NCBI RefSeq assembly: GCF_003369445.1
Contig: NZ_QRCU01000006.1
Span: forward strand, 1-64,000
Direction: 5' to 3'
Origin: Arthrobacter silvisoli
GTDB lineage: Bacteria > Actinomycetota > Actinomycetes > Actinomycetales > Micrococcaceae
Length of the DNA stretch: 64,000 nt
The notes beneath the pieces are model-generated. The model did no database searches and had not been told where the DNA came from. It saw only the letters and a program-made list of their open reading frames with translations. How positions within the stretch are numbered: the stretch's first letter is position 1; every line of letters starts with the position of its first letter. The position numbers and the translations under genes are program-made. Below are positions 1 through 64,000 of the stretch, in pieces.

Positions 1-608
1 ACATTTCCGCCGAACAGCAAGCCATCGTCGACGCGATCATCGGACCAAAAGTCACGCACTAAGGAAATGAGCCAAGTCAGGTCGGACGCAGCCGAACGCA
101 CCACCAGCTGGTAGTAGTACATGCCGTTGATGAGGTCGATCATGGCCTCCACGTCCACGCCGGGATCGATCTCGCCGGTCTCCATGCCGCGCCGGATCTC
201 CGCCGCCACGGGCTCCCGGCGCCGCGAGACGTGCCGCTCCCAGGACAGCGCCCGCAGTTTCTCGTTCTCCAGGCCCAGGGCCACGCGCTTCTTGATCAGC
301 GTGCCCACCCGGCCGTCCACCACCGCGGAGCCCTGGTCGTAGGCGTTGAGGATCGTGTCCAGGCAACTGCCCGACGGCGTGACCTCCACTCCGCTGCGCA
401 CGCTGTCCAGCGCGGCGGCGATCAGTTCCTCGCGGCTGGGCCAGCGCCGGTAGATCGCCGCCCGGCTCACGCCCGAGCGCTCGGTGATGGCGGTTATGGT
501 GACCTCCCGGGTGTCGCGCTCCAGGAGCAGGTCCACGGTGGCGGAGAGGACCGAGGCCGCCAGGGTTGTATCCCTCGGCCGGCCGGGGGCGCGCATCGCG
601 TCAGTCAT
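1..608 (-). CDS. TetR-family transcriptional regulator, C-terminus cut by window edge
   Basis: The frame is open from ATG at 608 to position 1 with no stop, giving at least 202 residues. The N-terminal part reads as a TetR helix-turn-helix: ERSGVSRAAIYRRWPSREEL at about residues 45-64, the usual recognition-helix region. The C-terminal part would bind an unknown ligand. The ATG overlaps the last 8 nt of the upstream phosphatase gene, so the two are probably translationally coupled. A second ATG lies at 596. Its neighbours are the phosphatase and the broken phnE, so it may once have controlled a phosphonate-type transporter operon (inference). The last 20 codons overlap a possible gene end on the other strand, so the true 3' end is uncertain. 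Confidence 0.8.
   Translation of the reverse strand, partial: MTDAMRAPGRPRDTTLAASVLSATVDLLLERDTREVTITAITERSGVSRAAIYRRWPSREELIAAALDSVRSGVEVTPSGSCLDTILNAYDQGSAVVDGRVGTLIKKRVALGLENEKLRALSWERHVSRRREPVAAEIRRGMETGEIDPGVDVEAMIDLINGMYYYQLVVRSAASDLTWLISLVRDFWSDDRVDDGLLFGGN
3..62 (+). CDS. Possible 3' end of a gene entering from the left
   Basis: A 19-codon open frame runs from the left edge to TAA at 60-62 and reads as an ordinary soluble C-terminus (ISAEQQAIVDAIIGPKVTH). It overlaps the open TetR frame on the minus strand, so only one of the two readings is likely to be coding here. Sequence to the left of the window is needed to decide. Confidence 0.25.
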   Translation: MSAEQQAIVDAIIGPKVTH

Positions 609-1389
609 CGGCCACCAGCTTGCCACGTAGTTCCTCGATGAGCCGGTCGCTCAGCCCGGCTTGGCGGACCGGCTCCAGCACGCTGCCGTGCCGCTGGACC
701 AGGACCGACTGCATGGCGTCCATCGACGCCGCGTGCGCGCCCATCATCGCCCCGAGAATACCGCCGCCAGGCACGGCGTCGGACGGCATGACCTCCGGCA
801 GCAGCCCGCCCATGATCGCCCGCAGCCGCGGGAACAGCTGCGGCAGCCGGGCGGCGGTTGCGGCGTAGTCCGCGGAGATCGTTTCCGGGGAGGCACCCAG
901 GGCTGAGAGCACGACGGCGGCGAACACCCCGGTGCGGTCCTTGCCGGCGGCGCAGTGGAACACCGTGGCGCCCTCGCCCATGGCGACCACCGTGAGTCCC
1001 AGCGCGAGCTGCCGGGCCTGGTTCTCCACGAGGCCTGCGTACCAGGCGCCCACCTGCTCCGGGGTGACGGAGGCGGACATGAGCTCGCGGTCGATGTCCT
1101 CGGGCATCGACACGGAGGCCGTCAGCGGAAGGTGGTGGTAGTTGACGCCCGGCACCGTCAGGGGACCACGGCCCGTGAAGAGCGCCTCCTCAGCCGAGCG
1201 GAGGTCGATGACCTGCCGGACGCCGTCGTCGACCATCTGCCGGGCGAAGTCCGCCGGCATCACGGAGACGTCGTCGCTGCGCAGCAGCACGCCGCTGCGC
1301 AGCAGCACGCCGCTGCGGGTCACGCCGCCGTCAACCGGCAGGCCGCCAAGGTCGCGGAGGTTCACGGGAGCAAGATCGAGTGTTTCCAA
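601..1389 (-). CDS. Tyrosine-protein phosphatase (Y_phosphatase3 / PtpB-like)
   Basis: 262 residues. The CX5R P-loop HCAAGKDRTG has catalytic C146 and R152. The N-terminal NLRDLGG motif near residue 10 is typical of this actinobacterial family, which dephosphorylates phosphotyrosine or other phosphoesters. The start is TTG at 1389, chosen because the next residues match the family N-terminus. The segment RSGVLLRSGVLLRSD holds one extra hexapeptide caused by an exact 18-bp tandem duplication; relatives usually have the motif once. The gene lies downstream of the phnE remnant and overlaps the TetR start. Both start-codon flanks lie inside a 62-bp duplication. Confidence 0.88.
   Translation of the reverse strand: METLDLAPVNLRDLGGLPVDGGVTRSGVLLRSGVLLRSDDVSVMPADFARQMVDDGVRQVIDLRSAEEALFTGRGPLTVPGVNYHHLPLTASVSMPEDIDRELMSASVTPEQVGAWYAGLVENQARQLALGLTVVAMGEGATVFHCAAGKDRTGVFAAVVLSALGASPETISADYAATAARLPQLFPRLRAIMGGLLPEVMPSDAVPGGGILGAMMGAHAASMDAMQSVLVQRHGSVLEPVRQAGLSDRLIEELRGKLVADD
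1281..1316. repeat. 18-bp perfect tandem duplication inside the phosphatase gene
   Basis: Positions 1281-1298 and 1299-1316 are identical. Because the unit is 18 bp the frame is kept and the protein gains six residues (GVLLRS) next to the substrate-side N-terminal segment. Confidence 0.95.
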
Positions 1390-1503
1390 AAGAATGGTTC
1401 CTAACTGAGCTTGGCGCGGATGAAGGCGCTGGCCCGGTCGAGTGTTTCCAAAAGAATGGTTCCTAACTGAGCTTGGCGCGGATGAAGGCGCTGGCCCGGT
1501 CGA
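1376..1503. repeat. 62-bp perfect tandem duplication at the phnE/phosphatase junction
   Basis: Sequence from 1376 to about 1441 is repeated exactly from 1438 to 1503 (period 62). Each copy holds the phnE 3' end (encoding ASAFIRAKLS and the stop), the short spacer, and the TTG start region of the phosphatase. As 62 is not a multiple of 3, the second copy does not extend phnE; it places a spare phnE tail between the phnE stop and the phosphatase start. Confidence 0.95.
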
Positions 1504-2083
1504 TGAGGGTCACCAGCACGATGATGCTGATGATGATGGCGCAGAGGTGGCCGTAGTCGTACATGCGCATGGCGGTGGTGAGTTCCAGGCCGATGCCGCC
1601 CGCACCCACCAGGCCCAGGATGGTGGCGCCGCGGACGTTGCCTTCGAACAGGAGCAGCGTGTAGCTGACCAGCAGGGGAGCGGCCTGCGGGAGCACCGCG
1701 TAGGCCACGATCTGCCGCTTGTTCGCGCCCACCGCGGCGAGCGCCTCCACCGGTCCGGGCTGCACGGATTCCATGGCCTCCGCGTAGACCTTGCCGATCG
1801 AGCCCACCGAGCCCAGCACGATCGCCAGGATGCCGGCGAACGGTCCCAGGCCCACGGCGGAGACGAACATCAGGGCGAAGATGAGGTCCGGGATGGAGCG
1901 CAGCACGTTCAGCACCCAGCGGCACGCGGTGTAGACCCAGCGCGGGGCAATGTTGCTGGCCGCGCCGAAGCTTAGCAGCAGCGAGGCCAGGGCGCCGAGC
2001 ACGGTGCCCACCACAGCCATCTGCAGGGTCTCGACCAGGAGTTTGACGATGATATCGAACTTGTCGAAGGTGGTTACAGAAGG
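1463..2083 (-). pseudogene. phnE: 5'-truncated phosphonate-type ABC transporter permease
   Basis: The open frame encodes about 206 residues of a PhnE permease, starting in the segment FDKFDIIVKLLVETLQ that precedes the transport domain. It includes the EAL-type coupling loop (EALAAVGANKRQIVAYAVLP) and ends in DRASAFIRAKLS. Family members are usually 260-300 residues, so roughly the first 60-75 residues are missing. Reading upstream, the frame meets TAG at 2084-2086 and the sequence changes to the lower-GC defence block. No phnC or phnD lies nearby. An internal ATG at 2020 could still start a 185-residue product, but it would lack the first membrane segments. The gene was probably broken when the block at 2084-19092 arrived. 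Confidence 0.8.
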
Positions 2084-2757
2084 CTAAGACACTTATTGTC
2101 CCAGTCATACGCCTCAGGCAAGATCTGATTAAGTGTCCTGTCCACCTCCCAGCACGGGTTTCGGACGCGGGACCTTGCCTGCGCCTGAGGAAGCAGATTG
2201 ATCGAAATACTCGTGCCTGAACGATTGAGCGTCAGCGGGGCGGACTGCCTGCCGTTAACGGATCGGCCATGTGCGATGTCCCCACGATGGCCTCCAAAAG
2301 AATCCATGTTTGCAAGCCATAGTGTGTCGAAATCAGCCTCGTTAAATCCCAGAGGCAATAGTAAGCCATATAGGTTTGAACTCTTGATGCCGTTATTTGA
2401 CCCTATCCTTTGGACGTACCAGTCAGCGGCCTCCTTTATCTCCTCGTCTAGGGATCTGAACGAAAAGGGCCGTCGAGGGAGGGCTCCAATTTGAATGCCG
2501 TGATGCACCTTGAGCACGGTCTCAAGGACGGTATTGACTTGGCCGAGCCGCTGGTATTTCCAGAGAGCCGAGATCAGGACTCGGCGAGATAGCTCTTCAA
2601 AGTATGACTCCAAAGCCGCGTGGGCGGCGACAAGATAGGTGTCTCCGAAGACGAGATCCTTGTCTCGAGGCACTGGGCGGCGCGGCGTTAGGTAAAGGCG
2701 GCGGATAGCCAAAATCTCGTTGGCAAGGCTCGCCTTAAGCAGGATCCTTCTAGACAA
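2074..2757 (-). CDS. HEPN-family protein, probable RNase effector
   Basis: 227 residues, start TTG at 2757 just 2 nt after the stop of the DUF262 gene, with GGTGAG upstream. A helical region with ALESYFEELSRR at about 46-57 precedes the HEPN active-site signature RGDIAH (R158, H163, R-x4-H) inside HRGDIAHGRS. This layout resembles the MAE_28990/MAE_18760 HEPN-like nuclease group commonly found next to DUF262 proteins. HEPN proteins with this motif are usually metal-independent RNases in toxin or abortive-infection systems. The stop codon lies in former phnE sequence, so the C-terminal few residues may have been set by the insertion junction. GC content is visibly lower than in the flanking core genes. 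Confidence 0.72.
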   Translation of the reverse strand: MSRRILLKASLANEILAIRRLYLTPRRPVPRDKDLVFGDTYLVAAHAALESYFEELSRRVLISALWKYQRLGQVNTVLETVLKVHHGIQIGALPRRPFSFRSLDEEIKEAADWYVQRIGSNNGIKSSNLYGLLLPLGFNEADFDTLWLANMDSFGGHRGDIAHGRSVNGRQSAPLTLNRSGTSISINLLPQAQARSRVRNPCWEVDRTLNQILPEAYDWDNKCLSLL

Positions 2758-2759
2758 GG

Positions 2760-3899
2760 CTACTCACCGGACGCTGTCATCAATTGGTCTAGGGCCATGC
2801 CCCAGGCGCTGAAACGGGTACGAACCGCTTCAATAGATTTCGTTGTCGCCGTGAGAGAAAGGGAGAATTCCTCATTATTTAGGCAAAGCGTTTCAAAAAG
2901 GTGACGAACTTCTGCCGGCCTAGAGTAGGCCAGATCTACGAACCTGCCATCCTGGAAATGAAAAGCCATGATGTCTAGAACTGCCCTGTTTCGTCGACTT
3001 TCATACCCCCGCTTCGTAAACCTCTTGAACGCGTTTTTGCCAAAGACGTGAAAAGTAAGATCAATTCCTTGGTCGAGACCAGTTGCCAACTGTCTTACCT
3101 GAATTTCGTGGCTTGCCCAGTGCCTGTTAAGAAATTCGCATGTTTCGTCAAGGAAAGTGCGGAGATTGCCTCGGTACTCATGCATCCTCATCGATAATGC
3201 GATGTGTCGAATCAGCATCTCTGCATCTCGCATTCGGAAGTCGGGACCCTTTCCGCCGAGGAATGAGCGGATGGCCGCGCTTTCGGCTGAACACTCCATA
3301 ATGAAATTCATGAAGGGTCCAGGGTGAAGAGCCCTTCGAAGCTCTTGTGGAGATAAGCCGACAACGTTCGAATTAAGTCGAAGGAAAGTCAAATATAGTA
3401 ACGCTTCATTTTCCCAGTCTCTAAGAACGACACTGCGAATGACTTGATTTTCTAGGGCGGCTGCATGGACGTCTAGGTTGGGGTTGCTGCGCATATCTTC
3501 AAAAGTAATTCCATTCAGATGGGTGAGGATCTGAAGTCCCGATAGCTTCATGGGGTTACTGTCGATTCCGGCAAATATTTGCAGACTGCGCAGTCTTTGT
3601 TTTCCATCCAGAACTATGAACTTTCCTCGCGAGTTCTTCTGTTCTGCCAATATTATTTGAGGGATTGGTATTCCCAGAAGGAGGCTCTCTATGAATCGGG
3701 ACCTCTTGATGTCGCTCCAGACATCGCGGCGCTGAAAGGCTGGCTCAAGGTCGAATCGGCCGCGTTGGAGTTGGCCGACCAACGTCTCAACGGTCCAGTC
3801 GGTGCTCCAGGTGACCGTCGCATCGGTTCTGACATCTTTCGCAACATCGGACTCGTCGACATCCAACGAAAGTGTTTCACTCTTTTGGGAATCAGCCAT
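2760..3899 (-). CDS. DUF262 domain protein (ParB/GmrS-like fold)
   Basis: 379 residues. The DUF262 hallmarks are present: FQRRDVW at residues 55-61 and VLDGKQRL at 96-103 (the DGQQR-type motif). In GmrSD-type and related systems this domain binds or hydrolyses nucleotides and acts on modified or foreign DNA. There is no DUF1607/HNH half, so it is not a complete GmrSD enzyme. It forms a two-gene unit with the HEPN gene downstream. It is separated from drmC by 142 nt and has its own -10-like TATATT ending 6 nt before the ATG, so it may be transcribed apart from the DISARM genes. Codon use is AT-richer (roughly half GC by eye) than that of drmA-drmD. Confidence 0.82.
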   Translation of the reverse strand: MADSQKSETLSLDVDESDVAKDVRTDATVTWSTDWTVETLVGQLQRGRFDLEPAFQRRDVWSDIKRSRFIESLLLGIPIPQIILAEQKNSRGKFIVLDGKQRLRSLQIFAGIDSNPMKLSGLQILTHLNGITFEDMRSNPNLDVHAAALENQVIRSVVLRDWENEALLYLTFLRLNSNVVGLSPQELRRALHPGPFMNFIMECSAESAAIRSFLGGKGPDFRMRDAEMLIRHIALSMRMHEYRGNLRTFLDETCEFLNRHWASHEIQVRQLATGLDQGIDLTFHVFGKNAFKRFTKRGYESRRNRAVLDIMAFHFQDGRFVDLAYSRPAEVRHLFETLCLNNEEFSLSLTATTKSIEAVRTRFSAWGMALDQLMTASGE

Positions 3900-3905
3900 T
3901 CTGCA

Positions 3906-3911
3906 AATATA
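3906..3911 (-). promoter_or_regulatory. Candidate leaderless -10 element for the DUF262-HEPN pair
   Basis: On the minus strand TATATT is followed by exactly six bases and then the ATG of the DUF262 gene. No Shine-Dalgarno sequence precedes that ATG. The same spacing is seen at several other genes in the window. No good -35 is visible. Confidence 0.45.
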
Positions 3912-4041
3912 TCGGACGGAAACAAACCTGGGACGCAGAAGCGCAGAATTCCTGGATGTCAGTCCGAAAATACCCAGTTCTGACGATGGTAGCGGACGTG
4001 ACGTACAGTCCTACGGTGAAGATGTAGCTGCTGCCGGAACC

Positions 4042-4755
4042 TTATGCTTTAGGTACCCTCTGTAGACGACCGATACCCTCTAAAGCCTTGTACCGCTGAC
4101 GTATTTTCGAAGCGAATCCTGGATCCTGGATGAGAACGCCTGCTTCCAGGTTTAGGTTGGCTGCGGCAGCGCTGAGGTTTGCGCTGGTAACGAGTGCCAG
4201 GGTCGAGTCCACTATGACGACTTTTGAATGTTGGACGCCGTACTGGCCTTCAGGAGGGACATACGCTAGGAAACAGGCACCTTCAAGAACGGCCTGGAGC
4301 TTCGCAGTTGTGTCATTCATCTTTGCCGCCTCAACCACGAGAGTGACAGAGACACCTCTGGCGATTGCCCGCCATAGAGCCTTGACAAAAGGGGAGCCCA
4401 TCGACGCCGAGTAAGTCGAGGCGAGAATGTCCTCCTTCGCTTCATCGATCAGGTGTGCGACAGCTGCTGTTGTGTGGTCGCCATCACCCGAGAAGCTCGG
4501 ACCGCTCCAGACAGGGCGCGGCGGAGAGGGCGCTCGCTCCGCCGCAGCCGCAAATCCCCTTAGCACTGACGCCAGGAGCGCTGGGTCACCGAGCAATGAG
4601 AAGGCTTTTGCTAGGAACCCGACCGCAGAATGTGACGAGTTCGGCAAGAACGACGCTGCCCGGTCCAGACGCCCGTCGATTTCCAATGATGCGGCAATGC
4701 TCGTCGCTTGTGAGGCTGTCAGTGCCCGCGCCAGCTGAAGCAATGTGTCTGCCAC
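4042..4755 (-). CDS. drmC: DISARM protein DrmC (phospholipase D-like)
   Basis: 237 residues with one PLD-type HKD motif, HSKVVIVD (H176, K178, D183), followed by SANLS at about 190. The N-terminal half is a helical domain, as in DrmC proteins. The start is GTG at 4755, sharing one base with the TAG of drmB, so translation is likely coupled. PLD family members with a single HKD usually act as dimers and cut phosphodiester bonds. DrmC is conserved in DISARM, although the first characterised system kept protection without it. It is the last gene of the canonical DISARM core here. Confidence 0.9.
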   Translation of the reverse strand: MADTLLQLARALTASQATSIAASLEIDGRLDRAASFLPNSSHSAVGFLAKAFSLLGDPALLASVLRGFAAAAERAPSPPRPVWSGPSFSGDGDHTTAAVAHLIDEAKEDILASTYSASMGSPFVKALWRAIARGVSVTLVVEAAKMNDTTAKLQAVLEGACFLAYVPPEGQYGVQHSKVVIVDSTLALVTSANLSAAAANLNLEAGVLIQDPGFASKIRQRYKALEGIGRLQRVPKA

Positions 4756-6839
4756 TAGGCCTGGCCTCCGAACTTTGCGAGCGTTGGCTGAAACAGACCT
4801 TCAACCGCGTACTCGGGCCCTGCATTCAGGGTCAATGCAAAGCGACGGTCGAGGAAGCGGTTGGCCTTCTCGCAGGACGTCTCCGACACGAACAGGCAGA
4901 AATGGCAGGCCGCACCGTGGAGGAAATCCTCTTGACCGCTGGGCACCCGATGCGCGCAAATAGGGTCCGAAGAACACCTTTCGGCTCGCAGCAACGCATC
5001 CCGGAATACACCTTCGAGCCGCTCCGTTCTGGCCAGATCAACCAATCCCCCGAGAGTTCCCTCGCTGTCTGGGGATGTCGTGGCGATCAGAATACCTGCT
5101 GCCGCCTCCCGATCGTCGGTCTCACGCCATGCGTAGAGACGTTCGGATAGCGATGCCGAGCCGTAACCACTGGACATTGCCATTTCACGGATAAGTACAT
5201 GAGACATCGTGTGCAGTGCCCAGTATCGCGGCGGTGGCATACGGTCGGCCGGATCGATCTTTTCCGCTGTGCGGCTTTGTCGGCGGCCCATGTTTCGTTC
5301 ATGTGCTGCGACATGTGCCTTCCACACGTCAGAATCGAGCACGTCATCCTCCCACATTCGAATCACACTCTCGTCAAACCGTAGAAACACTCCTTCACCG
5401 CGGTCTTCTGTAGCTGGAACCCACTTGGGGTTGCCCGATTGCACGAGTGGTGCGATCCGGTTGGGTGCATCGCCCACACGATCCAAGGCATCGATTCGTG
5501 TGAATCCGATGAAAGCGTTCGCTTTCTTGACTCGCTCCACCGCGACCACATCCGAAAGTACCGGCTGCAGGGAGGTTGCTACGTTCACGGTACGGACGCG
5601 GAAGCCGGCCCTGCGGTCCTCGCGTTCGAAATCCTCGGGATGGACAAGAGTGTCCCATTCGGGCTCAAGGAGGTTGATCGGGTCAAAACCTGACGGAGTG
5701 GCCGGGGCATCGATTTCGGCGGCATTGCCCCGAGCGACTTGAATGGCTGTCCAGAGATCTTCGTCTGAGACCCCGCTGAACTTTGTGGTGACACTTGAAT
5801 CGCCGAATTCCCGCCACGAAGTCAATTTCTCGACGGTAGTAACCTTTGTAAAAGTTGTGGGGGGAAGGGCTTTAACCGTCTCGGCTATGTCGGCTGGCGT
5901 AATGTGCTTGCGTGCAGGCAGCACGAGCACGCTCACCGAGGCGGGGAACCACTGGTTGGCTGCGCCTAGCAGCATCAGCCTAACGTCCGCCTGACACGGA
6001 TGGTCGGCCGGCGCATACGTGGGAAGGTGTGGGTGCCGTCCGCGGCAGTCGGGAAGCATCTCTTCTCCGCCGGCCCGAGTGAGCTCAGCGATGTTTCGTG
6101 AGGCGTCGCAGGCCACGCAAGAGATCTTCACCTGCGGTCCGAGGTTGGATCGCCATTCCATCATTCGCATCTCCGGCTTGGCGACCTTGCACTTCACCGG
6201 GATGCCGTCGGCGCCATGCACCCACTCGACATAAGGGAACTCGTCGAGGTGTCCGTCGGTACAGGCGATCAAGTAGCGGGCAGGCACGGCCAGGCGCGGC
6301 CGCGCTTCCAAAGTGCCCTGCTTCTGGCCCTTCTTTGGGCGGCCCTTGCACGACTTGTGCACGAACTGCGCCTTGTCGGGTCGGTGTTTGCTCGTGTTCA
6401 CGAACTCGAACTTGGTGGACTCCGAGATAGGTGCCAACAGGTCACAGCCGGTGCAGCGCAGCCACTGCGGGAATACGCGGGTCGGGATTCCGATGGGAGT
6501 GCCACCTTCATGGGCCTTCTCCGGCACCCAGGGGAGTTGCCGCAGCTCTTCGACACGAGGCAACATCTTGCGGACCGCAGCGAGCAGGCGCGGCACCAAG
6601 ACCAGCTGCGGGCCGCCCTGCTTCGAGTAAGCGATCTCCCAAGCGTCAAGGCCTTGGGGCATCACCGCTATGTGAGGCATGTCCACCGTTGCCCCAATGC
6701 CCGAGGTATAAAGCAGGGCGCTAGGTCGCACTGAGCCTACCCGGCTGTGGTTCTTCGCGCCGACGGCTTCCAGCTCCCCAAACGGGTTGGCCACCACTCC
6801 GGCGACGCTGGATGCTTCTTCCTCTACGACTTGACTCAT
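4755..6839 (-). CDS. drmB: DISARM protein DrmB (DUF1998)
   Basis: 694 residues from ATG at 6839; a longer reading to 7100 only runs through drmA in another frame. The C-terminal DUF1998 domain shows the cysteine cluster CSSDPIC (622-628), CHFC (645-648) and ETSCEKANRFLDR, which probably binds zinc. Further cysteine pairs occur in the N-terminal half (CTGCDLL, CVAC). In DISARM, DrmB forms a complex with DrmA that recognises incoming unmodified DNA with 5' overhangs. The start overlaps the drmA stop as ATGA, which implies coupled translation and stoichiometric production. Confidence 0.93.
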   Translation of the reverse strand: MSQVVEEEASSVAGVVANPFGELEAVGAKNHSRVGSVRPSALLYTSGIGATVDMPHIAVMPQGLDAWEIAYSKQGGPQLVLVPRLLAAVRKMLPRVEELRQLPWVPEKAHEGGTPIGIPTRVFPQWLRCTGCDLLAPISESTKFEFVNTSKHRPDKAQFVHKSCKGRPKKGQKQGTLEARPRLAVPARYLIACTDGHLDEFPYVEWVHGADGIPVKCKVAKPEMRMMEWRSNLGPQVKISCVACDASRNIAELTRAGGEEMLPDCRGRHPHLPTYAPADHPCQADVRLMLLGAANQWFPASVSVLVLPARKHITPADIAETVKALPPTTFTKVTTVEKLTSWREFGDSSVTTKFSGVSDEDLWTAIQVARGNAAEIDAPATPSGFDPINLLEPEWDTLVHPEDFEREDRRAGFRVRTVNVATSLQPVLSDVVAVERVKKANAFIGFTRIDALDRVGDAPNRIAPLVQSGNPKWVPATEDRGEGVFLRFDESVIRMWEDDVLDSDVWKAHVAAHERNMGRRQSRTAEKIDPADRMPPPRYWALHTMSHVLIREMAMSSGYGSASLSERLYAWRETDDREAAAGILIATTSPDSEGTLGGLVDLARTERLEGVFRDALLRAERCSSDPICAHRVPSGQEDFLHGAACHFCLFVSETSCEKANRFLDRRFALTLNAGPEYAVEGLFQPTLAKFGGQA

Positions 6840-9800
6840 TTCGCATCCTTCTTCGAGAAGACCCATTTCGGCGCAGCTGCACTTAGCGGCTCCGCTAGTC
6901 TGCCAACGATCGGTGTTACAAGGAGATTGATCTCGGGCTGAACTTCGCGCATCGAGTTGGCCACTTGAAAAAGTCGGCTGTCTTCGTCGGGAACCACTGT
7001 CTCCGGGCTCACCAGCAGGGGTGACACGATCTGCCCACCGCCCAGGGAGTCCTTTTGGTAAGTCAAGGCGCCTGACCACTTGTCCGACTCGTCCGTCCAC
7101 TTGTCGAGGCGCAGGATGAGCTTGCTCTTGGCAGCTTCGGCTACCGCGTCGTCGCCGCCGCTGGCAATTCTGACCCGTGTGACAAGCCTGCCGACAAGGG
7201 TGTCGGCGAACGTTCGCCGCTGCACAATCGTCCCAGCCCCGATTTCGGGCGAGAGTGAGGGCTCATTCCGTTGGTCGGCGACGCGGGCCGCCGACACCAG
7301 CACGCCAGTCAGGCCACGCTCCAAAGCGGCGTCGGAGAACGGGGTCACGGACAGTGCTTCGACGTGCGCATAAAACGTGTCATGGTAGTGCTCGAACTGT
7401 TCATAGTGCGCCATGTCCCGCGGCCGGGACCGGTTGGCGAGCGTCACCACGAGGCCGGGTTTGGAGGCTTCACGACCAACGCGCGAAGACGCCTGAATAT
7501 ACTCCGCAGTGTTCTTCGGTTGGCCGACCACCAGCATCAACCCAAGCCGCGGCACATCTACACCTACCTGGAGCATGGACGTAGCGAGGACCACGTCATA
7601 CGGCATATCCCGTGGGGGAAGCTTCCGGCCGGCCTTCTTGGCGGCTGCGGCCCGCACACCGTATTCCCGTTTAGCCTCAGTCGTATCCCGGTCCGGGTCA
7701 AACGGAACACTCAGGGTGGTTAGCGTCTTCGAAATATCCGCTGACGAGATGCGGGACGTCAACTCGCCGATCCGCAGCCCACTGGACCCCCGCCGGGGGT
7801 AACCAGAGTCTTTGTCGGGGTTGCTGGTTCGGGTGACGATGTCGTCTTCGAGATAGCGGCGCATGCCGGCCAGCTCCCGGGTGGCGGAGAAGTAATCAAC
7901 CAGCGTCACGTATGGCTCGGCCGCCGCACCATGGGCGTCGAACAACTTCTGACCGGCGAGGAGCAGAATTTCGCTGACCCGGATCTCCGCCAGGGTCAGG
8001 CGGGCCCCGTGGGCGCAAACCCCGACGTAACGCCGGCCGGGGTCCTTCTCACTGATCGTGACTTCCTTCGAGAAGAAGGTGTCTGTCACTGATAGGACCT
8101 GGGGTGGGAAGATCTGCACCTGGCGTGCATAGAGCTTCATCACCTGATCGCGGGCGTTCCTCACGGTCGCGGTGGAGGCGATAACCAGGGGCTTCACTAG
8201 CGCGGGGCTGTCGGCAGTGCCATACTCCCACGTTGAAAGCGTGTCTATTGCTCCTTCGAACAATCCCACTGCAGTGCCGAGCGCGCCGGTGATGAGGTGG
8301 AGTTCGTCCTGGATGATGAGGTCCGGCGGACGCAGCCGGTCCACACCCTTCACGATGGCCTTTGGATAGGTTCTCCCGCCTTCCGATTTTGAGGTGTGAC
8401 CGCTAGCTCCGCATACAGAGGTCACTGTGTCGGGGTGCTTGTAGCCGTGCCGTTCGCACCGTTGAGACACGTAGCCAAACAGGCTCGCCGCCTCACCCTC
8501 GCGGGCCAGTCTCGCGAACTTGTCGACGGTCGCCAGTAGGAAGGTCGGTGGATTGCGGTAGATCTCATCGTCGACGGTCAACACGGGAAGACCGTCTATC
8601 GCACTGCCACCCGCCGAGAACGGGCACCGCCCGAGCTTGTCCCCGCAGTAGACATGGATGCGCTGGGTCGTTTTCACGGCAACGACATCCGCTTTGGGGT
8701 TAATTGGCGTTCCGCACCAGGGACAGCTGCTGAACTGGAGCACCGTGAGTCCATAGGCGGAGTTGCCGTCGTCATTACGTACGTCGCGCACCTGTTGCTC
8801 CGCCTCAGCAAAGCGTTTCGGGCTGACGCTTGAGCCTACCCAAAGGCCGATGCGGAACGGTTCCTGGCCCCACGTCGCCGGGTCTTCACGCCGCACTACC
8901 TCGGCGGCGCACATGAGCGTGGTGGCACGCAGGAACTGCTGAGAGGTGAGCAGGCGGAGCGTGTACCGCATCAGCACGGCGACACCGTCGCGGCCGTCAA
9001 TCAGGCCGCCGGGCGTCTCGATGACGCCTTGGAGGCGGCGGATGCCGAATGTGAATGCCGCGAGCCCCAGATAGGCCTCGGTCTTGCCACCACCGGTGGG
9101 GAAGAACAGCAACTCCGCGCGGGGCAAGTCGCCGGACCGCCGAGGCACCGTCGGGTCGACGATCGACGGCAGTTGCATCAGGATGAACGCGAGCTGGAAG
9201 GCACGCCATGAAGCCGCGCTATCACCCTTTGCATCGATCGCAGCCGTCGCATCCTTTACCGGCAAAGTGCGGTCCGCATTCCTGAGCGCGGCTATCTGGG
9301 ATCGGAGACGCTGATCGCGCATCGTGCGGTTCATGAAGGCAAAGGCTTTTCGAGCCTGTTCGCTTGCATGGGCTTTCGGATCAGTATTCGTCAGCAGACT
9401 GAGGCCAGCGCGCAAGCGCTTCAGCGCATCCTCGCCGTCCTGAATTCCGGTTTCAGCGACTTTCAGGAGGTGCTCGGGCAGAGCCGCGGCGTCGAGGCGT
9501 CGCTCATGGAGCCAGTGCTCGTAGCCGTCGAGCAAAGGTGTTAGGTATTGCCCAAGCTGATCAGGAGACGCCTCCGTGAGCAGCCGCATGCTCATCTCGG
9601 CCCCCTTGATAGTTGGTGCAAGGGTTTGCGGGACCTCGGCCGTGGGCAGCCAGGTCGTACGCACCGCAGTGGCCGTGCGGGACTGTGGATCCGGCAGGGT
9701 CCAGGAGGCGGATGCCGTGCGGCCGACGGCGAACTCAAGGCGATCGCGGTACAAGAGATCGAGCTGCAGCACCTCGGGGTCGCCGAAGTCGCGTGCCCGC

Positions 9801-10573
9801 TCAAGCGCGTCGCGGGTGGGCCGGAACACTGCGGTTCCGTCTTCGGTGCTGACTTCCAGCTGGGTCTGGAACAGCCAGACCTTGGGCGGGAGCTCTTTAC
9901 CGGTGACCTTTGTGTTCTGGAGGGCGGCCTCTACTACCCGCAGCCCGTCGTGCTCGAAGACTTCGACCGAGATCGCGACGTGGCCCTCGATGATCACTTC
10001 GGTATGCGTTTGCCCGGCGCCGATTGCCGCGATGTCGATCATCCGCGGCACAACGTGGTCGGTCCGGTCGTAGAAAGTCTGCGTGCGGCCGTCCTCGTCG
10101 GCCTCCCGGCGGGGCGCGTATTGACCCCACCGTGCTGTGAAAACGAGGTTGCCAACGTCGGGGCCGACCTTGAAGCGGAGGCCCATCGACGACGGTGCGA
10201 TGAGCTTGGATTCCGGACCGCGGTCTTCGTCGGCTTCGGCACCTCCAGCATCGGTGATGGACTCGTCAGGCTCTTCCAACACGCCCTGTACATCTCGCCT
10301 CGCATCGGCGTCTTGGACAGCCAGGACGTCTGAGTCCCGGAAGTCGTTAGGGCTGTGTACGTCCGGCTGGGCTTTTGCTTGCGGGAGTGGGTCGTCGTCG
10401 CCGATAGCGACTGGCGCCAGGGCTCCGACAAGATAGCGAGCACGCGGCGTGCCATTGACCGACTCATCCGGCTCGCCCCAAGGCCCGATCAGATCGCGCT
10501 GCAAAAGGTCTATGAGCTCGTCGCGAACCTGTGCAGAGCTAGCCGATTGCGACGGAATTGTTTCGGTGGTCAT
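6836..10573 (-). CDS. drmA: DISARM helicase DrmA
   Basis: 1245 residues. Superfamily 2 motifs: Walker A FPTGGGKT at 491-498, DEAH-box variant QDELHL near 756-760, and motif VI QASSRVGRE in the C-terminal third. A zinc-ribbon-like cysteine set (CPWC at 617-620 and CGDKLGRC at 643-650) sits between the two helicase halves, with another pair after 700. An acidic N-terminal region precedes the motor. DrmA is the DNA-loading helicase of DISARM. The ATG directly follows the drmMI TAA with no spacer, and the gene ends in an ATGA overlap with drmB. Confidence 0.95.
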   Translation of the reverse strand: MTTETIPSQSASSAQVRDELIDLLQRDLIGPWGEPDESVNGTPRARYLVGALAPVAIGDDDPLPQAKAQPDVHSPNDFRDSDVLAVQDADARRDVQGVLEEPDESITDAGGAEADEDRGPESKLIAPSSMGLRFKVGPDVGNLVFTARWGQYAPRREADEDGRTQTFYDRTDHVVPRMIDIAAIGAGQTHTEVIIEGHVAISVEVFEHDGLRVVEAALQNTKVTGKELPPKVWLFQTQLEVSTEDGTAVFRPTRDALERARDFGDPEVLQLDLLYRDRLEFAVGRTASASWTLPDPQSRTATAVRTTWLPTAEVPQTLAPTIKGAEMSMRLLTEASPDQLGQYLTPLLDGYEHWLHERRLDAAALPEHLLKVAETGIQDGEDALKRLRAGLSLLTNTDPKAHASEQARKAFAFMNRTMRDQRLRSQIAALRNADRTLPVKDATAAIDAKGDSAASWRAFQLAFILMQLPSIVDPTVPRRSGDLPRAELLFFPTGGGKTEAYLGLAAFTFGIRRLQGVIETPGGLIDGRDGVAVLMRYTLRLLTSQQFLRATTLMCAAEVVRREDPATWGQEPFRIGLWVGSSVSPKRFAEAEQQVRDVRNDDGNSAYGLTVLQFSSCPWCGTPINPKADVVAVKTTQRIHVYCGDKLGRCPFSAGGSAIDGLPVLTVDDEIYRNPPTFLLATVDKFARLAREGEAASLFGYVSQRCERHGYKHPDTVTSVCGASGHTSKSEGGRTYPKAIVKGVDRLRPPDLIIQDELHLITGALGTAVGLFEGAIDTLSTWEYGTADSPALVKPLVIASTATVRNARDQVMKLYARQVQIFPPQVLSVTDTFFSKEVTISEKDPGRRYVGVCAHGARLTLAEIRVSEILLLAGQKLFDAHGAAAEPYVTLVDYFSATRELAGMRRYLEDDIVTRTSNPDKDSGYPRRGSSGLRIGELTSRISSADISKTLTTLSVPFDPDRDTTEAKREYGVRAAAAKKAGRKLPPRDMPYDVVLATSMLQVGVDVPRLGLMLVVGQPKNTAEYIQASSRVGREASKPGLVVTLANRSRPRDMAHYEQFEHYHDTFYAHVEALSVTPFSDAALERGLTGVLVSAARVADQRNEPSLSPEIGAGTIVQRRTFADTLVGRLVTRVRIASGGDDAVAEAAKSKLILRLDKWTDESDKWSGALTYQKDSLGGGQIVSPLLVSPETVVPDEDSRLFQVANSMREVQPEINLLVTPIVGRLAEPLSAAAPKWVFSKKDAK

Positions 10574-13500
10574 TTAGAACATCGCTCCTTCTGGGGCGGT
10601 CTCCGGATCAAGGTCGAGGTCCGGGTTGGTGAGCACTCGGCCGTTGTTCTGCGCCTCAAGTGACACCCGGCGATGGTTCTCCTCCAGCAGCCGGTCGAGG
10701 ATCTCGACGCGCGCTTTCGGACTCACCGTGAAGCGCTCCATTTGCCGATAGGTGTGGAAGCCATGATCGAGTGGAATGTCGGTCCAGCCATACGCCTCCA
10801 TTACCGCAACGTCGATTTGGATGTGGATCTCGCGGATCCGGGCGACATCGGGATCAATCGTCACTTTCGGATCGTTGACAAGGTTGTACAGGGCAGTAAG
10901 CCCCAGCTCACGGCGGAGCATCACCTCGCGGCGTTCAGAATCCAGCGCCTCGCCTAGATGGCGCATCCGGTCGGTCGGTTGTGGGCGGGGTAGCGTCTCA
11001 AAGACATCCGACGGCGTATATCTGACCCGCGTTTCAAGCGTCGATCCATAGGTGATTGCCCAAGTCTGATGTGGCATCGAGGATAGGAACGCAAAATCGG
11101 CAAAATCGTCAGTGGCAAATACGCCAAGCGCGTGACTGAACACTTGTCTCGCGTTCACGCGCATCGGCATAACGGTCTTACTCACGAGTGCGATCGCTGC
11201 CACGTAGTCGAGTTCTTTGATTGCTTTATAGAGGCCAGGTCTCTTGTCGGCGTACTGCCACCAGCGGTCGGGAAGTGGCTTGCGAAGCGCATACTCGCCA
11301 TCCGGTTTCGTTCTTTGCCTTTCGGGTCGGACTGTCCTCTCCACGTGATCGAATACGGGTCCAAAGGCTTGGGCACGCTCAATTGGCCAGTCAAAGAAGT
11401 TCACCACCCAGCGACTGGCGTCCGCCGAGGGCCGAGAATTTAAGTCCTCACCATTCATGTAGGGATGTATTACTTGCGCATTTAACGGCGATACCTCAAG
11501 AAGGCTCTCCGCTTCTTCGGCTTTTAGAACGAATCCACTTCCCAGTACGTACGACCCTACGAATGCAAGATGTCGATTTGCCTGGATTGCAACGGGTGCG
11601 CCAGAAGTCCTCGATCTCGGTTCCAGCAGGGAGGATATTGCATCCACCTTCAGGCCATCTGCAACCGGAAGCACGGCTTCGCTGAGGGGACGATTTGTTC
11701 CCCAAATGGCCGCATACTCCAAGTTCGCCGACTTTGCAGGCCATGGTGAGCTTTGGATACTCCGCCGGAGCACCAAGCCATGAACGAGGAGGCGATCGAT
11801 ACCTACTTCGCGGGTATCGCCCTGTGCCACCGTATTGGTCGCAATCAGTCCCATTTGACCGTCATCGGAATTGAGCAGCTCATGGGCGCGAAGCAGGAAG
11901 TATGCAACCAGGTCGGCACTTCCCGTTGCCCCGCTCGCCAAGATCCGCACAAGCCAGTCTCTATAGTTGACGCCGGAACTCGACGAGATCTTCTTTCCGC
12001 CGAGGAAGGGAGGATTGCCAATGATCGCGTCGAATCCGCCGTTGTCCACCACTACGTCCGGCGCTTCGATCACCCAATGAAGAGGCTTCCAACGGGCTTC
12101 GCCGGTATCCACTGTGGGAGTCAGGCCCGCCGAAAGAATCGCGTCAAGTCCTCTGCGGTCACCCTCACCACCCCCTTGGGGGAAGGCAGCGAAAAGCGCA
12201 TCCGCGAGCTCACCATAGCTTGCCTCAAACGCCTTGGCCGGTTTGCCCCCTGCACGGAGTCCCGCCGCGATTATGCCATCGGCGACATCACGCAGCCGAG
12301 TGGTCAACTTGCGCGACTCGTCAAGGAGCTTCCGCTTAGCTCTGGTGGAGCGCATTCGATCGGCGTCGTCGACCTGGCCGCTGGAGAGCTCGCGACGAAG
12401 TTGGGAAGCACGGGCGAGATCGCTGTCAACATCGAGTTGAAGGAGCTTTCTCTGGAGGACTCGGCTGTGGCTAGGGTCGATATGCTGGGCACGGAGCTGC
12501 CGTTCGGTGGTGACCCCGAGCAGTGAGTTGCCGTGGAACACCCGGTCATCAACGAAGGAAAATGGCTTGCCGGGGTCCATCGAAACTAGCCACAAAGAGA
12601 GCTTGCACATCTCGACGGCCATGCCGTTGATGTCGGCGCCGTACAGGCAACGGGCAACCACTTCCCGGGTGGCCCACCGCTTTGCGTCTTCGTTGGCGGC
12701 TTCGCTCAGCCCCTCCTTTGAGAGGGCTTCAATGAGGCGGTCTGCGAGGTAACGTGCCGCGGCAACCAGAAAGGCGCCGGAACCGACGGCGATGTCCGCA
12801 ACCTTGAGGTTGAGGATCTCAGTGGAGCTCCTCAGGACCCAGTCGTCCCGGTTCTCGGTGTCGAGGGGACCCGGCGAGAAGACGATGGGTTCGAGCGCAT
12901 GGAGTACCACTTCTTCTGCCAGCGACCGCGGGGTGTAGTGCGTGCCCGTATTGGCTCGTTGCGGGGACTCAGTCATCACGAGACCGCCCTCGGGGACGAC
13001 GTACGGGAACTCTCGAAGATCGTTCCGGATTAGAGCGTGTAGCGGCGCGAGCTGGTCGACAAACTCGGTGCGGCCAAGCAGCACGAAGCCAAGGCGGGTG
13101 CGGGCGTCGGCGGCCTTCGTTGCATCGTCCACATCGTAAGCTTTCGCGATTTGTCGTAATGTTGCCGGTTTCGAATTCGGCTGTTTTTCCTTCAGATATG
13201 CGATCAATTTATTAGCAAAGTCTGCTCCGCTCGTAGCAGCATCGGCGATCTTACACAGCTCGTTCAAAGCGATTTCAGGCTCGTACCCGCTCTTGCCATG
13301 GAGCCCGACGACGACGTCTTGGGTGTATTCGGCGGAATACCCGAGCAAACCCTCGTAGACATAGCCGATCTGTTCGACGTCGAGGTCGCGGAACGAAAGC
13401 TGGCGGGCTTCGCCGCCCACATGTGCGATCTGCACGGCTTTGAGGACTTGGAGCATGACCCGGTCGGAGACGCGGACGGAGAGCTGCCCTTGCGCGTTGG

Positions 13501-14632
13501 TCGTGCGTAGCCATGGGAAGCGGGCCGGGTCGAACAGCGATCCACCGTACGCCGGCATCCGAGTGTCTTCGAACGTGGCACCCGAGAAGATAGCAGCGCT
13601 GGCGGCGAGTAGGCGGTGCCAGGTCTCCCAGGTGTGGTCGAGGGCTTCCTCGCTGTCGTTCTGCGCTCGATGTTCCAAGTCAACGCGAACTCCGGAAATG
13701 GCGTAGGAGTCGCGGTACATTTGATGCTGCGGCAGCAGGGCGCGTTCCTCGGCGAAGAGGAGAAAGACGACGCGCATCAACACGGACACTGCCGCTTCGT
13801 ACACCTGCTTGCTGTCGTCCGGCAGAGGAGACCCCTCTCTGTTTGCGACGGCCCGCAAGTGCGACTCGGACATCGCCTGGAGGACGAGCTCGACCGCACG
13901 CCGGACTTGGTCGCCCAGGGCCTCGGTGATTGCCTCGGCACTGGCGACGCTGAGCTCGAACAACTTCGGCAGTCGCTTCTCGGTGGCGCCGCCAGCGAGC
14001 GAGACCAGCCCGGCGAGGGCGAGGAACGCGTCCCGGCTGTCCCGTTCCTCACGCCATATGAGCGAATCGAAGACGCCGCTCGCCGTAGTGACGTCGCGGA
14101 CGGCGGAGACTATGCCCCACCAGCGGCCGTCAGTGACGAGCCCGATGCTAATCTGCCCCTCGCGCAGGAGGGCAGCAGTTCGGTCGATTGCGTCAGCGGC
14201 CCAGCCATCGGCACCGGTTCGCCGGAGATCGTCGGTCGGATCAACGACTACGACCAGCGCCGCCGGGCCGTCTCCCGCGTCTAGCAAGGCCCACGGGCGT
14301 ACGGACACGTCCCCATCAGGCGAACTGGCGATGATCATCGGGTCCGGGTGCGCGTCGAGGTGTTCATCCCACTGCAGCAGATCGCGTAGGACAGTGGTCA
14401 CCCAGCGGTCGCGCCAGGCAAGATCATCAGCGGGGTCTGATTTACCTTGCCGCGCGGTCCACGCCTTCGACCACAGGGTGTGTTCGTACACGAACGTGCT
14501 GTTGACGTCGTCAATGGCGTTGTACGGCCGGTCAAGTCCGTTGGGGAACACCGATTTGAGGGCAGCGCGCGAAAGGAACGGCCCATCAACGTCGACGAGG
14601 GACAGCCACTCCCAAGGGTCCTTAGTTGCCAT
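10574..14632 (-). CDS. drmMI: DISARM N6-adenine DNA methyltransferase DrmMI
   Basis: 1352 residues. It resembles the large single-chain adenine methyltransferases of the type IIG/PglX kind. SAM motif I is ADIAVGSGAFLVA at about 612-624, and catalytic motif IV is NPPF at 873-876, typical of gamma-class N6-adenine enzymes. An N-terminal helical region and a C-terminal target-recognition region flank the catalytic core. I place the start at ATG 14632 (MATKDPWEWL), overlapping the drmD stop by 11 nt; an upstream ATG at 14656 is less likely. The enzyme would modify host DNA to distinguish self. Segments near 11100-11760 and 13140-13260 are clearly AT-richer than the rest, so the gene may be mosaic. 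Confidence 0.92.
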   Translation of the reverse strand: MATKDPWEWLSLVDVDGPFLSRAALKSVFPNGLDRPYNAIDDVNSTFVYEHTLWSKAWTARQGKSDPADDLAWRDRWVTTVLRDLLQWDEHLDAHPDPMIIASSPDGDVSVRPWALLDAGDGPAALVVVVDPTDDLRRTGADGWAADAIDRTAALLREGQISIGLVTDGRWWGIVSAVRDVTTASGVFDSLIWREERDSRDAFLALAGLVSLAGGATEKRLPKLFELSVASAEAITEALGDQVRRAVELVLQAMSESHLRAVANREGSPLPDDSKQVYEAAVSVLMRVVFLLFAEERALLPQHQMYRDSYAISGVRVDLEHRAQNDSEEALDHTWETWHRLLAASAAIFSGATFEDTRMPAYGGSLFDPARFPWLRTTNAQGQLSVRVSDRVMLQVLKAVQIAHVGGEARQLSFRDLDVEQIGYVYEGLLGYSAEYTQDVVVGLHGKSGYEPEIALNELCKIADAATSGADFANKLIAYLKEKQPNSKPATLRQIAKAYDVDDATKAADARTRLGFVLLGRTEFVDQLAPLHALIRNDLREFPYVVPEGGLVMTESPQRANTGTHYTPRSLAEEVVLHALEPIVFSPGPLDTENRDDWVLRSSTEILNLKVADIAVGSGAFLVAAARYLADRLIEALSKEGLSEAANEDAKRWATREVVARCLYGADINGMAVEMCKLSLWLVSMDPGKPFSFVDDRVFHGNSLLGVTTERQLRAQHIDPSHSRVLQRKLLQLDVDSDLARASQLRRELSSGQVDDADRMRSTRAKRKLLDESRKLTTRLRDVADGIIAAGLRAGGKPAKAFEASYGELADALFAAFPQGGGEGDRRGLDAILSAGLTPTVDTGEARWKPLHWVIEAPDVVVDNGGFDAIIGNPPFLGGKKISSSSGVNYRDWLVRILASGATGSADLVAYFLLRAHELLNSDDGQMGLIATNTVAQGDTREVGIDRLLVHGLVLRRSIQSSPWPAKSANLEYAAIWGTNRPLSEAVLPVADGLKVDAISSLLEPRSRTSGAPVAIQANRHLAFVGSYVLGSGFVLKAEEAESLLEVSPLNAQVIHPYMNGEDLNSRPSADASRWVVNFFDWPIERAQAFGPVFDHVERTVRPERQRTKPDGEYALRKPLPDRWWQYADKRPGLYKAIKELDYVAAIALVSKTVMPMRVNARQVFSHALGVFATDDFADFAFLSSMPHQTWAITYGSTLETRVRYTPSDVFETLPRPQPTDRMRHLGEALDSERREVMLRRELGLTALYNLVNDPKVTIDPDVARIREIHIQIDVAVMEAYGWTDIPLDHGFHTYRQMERFTVSPKARVEILDRLLEENHRRVSLEAQNNGRVLTNPDLDLDPETAPEGAMF

Positions 14633-17600
14633 CGTTCTTCCCCAGTCTCTCAGCATCGGCCGGGCTCAGTGCGAACACGACCGCGGCGACGAATGTGTGC
14701 GGTTGCAGATTGGCGTAGCGCCTGGACACGGCGTCCCGCTCATCGCGCTGCTCCTCGGCGAGGGCGTCGAGACGTCTTCTGATTTTTATCAAGTCCTTCT
14801 CGCGCTGGCGCTGCTCCTCGTGGAACAGCATGTCCTCAAGCTCGCGTTTGCGCTCTTCGGCGTTGTCGAGCGTGCCCGCCAATGTCTGGCGGAACCGGGC
14901 GAAAACCTCGTTCACACGTTCGAGTTCGGCGGTCTTGCGCTTGACAAGGTCCTGCTCAATCCCGCTGCGCAGCCTCTGAGCCCGGGAGGCGACGGCGTCG
15001 GCGACGCGCTGGCGAATGCCGCCGTCGTCGGCGCCCTCTGCGTTCCAAACATCGGCTAGTCCGGCGAGCACGCCAGGGGCGGGTGAAGTCAACTTCTCGG
15101 CGTCTAGAGCTGTGACCAGAAGATCCTCCGAGCGTTCGACGCCGAGTTCCTGGCGTCGAGTGAGCCGGGTGCCGGCAAGGAACACTTCCTCATGGAGGCG
15201 AGTGCCGCCGTCGCCGACCACGACCAAGCGTGCGACGCCGGCGACGAACGACTGTTCCAGCCCGTCGACTACCACGGCGCTCACGCCATGGATGTAGTTT
15301 GAGCGGGTCCAGATCTGGCCGCGAAGTTCGCGTGCGGCGCGCTGGATGAGCGGGTGTCCCAAGTGAGTGTAGACGATGTCGGTACGACCCTTCGCCTCTT
15401 CACCGTCGAACGTGATGGGGCGTGGCTTATCGGGGCGGAGGCGAGTGCGCAGCCCCTCCAGCCCCGGCGTCCAGGTGCGGTCGAGCCCTGAGGGCAGGGC
15501 GTAGAGATCGGCCTGTTCGTCGTCGTCGACCACACCAATGAGGCCGGGCTGACCTGACACCCGCAGCCCGGTCTCCAGGACGCGGCGCAGATTGCGGTCA
15601 TGCAGGTGAAGGCGGTCACGGGAACTTTCAAGCCTGTCGGCAAGGGAAGTTAGTTCACGGCGGAGACTGTGTTCGCCTTGCATGGCAGTCTGAATGATCT
15701 GCTCGCCGGAGCCCTTGACTAGTTTCGGTCGGGCGGGTAGGTTTCCGTAGCCGAGCGTTCGCTGGATATCCGGATCGATGATGTCGCCCGCGGACCCGAG
15801 GTCTTCCTGCACACGAGAGATTTTGCGGGCGACTCGGGCAAGATAGTCGGTGTCCCTGGCGTAGTTCGAGGAGGTAGCCGACTTGTCTTCCGGATCAGGG
15901 TGGTAAATCTGCGGGCGTTCGGTCTGCCCATAACGATCGATGCGGCCAATTCGCTGCTCAAGGCGGTTGGGGTTGAAGGGGATGTCGAAGCTGACCAGGC
16001 GGTGGCAGTGTGTTTGCAGGTCGATGCCCTCACCTGCGGCGTCAGTCGCGATCAGAATTCGCACGGGGTCCTTGGAAGGGTTCTCGGTGAAGCGCACGCG
16101 GATGAGTTCGCGCTCTTCGGCATCGGTTGAGCCCTCGATCACCGCAAGACGGTCCCCTCCGAGGTCAAACGCATTGAGGATGTCGCGAATCCAGTTGAGC
16201 GTGGAAACGTACTCGGTGAAGATGACGAGGCGTTCGTTCAACCACGTTCCGTCGGGAGTGAGCAGCTGACCTCGGATCAGGTTGATGAGCGACTGGAGCT
16301 TCGTGTCAGGCAATGAGGCGTAGCGCCATCCCCAGTCGATGAGCCACTCAAGGTCCGCGACATCTTTACCGGTCAGCGGAACCTGTGCGCGCTGTGCCAA
16401 GCGGAGTGCTTCAAGCTCAGGCTGCTCCAGGCGACCTTCTTCTTCATCGGAGGCTTCGTCGCCGAGCACCTCGTCGTAGTCAGGCAAGTCGATGTCGTCG
16501 TCTCCACGCAATCGGGTGGCGAGATACGTTTGGGCGGTCGAGGCGAATGCTGCCGGGGAGGAGAAGAATCGCTTCTTCAGAATCAGCGTCGCGAGATCGG
16601 CTGCGCGCTTGCCCTTCTCGGCCTTTACAGCAGCGTTGCGCCGCTTGGTGAACGCGATCAATCTGTCGTAGGCCTCAGACTCGTCGTCGGAGGGCAGGAA
16701 CAGCAGGGCGTGCACTTCGCGCAGCTGGAAGCCTTCATCAGGAAGGTCTTTCTTGAGCCGGCGAACGGCAACTTCGCGCAGCGCCTTGGGATCGAGATCG
16801 GCGCCGCGGGCGAACCGCTGCGGGTCGACCATCTCCATGAGGGCCGTGAACGATTCGGTGTAACCGTTGTGCGGGGTAGCGCTGAGGAAGAGCCGGTGCT
16901 CGCAGCGCCTCGCGAGTTCGCGGACGGATACCGTGCGCTGGCTGTCGACGGCGTAGCGGCTCTTGTCATTGCCGCCGCGCGAGGGCGTGGCCGGGGCAAC
17001 GTGGTGGGCTTCGTCCACGATGACGACATCGAATGCGTAGCGGTCGGCAACACGCTTGTCGTCGGCGCGGGCGTACACGTCCCGGAGGAGGCGTTCGGCT
17101 CGCGGTGACGGTAGCCACGACATTGAGACGATCACCCGGGGAAACAGGACGAAAGGGTTTGCGTGCACTCCGAAGCGCCGGCGGAAGTCGCGCATGGTGT
17201 TGGAGTTGACGATTTCGAAGCCGAGGCCGAACTTGTCGCGCATCTCCTCCTGCCATTTGATGACTAGGCCGGCTGGGCACACGATGATGACCGATCGGGC
17301 GCGGTGGCGGAGCAGCAGTTCCTGCACCACCAGTCCGGCTTCGACGGTTTTGCCAAGCCCGACATCGTCGGCCAGGAGGAGGTTTGCTCGAGGTGCTTCC
17401 AGCGCACGACGGAGCGGCTCAAGCTGGTAGGCCTCGATGGCTGCGCTGCTGCGGAACGGGGCCTGCAGCGTCCGGGCGTCCGCCGAGGTCAGGGCACCCC
17501 AACGGAGGGCATCAACGTAGGCGGCAAACGTCGTCGGATCGTCGAAATGGCCTGGGTCTACTGCCAGAGGGAGGCCTTGGTCGAGGATGACGCCGCGGCC

Positions 17601-17828
17601 CGGCTCAAGTTGCCAAATGGCCGTCATTTCGCGGCCGTAGTGCTCTTCCTCAATGGACTGGAGCGACACCGCGTGCTGGAGCTCGGCTTTGCCATCATCT
17701 GCACTGGATCGTTGGAGAGCTTGCCTGGCCACATCGGTGACGATCCATTTTGAGCCTCGAACAGTGACCAATTGACCGACCTCGGGCAGTTCGTCACTGA
17801 CAAACGAGCCTGTAGCCGATACCGTCAT
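14622..17828 (-). CDS. drmD: DISARM SNF2-family helicase DrmD
   Basis: About 1068 residues. Superfamily 2 SNF2 motor: Walker A DDVGLGKT (ending at T161), DEAH in VIVDEAHHV, motif III FLSATPHNG, and C-terminal motif RIGRIDRYGQ. A charged, probably coiled-coil region (DNAEERKRELEDMLFHEEQRQ) lies near the C-terminus. DrmD marks class 1 DISARM. Two ATGs compete: 17840 has no ribosome site, while 17828 is preceded by GGGGGAAG, so I chose 17828 (1072 residues if the first is used). The gene ends 11 nt inside drmMI. Confidence 0.92.
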   Translation of the reverse strand: MTVSATGSFVSDELPEVGQLVTVRGSKWIVTDVARQALQRSSADDGKAELQHAVSLQSIEEEHYGREMTAIWQLEPGRGVILDQGLPLAVDPGHFDDPTTFAAYVDALRWGALTSADARTLQAPFRSSAAIEAYQLEPLRRALEAPRANLLLADDVGLGKTVEAGLVVQELLLRHRARSVIIVCPAGLVIKWQEEMRDKFGLGFEIVNSNTMRDFRRRFGVHANPFVLFPRVIVSMSWLPSPRAERLLRDVYARADDKRVADRYAFDVVIVDEAHHVAPATPSRGGNDKSRYAVDSQRTVSVRELARRCEHRLFLSATPHNGYTESFTALMEMVDPQRFARGADLDPKALREVAVRRLKKDLPDEGFQLREVHALLFLPSDDESEAYDRLIAFTKRRNAAVKAEKGKRAADLATLILKKRFFSSPAAFASTAQTYLATRLRGDDDIDLPDYDEVLGDEASDEEEGRLEQPELEALRLAQRAQVPLTGKDVADLEWLIDWGWRYASLPDTKLQSLINLIRGQLLTPDGTWLNERLVIFTEYVSTLNWIRDILNAFDLGGDRLAVIEGSTDAEERELIRVRFTENPSKDPVRILIATDAAGEGIDLQTHCHRLVSFDIPFNPNRLEQRIGRIDRYGQTERPQIYHPDPEDKSATSSNYARDTDYLARVARKISRVQEDLGSAGDIIDPDIQRTLGYGNLPARPKLVKGSGEQIIQTAMQGEHSLRRELTSLADRLESSRDRLHLHDRNLRRVLETGLRVSGQPGLIGVVDDDEQADLYALPSGLDRTWTPGLEGLRTRLRPDKPRPITFDGEEAKGRTDIVYTHLGHPLIQRAARELRGQIWTRSNYIHGVSAVVVDGLEQSFVAGVARLVVVGDGGTRLHEEVFLAGTRLTRRQELGVERSEDLLVTALDAEKLTSPAPGVLAGLADVWNAEGADDGGIRQRVADAVASRAQRLRSGIEQDLVKRKTAELERVNEVFARFRQTLAGTLDNAEERKRELEDMLFHEEQRQREKDLIKIRRRLDALAEEQRDERDAVSRRYANLQPHTFVAAVVFALSPADAERLGKNDGN

Positions 17829-17889
17829 GTCTTCCCCCATGGTCGATATTCAGTAATTCAAACACCAGTTATACACACAAGCCCTGGCG

Positions 17890-19092
17890 TTACAGAGATG
17901 CGTACTTGGTGAGGTCTCTCATGAAGGATCCGTCGTATCTGAGGTTGCTCCGCTGGAGCCTCGAAGCAAAGCCACGCGTTGCCTTCACAGACAAGGGGTT
18001 TGAGCCTCGCTCCGCGAGGAGCCGATGGAGTGTGAAGCTCCTTCGCAGCGGGCCCGTCGTGGGGGCTTCCAACGCGACAACTGGCTGGATTTTTCCGTCG
18101 AGCAACAAACCCGCCGAGCCCCAGCCGTGCTTAGCGCCGACGGCGCTGTGAAGCGGTACTGCACTGAGTTCCTCGTACGCTCTGAGCCCCTCTGCGATCC
18201 AGGTTACGACCGGGACGGCAACTGCGTTTCCGACGAGCTTCCAGCGGTCACGAGGCGGCGCCCCTTGAGTCCATCCAGGACGGAAGCCCTGAAGTGTTTC
18301 CAGGGCTTCAATGGATGGCGTTCGGAACCTTGAATCCAGAGGTTGCTGCGGCAACCAGACGGCAGGAGCCGAAGGTATGCCCGCAGTCGTTGATCCTTTG
18401 ATGGTGGGAACCACGCCGGTTCCCCATCCGACGCCTCGGTTTCCTTCGGTCCAGTAGAACCCATGCGCCCTCGCAGCGGGACTGCTTCGATTCTTCGCAG
18501 TCAGTGGACTGTCAACGTAGTCCCTGAACAAGACCCGCTCGGGCTGGTGGTGGCGACTAGCAAGGAGGAAGACGCGCTTTCTTCTCTGAGCTACGCCAAA
18601 ATGCTGAGCATCAAGAGTCCGGTAGCACCAACGATATCCGGCCTCAGTAAGCATTTGTCCAATAATTTCCAAGGCCTCACCGCGCCTCAATCGGAGCATA
18701 TTCGGGACGTTTTCCAATAGGACCCACTCAGGTTTTTGTTGCTGTACGGCTTGAAGTACGCCAATAATCAAGCCTGAGGCGTCACCTGCAATTCCAGCCA
18801 ATCTTCCAGCCGATGAGAGATCGGTGCATGGGAAACCGGCCGTCACAATATCGGCACGATGAAGGTTTTTCGGCAGGTCCTTGACGTCCTCAAATAATTC
18901 CGCCGATGGGAATCGTTGTTGCAATACTGAACGAGCCGAAGTCCAATTCTCGTAGGAGGTGATGGGGCCTGTGAAGCCCGCCTTGCGAAGCGCCTGTTCG
19001 AATCCTCCGATTCCGGCGAAAAGGCTAAGGATTGCAGCTTCAGAGTCCAATGCGGGCACCCCAGGACGCGTACTCTTGGTCTGCCGAGCCAT
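17890..19092 (-). CDS. C5-cytosine DNA methyltransferase, DrmMII-like
   Basis: 400 residues with the full set of C5 motifs: I LSLFAGIGGFEQAL (22-35), IV GFPCTDLS with catalytic C89, VI ENV (127-129), VIII QRRKRVF (169-175), and IX-X in the region TPSIEALETLQGF through GNAVAVPV. A target-recognition stretch lies at about 200-265. A C-terminal extension of roughly 90 residues follows motif X. The gene heads the DISARM block, 50-60 nt before drmD on the same strand, so it is probably the first gene of the operon. Known class 1 systems use DrmMI alone, while class 2 uses a cytosine enzyme (DrmMII) with DrmE, so its presence beside drmD-drmMI is unusual. Confidence 0.9.
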   Translation of the reverse strand: MARQTKSTRPGVPALDSEAAILSLFAGIGGFEQALRKAGFTGPITSYENWTSARSVLQQRFPSAELFEDVKDLPKNLHRADIVTAGFPCTDLSSAGRLAGIAGDASGLIIGVLQAVQQQKPEWVLLENVPNMLRLRRGEALEIIGQMLTEAGYRWCYRTLDAQHFGVAQRRKRVFLLASRHHQPERVLFRDYVDSPLTAKNRSSPAARAHGFYWTEGNRGVGWGTGVVPTIKGSTTAGIPSAPAVWLPQQPLDSRFRTPSIEALETLQGFRPGWTQGAPPRDRWKLVGNAVAVPVVTWIAEGLRAYEELSAVPLHSAVGAKHGWGSAGLLLDGKIQPVVALEAPTTGPLRRSFTLHRLLAERGSNPLSVKATRGFASRLQRSNLRYDGSFMRDLTKYASL

Positions 19093-19529
19093 CCAGGTCG
19101 TACGCTGATCCTAAGTGAGCGGGCGATGCGGCCGTGAGCGGAGAATGTGTAGCAGTCTCTGAGGAGCGGCTGGATCTTCCGGGAGCCAGGGTGCTGCCGC
19201 CATATGGCGGTTGATGGTGATTTTGCATTTCTGACTCAGGATATGCGACTTCCCGCCCAAGCGCTGCGGGAGGAACCATCGCTCCACTTGTGGCAGAGCC
19301 TGATCGCCCGCCGACATCGCTAGCTTCAAGGCCGCGCCCCCTGCTGCAGGAGCCACCAACCATAGGGTGCGTTTCAACTGGCACTACTGGCCCGTTTCGT
19401 TCGATACAACACCTATCCGGCAGTATCGGTTGCCAAAAGCACGGCTCATGATGCCGATCGGCCTTGCTTCGATTCCAGCGGAGCCAGGCACGTGGTCCGG
19501 GCTCGCGACGAGCAAGCAAACACCCACAC
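19093..19529 (-). other. 437-bp region upstream of the DISARM block, no secure gene
   Basis: This is the right edge of the defence block and probably holds its promoter. An 88-codon minus-strand frame (TTG at 19377 to TAG at 19111) ends 18 nt before the methyltransferase ATG, but it has no recognisable domain and an odd composition. No integrase, transposase, tRNA, long direct repeat or remainder of phnE is visible. Confidence 0.5.
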
Positions 19530-20786
19530 TCACTCCTTGGCAATCCGTCCTGCCAGATACTCCGCATCCAGTCCTACACCCCCGAGCAGCGGCGAATAGT
19601 GCCCGGTCAGCCACGGTAACCCCACGGCAAACAACCGCGGGTATTGGGTAACTCCACGTGTATGCCGCGGGTAGTTCCACTCGTCCAGGACCGGTATGTC
19701 CACGATGCCCATGTCGAGCCTGTAGCCGGTGGCCCACAGCACCGTGGTGATGTTCTCGGCGGCCAGATCCAGACGCGGCGGGGCAGGCTCAGGCAGCCAG
19801 TCATCCACCCGCGCCGGCTCCGCCGGCGGCGCAGAAATCCCAGCCGCCGCGATGTACGCATCAAACAGGGGCTGCATCCGCTGACCGAACCCGGCCTCAA
19901 CAGCAGCCAGGCGTTCGGGGAGGTCGTCGGTGAAGACGAGTCCGCCGTCGTCGACTGCTTCCAGGTGACCGTGCAGCCGCATGCCCTGGCGGCCGAGGTC
20001 GCGCAGGTGGATGGCGTGGCCGCCGTCGGTGCCGGAGAGCAGCGGGTTGCAGGCGAAGCGCGCCGCGGGGGAGGGCAGCTGCTCCGTCCTGAAGGCGTTC
20101 AGCCCGTACTCGGGCCCGTGGATGCCGAGGTTCAGGATCCAGTGGATGAGGTCGTGCCCGCGGTAGCGGCGGGGCGCCTCCGGGCAACTGGACACGGCCA
20201 GGTGGACCTGCCGGCCGGCCGCGTGAAGTTCCTCCGCGATCTGCCCGCCCGACTGCGCGGTCCCCACAATCAGGACCGCACCGTCGGGCAGCTGGCCGGG
20301 GTTGCGGTACAGGTGGGAGTGCAGCTGGAAGATGTGCGGGGGAATCTCGGCCGCGAGGGCCGGGATCCGAGGTACTTGGAACGCGCCGGTGGCCAGCACG
20401 ACGTTGCGTGCCTGCCAGCCGCCGTGATTGGTCTCGACGGCGAAGCCGCCGTCCGCGGGCGAGATCCGGGTGACGTCGGTCCCCGTGCGGACCGGTGCGT
20501 CGATCAGTTGTGCGTAGCGGCGGAAGAGTCTCACGACCTCGTCGCGCGGCATGAACGCCTCGGGTTCGGGGCCGTCGTAGGGCATGCCGGGCAGGTCGAT
20601 CGAGAAGTTCGGGGTGTTCAGGTAGAAGCCGTCCCAGCGGTCCTGCCAGGCGCCGCCGAGTTCCGGGCGCCGGTCCAGGAGCACGTGTTCGACGCCGGCC
20701 CGGCTGAGCCAGTAGCTCATGGCCAGCCCGGCCTGCCCGGCACCGATGATCACGGTGTCGCTTTGCTGTGCGTCAGAGTTCTGCAT
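19530..20786 (-). CDS. Flavin-dependent monooxygenase / NAD(P)-FAD oxidoreductase
   Basis: 418 residues from ATG 20786 (MQNSDAQQ); longer readings lack a ribosome site. The FAD Rossmann motif GAGQAGLAMSYWLSRAG is near residue 15, a second nucleotide-binding site GTAQSGGQIAEEL lies mid-protein, and a typical LWATGY stretch is near the C-terminus. It belongs to the CzcO/YrpB-type group of soluble monooxygenase-like flavoproteins related to Baeyer-Villiger enzymes. The ATG overlaps the end of a broken alpha/beta hydrolase gene by 14 nt. A monooxygenase paired with a hydrolase would suit ketone or ester breakdown (inference). The substrate is unknown. Confidence 0.85.
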   Translation of the reverse strand: MQNSDAQQSDTVIIGAGQAGLAMSYWLSRAGVEHVLLDRRPELGGAWQDRWDGFYLNTPNFSIDLPGMPYDGPEPEAFMPRDEVVRLFRRYAQLIDAPVRTGTDVTRISPADGGFAVETNHGGWQARNVVLATGAFQVPRIPALAAEIPPHIFQLHSHLYRNPGQLPDGAVLIVGTAQSGGQIAEELHAAGRQVHLAVSSCPEAPRRYRGHDLIHWILNLGIHGPEYGLNAFRTEQLPSPAARFACNPLLSGTDGGHAIHLRDLGRQGMRLHGHLEAVDDGGLVFTDDLPERLAAVEAGFGQRMQPLFDAYIAAAGISAPPAEPARVDDWLPEPAPPRLDLAAENITTVLWATGYRLDMGIVDIPVLDEWNYPRHTRGVTQYPRLFAVGLPWLTGHYSPLLGGVGLDAEYLAGRIAKE

Positions 20787-21150
20787 GGCTGATTCCTTCG
20801 GCCCGCTCCCAGTATTGGCGCAGCGATGCCGCGAGACGCTCGGGTTCAATGCGGTGCGGCGGATCGAAGTGGTTGCGCTCCGGGAACACTACGGTCCGGG
20901 TGTCGGGGAAAACGGTCAACAGGTAGCCCACGACGTGAAAGGTGTCCCAGTGGCGGGCTTCGGCCTCGCGGAGGAAGCCGTCGACCTCGGTGTCCAGGCT
21001 CCAGCCCGGGGGAGGGGCGTCTCCGGCGTAGAGCTCGAGGTCTTTCGCGAGGGCGTGCACCTCCGGTCCCAGGGCTTCGATGAGTGCGCCATAGGCCGGC
21101 TGGGCAGGAAGGACGCTGCCGGGCAAGAGGATGGAACGGGTCAGCTCCAT
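20773..21150 (-). pseudogene. Alpha/beta hydrolase with internal deletion of the catalytic core
   Basis: 125 codons in one frame. The first ~74 residues match the N-terminus of the intact paralogue at 23272-24042 (shared LLPG, DLELY, GDAPPPGWSLDTE). The last ~50 match its C-terminus (NHFDPPHRIEP against HHFDPPHRIEP). Between them the paralogue has about 130 residues, including the GYSGGG nucleophile elbow, that are absent here: FHVVGY runs straight into LLTVFPDTRTVVFPE. The product would keep the C-terminal histidine region but lack the nucleophile, so it cannot be an active hydrolase. The start has the same leaderless arrangement as the paralogue (TACAGT, six bases, ATG). Confidence 0.85.
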
Positions 21151-21262
21151 GGCAGAACTGTACGCCTGCTTCGGGGCGCTGGAGAGGGGCGCTGCCCAGG
21201 ACGGGCGCGGGCAGCCTATCTCGGTGGGGACGCTTGGAGTCCGGTATCCGCAGCGGCCATCT

Positions 21263-21527
21263 CCGGTCGCCGCGCAGATCGGAGTTTGTTTCCGTGGTAC
21301 CGATCTCATGCCTGATTGGTGGAACAACGCGGAAATCCACCGGCTGATGGCTCGCTGCCCGGACGGCGCCGGACTGAAGCAGTCGCTCGAACGGCGATGA
21401 GGCTGGCGGAACCAGAATGGCTGCGATTTCTCCGTTCTTGGTGACGCAAGATCATTTCGCCATTCTTGACTCGTTCGATGATCTTGCGTGTGTAATAGCG
21501 CAGATCATTCTCAGAAATGGTCGTCAT
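21263..21527 (-). pseudogene. Frameshifted Phd/YefM-type antitoxin
   Basis: Starts at ATG 21527 behind a strong GGAGG ribosome site. The first frame gives MTTISENDLRYYTRKIIERV and KNGE, a typical antitoxin N-terminus. After TTG at 21447-21449 one extra base shifts the match to a second frame reading VTKNGEIAAILVPPASS and later VDFRVVPPIRHEIGTTE and SDLRGDR, the usual end of these proteins. As it stands translation drifts into unrelated sequence. The toxin gene expected next to it is missing. The fragment lies directly upstream of the deleted hydrolase. Confidence 0.75.
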
Positions 21528-21675
21528 TGCTGCCTCCTTCGGCAATCGCAGCTCCGTGCCATCCGTGTAGTCCGAAAGCCTGATCCTGTGGATAACTTTT
21601 CGGGGGTGAGTGCCGCTCGGTTATCCTCGAAAGTGCACCCTTATTACTGTCAAGATGAATTCGTTGGGGATCTCG

Positions 21676-22314
21676 ATGACTGCTCGCTCCTTTTCCTTTG
21701 CCCGCGGCCGTGTTGTCGCCGCCCTTGTAGGAGTCGGTCTCTTGCTCTCCGCGTGCCAAGGCGGAAGCCCGACGCCGGGCGCCTCGCCCAGCGCTTCGAG
21801 CACCTCCGCGTCGCCTTCGGCGACTCCGACGCCGTCTCCGTCCGCGAAATACATTCCCGCGTCGGCCGAGGGCAAGGCCCAGAACGTCCCGGTTCCCGTG
21901 AAACCTGCGTTGGCGGATCAGAACTCGAAGGCCGGGCTCGAAGCGTTCACCAAGTATTGGTTCGCGCTGCTGGATTACGGGTATCAGACAGGTGATCTGA
22001 AGACATGGAGCAGCTTGACCGAGTCCGCTTGCGCATTTTGCGACAGCCTGAAATCCGATATCAATAAGGTGTTCTCGGACAAGCAATGGATGGCTGGCGG
22101 AAAGCTGACAACTCCTGCTGTTGAAGCCAAGTGGCAAGCAGGAGCGAAGTCGCAATCTGTAGTGGTTCAAGTGCTTCAAGCCAAGATCGATTATTTTGAC
22201 AGCGCCGGTTCTGCCGGAACGTCGTCACCGGCTTCCAACACAGCGATTGCGCTCATCGCAAAGCGTGACGGTGAAGCCTGGAAAGTTGTCGACATGGGCC
22301 GTCTGGGGTCATGA
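21676..22314 (+). CDS. Secreted lipoprotein, DUF6318-like
   Basis: 212 residues from ATG 21676, preceded by GGGGA at a suitable distance; ATG at 21655 is an alternative. A positively charged n-region and hydrophobic stretch lead to the lipobox LLLSAC. A Ser/Pro/Thr-rich linker (about residues 30-60) follows, then a domain of about 140 residues with EAFTKYWFALLDYGY and a CAFC pair, as in actinobacterial DUF6318 lipoproteins. The function of this family is unknown. Its stop overlaps the next gene as ATGA. Confidence 0.75.
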   Translation: MTARSFSFARGRVVAALVGVGLLLSACQGGSPTPGASPSASSTSASPSATPTPSPSAKYIPASAEGKAQNVPVPVKPALADQNSKAGLEAFTKYWFALLDYGYQTGDLKTWSSLTESACAFCDSLKSDINKVFSDKQWMAGGKLTTPAVEAKWQAGAKSQSVVVQVLQAKIDYFDSAGSAGTSSPASNTAIALIAKRDGEAWKVVDMGRLGS

Positions 22315-23249
22315 AAAGGGCAATCTGTCTAGCTCTGGTGTTGGGTGCGCATCTCTGCGGGCTTCTTGGTGTCGCCGCGCCTGCCTACTCTGATGGGACT
22401 AAAGCGGGCTTTGGTGAGGGCGGAATCAGAGCTGAAACAAAGTATGTTCTCTTGCCGGGTTCCACGGTTCCAGTCCCCACTCCTCCCGGCTACGTCGACG
22501 CCAACCCATACCAATACGACTACTTACCGCTGTGCGACATCGAACGCGATGGTTTGGACAGCGGCTGTGAATCACTTCCAGTAAATTGCGAGCCGCGCAC
22601 GCCAGGCGGTAAACGAGGTACTCCGGTTCAATGGCGCTTCGCCCCGAAGGCAATTACCAATCCGACGTGGTCGGACTGGCAGCCGCAAGGCGGTCCCACC
22701 TGCCTCTACGACCCCAAGCCCGAAGACGTCCTGAAACGCATCGCCGCCCGCATCGCCAACGACTTCAAGCAACTTCCGATCCAGTCCGCGAAGGTGACCG
22801 TCCAGCCCGGGCCGCACACCCTCAAAGGCATGGAGACGAATGTCTTCGCCGCGGCAAGCGAGCAGGCGTTCGACGTCGTGATCCTGGGGCAGAACGTCCA
22901 CCTGGAGGCGACGCCGGTGGAGTACACCTACAACTACGGTGACGGCACGAGCTTCGGCCCCACGATGTTTGCGGGCGGGTCGATCTCGGAAGACGAGTGG
23001 GGCATCAAGACCCGGACGAGCCACATCTACAAGCAGACCGGCGGCTTCCGTCTCACCGTCACCACCGGGTTCCGCGGAACGTACTCGGTGAACGGCGGAC
23101 CGCCGCTTCCGATCACCGGAAACGGCCAGTTCGCCTCGCCCGCCCAGCTCGTCAGCGTGTGGCGGAGCGAGACACGGCAGGTGGCCGACAACTGCATCGA
23201 GAACCCCAGCGGCTGGGCCTGCCCCGGCAGCCCCGGCAGCAACAAATAG
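22311..23249 (+). CDS. Secreted protein with a PKD-like domain
   Basis: 312 residues. A signal peptide (MKRAICLALVLGAHLCG to about A26) is followed by a region with several cysteines (CDIERDGLDSGC, LPVNC). A PKD-like beta-sandwich includes YNYGDGTSF and HIYKQTGGFRLTVT at about 205-255. The C-terminus contains NPSGWACPGSPGSNK. Translation is coupled to the lipoprotein upstream by an ATGA overlap, so the two probably act together at the cell surface. A copy of the last ~30 nt of this gene recurs at 24096-24129. Confidence 0.7.
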   Translation: MKRAICLALVLGAHLCGLLGVAAPAYSDGTKAGFGEGGIRAETKYVLLPGSTVPVPTPPGYVDANPYQYDYLPLCDIERDGLDSGCESLPVNCEPRTPGGKRGTPVQWRFAPKAITNPTWSDWQPQGGPTCLYDPKPEDVLKRIAARIANDFKQLPIQSAKVTVQPGPHTLKGMETNVFAAASEQAFDVVILGQNVHLEATPVEYTYNYGDGTSFGPTMFAGGSISEDEWGIKTRTSHIYKQTGGFRLTVTTGFRGTYSVNGGPPLPITGNGQFASPAQLVSVWRSETRQVADNCIENPSGWACPGSPGSNK

Positions 23250-23271
23250 CCAGTGCGAACAAATAGAGCCT

Positions 23272-24042
23272 CTAACCCAGGCGCGCCCGGTTTTCCGACC
23301 TCTCCCAATGGGCCCGCAACATTCCCGCCAGCCGCGCCGGTTCGATGCGGTGGGGCGGGTCGAAATGATGCCGTTCCTCGAACACTTCGAGCCGGAAATC
23401 GCGGAAGACCTTCGAGAGCCGTTCGGCCACTTCGCCGTAATCAACCGGGTTGCTGAGCCCGCCGAGGGCCAGAAACACGGGGCGCGGGAAAGACGCCAGC
23501 TTTTCACGCTCAAGGGCATAGTCCTTGAATGTCTGCATGAACGCCCTGATGCCCGCAGGCCGCTTTCCCATCCACGGAGGCGAGTCGCCAGACGGCGGCG
23601 GCAGGACGGCGTCGGGCTTCACACCCAAGCGCATGAACGCAGCCATGAACTCATCCGGCGGAAGCAGGTCCAGTTCGTCGTACTCTTCCCAGAGCTGGGT
23701 GTGCTCCGGGCTCCAGTCCCAAGTGCCGGCCCACGCAGGTTCCAACAGCGCCAGGCTTTGCACGCTGTCCGGGTGCTTTGCAACGAAGGCCAAGGCCACA
23801 GCGCCCCCGCCGGAATACCCGAGCAAATGGAAGGTATTCCACCTCCGGGCATCGGCTTCGCGCAGGATGCCGTCAATCTCGGTGTCCAAGGACCAGCCAG
23901 GCGGGGGAGCGTCGCCTGAGTAAAGCTCGAGGTCCTTGGCGACCGCATTGACGTCCGGACCGAGCGCCTTGATCAGTTCGCCATATGCCGGTTCGGCAGG
24001 GAGGACGGCGCCGGGAAGAAGGATGACCCGCTTCGGTTCCAT
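23272..24042 (-). CDS. Alpha/beta hydrolase
   Basis: 256 residues from ATG 24042. The nucleophile elbow GYSGGG is at about residues 82-87, the likely acid lies in the C-terminal half, and the catalytic histidine region is HHFDPPHRIEP near 230. It resembles small alpha/beta-fold esterases and lyases of the MhpC type; the substrate is unknown. TACAGT ends six bases before the ATG and no ribosome site is present, suggesting a leaderless transcript. It converges on the secreted-protein gene with a 22-nt gap. A broken paralogue lies at 20773-21150. Confidence 0.82.
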   Translation of the reverse strand: MEPKRVILLPGAVLPAEPAYGELIKALGPDVNAVAKDLELYSGDAPPPGWSLDTEIDGILREADARRWNTFHLLGYSGGGAVALAFVAKHPDSVQSLALLEPAWAGTWDWSPEHTQLWEEYDELDLLPPDEFMAAFMRLGVKPDAVLPPPSGDSPPWMGKRPAGIRAFMQTFKDYALEREKLASFPRPVFLALGGLSNPVDYGEVAERLSKVFRDFRLEVFEERHHFDPPHRIEPARLAGMLRAHWERSENRARLG

Positions 24043-24095
24043 GGCAGAACTGTACGCCCGCGGGAGCCCGCCCGGGAGGCATCGCAAAACCCGCC

Positions 24096-24129
24096 GGCTG
24101 GGCCTGCCCCAGCAGCCCCAGCAATAAGC
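24096..24129 (+). repeat. Remnant copy of the 3' end of the secreted-protein gene
   Basis: The stretch encoding GWACPSSPSNK closely repeats the end of the gene at 22311-23249 (GWACPGSPGSNK). It lies upstream of the intact hydrolase, without the rest of the gene. Together with the paired hydrolase copies it points to an old duplication of this segment. Confidence 0.6.
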
Positions 24130-24218
24130 GATAGTCACATCTAGCCAACGCGCACCAGCAGGAGGAAACTTTCACCCAGCGGGTCCCGATCAGGGGCTCT
24201 CAGCAGAAGGGTTGATTG

Positions 24219-25067
24219 ATGTTCAAGAGACTTGTCGCCTCTTTGGCGGTCATGGGAACTGCTCTCTCCGCGCTACTGATCGGCGTCCCCGCCGCCCAGG
24301 CCAGCACGGGTGGAACTCCCGACGGCGAACTGCATCCCAGCGTCGGCATGATCGTCTTCTACCAACCGGACGGCCGCTTCCGGTGCAGCGCCACCCAGGT
24401 GTCCCCAACGGTGATCCTGACGGCCGCGCACTGCACGGCAGGAACCCTCGGCCTCACCCTGGTGACCTTCGAGTCGGTCATCGCCGAACAGCCGCCGTCG
24501 GGCATTCCGGCCGCCGCTGACCCGAGCGTCGGCTACACCGCCGAGGACCTTGCCGGGCTCACCTACGGCACCGCGTATGCGCACCCGAACTACTCGAACT
24601 TCACTGACCTGAGGAACTGGAACGACGTCGGCGTCGTGGTTCTCAGCCAGCCGCTCGACCACGCGACCTCGGCCCTGGCGCCCGCCGGCCGGCTTGACCA
24701 GATCCCGAACGGCAGCCTCAACAGCACGATCTTCACCGGCGTCGGCTACGGAACCGAAGTCCGCAAGCCCGACAGCGGCCCGCAGAAGCCCACCCCGATG
24801 AGCTTCCCGCTGATCCGGCGCTACTGGGAGGCTCCCGGACAGAAGCTCACCCCGCAGATCCTGCAGGTGAACGGCAACCCCAACGACGTGCGCGGAACGG
24901 GCGGCAGCTGCTTCGGTGACTCGGGCGGTCCGCTGTTCCTGGACAACAAGATCGTCGGCGTGACCAGTTACGGCTACACCGCCAACTGCCGCTACCTCGA
25001 TGGCTACCAGCGGGTGGATATCCCGGTGGTGCAGGACTGGCTGGCGACATTCGGCGTGACTCCCTGA
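24219..25067 (+). CDS. Secreted trypsin-like serine protease (S1)
   Basis: 282 residues from ATG 24219, 8 nt after AGAAGG. A signal peptide (to about AQA, residue 28) is followed by a chymotrypsin-fold domain. The triad is visible: His in LTAAHC, Asp in NDVGVVVL, Ser in GDSGGP. Paired cysteines near the His and Ser suggest disulfides. There is little or no propeptide (STGGTPDG follows the signal). It is an extracellular protease; the target is unknown. Confidence 0.9.
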   Translation: MFKRLVASLAVMGTALSALLIGVPAAQASTGGTPDGELHPSVGMIVFYQPDGRFRCSATQVSPTVILTAAHCTAGTLGLTLVTFESVIAEQPPSGIPAAADPSVGYTAEDLAGLTYGTAYAHPNYSNFTDLRNWNDVGVVVLSQPLDHATSALAPAGRLDQIPNGSLNSTIFTGVGYGTEVRKPDSGPQKPTPMSFPLIRRYWEAPGQKLTPQILQVNGNPNDVRGTGGSCFGDSGGPLFLDNKIVGVTSYGYTANCRYLDGYQRVDIPVVQDWLATFGVTP

Positions 25068-25139
25068 GGAGCCGCGGGACCCGTTGTGGAGGATCGTTGA
25101 AAAATCTCCCCTAGCCATATGCCGAAACCTCTGTAGACT

Positions 25140-25288
25140 AGACCGTGTTGTTGTGTTTGGCATTTGGTAGTTCAGGCAGTTCCCGCGGCTCATCGCCCGC
25201 GACTTCTGAAGTAACGGTGGAGAACACCCCACACCGGAGGCCCGACAGTCGGGACAACCCTCCACCTTCAGTAAGGAACTGAGAAACA
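25140..25288 (+). promoter_or_regulatory. Cold-shock gene promoter and structured 5' leader
   Basis: A -10-like TAGACT lies just before 25140, so the transcript would carry a leader of about 140-150 nt. GGTGGAG (25216-25222) pairs perfectly with CTCCACC (25260-25266) and encloses an inner CCCGAC/GTCGGG hairpin. The ribosome site AAGGAA follows close to the ATG. Long folded leaders are known to control cspA-type mRNAs in other bacteria. Boundaries are inferred. Confidence 0.5.
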
Positions 25289-25492
25289 ATGGCTACAGGT
25301 ATCGTCAAGTGGTTCAACGCCGAAAAGGGCTTCGGCTTCATCTCCCCCGAAGATGGCAGCCAGGACGTTTTCGCCCACTACTCCGCAATTAACTCCTCGG
25401 GCTACCGCTCCCTCGAAGAGAACCAGAAGGTTTCCTTCGACGTCGAGCAGGGCCCCAAGGGTCCCCAGGCAGTGAACATCCAGGCCATCTAG
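25289..25492 (+). CDS. cspA: Cold-shock protein (CspA family)
   Basis: 67 residues, the usual family length. RNP1 KGFGFI and RNP2 VFAHY are intact, with the N-terminal [14 protein letters not shown]. It binds single-stranded RNA and DNA and acts as an RNA chaperone. It is a single-gene unit with its own leader and a strong terminator. Confidence 0.97.
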
Positions 25493-25510
25493 GTTTCGGA
25501 TTCACTAAGA

Positions 25511-25544
25511 AGCAGGGCCGGTCATTGACCGGCCCTGCTTTTTG
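25511..25544 (+). terminator. Rho-independent terminator of the cold-shock gene
   Basis: A perfect 13-bp stem (25511-25523 with 25527-25539), 3-nt loop ATT, followed by a T run. Confidence 0.95.
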
Positions 25545-25651
25545 TTTGCCTGTGTTTTTGTGGCGGTTATCCACTTAGCCCTGATTGCCGGTGTTGTTCG
25601 GGACTGAGCGCTCCTAGCGTGGTGTGAAAACCACCGACACGAGGAATCGCA

Positions 25652-26163
25652 ATGAAGAGCTTGCTCGCCGCATTGGCACTGTTCAGCACGTTGGCTCTCA
25701 CCGGCTGTGTCTATCCGAATGGTCCGCAACCGGTAGCGGTCGAAAGCGCATCGCCGAAGGACGACGCCGATGACTCCGGTGTCGAGGCGCCGCCGGAAGC
25801 TGCGAGCCCAAGCGGCCAGCCATAGTCCGTGCGCCAGGTGGACGAGCAGGCGAATGAGCTCTCCGAAACGGAAACCTGCCGTGAATGGGGGACATCTTAG
25901 GCTTTATTGTCTTTGCGACACCCACAGCCGAGGACATCCTGATGCGGGTAACGGAAGTTTCAGCGGCGGCCTCTCCGGAGTTGAAGGCCGAGTCCGCTAC
26001 AGCCGCTGAGGCGATCACATACACGATGCTCAATAAACAATTTGGCCGAGATCTGGGCAACGCCGAGGAAGCATTGAAGCAGCTACGGGCAGCCTGCAAG
26101 GCTGAAGCCAGCATCTCCGGCACAGTCACATCTGATGCAATCGGAACGCATGCGCCCGCATAG
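25652..26163 (+). pseudogene. Decayed lipoprotein gene (amber stop plus frameshift)
   Basis: The ATG at 25652 begins a clear lipoprotein signal (LALFSTLALTGC, Cys19) and runs 57 codons to TAG at 25823. The same frame continues after the stop with a protein-like stretch (VRQVDEQANELSETETCREW). At a run of five G near 25886-25890 the match moves to another frame, which reads GDILGFIVFATPTAEDIL and stays open to 26163 (92 codons from ATG 25885). The simplest reading is one ancestral lipoprotein of about 165 residues broken by a nonsense mutation and loss of one G. The 57-residue product could still be made and exported. The family is not recognised. Confidence 0.6.
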
Positions 26164-26273
26164 TTCGGATCGCAATTGGACTGTTGCACTTGCTGTTGCG
26201 CGGCCTGTGGGCGCGGAAGAAGGTCAGCGGAAGTCGGAGTGCTGTACTGTTTCGCGTTTTGCGGGCTGAGGGT

Positions 26274-27641
26274 TTAGTGGTTCGACGCTATCGGGGTCCG
26301 CATCGCGGTCAGTGTTCCGGACCCCCCGGTCCCCAGCCCCTGCACCGTCCACCCGGCGGCTTCCCAAGCTGCAACGTCCAGCACGTTCCGCGCGTCCAGC
26401 ACCGTCCGGCGTCGTACGAGTGCCCCCACCGATGCAGGCGACAGGGCACGGTATTCCTCCCACTCGGTCAGCAGGAGCACCAGCTCGGCGCCCTCCAGCG
26501 CCCGGGTGGTGGAGGACTCGAAGCGCAGCTGCGGGTAGCGCATCCAGGCGTTGTTGATCGCCTTCGGGTCGGTCACGGTGACGTGGGCGCCGGCGGCGGC
26601 CAGCTGAAGGGCGACGTCCAGGGCGGGGGAGTCGCGGATGTCGTCCGTGTCCGGCTTGAAGGCGGCCCCCAGCACCGTCACGGTGCGGCCGGAGAGGTGC
26701 CCGCGGCACAGCTCCCGGGCCACCTGCACCGTGCGGGCACGCTGGCCGAGGTTGACCGCATCGACCACGCCCATCCATTCCTCCACGGACGGCACGTCCA
26801 AGGCCCGGGCCTGCGCCCGGAAGGACCGGATGTCCTTGGGCAGGCAGCCGCCGCCGAAGCCCAGCCCGGCGTGCAGGTACCTGTTGCCGATGCGCGGGTC
26901 CAGGCCCATCGCCTCGCTGAGTTCGGAGACGTCGGCGCCCGAGGCGTCGCACAGTTCGGCCATGGCATTGATGAAGCTGACCTTGGTGGCGAGGAAGGCG
27001 TTGGCCGCGGACTTGATGAGCTCCGCCGTCGCGAAGTTGCAGACCAGCCGGGGTATGCCCGCGCTGATCAGTGGTTCGTAGACGGCGTCCAGCATCTTCG
27101 TCACCGGAACACCTGCCGCGGAAGAGCCGCCACCGGGCACCCCGTACACCAGGCGGTCCGGCACGAGCGAGTCCTTCACGGCGGTGCCCTGCCGCAGGAA
27201 CTCTGGGTTCCAGCCCAGCAGCACGTCGGGTCGGCGGGCCAGCACGCCACGGAGCATGTCCACCGTGCCGACCGGAACCGTTGACTTACCGACGACGACG
27301 GCGCCCTTCGCCAAGTGCGGCAGCAGGCTCTTCGTGGCCGCGATCAGGTACGACAGGTCCGCGGTGTCCGAGGTCTTGGACTGCGGGGTGCCCACGCACA
27401 GGAAGTGCAGCGCGGCACCGGCGGCGTCCTCGAACTCCGAGGAAAAGCCCAGCCGGCCGGTGGCGAAGCCGTCCTTCAGCAGTTCGTCCAGGCCAGGCTC
27501 GTGGAACGGCGCGAAACCCTTGTTCAGGTGTGCCACCTTCTGGGCATCCACATCGATGCCCACCACGGTGTGGCCCATCGAGGCGAGGGTGGCCGCGTGC
27601 ACGGCACCGAGGTAACCGCAGCCGATGACGGAGATCTTCAT
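26274..27641 (-). CDS. ugd: UDP-glucose 6-dehydrogenase
   Basis: 455 residues from ATG 27641. N-terminal NAD-binding GCGYLGAVHA (residues 7-16), a central domain with FLATKVSFINAMAELC, and the catalytic cysteine in GFGGGCLPKD. It oxidises UDP-glucose to UDP-glucuronate with two NAD+. The ATG overlaps the stop of the glycosyltransferase gene (ATGA), so the two are one operon. The open frame continues upstream in this phase only because of GC-rich shadow coding. Confidence 0.93.
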   Translation of the reverse strand: MKISVIGCGYLGAVHAATLASMGHTVVGIDVDAQKVAHLNKGFAPFHEPGLDELLKDGFATGRLGFSSEFEDAAGAALHFLCVGTPQSKTSDTADLSYLIAATKSLLPHLAKGAVVVGKSTVPVGTVDMLRGVLARRPDVLLGWNPEFLRQGTAVKDSLVPDRLVYGVPGGGSSAAGVPVTKMLDAVYEPLISAGIPRLVCNFATAELIKSAANAFLATKVSFINAMAELCDASGADVSELSEAMGLDPRIGNRYLHAGLGFGGGCLPKDIRSFRAQARALDVPSVEEWMGVVDAVNLGQRARTVQVARELCRGHLSGRTVTVLGAAFKPDTDDIRDSPALDVALQLAAAGAHVTVTDPKAINNAWMRYPQLRFESSTTRALEGAELVLLLTEWEEYRALSPASVGALVRRRTVLDARNVLDVAAWEAAGWTVQGLGTGGSGTLTAMRTPIASNH

Positions 27642-28954
27642 GAGGCAAGTCCTTTGCTGGAAGTCAGGGGCGGGGCCGGGCGGACAGGCGCCGGCGAAGC
27701 AGGGCTTGGGGAAAGAGGAAGCGGACGAACGGTGGGCGGATCCAACGGGAGCTCCGCCATTTCCTCGCCGGCGATCGCGGACTTGTAGTGGCGCACCAAT
27801 TCGGCGCTGAGGGCAGGCCACGTCCGGCCCTGGACCGAAGCGAGGGCCGCCGCCCCGAACGCGCGGCGCTTGGCGTCGTCGCCCACCAGGTCCTGGACGT
27901 AGGCACGCAGCTGGGTGAGGTTCCCCGGCTCGTACAGCCAGCCGGTGCGGGAATTCTCCACCAGGTCCAAGGGGCCGCCGCGGCCGGTGGCCACCACGGG
28001 AACACCGGAGGCCATGGCTTCCTGGATGGTCTGGCAGAAGGTTTCGAATTCGCCCGGGTGGACGAACAGGTCGAAGGAGGCCACGGCCTCGGCCAGGGCG
28101 TCCCCGCCCAGGAAGCCCGTGAACACGGCATTCGGCAGGGCGGATTCGAGGGTTGCGCGCTGCGGCCCGTCGCCCACCACCACGAGCCGGGTGCCGGGCA
28201 GGTCTGCGAGGACGGCCAGGTCCTCCACTTGCTTCTCGACGGCGAGCCGGCCGACGTAGCCGATGATCCGCTCGCCCGCGGGTGCCGAACTGCCGGGTGC
28301 CGAACTGCCGGGCGCCAAACCCTCGGGCGCCAAGCCCCCGCCTGCAGGACTGCCTGCCGAAAGCACGGAGTCGCGCCACGCCGTCGAACGTTTCGCAGGG
28401 TTGAACCGCGCGGTATCCACACCGCGCCGCCACATGCCCACCCGCAGGATCCCGCGGCCGCGCAGCTGGTTCAGCGCGAACGTGGACGGGACCAGGGTCC
28501 GGCTGGCCAGGAGGTGGATGTTGTCCACCCGGTTCCAGGCCCAGTTCTCCAGGAACGGCACGCCATAACGGCCCGCGTAGCTGGGAACCTCGGTCTGATA
28601 GATGGCAACCGTGGGGATGCCGAGCTGGTGTGCAGCCTGCACGGCCCGCCAGCCGAGCACGAACGGTGAAGCGAGGTGGACGACGTCCGGTGCGTAATCG
28701 GCAAGGATTCTCTTGACCCGGTTCACACCGCCCAACGCCACCCGCACATTCGTGTACCCGGCCAGCGGCACGGACGGAAGGCGGTGCACATACGCGCCGT
28801 GCACGACGTCCGAAACGGCAGTGTCCGACGTCGACGGCGCAATCACCATCACCTCGTCGCCGCGTTCCTGCAGATGCTCCAGCACCCGCAGGATGGAGTG
28901 CGTTACCCCGTTCATCAGCGGCAGGAATGATTCGGCGACGATAGCGATCCTCAC
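27638..28954 (-). CDS. GT4-family glycosyltransferase, MgtA-like
   Basis: 438 residues from GTG 28954, chosen because VRIAIVAESFLPLMNGVTHS matches the family N-terminus; GTG at 29050 would add 32 residues of poor composition. The GT-B fold is shown by GYVGRLAVEKQ, VVVGDGPQR and the EX7E-like FETFCQTIQEAMASG near the C-terminus. It resembles actinobacterial GDP-mannose-dependent alpha-mannosyltransferases (MgtA/PimB). A low-complexity Gly/Ala/Pro/Ser insert with repeats (APGSSAPGSSAPAG) sits before the C-terminal domain. Coupling to ugd suggests a role in glucuronate-containing lipoglycans (inference). Confidence 0.8.
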   Translation of the reverse strand: MRIAIVAESFLPLMNGVTHSILRVLEHLQERGDEVMVIAPSTSDTAVSDVVHGAYVHRLPSVPLAGYTNVRVALGGVNRVKRILADYAPDVVHLASPFVLGWRAVQAAHQLGIPTVAIYQTEVPSYAGRYGVPFLENWAWNRVDNIHLLASRTLVPSTFALNQLRGRGILRVGMWRRGVDTARFNPAKRSTAWRDSVLSAGSPAGGGLAPEGLAPGSSAPGSSAPAGERIIGYVGRLAVEKQVEDLAVLADLPGTRLVVVGDGPQRATLESALPNAVFTGFLGGDALAEAVASFDLFVHPGEFETFCQTIQEAMASGVPVVATGRGGPLDLVENSRTGWLYEPGNLTQLRAYVQDLVGDDAKRRAFGAAALASVQGRTWPALSAELVRHYKSAIAGEEMAELPLDPPTVRPLPLSPSPASPAPVRPAPPLTSSKGLAS

Positions 28955-29080
28955 GCTGTCCACGCTCGTCGCGGCGGTTGGCGGCGCGGGGGAGACGGCG
29001 TGACGGTGCGGGAAAGCTTTGGTTAACAGATGCCCGACGACGGCGGACACCGGGGGATATCTGTAAGGCCCGGCGCCAGG

Positions 29081-29839
29081 TCAGGCGGTGACAGCTCCGG
29101 CGGTGACCCACGCCGCGACGGCGAAAATGAGCACGGCGAAGGAAACGCGGACGTGCGTGTCCTTCAGCCGGCGGGCAAAACGGGCCGCAATGACGGACCC
29201 CACGATGGCCGGGACCGCGAAAGCCAGGGTGATGGGCCAGTCGATGGTGAATCCGGCGGCGTGGGCACCAAAACCCGCGGCGGAGTTGACGACGATGATG
29301 GCGAGGGATGTTCCGACGGCCTGTTTCATGCGCAGCCCAAGGAAGATTGTCAGGGCCGGCGTGATCAGGAAACCACCCCCCACCCCCAACAAGCCGGTGA
29401 GGAACCCTACGAGCAAGCCGACGCCCACCGCCTTCTGGACGCAGGATCGGATTGCACGCGAAGGGCCCGTGCTGCAGGAGCCTTCTGTTTCGCGGGGTGC
29501 GGAAAGCATCCGGATTCCGGCGCCAACCATGATCACTGCAAACAGGAGCATCAATAGGCCGGGGTCCAGGAGCCGGCCCACTACCGCTCCACCCCACGCT
29601 GCGGGAATGCCGGCCGCTCCCACCACCGCGATCACGGGCCAGTTGAGGCCATCGCGGACGCGCGGCAGCAACGCGGCCAGGGAGGAGAGCCCTACCACCA
29701 GCAGCGACGTCGGAATAGCCTGGGCTGGGTTCATGCCTGCCCCGTATACCAAGGCGGGGACGGCGATGATCGACCCGCCGCCGCCAACCACTCCCAGGAT
29801 GACGCCGACGGCGAGCCCCAGGACCAGGGCGGAAATCAT
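29081..29839 (-). CDS. TauE/SafE-family sulfite or thiosulfate exporter
   Basis: 252 residues from ATG 29839, which overlaps the rhodanese stop as ATGA. Several hydrophobic segments are present, with the repeated glycine motif VVGGGGSIIAVPAL and LLGVGGGFLITPAL expected of the two-fold TauE topology. It moves sulfur oxyanions or organosulfonates across the membrane. It forms a sulfur-handling pair with the rhodanese gene. Confidence 0.85.
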   Translation of the reverse strand: MISALVLGLAVGVILGVVGGGGSIIAVPALVYGAGMNPAQAIPTSLLVVGLSSLAALLPRVRDGLNWPVIAVVGAAGIPAAWGGAVVGRLLDPGLLMLLFAVIMVGAGIRMLSAPRETEGSCSTGPSRAIRSCVQKAVGVGLLVGFLTGLLGVGGGFLITPALTIFLGLRMKQAVGTSLAIIVVNSAAGFGAHAAGFTIDWPITLAFAVPAIVGSVIAARFARRLKDTHVRVSFAVLIFAVAAWVTAGAVTA

Positions 29840-30447
29840 GCCGCCGTGGTCCGGTCGCCAGTGGGAGGAAGGTGCAGGATCGCACTTTCGCGGGTGGGCT
29901 CTGCGACGGCCCTGTTCCAAGGAAGTGCCGAAAGGGCCTTCCCCATGGCGCAGGTGTTGCTTGCCGCGGAGAACGTCAGGCCGGTGCCGATGGCTCCGGC
30001 CACCAGGCGCAGCTTCGGGGATACGAACCGGCCGCCTGCCAGCCCCAGCATCACCAGGGTGCCTGCGACCAGGCGCACTTGGCGCTCGATGTCCCAGCGC
30101 TCCCGACCCCTGACGACCTCGCCGCCCGCCGCGGCAAAGCCCGTCACTCCGCCGGTGAGCACGGAGGCGTTGTCGAGGCCGATCGCGTCCAATCGTTGGC
30201 GTGCCTGCTCGGCGCGGATTCCCGACTGGCAGACCAAGACCACCTGGGCGCCCAGCCGCGTGGCCAGTTCGTCGGCGTGTTCGGACAGGAGCGGCAGCGG
30301 GACATTGTAGGAGCCCTTGATGTGCAGAGATTCGAACTCCGCGGCGGAGCGGACATCGATGACCATGAGGTCGCGGTGTTGCTTGAACCAGGCTCGCAGG
30401 GTTTCGGGAGTGAGCGTGGCAGCAGCAGCCGTCGAGGAGGGGGTCAT
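29836..30447 (-). CDS. Rhodanese domain fused to a DUF2892 membrane region
   Basis: 203 residues. An N-terminal rhodanese domain has the active-site loop CQSGIR (Cys near residue 73) that carries persulfide sulfur. It is followed by a hydrophobic hairpin (LVAGTLVMLGLAGG and KLRLVAGAIGTGLTFS) of the DUF2892 type. A tail of about 30 polar residues ends the protein. It transfers sulfane sulfur at the membrane and is coupled to the TauE exporter. Three G/C-tract palindromes lie just upstream and suggest persulfide- or copper-responsive repression. Confidence 0.85.
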   Translation of the reverse strand: MTPSSTAAAATLTPETLRAWFKQHRDLMVIDVRSAAEFESLHIKGSYNVPLPLLSEHADELATRLGAQVVLVCQSGIRAEQARQRLDAIGLDNASVLTGGVTGFAAAGGEVVRGRERWDIERQVRLVAGTLVMLGLAGGRFVSPKLRLVAGAIGTGLTFSAASNTCAMGKALSALPWNRAVAEPTRESAILHLPPTGDRTTAA

Positions 30448-30475
30448 GGCTCGTCTCTCGTGAAGGAAGGGATGA

Positions 30476-30534
30476 ATACCCCGCCGAGTATTTCAGATAC
30501 CCCCTGGGGTAGTCAAAACACCCCCGGGGGTATG
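30476..30534. promoter_or_regulatory. Cluster of CsoR/CstR-type operators
   Basis: Three related palindromes with G/C tracts lie upstream of the rhodanese gene: TACCCCCTGGGGTA at 30498-30511, ACCCCCGGGGGT at 30520-30531, and a weaker ATACCCCGCCGAGTAT at 30476-30491. CsoR and CstR repressors bind this kind of site. No csoR/cstR gene is present in the window, so the repressor is encoded elsewhere. Confidence 0.7.
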
Positions 30535-30606
30535 TCGGGAAGTCCGAACTGCCGGCCGCTTGGAGAAAAGAAGAATCGAGCTGAACCCTTCGGGCCCCAG
30601 GCTCCG

Positions 30607-31074
30607 CTATTCAGCGCCGTCCTTGGTGCCCCGCGCCTGCTGCAGATCCTTCCGGAGCCCGCGGTTGTCCGCCCGTAGTTCGCGGTTGTCCTCAGTCAGG
30701 CCCCGGTTGTCCTCGACCAAGCCGCGGTTGTCCTCGAGCAGGCCGCGATTGGTGGCTTCCAGTTCCAGCACCAGCTTCACCCCGGCCAGGTTCAGTCCTT
30801 CATCCAGGAGCACGCCGATCCGGCGCAGGGTGACGAGGTTGGCCTCGCTGTAGCGGCGGGTGCCGCCGCCGGTCCGTTCCGGCGTGAGCAGTCCCTTGCG
30901 TTCGTAGAGCCGAAGGTTCTGCTGGCCGGTGCCGACGAGTTCGGCCGCGACGGAGATGGCGTAGACCCCAAGGTGGTCCCGTCCGGCAGGCCCGCGGCCG
31001 GTGCCGCCGCCCGCTGCAGCGGCCGTGCCGCCGTCGTGCTCTCCGGCGGAAAACCCGCCACCCGGATCAGCCAT
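30607..31074 (-). CDS. MerR-family regulator, HspR-like, with heptad repeats
   Basis: 155 residues. A Gly/Ala-rich N-terminus of about 35 residues precedes a MerR DNA-binding domain (VYAISVAAELVG, NLRLYERKGLLTPERT, GTRRYSEANL). The C-terminal part is five consecutive heptads of the NRGLxED type, encoded by a 21-bp repeat, ideal for a dimerising coiled coil. It has no cysteines for metal sensing. It is divergent from hsp20, as HspR regulators often are from heat-shock genes. The ribosome site GGAAGG lies 5 nt before the ATG. Confidence 0.85.
   Translation of the reverse strand: MADPGGGFSAGEHDGGTAAAAGGGTGRGPAGRDHLGVYAISVAAELVGTGQQNLRLYERKGLLTPERTGGGTRRYSEANLVTLRRIGVLLDEGLNLAGVKLVLELEATNRGLLEDNRGLVEDNRGLTEDNRELRADNRGLRKDLQQARGTKDGAE
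30661..30754. repeat. 21-bp repeats encoding the HspR-like coiled coil
   Basis: The ten-base core GCGGTTGTCC or close variants recurs at 30661, 30682, 30703, 30724 and (degenerate) 30745, an exact period of 21 bp. Each unit gives one heptad, so unit number can vary without breaking the frame. Confidence 0.85.
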
Positions 31075-31094
31075 GAAAACCCTTCCGAAACCTC

Positions 31095-31123
31095 TTGCAC
31101 CTCTTTATGGCCAGTGCTATAAA
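31095..31123 (+). promoter_or_regulatory. Promoter of hsp20 with overlapping inverted repeat
   Basis: TTGCAC (31095-31100), 17-bp spacer, TATAAA (31118-31123): a near-consensus vegetative promoter. GCAC at 31097-31100 and GTGC at 31114-31117 form an inverted repeat across the spacer, where MerR-family proteins bind. The classical HspR HAIR sequence is not seen. Confidence 0.7.
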
Positions 31124-31203
31124 AAAACTATACCAGCCACCATAGATCAAGGAAGGCTGGGAACGGACAAATCAGCATCACGATCTGAAGGAGTGAGAAC
31201 CAA

Positions 31204-31626
31204 ATGCTGATGCGCACTGACCCGTTCCGCGAATTCGACCGGCTCGCCCAACAGGTTTTTGGCACAACAGCACGCCCCGCCGGCATGCCCATGGATGCGT
31301 GGCAGGAGGGCGAGGAATTCATCGTTGCCCTCGACCTGCCAGGGGTGGCCCCTGATTCCATCGAGCTGGACGTCGAACGCAACGTCCTCACCGTCAAAGC
31401 CGAACGCAAGTCGCCGGCGGGCGAGGACACCGAGATGATCGCTGCCGAACGCCCGCAGGGTGTCTTCAGCAGGCAACTCATCCTTGGGGACACCCTGGAC
31501 ACCGATGGGGTCAAGGCCAATTACGACGCGGGCGTCCTGACGCTCCGCATTCCGGTGGCCGAGAAGGCCAAGCCGCGGCGCATCGAGATCACCTCCAGCG
31601 GACAACGCCAGGAGATCAACGCCTGA
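31204..31626 (+). CDS. Small heat-shock protein Hsp20 / alpha-crystallin
   Basis: 140 residues. The alpha-crystallin domain spans about residues 35-130, with [19 protein letters not shown] and GVLTLRIPV. The N-terminal [12 protein letters not shown] is typical of actinobacterial Hsp20. It is an ATP-independent holdase chaperone. Two ATGs (31204 and 31210) follow GAAGGAG; the second is spaced less well. The J-domain gene downstream suggests a chaperone cluster. Confidence 0.93.
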
Positions 31627-31858
31627 CCCGCCCGCTCCGCCCCGTGGTCCGGTGGCCACGGCGGAGCGCCTGACCGGGAGCATCGGACCGACCGCATCGG
31701 AAGAGTGGGCGCAGGCTTCGTGCCACGCCACAGCGCTTGTTGCGCAGAGGAAACGCGGTCCCCGACGGTGTCTCCCCAACGATGGCCCCCGGTCCGCCCG
31801 GGGGCCATCCCCACTTCCATAGCACCTGGATTTCATAGCACCCCGACCGGGACCGATC
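31627..31858. other. Gap between hsp20 and the J-domain gene, two hairpins
   Basis: No gene is seen. One GC-rich hairpin lies at about 31634-31669. A second has a perfect 11-bp stem (31782-31792 with 31798-31808). Neither is followed by a T run, so they may act as weak terminators or mRNA stabilisers. Confidence 0.5.
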
Positions 31859-32296
31859 GTGGGAAACAGCCACACCGACTACTACCAGATCCTGAACGTG
31901 CCGGTAACTGCCTCGGCGCGGGAGCTCGCCCGTGCCTACCGCACTCTGCTGCGGCGGTTCCATCCGGACACCCGCCAGGAAAGCGACGACGGCGGCACCT
32001 CCGCATCGCGCGACATCGAGCGCCTGCACGCCATCATGCAGGCTTACAGGGTGTTGTCTGATCCGGCAAAGCGGGCGGCCTACGACCGGGGCCGCCCTGG
32101 CGGTGCCGGCGCGGGGACCGCTGCGGGTCCTGCCACGGCGAACGGGACGCCTGTGAAGGTGCATTTTCACCGGCAGCCGGCCCACCCGCAACCCGGAACC
32201 GGCAGCCCCGTTCCGGACCAGCCGCTCAGCTACGGACCGACCCGGTGGTCACCCCTGCCCGGCAACCGGACAAGCTATCCAAGGAGACCTGTATGA
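31859..32296 (+). CDS. J-domain (DnaJ-like) protein
   Basis: 145 residues, start GTG. The N-terminal J domain (residues 6-75) has DYYQILNVP, the HPD motif in RRFHPDT, and YRVLSDPAKRAAYDRG. The remaining ~70 residues are Gly/Pro-rich and disordered; no zinc-finger or C-terminal substrate domain is present. It would stimulate a DnaK-type ATPase for a specific client. The stop overlaps the next start (ATGA). Confidence 0.85.
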   Translation: MGNSHTDYYQILNVPVTASARELARAYRTLLRRFHPDTRQESDDGGTSASRDIERLHAIMQAYRVLSDPAKRAAYDRGRPGGAGAGTAAGPATANGTPVKVHFHRQPAHPQPGTGSPVPDQPLSYGPTRWSPLPGNRTSYPRRPV

Positions 32297-32673
32297 GTGC
32301 CTGGCGTTCCTATGACAGCCACCTGATGCCCGCCTTCTACGAGCGCTTCGAACAACGCTGGGGCAAAGGAACCGCGCCTTTCCTGGACCCGGAAGTCCAC
32401 GAGCAGCCAATGCCACGGGCGCAATGGATCAATCCCGATACGGGCGCAGCCGTCGCAGTGGTGCCGATCTGGACCGACGATCCCCGGCATCGCTCCTTCG
32501 GAGTCTTCTACTTGCCGCCGGCCGGGGACATCTGGATCCTGCGGCCCGGACCCACGGCGTTTGTCGAACCGGCCCCCGGTGACGGCACCAGGGAGCAGGT
32601 TTCGCTTCGCAACGACGCCTTCAAAAAGGCAGTAAACCATGCCAAGGAGTTCATCTACGGACTGCAGCCGTGA
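32293..32673 (+). CDS. Conserved hypothetical protein
   Basis: 126 residues, ATG 32293 behind AGGAG and overlapping the J-domain stop, so the two are probably co-translated. No signal peptide or membrane segment. Tryptophan-rich, with DPRHRSFGVFYLPPAGDIWI in the middle. No family is recognised. Confidence 0.65.
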   Translation: MSAWRSYDSHLMPAFYERFEQRWGKGTAPFLDPEVHEQPMPRAQWINPDTGAAVAVVPIWTDDPRHRSFGVFYLPPAGDIWILRPGPTAFVEPAPGDGTREQVSLRNDAFKKAVNHAKEFIYGLQP

Positions 32674-32722
32674 GGACCCGGCGCCGCCGAAGCCAAACCG
32701 GCCCGCCGCCGTCGGGCGGGCC

Positions 32723-32977
32723 TCACCCCGGGGCAGGCCACGACTCCCGCAGCTCCTCCGGCAGCTCATCCACGTACACGGTCTGCGGCGGCTCGAAGTA
32801 GATCACCAAGACCTTTTCGCCCACGGGATATTCGCTGCTCTTGTCGAAGGGATAGGCGTGGAAGGCGCTGGTCCCGCCCCGGTACGGCAGCATCACCTCG
32901 CCGATGGTTCCAGGGCCGATCCGTCCCGTGACACGGCCGATCTTGCCGGTGAGGCTGTGGTCGACGTTTCTATGCAT
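32723..32977 (-). CDS. NfeD-like OB-fold protein
   Basis: 84 residues. The sequence TGKIGRVTGRIGPGTIGEVM and later VGEKVLVIYFEPPQTVYV resembles the soluble OB-fold of NfeD proteins, which partner SPFH/flotillin proteins. There is no membrane segment. The ATG overlaps the stop of the SPFH gene by 8 nt, supporting a partnership. Confidence 0.6.
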   Translation of the reverse strand: MHRNVDHSLTGKIGRVTGRIGPGTIGEVMLPYRGGTSAFHAYPFDKSSEYPVGEKVLVIYFEPPQTVYVDELPEELRESWPAPG

Positions 32978-34406
32978 TGGGTGTGGCCGGGGGACGCTTC
33001 ACGCCGTCCTTCCCGCCCCTTAGCGCCGAGGCAAGCGACGGCAGGAAATTGCCCACTTGGGACAGGATGCCGCCCACCATGCTATTCAGGCCCTCCCCGC
33101 CGTTCAGCACGGTCAGCTGCCCTACATGGGCGAACGGTTCGGCTGCCGCGGCAACGATCGCCGGCATGTTTTCGGCCAGCTGCTGGGAAATCACGGCGTC
33201 CTGGTTCGTTTCCAGCGCCTCGCCACGCGCCTTGATGCCCTCGGCTTCGGCAAGGGCCTTGGCCTTCACGGCCGAAGCGGCGGCATCGCCGCGGGCCTTG
33301 GTGGCAGCGGCTTCGGCCTCGCCGGTGACCCGCGTTGCACCGGCCATGGCAGCCGCGGCCGCTGCGCTCGCCTGCGCTTCGACTTCCAGCTTCCGGGCGT
33401 TGGCCTGGGCCTCGAGTTCGGTGCGCTTGGCCCGTGCCTCGGCGGCGCTGATGTCGGCCGCCTTCTGTGCTTCGGCTTCGGTGCGCTGGGCGTAGGCCTT
33501 GGCGTCGGCGGGTTTGCGGATGGTGGTCTGGAGCTTCTGCTCTTCGCGGTCGGCCTCAAGCTTGGCCACCTCGGTTTCCTGCACCACCACCTGCTGGCGG
33601 GCGGTGGCGTCGGCGAGCGGACCGGCCTGGGCGGCGTTGGCCCGTGCCCGTTCCGCGTTTGCCTGCGCCGCGGACTGCCGGATGGCCGAGAGGCTTTGCG
33701 CGTCAGCAATCTGGGCCGCGGCTTCGGCCTCCTTCTCGGCGGCCTCCCGGTTCCTGGTGGCCTCGGCGATCCGTGCCTCCATCTTGACCAGGGCGATGTG
33801 GGGTTTGGCCAGGTTCTGGATGTAGCCGGTGGGGTCCTGCAGGTCCTTGATCTGCAGGGAGTCCACCACGAGGCCGAGTTTCTCCATCTCGACGCCGCTC
33901 GCGCTGCGGACCAGCGAGGCCAGCTTGTCGCGCTCCCGGATGATTTCCTCAACTGTCATGGACCCGATGATCGAGCGCAAGTGGCCCTCGAACACGTTGT
34001 AGACCTGGCTCTCCATCTTGGGCTGCTGGCCCAGGAAACGGCGGGCGGCGTTGGCGATGAACGCGGGGGAGTCGCCGATCTTGTAGATCACCACGCCTTC
34101 CACCACCACCTGGATGCCTTGGGAAGTGACGCAGTTGACCTGAAGTTCAGTCTCGTTCAGGGTCAGCGCAAGGGTCCGTACCGTCTGCAGGCCGGGAACC
34201 ACCAGGGCGCCCTTGCCGGTGACGATCTTGAAGTCCATGCCGTCCGTGTTTTCGAGGGTCCCGCGGGTCAGGCCGGAGATGATGAGGGCCTCGTTCGGCT
34301 CGGCCACCTTCCACATCGCCTTCATGATTCCCCAGACGACCCCGATGACGACCAGGACACCGATGATTCCGAAAGCTAGCGGCAGGAAAGCTACAAGATC
34401 TCCCAT
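32970..34406 (-). CDS. Flotillin-like SPFH-domain membrane protein
   Basis: 478 residues. One N-terminal membrane segment (VAFLPLAFGIIGVLVVIGVV) is followed by an SPFH domain (about 40-220). A long Ala/Glu-rich coiled coil (about 220-400) holds the repeated EAEA-type segments of flotillins, and the C-terminus has a small Gly-rich region. Flotillins organise membrane microdomains facing the cytoplasm. It forms an operon with the NfeD-like gene. Confidence 0.9.
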   Translation of the reverse strand: MGDLVAFLPLAFGIIGVLVVIGVVWGIMKAMWKVAEPNEALIISGLTRGTLENTDGMDFKIVTGKGALVVPGLQTVRTLALTLNETELQVNCVTSQGIQVVVEGVVIYKIGDSPAFIANAARRFLGQQPKMESQVYNVFEGHLRSIIGSMTVEEIIRERDKLASLVRSASGVEMEKLGLVVDSLQIKDLQDPTGYIQNLAKPHIALVKMEARIAEATRNREAAEKEAEAAAQIADAQSLSAIRQSAAQANAERARANAAQAGPLADATARQQVVVQETEVAKLEADREEQKLQTTIRKPADAKAYAQRTEAEAQKAADISAAEARAKRTELEAQANARKLEVEAQASAAAAAAMAGATRVTGEAEAAATKARGDAAASAVKAKALAEAEGIKARGEALETNQDAVISQQLAENMPAIVAAAAEPFAHVGQLTVLNGGEGLNSMVGGILSQVGNFLPSLASALRGGKDGVKRPPATPNA

Positions 34407-34670
34407 GACTGATCCTCTCAGCGTCAGTGAACGGGCGGCGTGTGGACCCCCAATAGGCCGGGCTGCCGGTTCTTAGGACAGTCTGGGCAGGCGGATGCGT
34501 GGAAGTCCAGTGATTTTTCCGGTGCCACCGCCCGGCAAACAAAAAGATTGGCGCAGCCCCCGGCAGCTTCGCCGGAGAGACTGTGCCAACCCTTTTGATG
34601 ACTCGTTAGATTGAGCTGTGCTCGCTATTCATTGGCCACTCCTCATCGTCCCGGGATTGCCAGATCCGGG
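34407..34670. other. 264-bp intergenic region with one terminator
   Basis: No coding frame is convincing here. The region carries a large hairpin (annotated separately) and presumably the promoter of the SPFH operon. Confidence 0.5.
34538..34596 (-). terminator. Hairpin terminator, probably bidirectional
   Basis: TTGGCGCAG (34548-34556) pairs with CTGTGCCAA (34581-34589) around an inner CCGGC/GCCGG stem. Reading on the minus strand it is followed by TTTTTG and serves the DUF4383 gene; on the plus strand by CCCTTTT. Confidence 0.75.
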
Positions 34671-35132
34671 CTACTTTCTCCCACCGGACTGATTGGGCCA
34701 GAACATCCAGCCGGCGGTCATCATCAGGATTCCGAGGACCAGGTGCGTCCAGTTGTCCAGGATGTTCACCGAGAGGAAGTTCGCTGCGGAATCCGTCCCG
34801 ACGCCCAGGCCGTAGGCGCTCAGCACCACATACAAGGCACCGAAGCCATACAGGAACGCCCGCGCCCCGGACACGGTGCGGGACATGAACCAGCCGCTCA
34901 CCCCGACGGCCAGTTGCACCAGGTTCAACAGCACCGACACCTGGAACAAGCCCAGCAGCATCGCCTGCGAATCCGGCCCGAAGAACCGCATCTCCGAGTA
35001 CTGGGTGGTGATGCCCGGCACGAAGCCCAGCACGCCCACCAGCGCCACGAGCAAGGCCACGCCGATGCCGGCTACCTGGATGTCCTGGCGTCCGAAATGG
35101 ACTCCCTGCGCATGTGACGCCGCGCTGCTCAT
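34671..35132 (-). CDS. DUF4383 membrane protein
   Basis: 153 residues from ATG 35132 behind GGAGG; an ATG 15 nt upstream is possible. Four hydrophobic segments, with LLGLFQVSVLLNLVQLAVGV and NWTHLVLGILMMTAGW typical of DUF4383. Function unknown. Single-gene unit. Confidence 0.82.
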   Translation of the reverse strand: MSSAASHAQGVHFGRQDIQVAGIGVALLVALVGVLGFVPGITTQYSEMRFFGPDSQAMLLGLFQVSVLLNLVQLAVGVSGWFMSRTVSGARAFLYGFGALYVVLSAYGLGVGTDSAANFLSVNILDNWTHLVLGILMMTAGWMFWPNQSGGRK

Positions 35133-35320
35133 ATGCCCTCCAACCATTCCGTGGGAACACTCCCCATCTTACGTCCGGGCCGCTGAAAAGGCGCCCGACG
35201 GCGGCCCCCGCGTTCCGCAACAGGCGGCCGGTCCGCGGGCGCCCAGGCCGGCGTCAAAACAGCCCCGCACCAGCGCGCCCGACGGGCCCGGGCAGGGCCT
35301 TCGTGGCACGATGGATCACG

Positions 35321-36637
35321 ATGAAATTGCGTGCTGACCAGACCGGAAACCGTGGCCTTCCCATGCCCCTGTGGCTGCAGGGTGCACTCGAATCGGCGCA
35401 GGCGGCCATCATCTCCGCGCTGGTGGTGATCCTGCCCCTCGCCGGGGTCTGGGCCACCGACGGATTCGAGAACCGCAAGGTCGACTTCCTGGCCCGCCTG
35501 GCAGGCCAGTCCTGGCTGCTGATCCACGGTGTCCCCCTCCAACTCGCCTCGGTCAACCTCGGCACCGCGGCCCAGCCAGGAAGCGGTGTCCTCTCCCTGT
35601 TCCCCCTTGGCCTGACCCTTATTCCCTTCCTGCTTGCCTGGCGCGCCGGCCGCCGGCTCGCCCGCGCGTCATACACCGACCAGCTGTGGCAGGCGTTCCT
35701 GGGCGCACTCCTGGTCTACGGTGCCTTCGGTGCAGCCACGGCCTTCATCTGCCGCACCCAGGAAGTGGTCATCAACATCTGGCTTGGCATGCTCCTGCCC
35801 CTCATCCCTTTCGGCCTGGGCATGGTGGTGGGGGCGCGCCGCGAATCAGGCTCCTGGAGCAGGCTCATCGGCGTGGACGCCGTGGACTGGATCGCCCGCA
35901 CCAGCCAACATTCCCGCTGGGCAGGCTCCTACTTCGCCTCCGCCATCAAGGCCGGGTCCGTGGCGCTGATGGCCTCGCTTGCCCTGGCCGCCCTGCTGCT
36001 CGCCGTCGACCTCGGCATCCACTGGGCACAAATCATCGCCGTTTACGAAGGCCTGAAAGCCGGGGCGCTCGGCGGCGCCGTCCTCACCATCGCCCAGCTC
36101 GGCTACCTGCCCAACCTGGTGGTCTTCACCCTGGCCTGGAGCTCCGGCTCCGGCTTCTCGCTGGGAGTCGGCTCGCACGCCGGACCGCTGGGCACCGCCG
36201 TCGGGCCCCTACCCGCGGTCCCTGTCTTCGGCGGGCTGCCCACCGGACAGTTGGAGTTCGGCGTGGTGGCCCTGGTCCTTCCCGTGCTGGCCGGGGTGCT
36301 GGCCGGCTGGTGGTTCCTGCGCGAGGGCGAAAACCACTTTGACGAATGGCTCTCGATCAAGATCCGCGCCCGCTGGTTCACCGCCGCCGCGTCCACGGTG
36401 GTGCTCGGTGCGCTCATCGGCGCCGTCGCCGGTGCCCTCGCCGGTGCACTGGCCTGGATTGCGCGGGGATCGGCCGGCATCGGCCGCCTCACGGAGATTG
36501 GACCCGACCCGCTCTGGACGGCGGCCTGGCTGGCCGCGGAAGTGGGGATCGGCGTCGTCATCGGGTACACGGCGGGGCCGTGGCTGGAACGCCGGCAGAA
36601 GCTGCGCGAGGCGGACCTGGAAGCCGCCAAGTTCTAG
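35321..36637 (+). CDS. DUF6350 multi-pass membrane protein
   Basis: 438 residues from ATG 35321; longer readings overlap the divergent gene and lack a ribosome site. About nine to ten hydrophobic segments. Actinobacteria commonly carry this family just upstream of purN, as here. Function unknown. The C-terminal tail is charged (ERRQKLREADLEAAKF). Confidence 0.8.
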   Translation: MKLRADQTGNRGLPMPLWLQGALESAQAAIISALVVILPLAGVWATDGFENRKVDFLARLAGQSWLLIHGVPLQLASVNLGTAAQPGSGVLSLFPLGLTLIPFLLAWRAGRRLARASYTDQLWQAFLGALLVYGAFGAATAFICRTQEVVINIWLGMLLPLIPFGLGMVVGARRESGSWSRLIGVDAVDWIARTSQHSRWAGSYFASAIKAGSVALMASLALAALLLAVDLGIHWAQIIAVYEGLKAGALGGAVLTIAQLGYLPNLVVFTLAWSSGSGFSLGVGSHAGPLGTAVGPLPAVPVFGGLPTGQLEFGVVALVLPVLAGVLAGWWFLREGENHFDEWLSIKIRARWFTAAASTVVLGALIGAVAGALAGALAWIARGSAGIGRLTEIGPDPLWTAAWLAAEVGIGVVIGYTAGPWLERRQKLREADLEAAKF

Positions 36638-36650
36638 GCCTGCTGCAGGG

Positions 36651-37079
36651 TCAGGGCTGCCGCAGAGCCGCGGGCAAGGAGTTCTCGAAGTCCGCCGTGC
36701 AGCCGGCCAGGGCCCGGTCCGTCAGGGCGTCCCGGGCGCACTCCTGGAAAGTGTTGACCTGGTTGAAGAACAACGCCGAGAACGCCACCAGCAGGCCCAG
36801 CACCGCCGAGACCATCAGTCCGGAAATCGTGCCGAACAGCAGGATCCTGCCCTGCCGGAAGCGGACCGCGCGGACCATCACCACAACGCCCAACACCCAA
36901 GCGGCCACGGTGAGGATGCCGCTCAGCCACACGTAGCTGACGTTCATGGTGTAGACGAACGCCGCGCCCAGCACGGTCAACAGGAAACTTCGGAACAGGA
37001 GCTGCGTACGGGACTGCGCGGCTGCCGCCGCCTCCCCCTGAGCTGGCAGCTGCGGGCGGGGTCCGGCGTCGGGATTCAT
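36651..37079 (-). CDS. Small membrane protein of unknown function
   Basis: 142 residues from ATG 37079. A polar N-terminus of about 25 residues is followed by three to four membrane segments and a soluble tail with two cysteines (ECARDALTDRALAGC). TAGGCT lies 7 nt before the ATG, so it may be leaderless. It is divergent from purN with only 38 nt between starts. Confidence 0.65.
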   Translation of the reverse strand: MNPDAGPRPQLPAQGEAAAAAQSRTQLLFRSFLLTVLGAAFVYTMNVSYVWLSGILTVAAWVLGVVVMVRAVRFRQGRILLFGTISGLMVSAVLGLLVAFSALFFNQVNTFQECARDALTDRALAGCTADFENSLPAALRQP

Positions 37080-37086
37080 GTTTTCC

Positions 37087-37111
37087 AGCCTACGCGAGGC
37101 AGCCATAAGCT
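37087..37111. promoter_or_regulatory. Back-to-back leaderless -10 elements (membrane protein and purN)
   Basis: TAAGCT at 37106-37111 is followed by six bases and the purN ATG. On the other strand TAGGCT at 37087-37092 is followed by seven bases and the opposite ATG. Each gene's -35 region would then overlap the other gene's promoter or start. Confidence 0.4.
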
Positions 37112-37117
37112 ATTGCA

Positions 37118-37690
37118 ATGCGCATTGTTGTCCTCGTCTCAGGCACCGGTTCCAATCTCCAAGCGGTCATCGACGCCGTCAAGGCAGGGGAGCTCGACGT
37201 CGACATCGCCGCCGTGGGTGCCGACCGCGAGGACACCTACGGCGTGCAGCGCTCGGCCGACGCCGGCCTGGAAACCTTCGTGGTGAACTTCAACTCCTTC
37301 GAAACCCGCGCCGAATGGGACGCTGCCCTCACCGCGAAGGTGGCCTCCTACCAGCCGGACGTGGTGGTGTCCTCCGGGTTCATGCGGATCGTCAGCCCCG
37401 AATTCATCGACACCTTCCACGGCAAATACCTCAACACCCACCCCGCCCTGCTGCCAGCCTTCCCCGGCGCGCACGGCGTGCGCGACGCCCTGGCCTACGG
37501 CGTGAAAGTCACCGGCTGCACCGTCCACTGGGCGGATGCCGGCGTGGACACCGGGCCCATCATCGCCCAGGAAGCCGTGACCGTCCTCCCCGGGGATGAC
37601 CAGGACTCGCTGCACGAACGCATCAAGGTCGTGGAACGTCGGCTGCTTGTCAGCACTTTGTCAGACATCGCCCAGCAACGCTTGCTATAA
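37118..37690 (+). CDS. purN: Phosphoribosylglycinamide formyltransferase
   Basis: 190 residues, normal for PurN. N-terminal RIVVLVSGTGSNLQAVIDA, the HPALLPAFPGAHGVRDAL segment with the catalytic histidine, and the Asp in WADAGVDTGPII. It transfers the formyl group of 10-formyl-THF to GAR in purine synthesis. It has no ribosome site and is probably leaderless. purH lies about 7.5 kb downstream. Confidence 0.96.
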   Translation: MRIVVLVSGTGSNLQAVIDAVKAGELDVDIAAVGADREDTYGVQRSADAGLETFVVNFNSFETRAEWDAALTAKVASYQPDVVVSSGFMRIVSPEFIDTFHGKYLNTHPALLPAFPGAHGVRDALAYGVKVTGCTVHWADAGVDTGPIIAQEAVTVLPGDDQDSLHERIKVVERRLLVSTLSDIAQQRLL

Positions 37691-37770
37691 AGAATCGCAC
37701 GCCGGACAGACACCCCTCCGTGGATACGGGCGCGCCTTGAGTAGCACCGGCGGACATGCGAGGAGCGGTT

Positions 37771-39075
37771 GTGGGATTTTGGAAACCCGTCTTGGATATG
37801 ACGGTCACGGGGCCGCGCTTCCTGCTCGCCTGGACCCTCCTCAGCTCGGCCCTGCTGGCCTGCTTGCTGCTCAAGAAGCGGAACGTCCGCTGGTTTGCGC
37901 TGGCCGCCGGCGCGCTGGCCACGGGGACCGCAGTGGGGCTCGGAGTCCTCTGGTACTGCGTCTTCGTTGACAACACTTTTGGAGGACCCCTCATTGCCGA
38001 CGTCTGGTTCTGGGCACCGGCCTCCTTCGCCGCGATCGCCCTCGCCATCGCCAATTTCCGGGGTGGCCGCTGGTGGCGGACAGTGCTCGCCGCCGGCTCT
38101 GTCCCGGTGTTCATCGCCACCGCTGCTTTCCAGGTCAACGCCTCCTACGGCTTGAACCAGACCCTGGGATCCGTGCTCAACATCAATACCGCGAACACCG
38201 TCCGCATCCCGCTCCGCTCCACGTGGCTCAAGAGTTCGGAGCGGCCGCTGTACGAGACATGGACGGCCCCTGCCGATATGCCGCAAACCGGCCTCCGGGG
38301 CAAGACGCCCCTGCCCATTCCGGCCAAGCACTCCGGGTTCCAGGCTCGCTGGTCGGGCCTCTACCTTCCGCCCGCGGCCCTGGTGAAGCATCCACCGCTG
38401 CTGCCCTTCGTGATCATGATGATGGGTCAGCCGGGAGCGCCCAGCCCGCAGCCGGCCGGGAACGTGGCCGACGCGATGGCCGCGCAGAACCACGGCCTGG
38501 CGCCGATCATCCTGGTGGTGGACCAGTTGGGCGACCCGTACAGCGACCCGCTCTGCCTGGACTCGAACCGGGGCAAGGTGGAGAGCTACGTCATGCAGGA
38601 CGTCCTGCCCTGGGCCCGCGCCAACCTGCCCATCCTGCAGGACCGGAAGCACTGGGCCTTCGCCGGATACTCTGACGGCGGGGTGTGCGCCAGCTACTTC
38701 GCGGCCAAGTACCCCCAGGACTTCGGCAGTTACATCTCCATCTCCGGCGAGGAGTTCCAAGGATCCGAAAAGCCCGCCTACAACCTGGCCACCGTGTTCG
38801 GCGGGAACCAGGCGGAATACGACGCCGTGAAGCCGGAAAACATCATGCGCGCCCACGGCCGCTACGAGGACATGGTGGGCGTGTACACGGCCGGAAGCAA
38901 GGACCCGGACTACACCAAGCAGGCCCAACGCATGCTCGCCACCGCCCTGGGCGTGGGAATCAGGGCATCCTTCTTCAGCGTCCCGGGCGCGGGACACGTC
39001 CGCAACGCCGTGGCCGGCGGGCTCGCCGAAGCCTTCCGGATCCTTTACCCGCGTTGGGGCCTGTCGCCGTCATGA
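37771..39075 (+). CDS. Membrane-anchored esterase (EstA/mycolyltransferase-like fold)
   Basis: 434 residues from GTG 37771, five bases after GAGGAG; an ATG at 37756 lies upstream of that site. Four N-terminal membrane helices (to about residue 125) are followed by an exported alpha/beta-hydrolase domain with nucleophile GYSDGG and a late histidine in GAGHVRNAV. It resembles the putative-esterase family that includes mycolyltransferases. The stop overlaps the MprF-like gene (ATGA), so the two may act together on envelope lipids. Confidence 0.8.
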   Translation: MGFWKPVLDMTVTGPRFLLAWTLLSSALLACLLLKKRNVRWFALAAGALATGTAVGLGVLWYCVFVDNTFGGPLIADVWFWAPASFAAIALAIANFRGGRWWRTVLAAGSVPVFIATAAFQVNASYGLNQTLGSVLNINTANTVRIPLRSTWLKSSERPLYETWTAPADMPQTGLRGKTPLPIPAKHSGFQARWSGLYLPPAALVKHPPLLPFVIMMMGQPGAPSPQPAGNVADAMAAQNHGLAPIILVVDQLGDPYSDPLCLDSNRGKVESYVMQDVLPWARANLPILQDRKHWAFAGYSDGGVCASYFAAKYPQDFGSYISISGEEFQGSEKPAYNLATVFGGNQAEYDAVKPENIMRAHGRYEDMVGVYTAGSKDPDYTKQAQRMLATALGVGIRASFFSVPGAGHVRNAVAGGLAEAFRILYPRWGLSPS

Positions 39076-41684
39076 GCCACAACATCACCCGGCAGCGTCC
39101 ACCCATGCAGGGTCCGCCAACGCAACGTCCACCCGCGCACGGCGGCCCGGGAAACGTGCCGCCGGAGCAGCGCAGCCACGTGCAGAACAGCAAGGAACGC
39201 CTGGACAGCTTCCTCCGGCGCATCCCTTTCTCCTTCCTGATGGCGGCGGTCTTCCTGGCCGCTGCGGTGTTCAGCCGCACCCTGTTCGGCGTGGATGCCA
39301 GCGTGCACTGGGGCCTGGGCGTGGACACCACTTTCGAGGGAGGCCACGGGTGGACCCTGCTGACGGCGCTGCTGGTTCCGCAGGACGCCACGGCAACCGC
39401 CTTGGCGGCCATCGGGGCCATCCTGCTGCTCGGTCTGGCGGAACGGACCCTCGGGACGCGGAAGGCCGCGCTTGCTTTCCTCGCGACCGGCCTGGCAGGC
39501 GGGTTCCTGGGCCTCCTCCTGCAATGGTTGGGAACGCTCACCTGGGAGTGGTGGTCCACCGGCGCGTCCGCCTCCACCACGGTTGATCCGCTCACCGGCG
39601 TGCTGGGCGCCCTGTCCACTGCCACGGGCAGCATGGGGCTGCTGTGGCGGCGCCGGATCAGGGTGGTCCTGCTGACGTTTGTGCTCATCTTCGTCCTGTA
39701 TTCAGGCGACCCCGAAGACTTCTACCGGCTCCTGGCCGTGCTTGCCGGCCTTCCGTTGGGCGCGTTGCTGCGGTCCGCCAAGCGCCCCCTCCACGTGGCC
39801 TACAGCTCGCACCGGGAAACCCGCACCTTGGTCGCCGCCGTCGTCCTGGTCACGGCAGTGGGCCCGCTGGTGGCCTATTTGGGGAGCACGGACCTGACGC
39901 CCTTCGCGTTCGGTTCCTACCTGTTCATGAACGACCCCGTGGACCCCGGAACGCTCGCCGCGGCCTGCCGCGGCGACATGCCGCTGTCCCGGCTCTGTAT
40001 CCACCAGCTCGCCCGGATCGGTTCGCAGGGACCGGGCATGGTGGTCCTTGCCTTCGTCCCCGTGGTGCTCCTGGGCGTGGCGGCGTGGGGGCTGTACCGG
40101 GGCAGGCGCTTCGGCTGGTGGCTCGCGGTGTGCGTCAACACTGCGATCCTCCTGGTCTCCCCGGCATCGTTCAGCGTGGTGCGCCTCATCGCGCAGTCCG
40201 GAACCCCGGTGCACCGCCCGTTCAACGGCCAGGAGCTCCTGGTCTGGATGATCACGGCGGCCCTGGTCCCGGTGGCCTCCCTCCTCCTGCTCATCCTCAA
40301 GCGCAGGCACTTCGGCATCCGGGCACCCCGGCGGGCGTTCCGCCGTTTCCTGCTGGTGGTGCTGGGCTCCTTCCTGGTCCTGGCGGCCGCCTGCACGGTC
40401 ACCGCCCTGTCCGCGCTGAAGTCGATCGCGCCGCGGGTCAACGCTGCCACGCTGTTCCTGGAAGCGCCGCGCCGCTTCGTCCCGCCGCACTTCCTCGGCG
40501 GGCCGGCGCACCTGGTGGTCCCGCGGCACACCGCCGTGAGCTGGGCCTACCAGTGGAGCGGACCCGTGTTCTGGGCGGTCTTCGTGCTCGCTGCCCTCTG
40601 GCTGCTTTCGCGCTCGCCGCGCCTTGCAGTGGCGCACGACGTCGAGAAGTTCCGCGCGCTGTTGCGCCGCCGCGGCGGCGGCTCGCTCGGGCATATGACC
40701 ACCTGGGAGGGCAACACCCCTTGGTTCACCGCCGACGGTGAGGGGGCCCTCGCGTACCGCGAGGTCAACGGGCAGGCCATCGTCCTCGGCGAGCCTGTCT
40801 GCGCCCCGGACCGGGTGGAGCAGACCCTCCGTGAATTCCTGGTGTTCTGCGATGAACACAACTGGACCCCTGTCTTCTATTCCTTCCACCCCGGCCTGCT
40901 GCCCTACTTCGAGCGGCTCGGCTGGCGGCACATGCCGGTGGGCGAGGAGACAGTGATCCACACCGCCGGATTCACCATGAAGGGCAAGCACTGGCAGAGC
41001 GTGCGGACCGCCCTCAACAAGGCGATCCGTGAAGGCAGGACGGCAGTGTGGACGTCCTGGAGCGAACTGCCGTTCGCGGCGACCACCGAAATCGTGGCCA
41101 TTTCCGAATCCTGGGTGGCGGAGAACAAGCTGCCCGAAATGGGGTTCACCCTGGGCGGCCTGGAGGAACTCAAGGATCCGGAGGTCCGGCTCATGCTCGC
41201 CGTGGCAGAGGACGGGCGCATCGAGGCGCTGACGTCCTGGATGCCGGTGTATGACGGCGGGGAGGTGGTCGCCTGGACCCTGGACTTCATGCGCCGCGCA
41301 CCCGATGCCCATAACGGCGTCATGGAATTCCTGATCGCCTCTGCCGCGCTGCACCTGCAGGAGGAAGGCGCCCGGTATGTGAGCCTGTCCGGTGCTCCAC
41401 TGGCCACCAAACCGGTACCGGAGAACGCAGAGCCGGAGGGAACCGAAGCCGGCATCGCCGCCTTCCTCGCCTGGCTGTCAAGGACGCTCGAGCCGGCCTA
41501 TGGTTTCGGCTCCCTGTTCCGCTTCAAGGCGAAGTTCCACCCTGAATACACCACGCTGTTCATGGCCTTCCCGGACTTCTCGGCACTGCCGCGTATCGGC
41601 ATGGCCCTGGCACGCGCCTACCTGCCCGAGGTGTCCGCCAGGGAACGCATGGTCCTCGCACGCGCACTGGGGCGCCGGGACTGA
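39072..41684 (+). CDS. MprF/LysX-like phosphatidylglycerol aminoacyltransferase
   Basis: 870 residues from ATG 39072. A Pro-rich N-terminus is followed by a multi-pass membrane region (first part rhomboid-like, residues ~45-230, then more helices to ~530). A cytosolic DUF2156 domain of two GNAT-like halves (about 540-860) includes VNGQAIVLGEPVC, GEETVIHTAGFTMKGK and FKAKFHPEYTTLFMAFPD. The DUF2156 domain transfers an amino acid from tRNA to phosphatidylglycerol in MprF. Which amino acid is not evident. Coupled to the esterase upstream. Confidence 0.82.
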   Translation: MSHNITRQRPPMQGPPTQRPPAHGGPGNVPPEQRSHVQNSKERLDSFLRRIPFSFLMAAVFLAAAVFSRTLFGVDASVHWGLGVDTTFEGGHGWTLLTALLVPQDATATALAAIGAILLLGLAERTLGTRKAALAFLATGLAGGFLGLLLQWLGTLTWEWWSTGASASTTVDPLTGVLGALSTATGSMGLLWRRRIRVVLLTFVLIFVLYSGDPEDFYRLLAVLAGLPLGALLRSAKRPLHVAYSSHRETRTLVAAVVLVTAVGPLVAYLGSTDLTPFAFGSYLFMNDPVDPGTLAAACRGDMPLSRLCIHQLARIGSQGPGMVVLAFVPVVLLGVAAWGLYRGRRFGWWLAVCVNTAILLVSPASFSVVRLIAQSGTPVHRPFNGQELLVWMITAALVPVASLLLLILKRRHFGIRAPRRAFRRFLLVVLGSFLVLAAACTVTALSALKSIAPRVNAATLFLEAPRRFVPPHFLGGPAHLVVPRHTAVSWAYQWSGPVFWAVFVLAALWLLSRSPRLAVAHDVEKFRALLRRRGGGSLGHMTTWEGNTPWFTADGEGALAYREVNGQAIVLGEPVCAPDRVEQTLREFLVFCDEHNWTPVFYSFHPGLLPYFERLGWRHMPVGEETVIHTAGFTMKGKHWQSVRTALNKAIREGRTAVWTSWSELPFAATTEIVAISESWVAENKLPEMGFTLGGLEELKDPEVRLMLAVAEDGRIEALTSWMPVYDGGEVVAWTLDFMRRAPDAHNGVMEFLIASAALHLQEEGARYVSLSGAPLATKPVPENAEPEGTEAGIAAFLAWLSRTLEPAYGFGSLFRFKAKFHPEYTTLFMAFPDFSALPRIGMALARAYLPEVSARERMVLARALGRRD

Positions 41685-41730
41685 CGGACCCGGCGCACGC
41701 CGGGCTGGACGGCCTCAGTACTGAACAGGC

Positions 41731-43083
41731 TCAGTCCAGGGCGCGCTGCTTGGTTTCCGGGGCGAAGAGCCCCATCCAGAGAACCGCCAGCAGCACCAGT
41801 CCGCCGGCCAGCGCGAAGGACGTAGCCAGGCCGAAGGTGGGCCAGAAGAACGAGGCAAACACGAGCGGGCCGAAACCGGCGCCGATCCGGGAGAACGTCG
41901 AGGCCCAGCCGAACCCCGATCCCCGCAGTTCGGTGGGGTAGAGCTCGGACACATAGGCGTACAGCACCGGGATGGCAACCTGCACCACGAAGCCGAAAAC
42001 CAGCAGCCAGAACACCGCAGCGGACGGGATGTCCACCACCAGCGCCACCACTACGAGCGTCGCCGCGGACAACGGGCCGGTCACGGCGAGGATCCACTTG
42101 CGGCCCAGCCGCTCCACCAGCAGCGCCGCCACTACCACGCCCAGCAGTCCGACGGCGGCCATCCCCGCCGTCGTCAGGAACGCCTTGTATTCCTCGAACC
42201 CGGCGCCGATCAGGATGCGCGGCATCCAGGTCAGGCTCAGGTAGTAGACGAGAAGGACGGTGAAGAACAAAGCCCAGGCCGCCGTCGTGATCTTCCAGCT
42301 GAACTGCCACAGGCTGCGCAATTGGGTCCACGCGCTCCCGGCGGAGAGCCGCGGTGCTCCCTGCGGATCGGGCAGGCTGTACGCGCGCGGCTCCGCGCCG
42401 GTGGCAGCGACGAGGGCGTCGATGACTTCCGCGGCCTCCTTGCGCCGGCCTTTGCGGATCAGGAAGAGCGGGGACTCGGGCACGCTGCGCCGCACCCAGA
42501 ACACCAGCAGGGCCGGCAGCACCATCACCAGCATGGTCAGGCGCCAGTCGGCGAACGCGGCCATCAGCCCGGCCGACACGAAACCGCACAGCGCGGCGCC
42601 CACCGGCCACCAGCCGTCCATCGCGGTAAGCACCCTGCCGCGCTGCTTCCGCGGGGTGAACTCTCCCACCAGGGCATAGTCCACCGGAATGCAGCCGCCC
42701 AGGCCGAAACCGGCCATGAAGCGGAAGATGCAGAACCACACGAAGTCCGGGGCGAAGGCGCCCAGCACGGTGAAGAGCGAGAAGATCAGCAGTGTGGCCG
42801 TAAACGCCCTCCGGCGCCCGATCGTGTCCGCGATGGTTCCCCACGCGAAGGCGCCCAGGGCCATGCCGATCAGGTTGGCGGTGCCGATCCAGGCGGCGTC
42901 GGCTGCTTCCAGGGACCAGTGCTTGGAGAGCAGGGGAATGAGGATGCCGTTGAGCGTGACGTCCCAGGCGTCGAACATGAAGCCCAAGCCGCCGATCAGG
43001 AAAATCCGGCCTTGGACCGCCCAGCGCCAAGGCAGTTCCTGGACCACCTGCTCACCGCTGGGCACTGACGTATACGTGTTCAT
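41731..43083 (-). CDS. MFS transporter, sugar/organic acid porter type
   Basis: 450 residues with 12 predicted helices. MFS signatures GTIADTIGRRRAF (between helices 2 and 3) and the central loop of about 70 residues with SVPESPLFLIRKGR are typical of the SV2/niacin and sugar-porter groups. AGGAGG precedes the ATG. It is probably co-transcribed after murQ (21-nt gap), so a cell-wall sugar is a plausible substrate (inference). Confidence 0.85.
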   Translation of the reverse strand: MNTYTSVPSGEQVVQELPWRWAVQGRIFLIGGLGFMFDAWDVTLNGILIPLLSKHWSLEAADAAWIGTANLIGMALGAFAWGTIADTIGRRRAFTATLLIFSLFTVLGAFAPDFVWFCIFRFMAGFGLGGCIPVDYALVGEFTPRKQRGRVLTAMDGWWPVGAALCGFVSAGLMAAFADWRLTMLVMVLPALLVFWVRRSVPESPLFLIRKGRRKEAAEVIDALVAATGAEPRAYSLPDPQGAPRLSAGSAWTQLRSLWQFSWKITTAAWALFFTVLLVYYLSLTWMPRILIGAGFEEYKAFLTTAGMAAVGLLGVVVAALLVERLGRKWILAVTGPLSAATLVVVALVVDIPSAAVFWLLVFGFVVQVAIPVLYAYVSELYPTELRGSGFGWASTFSRIGAGFGPLVFASFFWPTFGLATSFALAGGLVLLAVLWMGLFAPETKQRALD

Positions 43084-43104
43084 TTTCCCCTCCTGGGGAA
43101 AACT

Positions 43105-44079
43105 TTAGCGGTGGTTTTCTATCGCTTTCCGCAGGAAGCCGCCGGCCTCGTCCAGGGCGCCCTTGGCCTGCCCCGGATCGATGCCCGTCAGCAGCACCAG
43201 GATGGCCGCCTTGACCGATCCGCCCACCGAATCGAGGGCACGGATGGCGGTGTCCGCGTCGGCTCCCGTGGCGTGCTGGATGGTGCGCTGGGAGCGTGCC
43301 AGGAGTTTCTGGTTGGTGGCCTTCAGGTCAACCATCAGGTTCCCGTAGGTCTTGCCGAGCTTGACCATCGTGAGCGTGCTGATCATGTTCAGCACGAGTT
43401 TCTGGGCGGTTCCGGCCTTGAGCCGGGTGGAGCCTGCCACGAACTCCGGGCCCACCACCACGTCGATTGCCACGTCCGCTAGCCTGCCGATGGCCGAGCC
43501 GTGGTTGCACGCGATCGCCGCCGTGAACGCACCCCGGCTGCGGGCTTCCTCCAGCGCTCCGATCACGTACGGCGTGCGGCCCGAGGCGGAGATGCCAATC
43601 ACAGCATCTTTTTCCGTCACGTTGATGTCATGAAGATCCCGGGCGCCCGCCGTGGCGTTGTCCTCGGCGTACTCCACCGGTTTCTGGATGGCCTGGGGGC
43701 CGCCGGCGACGATGCCCACCACGAGGCCCGGGGGAGTGCCGAAGGTGGGCGGGCACTCGCTGGCGTCCAGCACGCCCATCCGGCCCGCAGTTCCGGCGCC
43801 GACGTAGAGCAGGCGGCCGCCGCGGGCGAGGCGCTCCGCTACGGCGTCGACTGTTTGTTCGATGGCGGGCGCGGCTTCCTCGACGGCTGCGGGGACGCCG
43901 CGGTTGATCTCGTTCATGGCGGCCACGAGTTCGGCGGTGCCCATGGTGTCGATGCCGCCCAGGTCCGGGGCCGCCTGTTCGGTCTGCAGTCCGGCGAGTT
44001 CGGTGCGCAGCCCCGCCAGGGGGTCGCCGTGCGGAGGGGTTGCGGCGGTGGGGTCAGTCGGGCCAGTTTGTTCCGTCAC
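43105..44079 (-). CDS. murQ: N-acetylmuramic acid 6-phosphate etherase
   Basis: 324 residues from GTG 44079, behind AGGAAAGG; longer readings run into the kinase gene. SIS-domain protein with VGAGTAGRMGVLDASECPPT and the ISASGRTPYV loop, and a catalytic Glu in ECPPTFG. It cleaves the lactyl ether of MurNAc-6-P to give GlcNAc-6-P and lactate in peptidoglycan recycling. It overlaps the kinase gene by 26 nt. Confidence 0.94.
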   Translation of the reverse strand: MTEQTGPTDPTAATPPHGDPLAGLRTELAGLQTEQAAPDLGGIDTMGTAELVAAMNEINRGVPAAVEEAAPAIEQTVDAVAERLARGGRLLYVGAGTAGRMGVLDASECPPTFGTPPGLVVGIVAGGPQAIQKPVEYAEDNATAGARDLHDINVTEKDAVIGISASGRTPYVIGALEEARSRGAFTAAIACNHGSAIGRLADVAIDVVVGPEFVAGSTRLKAGTAQKLVLNMISTLTMVKLGKTYGNLMVDLKATNQKLLARSQRTIQHATGADADTAIRALDSVGGSVKAAILVLLTGIDPGQAKGALDEAGGFLRKAIENHR

Positions 44080-45004
44080 GGTGGATGTACCTTTCCTGCA
44101 GGAGCCCGCGGCGCGTCGCAGCGAGGGCCGCCCCGTCCATGCCGTCGCCGAGGGGCTCGACCATCTCCATCCCAGCCGAAGCCAGGGTGTTGTGCAAGAG
44201 GCCCGCGAAGTACACCGAGCTGGCCAGGCCGCCCAGCACCGCCACCCGGCCGTGGCCGCCGTTGGCCCGCGTGACCGTGCCGGCGAGGATGGTGCAGGCC
44301 TCGTCCACGATCCTGCGCGCGACGGCGTCACCCGCCTGCGCGGCGTGCAGCACCAGGGGAGCGAAATTGGCCATGCTGCGGTACGGGTTCTTGGAACCGC
44401 CCAGCCAGGCGGGGAGGAGGAGGGGCGTCTCGACCAAAGCGCCGGCCGCGGCGCTCAGCGAAGTCTCCGGGCCGCCGTCGAACGCCTGCACCACTGCCTC
44501 CAGGCCGCGCTGGCCGATCCACCGGCCGCTGCCGCGGTCGCCCAGCAGCGGGCCCCAGCCGTCGGCGCGGTGCAACTGCCCGCCGTCGTCGAAGCGGAAC
44601 GCCACCGCGCCGGTGCCCACGATGAGCACGGTGCCGGGGGCGCCCTGCATGGCGCCGAGCTGCGCGGCGGTGGCGTCGGAAAGGACTGCGGCGGGGACAT
44701 GGAAGCGGCGAGAGAGCAGGGCGGCCAGTTCGCTGGAGCTTTCGGCGGAAGCCTCGACGCCGGCCACGGCTGCACCGAAACCGGCCAGCGGGGATCCGGA
44801 CGGGCCAGACGCGGTCAGTTCCGCGGGAATCATCGCGGCCGTCTCTTCCAGCAGCTCGAAGGCCAGCCGTGCGCCGTCGGTGATACCAAGTCCGGGGAAG
44901 CCGTGCTGGTCTGCCTGGGCGAGCACCCGGTCTCCGGAGCGCAGTTCCAGCCGGCACCTGCTCTTGCCGAGATCGGCCACCAGCACCATCTCCGAAGCGT
45001 TCAT
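44054..45004 (-). CDS. BadF/BadG-type N-acetylglucosamine kinase
   Basis: 316 residues from ATG 45004. ASKHA fold: phosphate-1 loop LVADLGKSRCRLEL, phosphate-2 VLIVGTGAVAFRF, LLGDRGSGRWIG, and adenosine motif VAVLGGLASS. It phosphorylates GlcNAc or MurNAc sugars. The position before murQ suggests a joint peptidoglycan-sugar pathway; a MurNAc kinase role is possible. TAGCTT lies 7 nt before the ATG. Confidence 0.85.
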   Translation of the reverse strand: MNASEMVLVADLGKSRCRLELRSGDRVLAQADQHGFPGLGITDGARLAFELLEETAAMIPAELTASGPSGSPLAGFGAAVAGVEASAESSSELAALLSRRFHVPAAVLSDATAAQLGAMQGAPGTVLIVGTGAVAFRFDDGGQLHRADGWGPLLGDRGSGRWIGQRGLEAVVQAFDGGPETSLSAAAGALVETPLLLPAWLGGSKNPYRSMANFAPLVLHAAQAGDAVARRIVDEACTILAGTVTRANGGHGRVAVLGGLASSVYFAGLLHNTLASAGMEMVEPLGDGMDGAALAATRRGLLQERYIHRDGTNWPD

Positions 45005-45177
45005 GAGCACTAAGCTACTACGCGTTGTGAGGCCTGCTCTACGTCCTTTGGGGGGTTGCAGAGCACGGAGAGCGGGGCGCCGCAACGCAATGAAAACGGG
45101 GGCCACCGCGGACGCGATAAACTGTGGCGTATCCCCACCATCCGCGAGCCCAACGCGATCCAAGACGGAGATTTTTT

Positions 45178-46860
45178 GTGAGCTTCACGCAGCTTGACCG
45201 TGTCCCTATCCGCCGTGCACTCATCTCGGTTTACGACAAGACAGGACTGGAGGAGCTCGCGAAGGGCCTGCACGCAGCCGGCGTCGCCATCGTCTCCACC
45301 GGTTCCACCGCCAAGAAGATCGCCGCGGCCGGCATCCCGGTCAAGGAAGTCGAAGAAGTCACCGGTTCCCCGGAAATGCTGGATGGCCGGGTCAAGACCC
45401 TGCACCCGCGCGTGCACGGAGGCATCCTCGCCGACCGCCGCGTCCAGGCCCACATGGACACCCTGGCCAAGATGGAGATCGAGCCCTTCGACCTCGTAGT
45501 CGTCAACCTGTACCCCTTCGTCGAAACGGTCCGCTCCGGTGCCGGGCAGGACGACGTCGTCGAACAGATCGACATCGGAGGCCCCGCCATGGTGCGCTCG
45601 GCCGCGAAGAACCACGCCGCCGTCACCATCGTCACGGACCCCTCCTTCTACGGTGAAGTAGTTGAGGCAGCCGCGGCCGGCGGCTTCGACCTGAAGACCC
45701 GCCGCCGCCTGGCCGCCAAGGCCTTCGCCCACACCGCTGCCTACGACACCGCCGTGGCCACCTGGACCGCCTCCCAGTTCCTGGACGAGGACGGCGACGG
45801 CGTCATCGACTGGCCGGCGTACGCCGGCCTGGCGCTGGAACGCTCCGAGGTGCTGCGCTATGGCGAGAACCCGCACCAGCAGGCCGCCCTGTATGTGGAC
45901 AAGGCCGCCCCGGCCGGCATCGCCCAGGCCGACCAGCTGCACGGCAAGGCCATGAGCTACAACAACTTCGTGGACGCCGACGCCGCCCTGCGCGCCGCCT
46001 TCGACTTCGCCGGGCCGGCCGTGGCTGTCGTCAAGCACGCGAACCCCTGCGGTGTGGCCGTCGGTTCCGCCGACGCCGAGGACCCCATTGCTGACGCCCA
46101 CGCCAAGGCCCACGCCTGCGACCCCGTCTCCGCCTACGGTGGCGTGATCGCCGCGAACCGTACCGTGACCGCCGGCATGGCGCGCACGGTCGCCGGTATC
46201 TTCACCGAGGTCGTCATCGCCCCGGACTTCGAGCCGGAAGCGGTGGAGATCCTCTCCAAGAAGAAGAACATCCGCCTGCTCGCCCTGCCCGAGGGCTACG
46301 ACCGCTATCCGGCCGAGATGCGCCAGGTGTCCGGCGGTGTGCTGGTGCAGATGAGCGACAAGGTGGACGCCGACGGCGACAACCCCGCCAACTGGACCCT
46401 CGCCGCGGGTGAAGCCGCAGACGACGCCACCCTGGCCGACCTCGCCTTCGCCTGGACCGCCTGCCGCGCCCCCAAGTCCAACGCCATCCTGCTGGCCGAC
46501 AACGGTGCCACCGTCGGTATCGGCATGGGCCAGGTCAACCGTCTGGACTCCTGCAAGCTGGCCGTCGAACGCGCCAACACCCTGGGCATGACGGTGGAGT
46601 CCGACAGCGCTAGTGGGGGCGATGCCCCCGGCGGCGCGTCCAACGCCTCCGCAGCGGGCGCACCTGAGCGTGCCCGTGGCGCCGTGGCGGCCTCCGACGC
46701 GTTCTTCCCGTTCGCCGACGGCCTGCAGATCCTGATCGACGCCGGTGTCCGCGCCGTGGTCCAGCCCGGCGGCTCCGTCCGGGACGAGGAAGTCATTGCC
46801 GCGGCCAACGCTGCGGGCATCACGATGTACTTCACCGGCGCACGCCACTTCTTCCACTAA
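45178..46860 (+). CDS. purH: Bifunctional AICAR transformylase / IMP cyclohydrolase
   Basis: 560 residues from GTG 45178, 7 nt after GGAG. The N-terminal IMP cyclohydrolase part ([18 protein letters not shown]) is followed by the AICAR transformylase part with [10 protein letters not shown] and CDPVSAYGG. It performs the last two steps of IMP synthesis. Before [12 protein letters not shown] there is a low-complexity Gly/Ala/Ser stretch of about 30 residues ([20 protein letters not shown]), which is longer than in most PurH proteins but keeps the frame. Confidence 0.97.
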
Positions 46861-46888
46861 GAAGCACTGCAGCTAAGAAGCACTGCAG
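46857..46888. repeat. 16-bp tandem repeat after purH
   Basis: CTAAGAAGCACTGCAG occurs twice in a row, beginning within the purH stop codon region. Confidence 0.9.
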
Positions 46889-46896
46889 CCCACACG

Positions 46897-46933
46897 AAAA
46901 CGGCGGCCGTCCCCTCAAAGGGGACGGCCGCCG
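46897..46933 (-). terminator. Hairpin terminator between purH and the protease gene
   Basis: A perfect 14-bp GC-rich stem (46901-46914 with 46920-46933), 5-nt loop. On the minus strand it is followed by TTTT, so it ends the protease transcript; it may also end purH. Confidence 0.85.
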
Positions 46934-46964
46934 TCGTCGCTTAACCGGGCTGCGTTAACTCAGC

Positions 46965-47939
46965 TCAGTTGGCGGAGGCGGTGCCGTAGGCCTGTTGGAT
47001 GACCGAACCCCAGTAGGGGCCGTACATGGTGGTGGAGCGGCTGCCGTAACCGTAGCTGTTGATTGAGTTCTGGTAGCCGTCGGAGTTGCTGCCGATGAAC
47101 CAGGGGCCGCCGGAAGAGCCGCCGGTCATGTCACAAGGGATGCCCTGGGTGGTGCCGCCGGGGTTGATGGTGTCGTCATGGGCGGTGCCGGTGCAGGCCT
47201 TGAGTGACTGGCCGTCGAAGGGGCTCGCGGCGGGGTAGCCGAAGGCCTTGTAGCTCAGGCCGCGGGCCGCGTTGAACTCGACGCCGGAGGCGCCCACCGC
47301 GTCGGAGAGGCTCTGGCCGTTCAGGGTGGAGACGACGGCGAAGCCGGTGTCGTACTGGATATCCCCGCCGGAGCTCCACTGGCTGGTGGTGTACAGGGCG
47401 CGTGCGGTCCACTTCCCGTACGGAGCCGCGCCGTTCAGGTATGCCGGGACGAAGACGAAGTTGGTGGCGAAGGCTCCGGGGCCCTCGTTGAGGCAGTGGC
47501 CGGCGGTGGAGACGGTGCTCTTGTTGGCCGAAGCCACGGAGTTGCCGGAGCACACGTAGTTGAGGCCACCGAGGGTGAAGAAGACCTTGCCGATGTGCGA
47601 TACCGGGGCCTCGTCGGTGTGCAGGGACGGTTTGCCCTTGCCGGCCTTGCCCGAAATCCTGGTCGAGGTGCCCTTTTCGACGGCGGCACGGGATGTGCTC
47701 TTGCCACGCTCCAGCGCCTTGTGTGCCAGGACGTCGCCCGGGATTGCCGAGCGCATGCGTTCAGGGGTCCAGTAGTCGGCCACGCCGCTGGTCTGCAGGA
47801 CGGTGCTGACGGGGTGGGACACCTCCTTGATGTCCGGGGACGCGGAGGTCGCGGCCGCCCCTCCCGCGGATGTGAAGGCGAACAGTACGGCCGCGGAGAG
47901 ACCGAGAAGGCTTGTGGCCAGGGTCTTGGTTCTTGTCAC
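46965..47939 (-). CDS. Secreted trypsin-like serine peptidase
   Basis: 324 residues from GTG 47939, 6 nt after AGGA. The signal peptide ends near AAATS (about residue 32). A propeptide of about 75 residues is rich in Lys/Ser, followed by a chymotrypsin-fold domain: His in STAGHC, Asp in QYDTGFAVV, Ser in GGSSGGPW. It resembles the V8/glutamyl-endopeptidase-like group of actinobacteria. Extracellular; not related closely to the protease at 24219. Confidence 0.9.
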   Translation of the reverse strand: MTRTKTLATSLLGLSAAVLFAFTSAGGAAATSASPDIKEVSHPVSTVLQTSGVADYWTPERMRSAIPGDVLAHKALERGKSTSRAAVEKGTSTRISGKAGKGKPSLHTDEAPVSHIGKVFFTLGGLNYVCSGNSVASANKSTVSTAGHCLNEGPGAFATNFVFVPAYLNGAAPYGKWTARALYTTSQWSSGGDIQYDTGFAVVSTLNGQSLSDAVGASGVEFNAARGLSYKAFGYPAASPFDGQSLKACTGTAHDDTINPGGTTQGIPCDMTGGSSGGPWFIGSNSDGYQNSINSYGYGSRSTTMYGPYWGSVIQQAYGTASAN

Positions 47940-50516
<2,577 letters not shown>

Positions 50517-50525
50517 TCACGGCCT

Positions 50526-50577
50526 AACCCAACTGACTCGCAGTTAAAACGACATCTACTGCGAGTCAGTTGGGTTT
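50526..50577. repeat. Palindromic repeat, copy 1 (also possible icd terminator)
   Basis: A perfect 19-bp inverted repeat (50526-50544 with 50558-50576) around a 13-nt loop containing ACGACA. The arm ACTGACTCGCA and the loop recur in variant form at 51718-51777. Confidence 0.85.
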
Positions 50578-50586
50578 AACGCCCCG

Positions 50587-51690
50587 TCAGCGCACCGCTG
50601 CGAAACGCGGTGCCGCCACGCCGCCGTCGGCGATGTCCGCCAGGACCCTGCCGATCGCCGGGGTGAACTTGAAGCCGTGTCCCGAGAAGCCGGCGCCCAC
50701 CACCAGCGGGCCGAATCCGTCGAGCACGAAGTCCTCGGTCGGAGTGGTGGTGTACGTGCAGCTGATCGGCACCGCCGTTGCGGGGTCGACGCCGGGAAGC
50801 CACTCGCGCGCGTAGCGCACCAGGGCTTCGAGCTGCCGGGGTTCGGGCTCGAAGGTGCGCGCATCGGGATCCGTCACGGGGCCGACACCGTGCCACCCGG
50901 CCTTGATGCCCTCGCCCGGAGTCAGCATGCCGTAGACGGGGCTGTACCAGTAGTCGTCCCTGGGATCGTCCGGATCCGGGTTGTGGTTGAAGCTGGGCCA
51001 GTCCAGGGAGCCGTCCAGCGGTGTGAAATGCGCCGGCTGTTCCTGGGTGACCACCAGCGGCGGCAGGGTGGCGAGACCGTCGAGGACCTTGCCGGCCCAG
51101 GCGCCGGCCGTGACCACCACCCGGCGGGCCGTGTACTCGGCCTGGTCCGTCACCACGAGCACCGCGTCGGCGCCGAGGACCCGGATGGCGCGTACCGGCG
51201 TCGAGTATTCGAAACGGGCGCCGCGGGCCTCGGCCGCTTTCCGCAGCGCTATAAGTGCCTCGGCCGCCCGCACCCGGCCGGAGCCGGGCACGAACAGGAC
51301 GTCGCCGCGGAAGGCCATGCCCTGCCAGCGTTCCCCGGCCTCGGCTGCGGAGAGGAAGTAGCTCTCGATACCCCGTTCCTGGTGGGCTTCGCGGACCGTG
51401 CGGAGCTTGGCCACGTTGCCGTGGTTCGCCAGTCCGACGAGGTCCAGGAGCTGCGTTCCGGTTTCCTCGGCCAGTTCGTCCCACAGCTTCCGGGATTCGG
51501 CGAGGAGTTCGAGGTAGTCCGCTTCGGCGTAGGCGGTGTTGAAGTTCCGGGTGGCGCCGTGCGAGGCCCCGATCTTGTGACCTTCTTCGAACTGCTCCAG
51601 GAGCACCACCGATGTGCCGCCCCGGGCCAGCTGCCAGGCCGCGGCCGAGCCCATCGCTCCGCCGCCTACCACCACTACGTCAACATTCAT
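50587..51690 (-). CDS. solA: Sarcosine oxidase / N-methyl amino acid oxidase family flavoprotein
   Basis: 367 residues from ATG 51690 (an ATG at 51699 is equally possible). N-terminal FAD motif VVVGGGAMGSAAAWQL, a GASHGATRNFN segment typical of monomeric sarcosine oxidases, and C-terminal GFSGHGFKFTPAIG next to the covalent-flavin region. A cysteine that would carry the FAD is expected near PISCTYT. It oxidises N-methyl amino acids to the amine plus formaldehyde and H2O2. It is flanked on both sides by copies of one palindromic repeat. Confidence 0.85.
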   Translation of the reverse strand: MNVDVVVVGGGAMGSAAAWQLARGGTSVVLLEQFEEGHKIGASHGATRNFNTAYAEADYLELLAESRKLWDELAEETGTQLLDLVGLANHGNVAKLRTVREAHQERGIESYFLSAAEAGERWQGMAFRGDVLFVPGSGRVRAAEALIALRKAAEARGARFEYSTPVRAIRVLGADAVLVVTDQAEYTARRVVVTAGAWAGKVLDGLATLPPLVVTQEQPAHFTPLDGSLDWPSFNHNPDPDDPRDDYWYSPVYGMLTPGEGIKAGWHGVGPVTDPDARTFEPEPRQLEALVRYAREWLPGVDPATAVPISCTYTTTPTEDFVLDGFGPLVVGAGFSGHGFKFTPAIGRVLADIADGGVAAPRFAAVR

Positions 51691-51717
51691 GGCTTCCATT
51701 CTGCCCTTTAGCCCCCG

Positions 51718-51777
51718 ACTGGCTCGCAGTCGTTGAGTTGCGAGGGCTCGTAACGACAAAAATGCGAGCCAGTTGGG
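51718..51777. repeat. Palindromic repeat, copy 2
   Basis: ACTGGCTCGCA (51718-51728) pairs with TGCGAGCCAGT (51763-51773), followed by TGGGT, with ACGACA in the interior. It is a diverged copy of the element at 50526-50577. The two copies bracket solA. Confidence 0.75.
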
Positions 51778-51798
51778 TGGGCGGCTTAGATTGGGTGG

Positions 51799-52266
51799 GT
51801 GAATTTCCTCAATCCTTCCGCCGCATCGAGCTCGTACGGAACCGCGCTGCTCCGGATCTGCGTCGGCGCCCTCATGGCGCTGCACGGGGTCCGGAAGATC
51901 CTGGCCGGGCAGGAAGCCTTCGAAGCGTCCATTGCCGGGATGGGAGTGCAGAAAGCGGAGATGCTGTCCTGGCTGGTCATCCTCGGCGAAACGGGCCTCG
52001 GCGCGATGTTCCTGCTGGGAGCTTTCACCCGGCTGGCCGGGTTCCTGGCAGCGGTCATGTTCGCAGCCATCTGGTTCGTCACCGAATCCGGCAAGCCCCT
52101 GCTGGCCGGGACAGGCGGGATCGCCGGCGAACTGCTCATCGTTTACGTCGTGGTGTCCCTGGCCTTGGTGTTCCTGGGTTCGGGCGCCGCCTCACTGGAC
52201 CGGAAGATGTCCGGGGCGCGGGGCTTCGGAGTGCGAGGGGCGGGCAGGAAAAGCGGGAGGCGCTAG
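51799..52266 (+). CDS. DoxX-family membrane protein
   Basis: 155 residues, start GTG 51799. Four membrane helices; RICVGALMALHGVRKILAG and GETGLGAMFLLGAFTRLAG are typical of DoxX. The C-terminal tail is basic. No ribosome site; TAGATT ends six bases before the GTG, so it is probably leaderless. Function in redox or membrane stress is known only for some relatives. Confidence 0.82.
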   Translation: MNFLNPSAASSSYGTALLRICVGALMALHGVRKILAGQEAFEASIAGMGVQKAEMLSWLVILGETGLGAMFLLGAFTRLAGFLAAVMFAAIWFVTESGKPLLAGTGGIAGELLIVYVVVSLALVFLGSGAASLDRKMSGARGFGVRGAGRKSGRR

Positions 52267-52442
52267 CGGCTGAAGTTCGCCGGAAGTATCGTCAGCATGG
52301 TGGCTCCGATGTTGACAGGGACCGCAATCGGAGCCACCACCTGATCTCCGGACGGGACGCCACCCGCCGGATTAGTAGCCGTGGTTTCCGAAGCAGCTAT
52401 GCGGCTTTGCGCAGCTTTGATCTGACGCCCCCAGCCTCTGAC
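52263..52442 (-). pseudogene. Possible fragment of a chaplin-like secreted protein
   Basis: A 59-codon frame with no good start ends in GDQVVAPIAVPVNIGATMLT and a short tail. The alternating hydrophobic pattern with NQVVAPI..PVN-type spacing resembles chaplin (DUF320) domains of actinobacteria, but the two cysteines are missing and no signal peptide is in frame. It may be the end of a decayed gene. Confidence 0.3.
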
Positions 52443-52591
52443 TCAGATTCAACGGTTGCGTACATCGTAGGACCAGGGAATTGGCCGGTCCAGAAAAAGC
52501 GGAATATCGACGCCAAGTGTCATGGCGGTCCCGGTAGATGACGGGAACAGGGCGTTGGTACGGAATCTTCCAACCCCGTGTGACGCTCCTG
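52267..52591. other. 325-bp region without an intact gene
   Basis: Besides the possible chaplin-like fragment it contains a 12-bp inverted repeat (52299-52310 with 52327-52338) without a T run. No insertion-sequence ends are visible. Confidence 0.45.
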
Positions 52592-53671
52592 TCACACGCG
52601 CTTGGGCTGGTCGTTGGCGTAGCGGATCCCCAGTTGCGACCGGACGCCGTCAAACAAGCGCATGGTGTCCACCGTGTCATCCCACGGCATCACGGGGCTC
52701 TGCGTGAGGCTCTGTTGGACGCACCGGGTCACCTCGCGCAGTTCATAGCAGTAGCCAACGCCCACGACGTCGAAACGCTCCACCCGCGGCTCGTCCCACC
52801 CCGTGCGGATGTGCAGTTCGCGCGGATTGTTGATGGAGCCGTGGGTCTGCAGGAACCCGCCGGTTCCGGCCACGGACGCAGACCGCGGGCCGTGTGCCAG
52901 CAAGGAAGAGGTCAGCTGCGCGAGGGCGCCACTGTCGTATCCGAGGGTCAGCGCGTTCTGGGAGTCGACGCCGTCGCTGTTCAGGGTGCCCACGGCGCTG
53001 ACGGTCTGCGGGGCGCCAAGGGTGCCCCACGCCCAGAGGAGCGGGTAGACGGTGAGGTCCAACAAGGCGCCGCCGCCGTCCGCCGGTGACCAGATCCGTG
53101 CCGCGGGGTCGTACGGTGCGGGGAAGCCCAGGTCCGCGCTGACCCATTTGATCTCGCCCAGCTCGCCCGAGGCCGCAATCGCGAAGGCCCTCTGCATGCT
53201 GGGCAGGAAACGGCTCCACACCGCCTCCATCAGGAAGAGCTGCCGATCGCGCGCCAGGGCCACCAGTTCCGCGGCCTCGCGGGCATTGATGGTGAAGGCC
53301 TTCTCGCACAGCACGTGCTTGCCGGCCTCCAGCGCGGCCTTGGCCACCTCGAAATGCTGGGCATGCGGGGTGGCGACGTAGACGACGTCCACCGCGTCGT
53401 CGGCGAGCAGCCGCTGGTAGCCATGCACTCCGCCGTCGTCCCCGTACGCCTTCTTGGCGCCGTGCATCGCGGCGAAGGCATCCGCCGACTCCTGGCTCCG
53501 CGAACTGACCGCGTACAGCTCGGCGTCTTCAAGCTGGAGGAGGTCCCCGGTGACGGTCCGGGCAATCCCGCCCGTGGCGACGACGCCCCAGCGCAGGGTC
53601 TTTCCGGTGGCGGCCCGCGGGTCCTGGTTTTCCTGGTTGAACAGCCATGGCCTGGCGATGTGCTTGCTCAT
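52592..53671 (-). CDS. Gfo/Idh/MocA-family oxidoreductase
   Basis: 359 residues from ATG 53671, 9 nt after GAGAGG. N-terminal NAD(P)-binding fold with GVVATGGIARTV, then VVYVATPHAQHFEVAKAALEAGKHVLCEKAF containing the family EKP-like motif (EKA here, so the usual Pro is replaced). The C-terminal half is the GFO_IDH_MocA beta-sheet domain. Substrate is probably a sugar or inositol derivative. Confidence 0.87.
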   Translation of the reverse strand: MSKHIARPWLFNQENQDPRAATGKTLRWGVVATGGIARTVTGDLLQLEDAELYAVSSRSQESADAFAAMHGAKKAYGDDGGVHGYQRLLADDAVDVVYVATPHAQHFEVAKAALEAGKHVLCEKAFTINAREAAELVALARDRQLFLMEAVWSRFLPSMQRAFAIAASGELGEIKWVSADLGFPAPYDPAARIWSPADGGGALLDLTVYPLLWAWGTLGAPQTVSAVGTLNSDGVDSQNALTLGYDSGALAQLTSSLLAHGPRSASVAGTGGFLQTHGSINNPRELHIRTGWDEPRVERFDVVGVGYCYELREVTRCVQQSLTQSPVMPWDDTVDTMRLFDGVRSQLGIRYANDQPKRV

Positions 53672-53760
53672 GGTGACCATCCTCTCACCCGGGACACCGC
53701 AGGCGGTGCCCCCTCCGGGCGGCTTTCCTCCGCTTGGCCGGGTAACTCAAGCTCCCGGTA

Positions 53761-53786
53761 AAACATACGTGCCGGTCGGTACGTTT
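53761..53786. promoter_or_regulatory. Candidate TetR-type operator before the ABC exporter operon
   Basis: An imperfect 26-bp palindrome (arms AAACATACGTGCC and GGTCGGTACGTTT, 9 of 13 pairs) resembles operators of TetR-family repressors that contain GGTCGGTA. It overlaps TAGGCT (53786-53791), a possible -10 for the adaptor gene. No TetR gene lies nearby. Confidence 0.5.
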
Positions 53787-53847
53787 AGGCTGGGGTAGTT
53801 CATCCCTCGCAGAGCGTTTCTGTGGGGAGTTACCGAATGGAGCAGGG

Positions 53848-55035
53848 ATGAGTGTTTTTCGACGTGTCGTCTTGCCGGTGGCCTGGCTGCTGGTCTTTGC
53901 AGTCATAGCTTTGGCTTTGGTCAAAATCGCGTTCATCGACGGCCTGCGGTCCGAAGAATCCGGGCCGGCCCCGATGGCGCAGGTGGGGACGCCGGCTGTA
54001 CCCGCGGTCCGGGCCACGGTGACGAACACCGTGCAGCTCAAAGCGACGGTCCAGAGCGATCCCGCACAGGCCGTCCGGAGCACCGCCGCCGGAACCGTGG
54101 TGTATATCTACCGGGACGCCGGGACCACAGTCGCCAAAGGCGAGGCGGTGATCCAGGTACGGACGGAGCAGCCCCGCGAAGCGGGGCAGGCTACCGAACC
54201 GGGTGAAGAAGCTGCGGAAGAACAGAGCAGCGAACCGGTGTATGTCTACACGGATGTTCCCGCTCCAAGAGGTGGCAAAGTCAGCGAACTCGGTGTGCTG
54301 ATCGACCAGCAGGTGACCGTTGGCGAGACCGTGGGCAAGGTGGACCCGGGGAGCTACACGGTGTCCGGCCCCGTGACCGCCGCACAGCAGTTCCGGCTCC
54401 TGGGCAAGCCGGGCTCGGCGGAGATCGCGCTGACCGGCGGCCCGGCGCCCTTCACTTGCCCGGAAGTGACACTTAAGAACAACGCCTCCGACGCCGGTGC
54501 TTCCGGAGGCGGGACGGGTGGCGGCACGGGTGCGGGTGGCATGGCGGTGGCTGCGGGCGGCCTGCAGCCGGCCGCTGTCGCCGTTCCCGGCGGGGGAGGG
54601 GAAGCACCCCAGGACGGCGGACCGGCCACCGGGACGTTGAGCTGCGCCATCCCCTCGGGAACGGAGGTCTTCGCAGGCCTCGGCGCCACTATGACCGTGA
54701 CGGCGGGCGAGTCGAAGAATGTCATCACTGTTCCGCTGAGCTCGGTGAAGGGAAGCGTCAAGGAAGGAATCGTCTGGCTCGCCGGGGAAGCTGCGGCTGT
54801 AGCGGACGCCGGAGCCGCGCCAGGTGCCGCACCCGGAGCCCCTGGAGCCCCTGTCCGGGAGGCCCGGGAACCGGAGCAGCGCCGCGTGAAGCTTGGCCTG
54901 AACGACGGCTCCAAGGTGGAGGTCACTTCGGGCCTGGCCGAGGGGGACATGGTGCTGGAGTTCGTGCCGGGTGCCGCCGCGAATCCGGCCATGCCCGGCC
55001 CGGGGCAAATGATGTACGGTCCGGCGGGCGGCTAG
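53848..55035 (+). CDS. Membrane-fusion (HlyD/MacA-like) adaptor of an ABC exporter
   Basis: 395 residues. One N-terminal membrane anchor (VVLPVAWLLVFAVIALALV), then a biotinyl-lipoyl-like hairpin (STAAGTVVYIYRDAGTTVAKGE and a repeat at RGGKVSELGVLIDQQVTVGE). A Gly/Ala-rich insert with no fold lies at about 210-265, then a beta-barrel part with VITVPLSSVKG, and a Gly/Ala/Pro linker. It heads a three-gene operon with an ATPase and permease. In Gram-positive bacteria such adaptors form tripartite-like MacAB systems without an outer-membrane channel. Confidence 0.85.
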   Translation: MSVFRRVVLPVAWLLVFAVIALALVKIAFIDGLRSEESGPAPMAQVGTPAVPAVRATVTNTVQLKATVQSDPAQAVRSTAAGTVVYIYRDAGTTVAKGEAVIQVRTEQPREAGQATEPGEEAAEEQSSEPVYVYTDVPAPRGGKVSELGVLIDQQVTVGETVGKVDPGSYTVSGPVTAAQQFRLLGKPGSAEIALTGGPAPFTCPEVTLKNNASDAGASGGGTGGGTGAGGMAVAAGGLQPAAVAVPGGGGEAPQDGGPATGTLSCAIPSGTEVFAGLGATMTVTAGESKNVITVPLSSVKGSVKEGIVWLAGEAAAVADAGAAPGAAPGAPGAPVREAREPEQRRVKLGLNDGSKVEVTSGLAEGDMVLEFVPGAAANPAMPGPGQMMYGPAGG

Positions 55036-55037
55036 GC

Positions 55038-55736
55038 ATGGAGACCTTGCTGAGCCTGCGCGGGGTCACCCGCTCAGTGGTCCTGCCCGATGACCAGGAA
55101 CTGCACATCCTGCGGGGCATCGATCTCGAAGTTTTCAGCGGCGACCACACCGCGATCGTCGGCCGCTCGGGCTGCGGAAAATCCACCCTCCTGAACCTGC
55201 TTGGGCTGTTGGACGTTCCCAGCAACGGCGAACTGGACTTCCTGGGAACTCCGGTGCAGCGCATCGGCGGCAACGCCCGGGCCCGGTTGCGCGGCTCCAC
55301 GGTGGGTTTCGTGTTCCAGCAGTTCAACCTGCTGCAGGGTCGCAGCGCCTTGGACAACGTCATGACTCCGCTGTACTACGCCAAGGGCAGGGACTTCTGG
55401 CGGCGCCGCGAACTGGCCATGGAAATGCTGGACCGCGTGGGCCTCGCCGCCCGGGCGGGAGCCAAACCGAACATGATGTCCGGCGGCGAGCAGCAGCGGA
55501 TCGCCATCGCGCGGGCGCTCGTTCGGCGCCCCCGGCTGATTCTCGCCGATGAGCCCACCGGGGCGCTCGACGTCGAAACCGGGCAGTCCGTGATGGCGTT
55601 GCTCGATTCGATCGCCACTGAGTCTGCCGCGGCCTTGGTGACCATCACCCACGACCATAATGTGGCGGCATTGGCGAGGTCCCGGTACCGCCTCGACGCG
55701 GGCGTGCTGCAGGCAGCGGCGGAGGTTCCGGCATGA
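55038..55736 (+). CDS. ABC transporter ATP-binding protein (MacB/LolD type)
   Basis: 232 residues. Walker A GRSGCGKST (about 42-50), Q-loop FQQFN, signature MSGGEQQRIAIARAL, Walker B LILADEPTGALD, H-loop ITHDHN. Starts 2 nt after the adaptor gene and overlaps the permease start (ATGA). Confidence 0.95.
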   Translation: METLLSLRGVTRSVVLPDDQELHILRGIDLEVFSGDHTAIVGRSGCGKSTLLNLLGLLDVPSNGELDFLGTPVQRIGGNARARLRGSTVGFVFQQFNLLQGRSALDNVMTPLYYAKGRDFWRRRELAMEMLDRVGLAARAGAKPNMMSGGEQQRIAIARALVRRPRLILADEPTGALDVETGQSVMALLDSIATESAAALVTITHDHNVAALARSRYRLDAGVLQAAAEVPA

Positions 55737-56926
55737 GCGGCTTTCTTTCCGGCATCGTTTCGGCGCTTGTGGAGGCCTGGCAGGAACTGCGCATCAACAA
55801 GGTCCGCATCCTGCTGGCGCTGGTGGGCGTGGCGGTTTCAGTGACCGCTCTGACTTCAGTGGTGGGCGTGGGAGACCTCGCCCGGGAAGGCTTCAAGGTC
55901 CAGGCGGAACGCAGCCAGGGGCGCACGGCAACGGTCGCGCTGAGCGTCAACGGACCCACCATGCCGGATCCCGAACGGCTCGAGAAGGCCTATCAGGGGA
56001 TCGTGGAACGCTATGGGATCAGCTATTGGACCCACACAGGGCAGGCTCAGGCGCGCTTCCAGTTCCCGGGAGGCGTCCAGGATGTACAGATGACGCTGGT
56101 GGATCCGGGCTACGGGGTCATCCACCGCACGGACGTCACGCGCGGCTCGTGGTTTGCAGACGATGACGAACAGCGGTTGGCGCCCGCTGTCGTCGTTTCG
56201 GAGGCGTTCTACAACACAGCCGGCAGGCCGGACCTCGTGCGGAAACCCCTGGCGAAGCTCGTCGGGGATCAAGAGACGACGGCGGTGATCATCGGCGTCG
56301 TACCCGATCTCTTCCCGCAGGCGCCGCCGTCGGCGTTCATGCTGAACAGGGCGGCGCAAACCGCAGGAATTGCCGAGGGCTTCGGCCAGTTCAAAGTGTG
56401 GGTGCAGGACGGGCAGGCCGAGGCGTTGATGCCCGCCATGCAGGCGGACCTGCAGCTGCAGTTCCCGGACATGTACGTGGACGTCAGCCGCGTGGACTAC
56501 GCCGCCCACGGGGACCCGATCGCCGTAGCGCAGCTGGTGGTGGGCGCGGTGGCCGGGCTGGTGCTTCTCCTCGGCGCCATGGGCATGCTGAACATCTCGA
56601 TGGTGACCATCCGCTACCGGGTCCGGGAGATCGGCATCCGCCGCAGCTTCGGCGCCACCTCGGGCCGGATCTTCGTGGGCGTCATGATGGAATCACTCGT
56701 GGCCACCGCGGTGGCGGGGATCGTCGGCGTCATGCTGGCGGTGGCCGTGGTGAAGAATCCTTGGATCCAGCAGAAGGTGGCACCGGCGCTGAGCGAATAC
56801 CCGCCGTTTCCGCTTGAGGCGGCGATACTGGGCTTCGGTGCCGCCGTGCTGGTGGGCGCCCTGGCCGGGGCGATCCCGGCCTTGGTGGCCGTGCGGATCA
56901 AGGTGATCGACGCGATCCGGTTCTGA
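55733..56926 (+). CDS. ABC transporter permease (MacB type, FtsX domain)
   Basis: 397 residues. One N-terminal helix (IRILLALVGVAVSVTALTSV), a large extracytoplasmic MacB_PCD domain of about 220 residues, and three C-terminal helices of an FtsX domain containing YRVREIGIRRSFGATSGRI. It completes the adaptor-ATPase-permease exporter. The substrate (peptide, antibiotic or lipid) cannot be told. Confidence 0.92.
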   Translation: MSGFLSGIVSALVEAWQELRINKVRILLALVGVAVSVTALTSVVGVGDLAREGFKVQAERSQGRTATVALSVNGPTMPDPERLEKAYQGIVERYGISYWTHTGQAQARFQFPGGVQDVQMTLVDPGYGVIHRTDVTRGSWFADDDEQRLAPAVVVSEAFYNTAGRPDLVRKPLAKLVGDQETTAVIIGVVPDLFPQAPPSAFMLNRAAQTAGIAEGFGQFKVWVQDGQAEALMPAMQADLQLQFPDMYVDVSRVDYAAHGDPIAVAQLVVGAVAGLVLLLGAMGMLNISMVTIRYRVREIGIRRSFGATSGRIFVGVMMESLVATAVAGIVGVMLAVAVVKNPWIQQKVAPALSEYPPFPLEAAILGFGAAVLVGALAGAIPALVAVRIKVIDAIRF

Positions 56927-56955
56927 TGGTTACCGCCGGTCGACGGTAACCATCA
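56924..56955. terminator. Shared hairpin between the two convergent exporter operons
   Basis: A perfect 12-bp stem (56924-56935 with 56944-56955) and 8-nt loop; the permease stop codon lies inside the stem. There is no T run, so it would be a weak or Rho-assisted bidirectional terminator. Confidence 0.55.
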
Positions 56956-56960
56956 GGACC

Positions 56961-57650
56961 TCAGTTCCTGGCCGCGGCCGCCTCTTCGACCAACTGGCCC
57001 TGCTGCAGTCGGAAGCGGCGGTCCGCCTTCCGGGCCAGGCCGCGATCGTGCGTGACCACCAGGATGGTGGTGTTGTGGTCGCGGCTCAGGGAGCTCAGCA
57101 GCTCGATGATGTGCCCGCCGGTCTGCTCATCGAGGTTTCCGGTGGGTTCGTCGGCGAGGATCAGCTTCGGCTCGTTGGCCAGCGCACGGGCGATCGCCAC
57201 GCGCTGCTGCTCGCCGCCGGAGAGGCGGTTGGTCCGTCGCGTCTGCTTCTCCGGATCCAGCTGCACTTGCTCCAGCAGTTCCCTGGCGCGCTGGGCCCGC
57301 GCCGACGTGCGGACGCCCGCGAATTCCATCGGCAGCATCACGTTGTCCACGGCGCTGAGGTTGGGGATCAGGTTGAACTGCTGGAAGACGAAACCGATGT
57401 CCCGGCGGCGGTACTCAGTCAGCTTGCCGTCCGGGAGGCCAGCCAGGCTGACGCCATCGACGACGACGTCCCCGCTGGTGGGCTTGTCCAACGCACCCAG
57501 GAGGGACAACAGCGTGCTCTTGCCGCTGCCGCTCTTGCCCACGATGGAGGCCAGCTGGCCCTTCCCGAGCTCGAAACTGACGCCGTTGACCGGCTTGATG
57601 GTGCGGTCCCCGGACGTGAACTGGCGGACCAGGTCCTTGGCTTCAATCAT
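56961..57650 (-). CDS. ABC transporter ATP-binding protein (second MacB-type system)
   Basis: 229 residues. Walker A GKSGSGKST, FQQFN Q-loop, LSGGEQQRVAIARAL signature, LILADEPTGNLD Walker B and VVTHDRG H-loop. It starts 2 nt after the permease stop, so the two are one operon. It is a close family relative of the ATPase at 55038 but clearly distinct in sequence. Confidence 0.95.
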   Translation of the reverse strand: MIEAKDLVRQFTSGDRTIKPVNGVSFELGKGQLASIVGKSGSGKSTLLSLLGALDKPTSGDVVVDGVSLAGLPDGKLTEYRRRDIGFVFQQFNLIPNLSAVDNVMLPMEFAGVRTSARAQRARELLEQVQLDPEKQTRRTNRLSGGEQQRVAIARALANEPKLILADEPTGNLDEQTGGHIIELLSSLSRDHNTTILVVTHDRGLARKADRRFRLQQGQLVEEAAAARN

Positions 57651-57652
57651 GG

Positions 57653-59098
57653 CTATTCTCCTCGGAGGACTTCGATGGGGCGGATGCGGGCCGTGAGCAG
57701 GGCCGGGACGAGGGCGCCGATGATGGCCACCCCGAAGACGGCGGTGATGCCTGCGGCGATCACGCCGGGGGAGGCGCTCGCGGTGACGGATGTCAGCAAC
57801 TGCGTGGCGCCGCCGAAGGGGCCGCCCTGGCCGCCGAAGCCGCCGCCGAAGCCGCCTCCGGGGCCGCGCTGATCCACGGCGCCGGCTCCACTTGAGCTGG
57901 AGGAACTGATCAGCGCCGAGGCGATGCCTCCACTGGCGAACGAGGCGATCGCCGCGCCCACGACGCTGCCGAGCGCCACCAGGACGAGGGCTTCGAGGAC
58001 GAACTGCAGCCCGATGGTGCGGTTGCGTGCGCCAATGGCTTTCAGGACGCCGATTTCCCGGCGGCGCTCGCGGACCAGCATGACCATGATGAGCAGGATG
58101 ATGAGGCCGGCGGTGGCCAGTGCCGCGATGAAGGCCACGAGGGAGATGCCCTTGACGCTGTTGAGGGAGCTGACGGCCGTCTCGAGGTTTCGCTGGCCCT
58201 GGGTGACGTCGGCCTTGCTGGAACCGAGCGCCGCTTGGAGCGCGGTCTTGGTGCTGTCGACGTTCTCCATGCTGTTGACCGTGACCACCATGCTGGAGAG
58301 TTCACCGGGGGTTTCGGCGAGGGCCTGCGCCTCGGCCAGGGTCAGGTACACGGCGTTGTTGCCGAAGGTGGTGCCGGCATCGAAAATGCCGGCCACGGTG
58401 AAGGTCTTGCCCGCAACCGTGAAGGTGGAGCCGGTTGCGAGCTTGTTCTTCCCGGCCAAGGTGGTTCCCACGAGGGCCTTGGTGCTGGCCGCTGAGTAAT
58501 CGCCCAGGCCGGTTCCGCTGGTGATGTCCAGGGCCTTGCCCGAGCTGTCCACCTCGGCGGCGGTACCGGTGGCGGTGATCGGCAGCGTGAAGGTGCGTAC
58601 CGGCTCTGTGCCGTTTCCGGTACCGGTGCCAGTGCCGTTCGTGCTGCCGGTGTTGTTGTTCCGGTTGCCGAGGGTTCCGGCATCAATGGCGGCAGTCAGG
58701 CTGGTGGTGACTCCCCCCGCCTGCCCGCCCGGTCCTCCGGCACCGGGCTGGGCGGTGCCGGCGGCAGCGTTGGCGGTGTCCGTCGTCGCGGTTTCAGTGC
58801 GAAGCCGCAGCGCCTTGGTTCCCACCACGGAGGTGACGTTGGGGACGGCTGCGGCGGTGGCGGCTTCCGCAGCGGTGAGGGGTTCCCCGCCGCCTTCGAA
58901 CCCCTGGCCGCCGGCCGGGTTGACCGTGAGGGTGGTGCCCACGGATGCGTTCAGCTCCTGGACCTTGGCCCCCACGGCCTGGTTGGCGACGAGCATGGAC
59001 AGGGCCAGCCCGATGGCGACGGCCAATACCGCCACCACGGCTGCCGTTCTGATCTTGTTGCGGAAGGCGTTGCCGACGCTGCGGGCAAGGACGCTCAC
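57653..59098 (-). CDS. ABC transporter permease (MacB/FtsX type)
   Basis: 481 residues from GTG 59098, 6 nt after AGGAG; longer readings are poor. N-terminal helix (IRTAAVVAVLAVAIGLALSMLV), a long extracytoplasmic domain with Gly/Asn/Thr-rich inserts (GTLGNRNNNTGSTNGTGTGT at about 160-185), and three C-terminal helices with RERRREIGVLKAIGARNRTI. A Gly-rich extracytoplasmic stretch (RGPGGGFGGGFGGQGGPFGG) lies between the last helices. Converges on the other exporter operon. Confidence 0.92.
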   Translation of the reverse strand: MSVLARSVGNAFRNKIRTAAVVAVLAVAIGLALSMLVANQAVGAKVQELNASVGTTLTVNPAGGQGFEGGGEPLTAAEAATAAAVPNVTSVVGTKALRLRTETATTDTANAAAGTAQPGAGGPGGQAGGVTTSLTAAIDAGTLGNRNNNTGSTNGTGTGTGNGTEPVRTFTLPITATGTAAEVDSSGKALDITSGTGLGDYSAASTKALVGTTLAGKNKLATGSTFTVAGKTFTVAGIFDAGTTFGNNAVYLTLAEAQALAETPGELSSMVVTVNSMENVDSTKTALQAALGSSKADVTQGQRNLETAVSSLNSVKGISLVAFIAALATAGLIILLIMVMLVRERRREIGVLKAIGARNRTIGLQFVLEALVLVALGSVVGAAIASFASGGIASALISSSSSSGAGAVDQRGPGGGFGGGFGGQGGPFGGATQLLTSVTASASPGVIAAGITAVFGVAIIGALVPALLTARIRPIEVLRGE

Positions 59099-59238
59099 GG
59101 TTCTCCTAGGGATCCGGTGCCGGCCAGGAAGCGCCGGCGTCGGAACCAACATTTCCGCCCCCGCCTGTGCGGACAACTGCACGAAGCTATGTTTGCGCTG
59201 TGAAGCTTTCGGCGTCCCGGGCACAAGCCCTTAAACAA

Positions 59239-59273
59239 CTGATGCCCGGCCCCAAACGGGGGCCGGGCATCAG
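59239..59273. terminator. Terminator of the sugar ABC operon
   Basis: A 15-bp GC-rich stem (59239-59253 with 59259-59273). On the minus strand it is followed by TTGTTT. Confidence 0.85.
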
Positions 59274-59282
59274 CTTGTTGCG

Positions 59283-60383
59283 TTACTTGGTGATGGGGCC
59301 GAGGACCGGATCGTCCACGTAGGCCGTCTTCACGTTCTCCTTGGTGACAATCACCGGGGGAAGCAGGTAGGCCGGAACGGTCTTCACACCGTTGTTGTAG
59401 GACTTGTCGTCGTTGATCTCGAGCTTCTTGCCCTCCTGGAGACCCTTGACCATCTCGATCGCGTGCTCCACGAGCTTGCGGGTGTCCTTGTTGATGGTGG
59501 AGTACTGCTCACCAGCCATGATCGACTTCACGGACTCGACCTCGGAGTCCTGGCCGGTCACCACGGGAACCGGCTTGCCGGCGCCCTTGACGGAGGTGAT
59601 GATGGCGCGGGCCAGGGTGTCGTTGGGGGAGAGGACGCCGTCGAGGGTGGTGGAGCCGTAGCTGCCGGCCATCAGGGTGTCCATGCGCTTCTGGGCGTTT
59701 TCAGCCTTCCAACCCTGGGTCACTGCCTGTTCGAAGGTCTTCTGTCCCGAGACCACCTTCAGCGTGCCGTCGTCGATCTTGGGCTGCAGGACCTTCATGG
59801 CGCCGTCGAAGAAGACCTTCGCGTTGGCATCGTCAGGGGAGCCGGCGAAGAGCTCGATGTTGTACGGGCCGGAGGCCTTCTTGGCCTTCATGCCGTCCAG
59901 CAGGGCCTGGCCCTGGAGTTCGCCGACCTTGAAGTTGTCGTAGGCCACGTAGTAGTCCACGGCGTCCGTGTTCTTCACCAGGCGGTCGTAGGCGATGACC
60001 ACGGCGCCGGCATCGTGCGCCTGCTTCAGCTGGGTTCCCAGCTGGGAACCATCGATGGCGCCGACGATGATGACCTTGGCGCCCTTGGTGACCATCGCGC
60101 TGATCTGGTTCTGCTGCTCCGAGACACCGCCGTTGGCGAACTGGACGTCCGCCTTGAAGCCGGCGGACGTCAGTCCGTCGTTGAAAAGCTTCTCTGCCAG
60201 GACCCAGTTTTCGCTCGTCTTCTGGGGAAGCGCGACGCCGATCGAGGAGTTCTTCGGGAAGGCTTCGCCGCCTGCCGTGGAACCTCCGCCCGTGCCGCTG
60301 TCTGAGCGGCCGCAGGCCGTCAGCGCCACTGCTGCGATAGCAGCGATTGCTGCCGCCTTTCCAGCTTTACCAAACATGCGCAT
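59283..60383 (-). CDS. Sugar ABC transporter substrate-binding lipoprotein (ChvE/xylose type)
   Basis: 366 residues. Lipobox ALTACGRSDSG (Cys24) after a short signal. Periplasmic-binding-protein class I fold with KVIIVGAIDGSQLG, AYDRLVKNTDAVDYYVAYDN and VVTGQDSEVESVKSIMAGEQ, as in ChvE/MmsA-type pentose and galactose binders. Last gene of the three-gene transporter operon; a terminator follows. Confidence 0.92.
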   Translation of the reverse strand: MRMFGKAGKAAAIAAIAAVALTACGRSDSGTGGGSTAGGEAFPKNSSIGVALPQKTSENWVLAEKLFNDGLTSAGFKADVQFANGGVSEQQNQISAMVTKGAKVIIVGAIDGSQLGTQLKQAHDAGAVVIAYDRLVKNTDAVDYYVAYDNFKVGELQGQALLDGMKAKKASGPYNIELFAGSPDDANAKVFFDGAMKVLQPKIDDGTLKVVSGQKTFEQAVTQGWKAENAQKRMDTLMAGSYGSTTLDGVLSPNDTLARAIITSVKGAGKPVPVVTGQDSEVESVKSIMAGEQYSTINKDTRKLVEHAIEMVKGLQEGKKLEINDDKSYNNGVKTVPAYLLPPVIVTKENVKTAYVDDPVLGPITK

Positions 60384-60433
60384 ATCTAGCTTCCTTTTTT
60401 CGTGGGTTGGAAATCGGACTCGAGCGTTTCCGC

Positions 60434-61705
60434 TCAGGCTTCCTTGGAGATGACTTCTTTGGTGGAGGTGGTTTCGTCCGGTGTGAGCTCCTCGCTGCGG
60501 CGCCCGAAGTTCTTCATCATCATGCCGATGATCGACTTCTTGCCCTGGGTCTTGTTGTAGACATCGAAGGCCACGGCGGCCAGCAGGACCAGGCCCTTGA
60601 TGATCTGGGTCAGGTCGGCGCCGACGCCCAGCAGTTGCAGGCCGTTATTCAGGACAGCCATGACGAGACCACCGACGATGGAGCCGATGACAGTGCCGAC
60701 GCCGCCGGTGACGGCCGCGCCGCCGATGAATACGGCGGCGATCGCGTCAAGTTCCCAGCCCACGCCGTCAAACGGTCCCGAGGCTGTGGAGCGGCCGACG
60801 AAGATCATGCCGGCCAGGCCGGCCAGGATGGACATGTTCATCATGACCATGAAGTTGACCTTCTTGGACTGGACACCCGAGAGTTCGGCCGCGTGCCGGT
60901 TGCCGCCGACCGCGTAGATGTGCCGGCCGATGACGGTCTTGGCGGAGATGAAACCGTAGATCAGGACGAGGACGGCGAGGATCAGGCCGGGGATCGGGAA
61001 GGACGTTCCTGGGCGGCCGGTGGCGAACAGGTAGGTGGCATACAGGATGGCACCGCAGACCAAGACCAGCCGGGTGACCATGACCCAGGCTTCGTTCACT
61101 TCGGCGCCCAGCGCCTTGGCGGTCCGGCGGGCACGGACTTCGCCGATCACCACGAAGGCAACGGCCGCAAGGCCGATCAGCAGCGTGAGGTTGTTGAACC
61201 CCGTGTTGGGGCCGACTTCGGGCAGGTAGCCGGAACCGATGTACTGGAAATCGTTGGGAACCGGGATGGTGTTGGACTTGCCGACGAACTGGTTGAAACC
61301 GCGGAAGAGGAGCATGCCCGCCAAGGTCACGATGAAGGCGGGGATGCCGACGTACGCGGTCCAGAATCCTTGCCAGGCCCCGATCAAGGCACCCAAGGCC
61401 AGCCCCAGCAGGATCCCCATGTACCAGGGAATGCCCCAGTCCCGGATGGCGAGGGCAACCGTGACGCCCACCACGGCGGCCACAGAACCGACGGACAGGT
61501 CGATGTGGCCGGCGATGATCACCAGGACCATGCCGATGGCGAGGATGAGGATGTAGGAGTTGCCGTTGAAGAGGTTGATGACGTTGCCGGGAGTCAGGGT
61601 CCGGCCCTCGGTGAAGATCTGGAAGAAGACGATCAAGGCAACGAGGGCGAAGATCATGCCGAATTGTCGGGTGTTGCCGCCGAATAGCTTCTTGAGAGCG
61701 TTCAT
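60434..61705 (-). CDS. Sugar ABC transporter permease (MmsB/XylH/GguB type)
   Basis: 423 residues with about ten membrane helices. Family motifs IDLSVGSVAAVVGV, VGIPAFIVTLAGM and GRHIYAVGGNRHAAELSG. The C-terminal tail of ~30 residues is polar. It lies between the ATPase and binding-protein genes and forms the sugar channel. Confidence 0.94.
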   Translation of the reverse strand: MNALKKLFGGNTRQFGMIFALVALIVFFQIFTEGRTLTPGNVINLFNGNSYILILAIGMVLVIIAGHIDLSVGSVAAVVGVTVALAIRDWGIPWYMGILLGLALGALIGAWQGFWTAYVGIPAFIVTLAGMLLFRGFNQFVGKSNTIPVPNDFQYIGSGYLPEVGPNTGFNNLTLLIGLAAVAFVVIGEVRARRTAKALGAEVNEAWVMVTRLVLVCGAILYATYLFATGRPGTSFPIPGLILAVLVLIYGFISAKTVIGRHIYAVGGNRHAAELSGVQSKKVNFMVMMNMSILAGLAGMIFVGRSTASGPFDGVGWELDAIAAVFIGGAAVTGGVGTVIGSIVGGLVMAVLNNGLQLLGVGADLTQIIKGLVLLAAVAFDVYNKTQGKKSIIGMMMKNFGRRSEELTPDETTSTKEVISKEA

Positions 61706-61748
61706 GGTGTGTTCCTTGTGTCCTGGAGAGTCTGGGTGGTGGCAGCCG

Positions 61749-63305
61749 TCAGGCTGACTTTCGGTTGGACGTCATGAGTTTCATGAGGCTTTCCTGGCTC
61801 GCCTCGTCCTTGTTCAGCACCCCGGTGATGGAGCCTTCGAAGATCGTGTAGATCCGGTCGGACAACCCCAGCAGCTCGGGCAATTCGGAGGAAATGACGA
61901 TCACGCCCTTGCCCTGGTTGGCCAGCCTTTGGATGATGCCGTAGATCTCGTACTTGGCTCCGACATCGATGCCGCGGGTCGGCTCGTCGAGGATCAGGAG
62001 TTCGGGGTCCGTGAACATCCATTTGGCGAGGACCACCTTCTGCTGGTTCCCGCCGGAAAGCTTGGCCACCCCTTCTTCAACACTCGGTGTCTTGGTGCGC
62101 AGGGACTTGCGGTATTCCTCGGCCACGGTGAATTCCTTGTCGGTATCCACGACGAAGTTCTTGCTGACAGCCCGCAGGTTCGCGGACACCGTGGTGGTCT
62201 TGATGTCGTCGAGGAGGTTCAGGCCCAGGGTCTTGCGGTCCTCGGTGACATAGCCGAGCCCGGCATCGATGGCCTGCCGGACGTTGTGCATCCGGATTTC
62301 CTTGCCGTTCTTGAAGACCTGGCCGGAAATGAAACGCCCGTAAGAGTGCCCGAAGACTGAACGCGCGAGCTCGGTGCGCCCGGCCCCCATCAGCCCGGCG
62401 AATCCGACGATCTCGCCGCGGCGGACGTAGAAGTTGGAACCCTTGCAGACCAATCGGTCCTGGATCTGCGGGTGGCCCACCGTCCAGCCCTTGACCTCGA
62501 AGAACACTTCGCCGATTTTCGGGGTGTGCTCCGGGAACCGCGATTCCAAGGTGCGGCCCACCATGCCCTTGATGATGCGGTCCTCGTCCACGCCGTCGCC
62601 CTTCACGTCCAGGGTCTCGATGGACTTGCCGTCGCGGATGATCGTGATGGAGTCGGCGATCTGTTCGATCTCGTTGAGCTTGTGCGAAATCATGATCGAC
62701 GTGATGCCCTTGCTACGCAGGCCGGAGATCAGGTCCAGCAGGTGCTGGGAATCCGATTCGTTGAGCGCCGCCGTGGGCTCATCCAGGATGAGGAGCTTCA
62801 CGGACTTGTTGAGGGCCTTGGCGATCTCGACAAGCTGCTGCTTTCCGACGCCGATTTCCTTGATCGGGGTGTCCGGGTCCTCGCGGAGTCCCACGCGGGC
62901 CAGCAGTTCGAGCGAACGACGGCGGGCCTCGGCCCAGTCGATCACGCCGCGCTTGGTGGGTTCGTTGCCGAGGAAGATGTTCTCCGTGATGGAGAGTTCG
63001 GGGATGAGCGCGAGTTCCTGGTGGATGATCACGATGCCTGCGTGCTCGCTGGCCCGGATGTCCTTGAACTGCTGCACCTCGGCCTGGTAGACGATGTCTC
63101 CGCTGTAGCTGCCGTAGGGGTAAACGCCGGAGAGGACCTTCATGAGGGTGGATTTGCCGGCGCCGTTTTCGCCGCAGATCGCGTGCACTTCGCCGGCCTT
63201 GACCCGGAGGTTCACATCCGACAGGGCCTTCACCCCGGGGAACTCCTTGGTGATGGACCGCATTTCGAGGATCACAGGATCCTTGCGCGTGGTGGGGGTC
63301 GTCAT
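61749..63305 (-). CDS. Sugar ABC transporter ATP-binding protein (MmsA/XylG/GguA type)
   Basis: 518 residues with two ABC domains. First: Walker [10 protein letters not shown], Walker [14 protein letters not shown], with the degenerate signature [14 protein letters not shown]. Second: [14 protein letters not shown] and [14 protein letters not shown]. This is the usual arrangement in CUT2 sugar transporters. It is the first gene of the transporter operon, with a likely promoter upstream. Confidence 0.95.
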
Positions 63306-63370
63306 TAGCCCTTACGCCTCCAATGCCTGACTTCGTTGTCGCCCCGGAAAGTCGGGGCTGCCTGATGAAA

Positions 63371-63418
63371 AGTAAACTGGATCACTGGTCTTGTCGTCAA
63401 GAGTTGAACGCAAGAGTT
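63371..63418 (-). promoter_or_regulatory. Promoter and candidate ROK operator of the sugar ABC operon
   Basis: On the minus strand TTGACG (63395-63400), 18-bp spacer, TTTACT (63371-63376). On the plus strand the octamer CAAGAGTT occurs at 63398-63405 and 63411-63418 (period 13), overlapping and upstream of the -35. The neighbouring ROK regulator is the obvious candidate to bind it. Confidence 0.55.
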
Positions 63419-63467
63419 TTGCTGTGGCCGGGTTTGGCCGTGAGGGGACTCCGGTTTTCGCCCACCG

Positions 63468-64000
63468 TCAGCCGGTGCTGATGCCCGCGTGCTGGAACAC
63501 CAGCGCAGCCGCCCCGAGGGCTTCCGCGCGGGCGCCGAGGGAGGACATGGTCAGCGTGGTCGTCTCGCCGACCACCGGCACCGCGTGGCGGATGAGGCCG
63601 CGCCGGATCGGGTCCAGGAGGGTTTCGCCGAGCCCGGCCAGCGGACCGCCCACCACGATCACCTCGGGGCCGATCAGGTTGGCAACGTTGCCCAGCGCAC
63701 GGCCCACGGCGAGGCCCGCGTCGTCGATCACGCGCAGGGTTGCCTGGTCCTTCGCGAGGGCGTTGCGCACGAGGTCTTCGGGCTCCAGGCTCCTGCCCGT
63801 GCTCTTGCCGAGGAGTTCGATCATGGTGCTGGTGGAAGCCACCGTTTCCAGGCAGCCGCGGTTGCCGCACCGGCAGATGGCACCGTATTCGTGGATGGTC
63901 GCGTGGCCTATTTCGCCGGTGATCCCCACTGCCCCGTAGTAGGGTGCGCCGTTGAGGATCAGCCCGGCGCCGATGCCCGAGCCGATCTTCAGGAACATGA
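63468..64000 (-). CDS. ROK-family transcriptional regulator, N-terminus beyond the window
   Basis: At least 177 C-terminal residues. The ROK sugar-binding/zinc signature is CRCGNRGCLE, with glycine-rich IGSGIGAGLI and GEIGHATIHE before it, and the catalytic-like region kept. The helix-turn-helix expected of XylR/NagC-type regulators would lie past position 64000. It precedes the sugar ABC operon on the same strand and probably represses it until the sugar binds. Confidence 0.88.
   Translation of the reverse strand, partial: MFLKIGSGIGAGLILNGAPYYGAVGITGEIGHATIHEYGAICRCGNRGCLETVASTSTMIELLGKSTGRSLEPEDLVRNALAKDQATLRVIDDAGLAVGRALGNVANLIGPEVIVVGGPLAGLGETLLDPIRRGLIRHAVPVVGETTTLTMSSLGARAEALGAAALVFQHAGISTG

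Follow-up and report, generated by a model that had tools for sequence, protein, structure and literature searches.

An HspR-related MerR-family regulator beside hsp20 in Arthrobacter silvisoli carries a C-terminal heptad array that varies by whole units

The regulator gene divergent from hsp20 in Arthrobacter silvisoli encodes a C-terminal array of seven-residue units, and related genomes differ in the number of these units. Such whole-unit change is real and widespread. The explanation towards which we lean is that the protein is an HspR-related MerR-family regulator of hsp20 with a dimer zipper adjustable by whole heptads, in which unit number would set the dimer contact or the surface offered to a partner. 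It is most likely a repressor of hsp20 and perhaps also acts on its own gene. The C-terminal helix would end in a run of Asn(a)/Leu(d) heptads forming the zipper, and recombination or slippage between units that share part of their sequence would add or remove whole 21-bp units. As the heptad register survives each unit change, the protein would keep working; and as the DNA site does not alter along with it, the number would set the strength or length of the dimer contact, or a surface for a chaperone partner, rather than the spacing of the DNA-binding heads. We infer repression, operator binding and dimerisation through the array, together with an effect on stability and the heat response.

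Architecture of the regulator and its heptad array

The window, that is the whole stretch of 64,000 nucleotides that was analysed, contains the features listed in Table 1. The 155-residue regulator matched the MerR domain PF13411 well above cutoff (65.3 bits against 21.6), and fold comparison of an AlphaFold2 monomer model, built from a 44-row alignment, gave MerR-family chains among the matches (Z 8-11). Blockwise pLDDT in this model was 77-93 over residues 91-150 and 53 in the last block.

Table 1. Features of the regulator and hsp20 region in the window.
Feature	Position	Strand	Basis
HspR-related MerR-family regulator gene, 155 aa	30607..31074	-	ORF; PF13411 5.4e-18; NF047375 83.7 bits vs cutoff 105
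MerR helix-turn-helix domain, residues 37-103	30766..30966	-	Pfam match range and structure model
Predicted single C-terminal helix, residues 96-153, holding the array	30616..30789	-	AlphaFold2 monomer model
Five Asn(a)/Leu(d) heptads, 21 bp each	30649..30753	-	Unit-by-unit reading
Capping heptad DLQQARG, Leu at a	30628..30648	-	Pattern [DE]L[KRQ]xA[RQ] in 37 orthologues
Putative hsp20 promoter TTGCAC-17-TATAAA	31095..31123	+	Read from sequence; recognisable in alignment of 45 loci
Putative operator, variant of dyad ATCTATgyC-N4-GrcAtAGAT	31126..31147	+	Alignment of loci and dyad scoring
hsp20, divergent from regulator	31204..31626	+	Beside 37/37 array loci
J-domain protein gene, downstream of hsp20	31859..32296	+	PF00226 1e-16

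Read on the minus strand, the array units are TNRGLLE (30733-30753), DNRGLVE (30712-30732), DNRGLTE (30691-30711), DNRELRA (30670-30690) and DNRGLRK (30649-30669). A preliminary description of this DNA had placed five NRGLxED-type heptads at 30661-30754; the array is real and has five units in register, but only four contain NRGL, the fourth having NREL, and that span stops 12 bases short of the end of the last unit. With Asn at position a and Leu at d, residues V102 (a) and L105 (d) before the array and L144 (a) after it also fit when read by eye. This agrees with the earlier proposal of a coiled-coil register, and the model predicts one long helix here.

A search of the genus matched the regulator in 190 of 206 genomes at 1e-20. 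The best 36 matches (1.8e-52 or better) all carried the array, the next match being at 2.4e-35; these 36 and locus L155, from a plasmid record of Arthrobacter sp. StoSoilB13, constitute our set of 37 array genes, whose named carriers include Paenarthrobacter aurescens TC1, P. nicotinovorans SSBW5 and Arthrobacter cupressi. With units delimited by the motifs on either side of the array, without use of Asn or Leu, all 151 units in this set had Asn at a and Leu at d, and position c was Gly in 122, Glu in 28 and Asp in 1. The array was 21, 28 or 35 residues long and never of another length; the N-terminal arm and C-terminal tail had many lengths.

The predicted helix thus has Leu throughout at d and, at a, Asn in place of a canonical hydrophobic residue. 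A coiled coil should be weakened by Asn in all a positions and Gly in the majority of c positions, and pairing may therefore not extend along the whole helix. Known MerR regulators are described as having antiparallel coils and CbpM a parallel one (PMC4063869, in the part available). Antiparallel pairing of the array would set Asn against Leu, and polar residues at a or d are reported to favour two-stranded coils (PMC8749076, from the accessible text). In our reading, the repeated Asn at a would favour a parallel, in-register pair.

The same residues could be read as a thermometer, in which a weak Asn-rich zipper melts on heating and frees the operator, with unit number setting the temperature of melting, like a small TlpA. 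A core with Asn in all a positions is indeed unusual, polar residues being given as 17.6% of a and d positions in known coils (PMC8749076), and the accessible parts of the relevant reports state that TlpA acts by coiled-coil melting (PMC8564464) and that a mycobacterial HspR melts at 41.6 C, or at 47.8 C once the nine residues at its C-terminus are removed (PMC10415612). However, Campylobacter jejuni HspR is reported, in the portion of the paper available, not to be temperature-sensitive (PMC8533110), and hsp20 adjoins the regulator not only in 37 of 37 array loci but also in all eight one-heptad relatives checked. We regard melting as a long shot.

At the DNA level, Tandem Repeats Finder reported 30681-30751 with period 21, 3.4 copies and 82% matches. 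The 21-bp repeat described previously therefore holds in its period but is degenerate as DNA, with 12-16 of 21 bases common to any pair of units. Mean unit identity in the window array was 0.671, compared with 0.619 for random synonymous codons drawn from codon use pooled over the upstream parts of the 37 orthologous frames; 17 of 400 draws were as high. This null was exceeded, at no more than 20 of 400 draws, in 14 of the 37 genes and not in the other 23, the genes not being independent of each other, and the extremes were L008 (0/400 draws as high) and L010 (387/400, below the null). The array is a clear protein heptad repeat whose extra DNA-level repeat signal is weak, and the likeness of its units as DNA is mostly explained by protein identity and codon use. 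A hypermutable DNA repeat or switch was rejected on the divergence of the units and the minority of genes exceeding the codon null. Elsewhere in the window, a 62-bp tandem duplication is present at 1376-1503 (2.1 copies, 100% matches).

Unit number varies between genomes

Among the 37 array genes, two had three units, 30 had four and five had five, as counted between species genomes with one genome per species. Tails of 34 loci among the weaker genus matches, read by eye, had one heptad in 33 cases and two in L063. A tree of regulator-core and hsp20 DNA, with the array excluded and eight hand-picked one-heptad loci as outgroup, required six changes of unit number within the array clade, and its well-supported branches alone force four separate changes for the five-unit state.

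The closest comparison was between L012 and L155, which come from different genomes, possibly of different species. They share 97.8% identity across 1925 aligned positions, and the difference in layout is one 21-bp unit. Any of 15 equivalent 21-base removals converts L012 to the L155 layout, which implies 14 shared bases at the break. Parsimony gives no preference between a loss in L155 and independent gains, but loss is favoured because the extra unit in L012 and the one next to it agree at 15 of 21 bases, so that divergence has already set in, and because L009 also has DNRGLKE units. Gain or loss without a frameshift, as put forward in the preliminary description, is thus borne out by this near-identical pair as well as by the species genomes, whereas rapid tunability is not supported, given the divergence of the units and the predominance of four. 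Insertions of 1, 2, 3, 4 or 6 residues are reported to disturb a coil (PMC5082667, in the part available), which fits change by whole heptads; however, unequal exchange between units would yield whole units anyway.

Regulator matches at 1e-16 were present in 207 of 394 genomes of a class-wide sample. The 28 loci taken from it (L177-L204) had one heptad in 15 cases, two in four, three in four, four in three and none in two, and the longer arrays fell in two other families, f11 and f3. In g49, the genus of G680 in family f11, 81 of 148 genomes had a match, and 89 of 95 listed places were counted: 15 with one unit, 11 with two, 55 with three, six with four, and one each with five and six. These runs begin at the same residue in 89/89 loci; they were counted by requiring Asn, so that Asn is invariant here by definition and loci with another residue at a, such as L214, are counted short. 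L214 itself has about eight heptads, with Asn at only some a positions, and no hsp20 was found in its stretch. hsp20 lay within the fetched stretch of 73 of the 89 loci, some stretches being short. A quick tree of a 75-residue core gave 19 changes of unit number in g49, which is a rough figure. The same kind of heptads also occurs on Rhodococcus plasmids. The earlier suggestion to compare repeat number had counted invariance against itself; the number instead ranges from three to five in the array genes and from one to six in g49.

Unit number may be neutral. A permissive tail could drift, with any in-phase number of heptads working equally well and selection acting only on helix phase. The concentration of orthologues at one number (30/37 at four, 55/89 in g49 at three) with scattered exceptions, the many changes in number, and an operator spacing without visible change are all consistent with drift. 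The invariance of Asn and Leu over 151 units argues that the units matter, although it does not argue this for their number, and we consider drift possible but somewhat doubtful as the full account.

Relation to HspR

The designation HspR-like is appropriate for the fold of the regulator but not strictly for its family, as the protein scored below the cutoff of the HspR model NF047375 (Table 1). HspR proper is encoded by another gene of the same genome, located after dnaK, grpE and a dnaJ-type gene, and scores 143.1. HspR binds the HAIR operator, with consensus CTTGAGT-N7-ACTCAAG. The best match to this consensus beside hsp20 (31000-31260) had six mismatches, whereas a positive control region upstream of dnaK in the same genome contained two HAIR-like sites with three mismatches each (L074 2975-2995 and 3028-3048); sites with four mismatches are common, with 10 in the window. 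HspR is also described as having a conserved stretch of about nine residues near its C-terminus (PMC10415612, in the text available). By eye this stretch is absent from the regulator, which ends DLQQARGTKDGAE, while the HspR of this genome ends ALVVWRPRD. Filing the regulator as HspR was rejected on family score, HAIR site and C-terminal stretch: it is HspR-related and fails these three tested features.

The hsp20 promoter and a putative operator

Across the 45 aligned loci, the putative hsp20 promoter shows some variation in its -35 box and spacer. The putative operator starts two bases after this promoter, beside the -10 box, and in many g49 loci its dyad is near perfect (ATCTATGTC-N4-GACATAGAT). 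The position of the dyad, over the start region, is compatible with repression. Scanning spacers of 0 to 10 over 118 regions, with operator arms taken from the same sequences that were then scored, we found that a spacer of 4 was the single best in 108, tied in nine and beaten in one. The ties include the sole six-unit locus, and the single region beating spacer 4 is a one-heptad locus. The dyad scored 13/18 in the window and 12 in the six-unit locus, values reached by 1 and 4 of 118 shuffled regions, respectively; the window's dyad draws its weight from alignment with other loci, as alone it would not stand out.

The matching of unit number to operator spacing is disfavoured, since the 4-bp centre is near constant for one to five units. 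The dyad hardly changes, so unit number probably neither shifts the position of the DNA-binding heads nor retunes the geometry of the DNA site. The altered dimer geometry proposed in the first description is, as far as the DNA would register it, not what these regions suggest.

Two further pairings were observed near the start of hsp20. An inverted repeat, CCAGCC/GGCTGG (31133-31138 with 31155-31160), lies where the hsp20 transcript probably begins and has a loop whose length varies between species. Over 32 loci, 92.1% of its cells were paired and four of six pairs had changed on both sides; it may be an RNA hairpin or a second protein site. An eight-base stem, ATCAGCAT/ATGCTGAT (31171-31178 with 31204-31211), pairs with the start codon of hsp20 and encloses AAGGAG in its loop. 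By eye, most array-clade loci keep it, and it is broken in L007, L009, L012, L022, L023, L155 and the one-heptad loci. Over 32 loci its eight pairs were kept in 88.6% of cells, the second pair being broken in seven of 32 rows and the innermost in eight, with change on both sides in only one of the eight pairs. This stem is a possible RNA thermometer of hsp20.

Possible roles of unit number

If the long helix is a docking surface, a chaperone such as the nearby J-domain protein could read it as CbpM binds CbpA, with unit number altering the contact. CbpM (3ucs_B) was one of the strongest fold matches (Z 10.7, 99 residues, rmsd 3.8), and the matched part of the model, residues 32-130, extends into the array. 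In two Rhodococcus plasmid regions, a related regulator likewise has HSP20 and J-domain genes nearby. However, a third such region has no annotated J-domain gene, and the CbpM match is mainly to the shared MerR domain, with a loose rmsd, TnrA chains ranking higher. We consider docking unlikely. A broad thermometer hypothesis, in which one to six heptads set the dimer-dissociation temperature of hsp20-linked HspR-related repressors across actinomycetes, strikes us as quite improbable; if it were true, lineages would shift their heat-shock point through gain or loss of a single 21-bp unit.

The arrays form a natural length series of one to six in-phase heptads with the same fold, usually the same neighbour gene and nearly the same putative operator, which lets one ask whether coiled-coil length tunes a bacterial repressor. 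If stability depends on unit number, evolution would have a simple dial for heat-shock set points; otherwise, the series shows how freely a zipper drifts once heptad phase is kept.

Comparison with known systems

Among the titles and abstract openings listed in searches of open-licence literature on HspR, MerR regulators and heptad repeats, none reported this array. The regulator shares with HspR (NF047375) a MerR-type helix-turn-helix, a heat-shock gene neighbour and a helical C-domain; the heptad array is its own feature. CbpM likewise combines a MerR-like fold and C-terminal coiled coil with a chaperone context, but it acts on a co-chaperone, the J-domain protein CbpA, and pairs in parallel, and the part of that paper available describes no variation in heptad number (PMC4063869). 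TlpA, as presented in the accessible text, also joins a DNA-binding domain to a C-terminal coiled coil (PMC8564464); its melting has been demonstrated, and the likeness noted here is one of architecture.

A variable number of tandem heptads is also found in the poly-psi domain of NeuO from E. coli K1, where activity is reported to rise linearly with heptad number (PMC3046976, in the part available). According to the same text, the NeuO repeats consist of 7-bp DNA units, which undergo slippage and phase variation to give 1-31 heptads, and these heptads were not resolved in the crystal and were judged not to be a coiled coil; those of the regulator are diverged 21-bp units in a predicted helix, and with 12-16 of 21 bases in common they are not near-perfect short slipping repeats of the NeuO type. 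From what is available of that report, NeuO is the closest precedent for a graded heptad number, reached by another mechanism.
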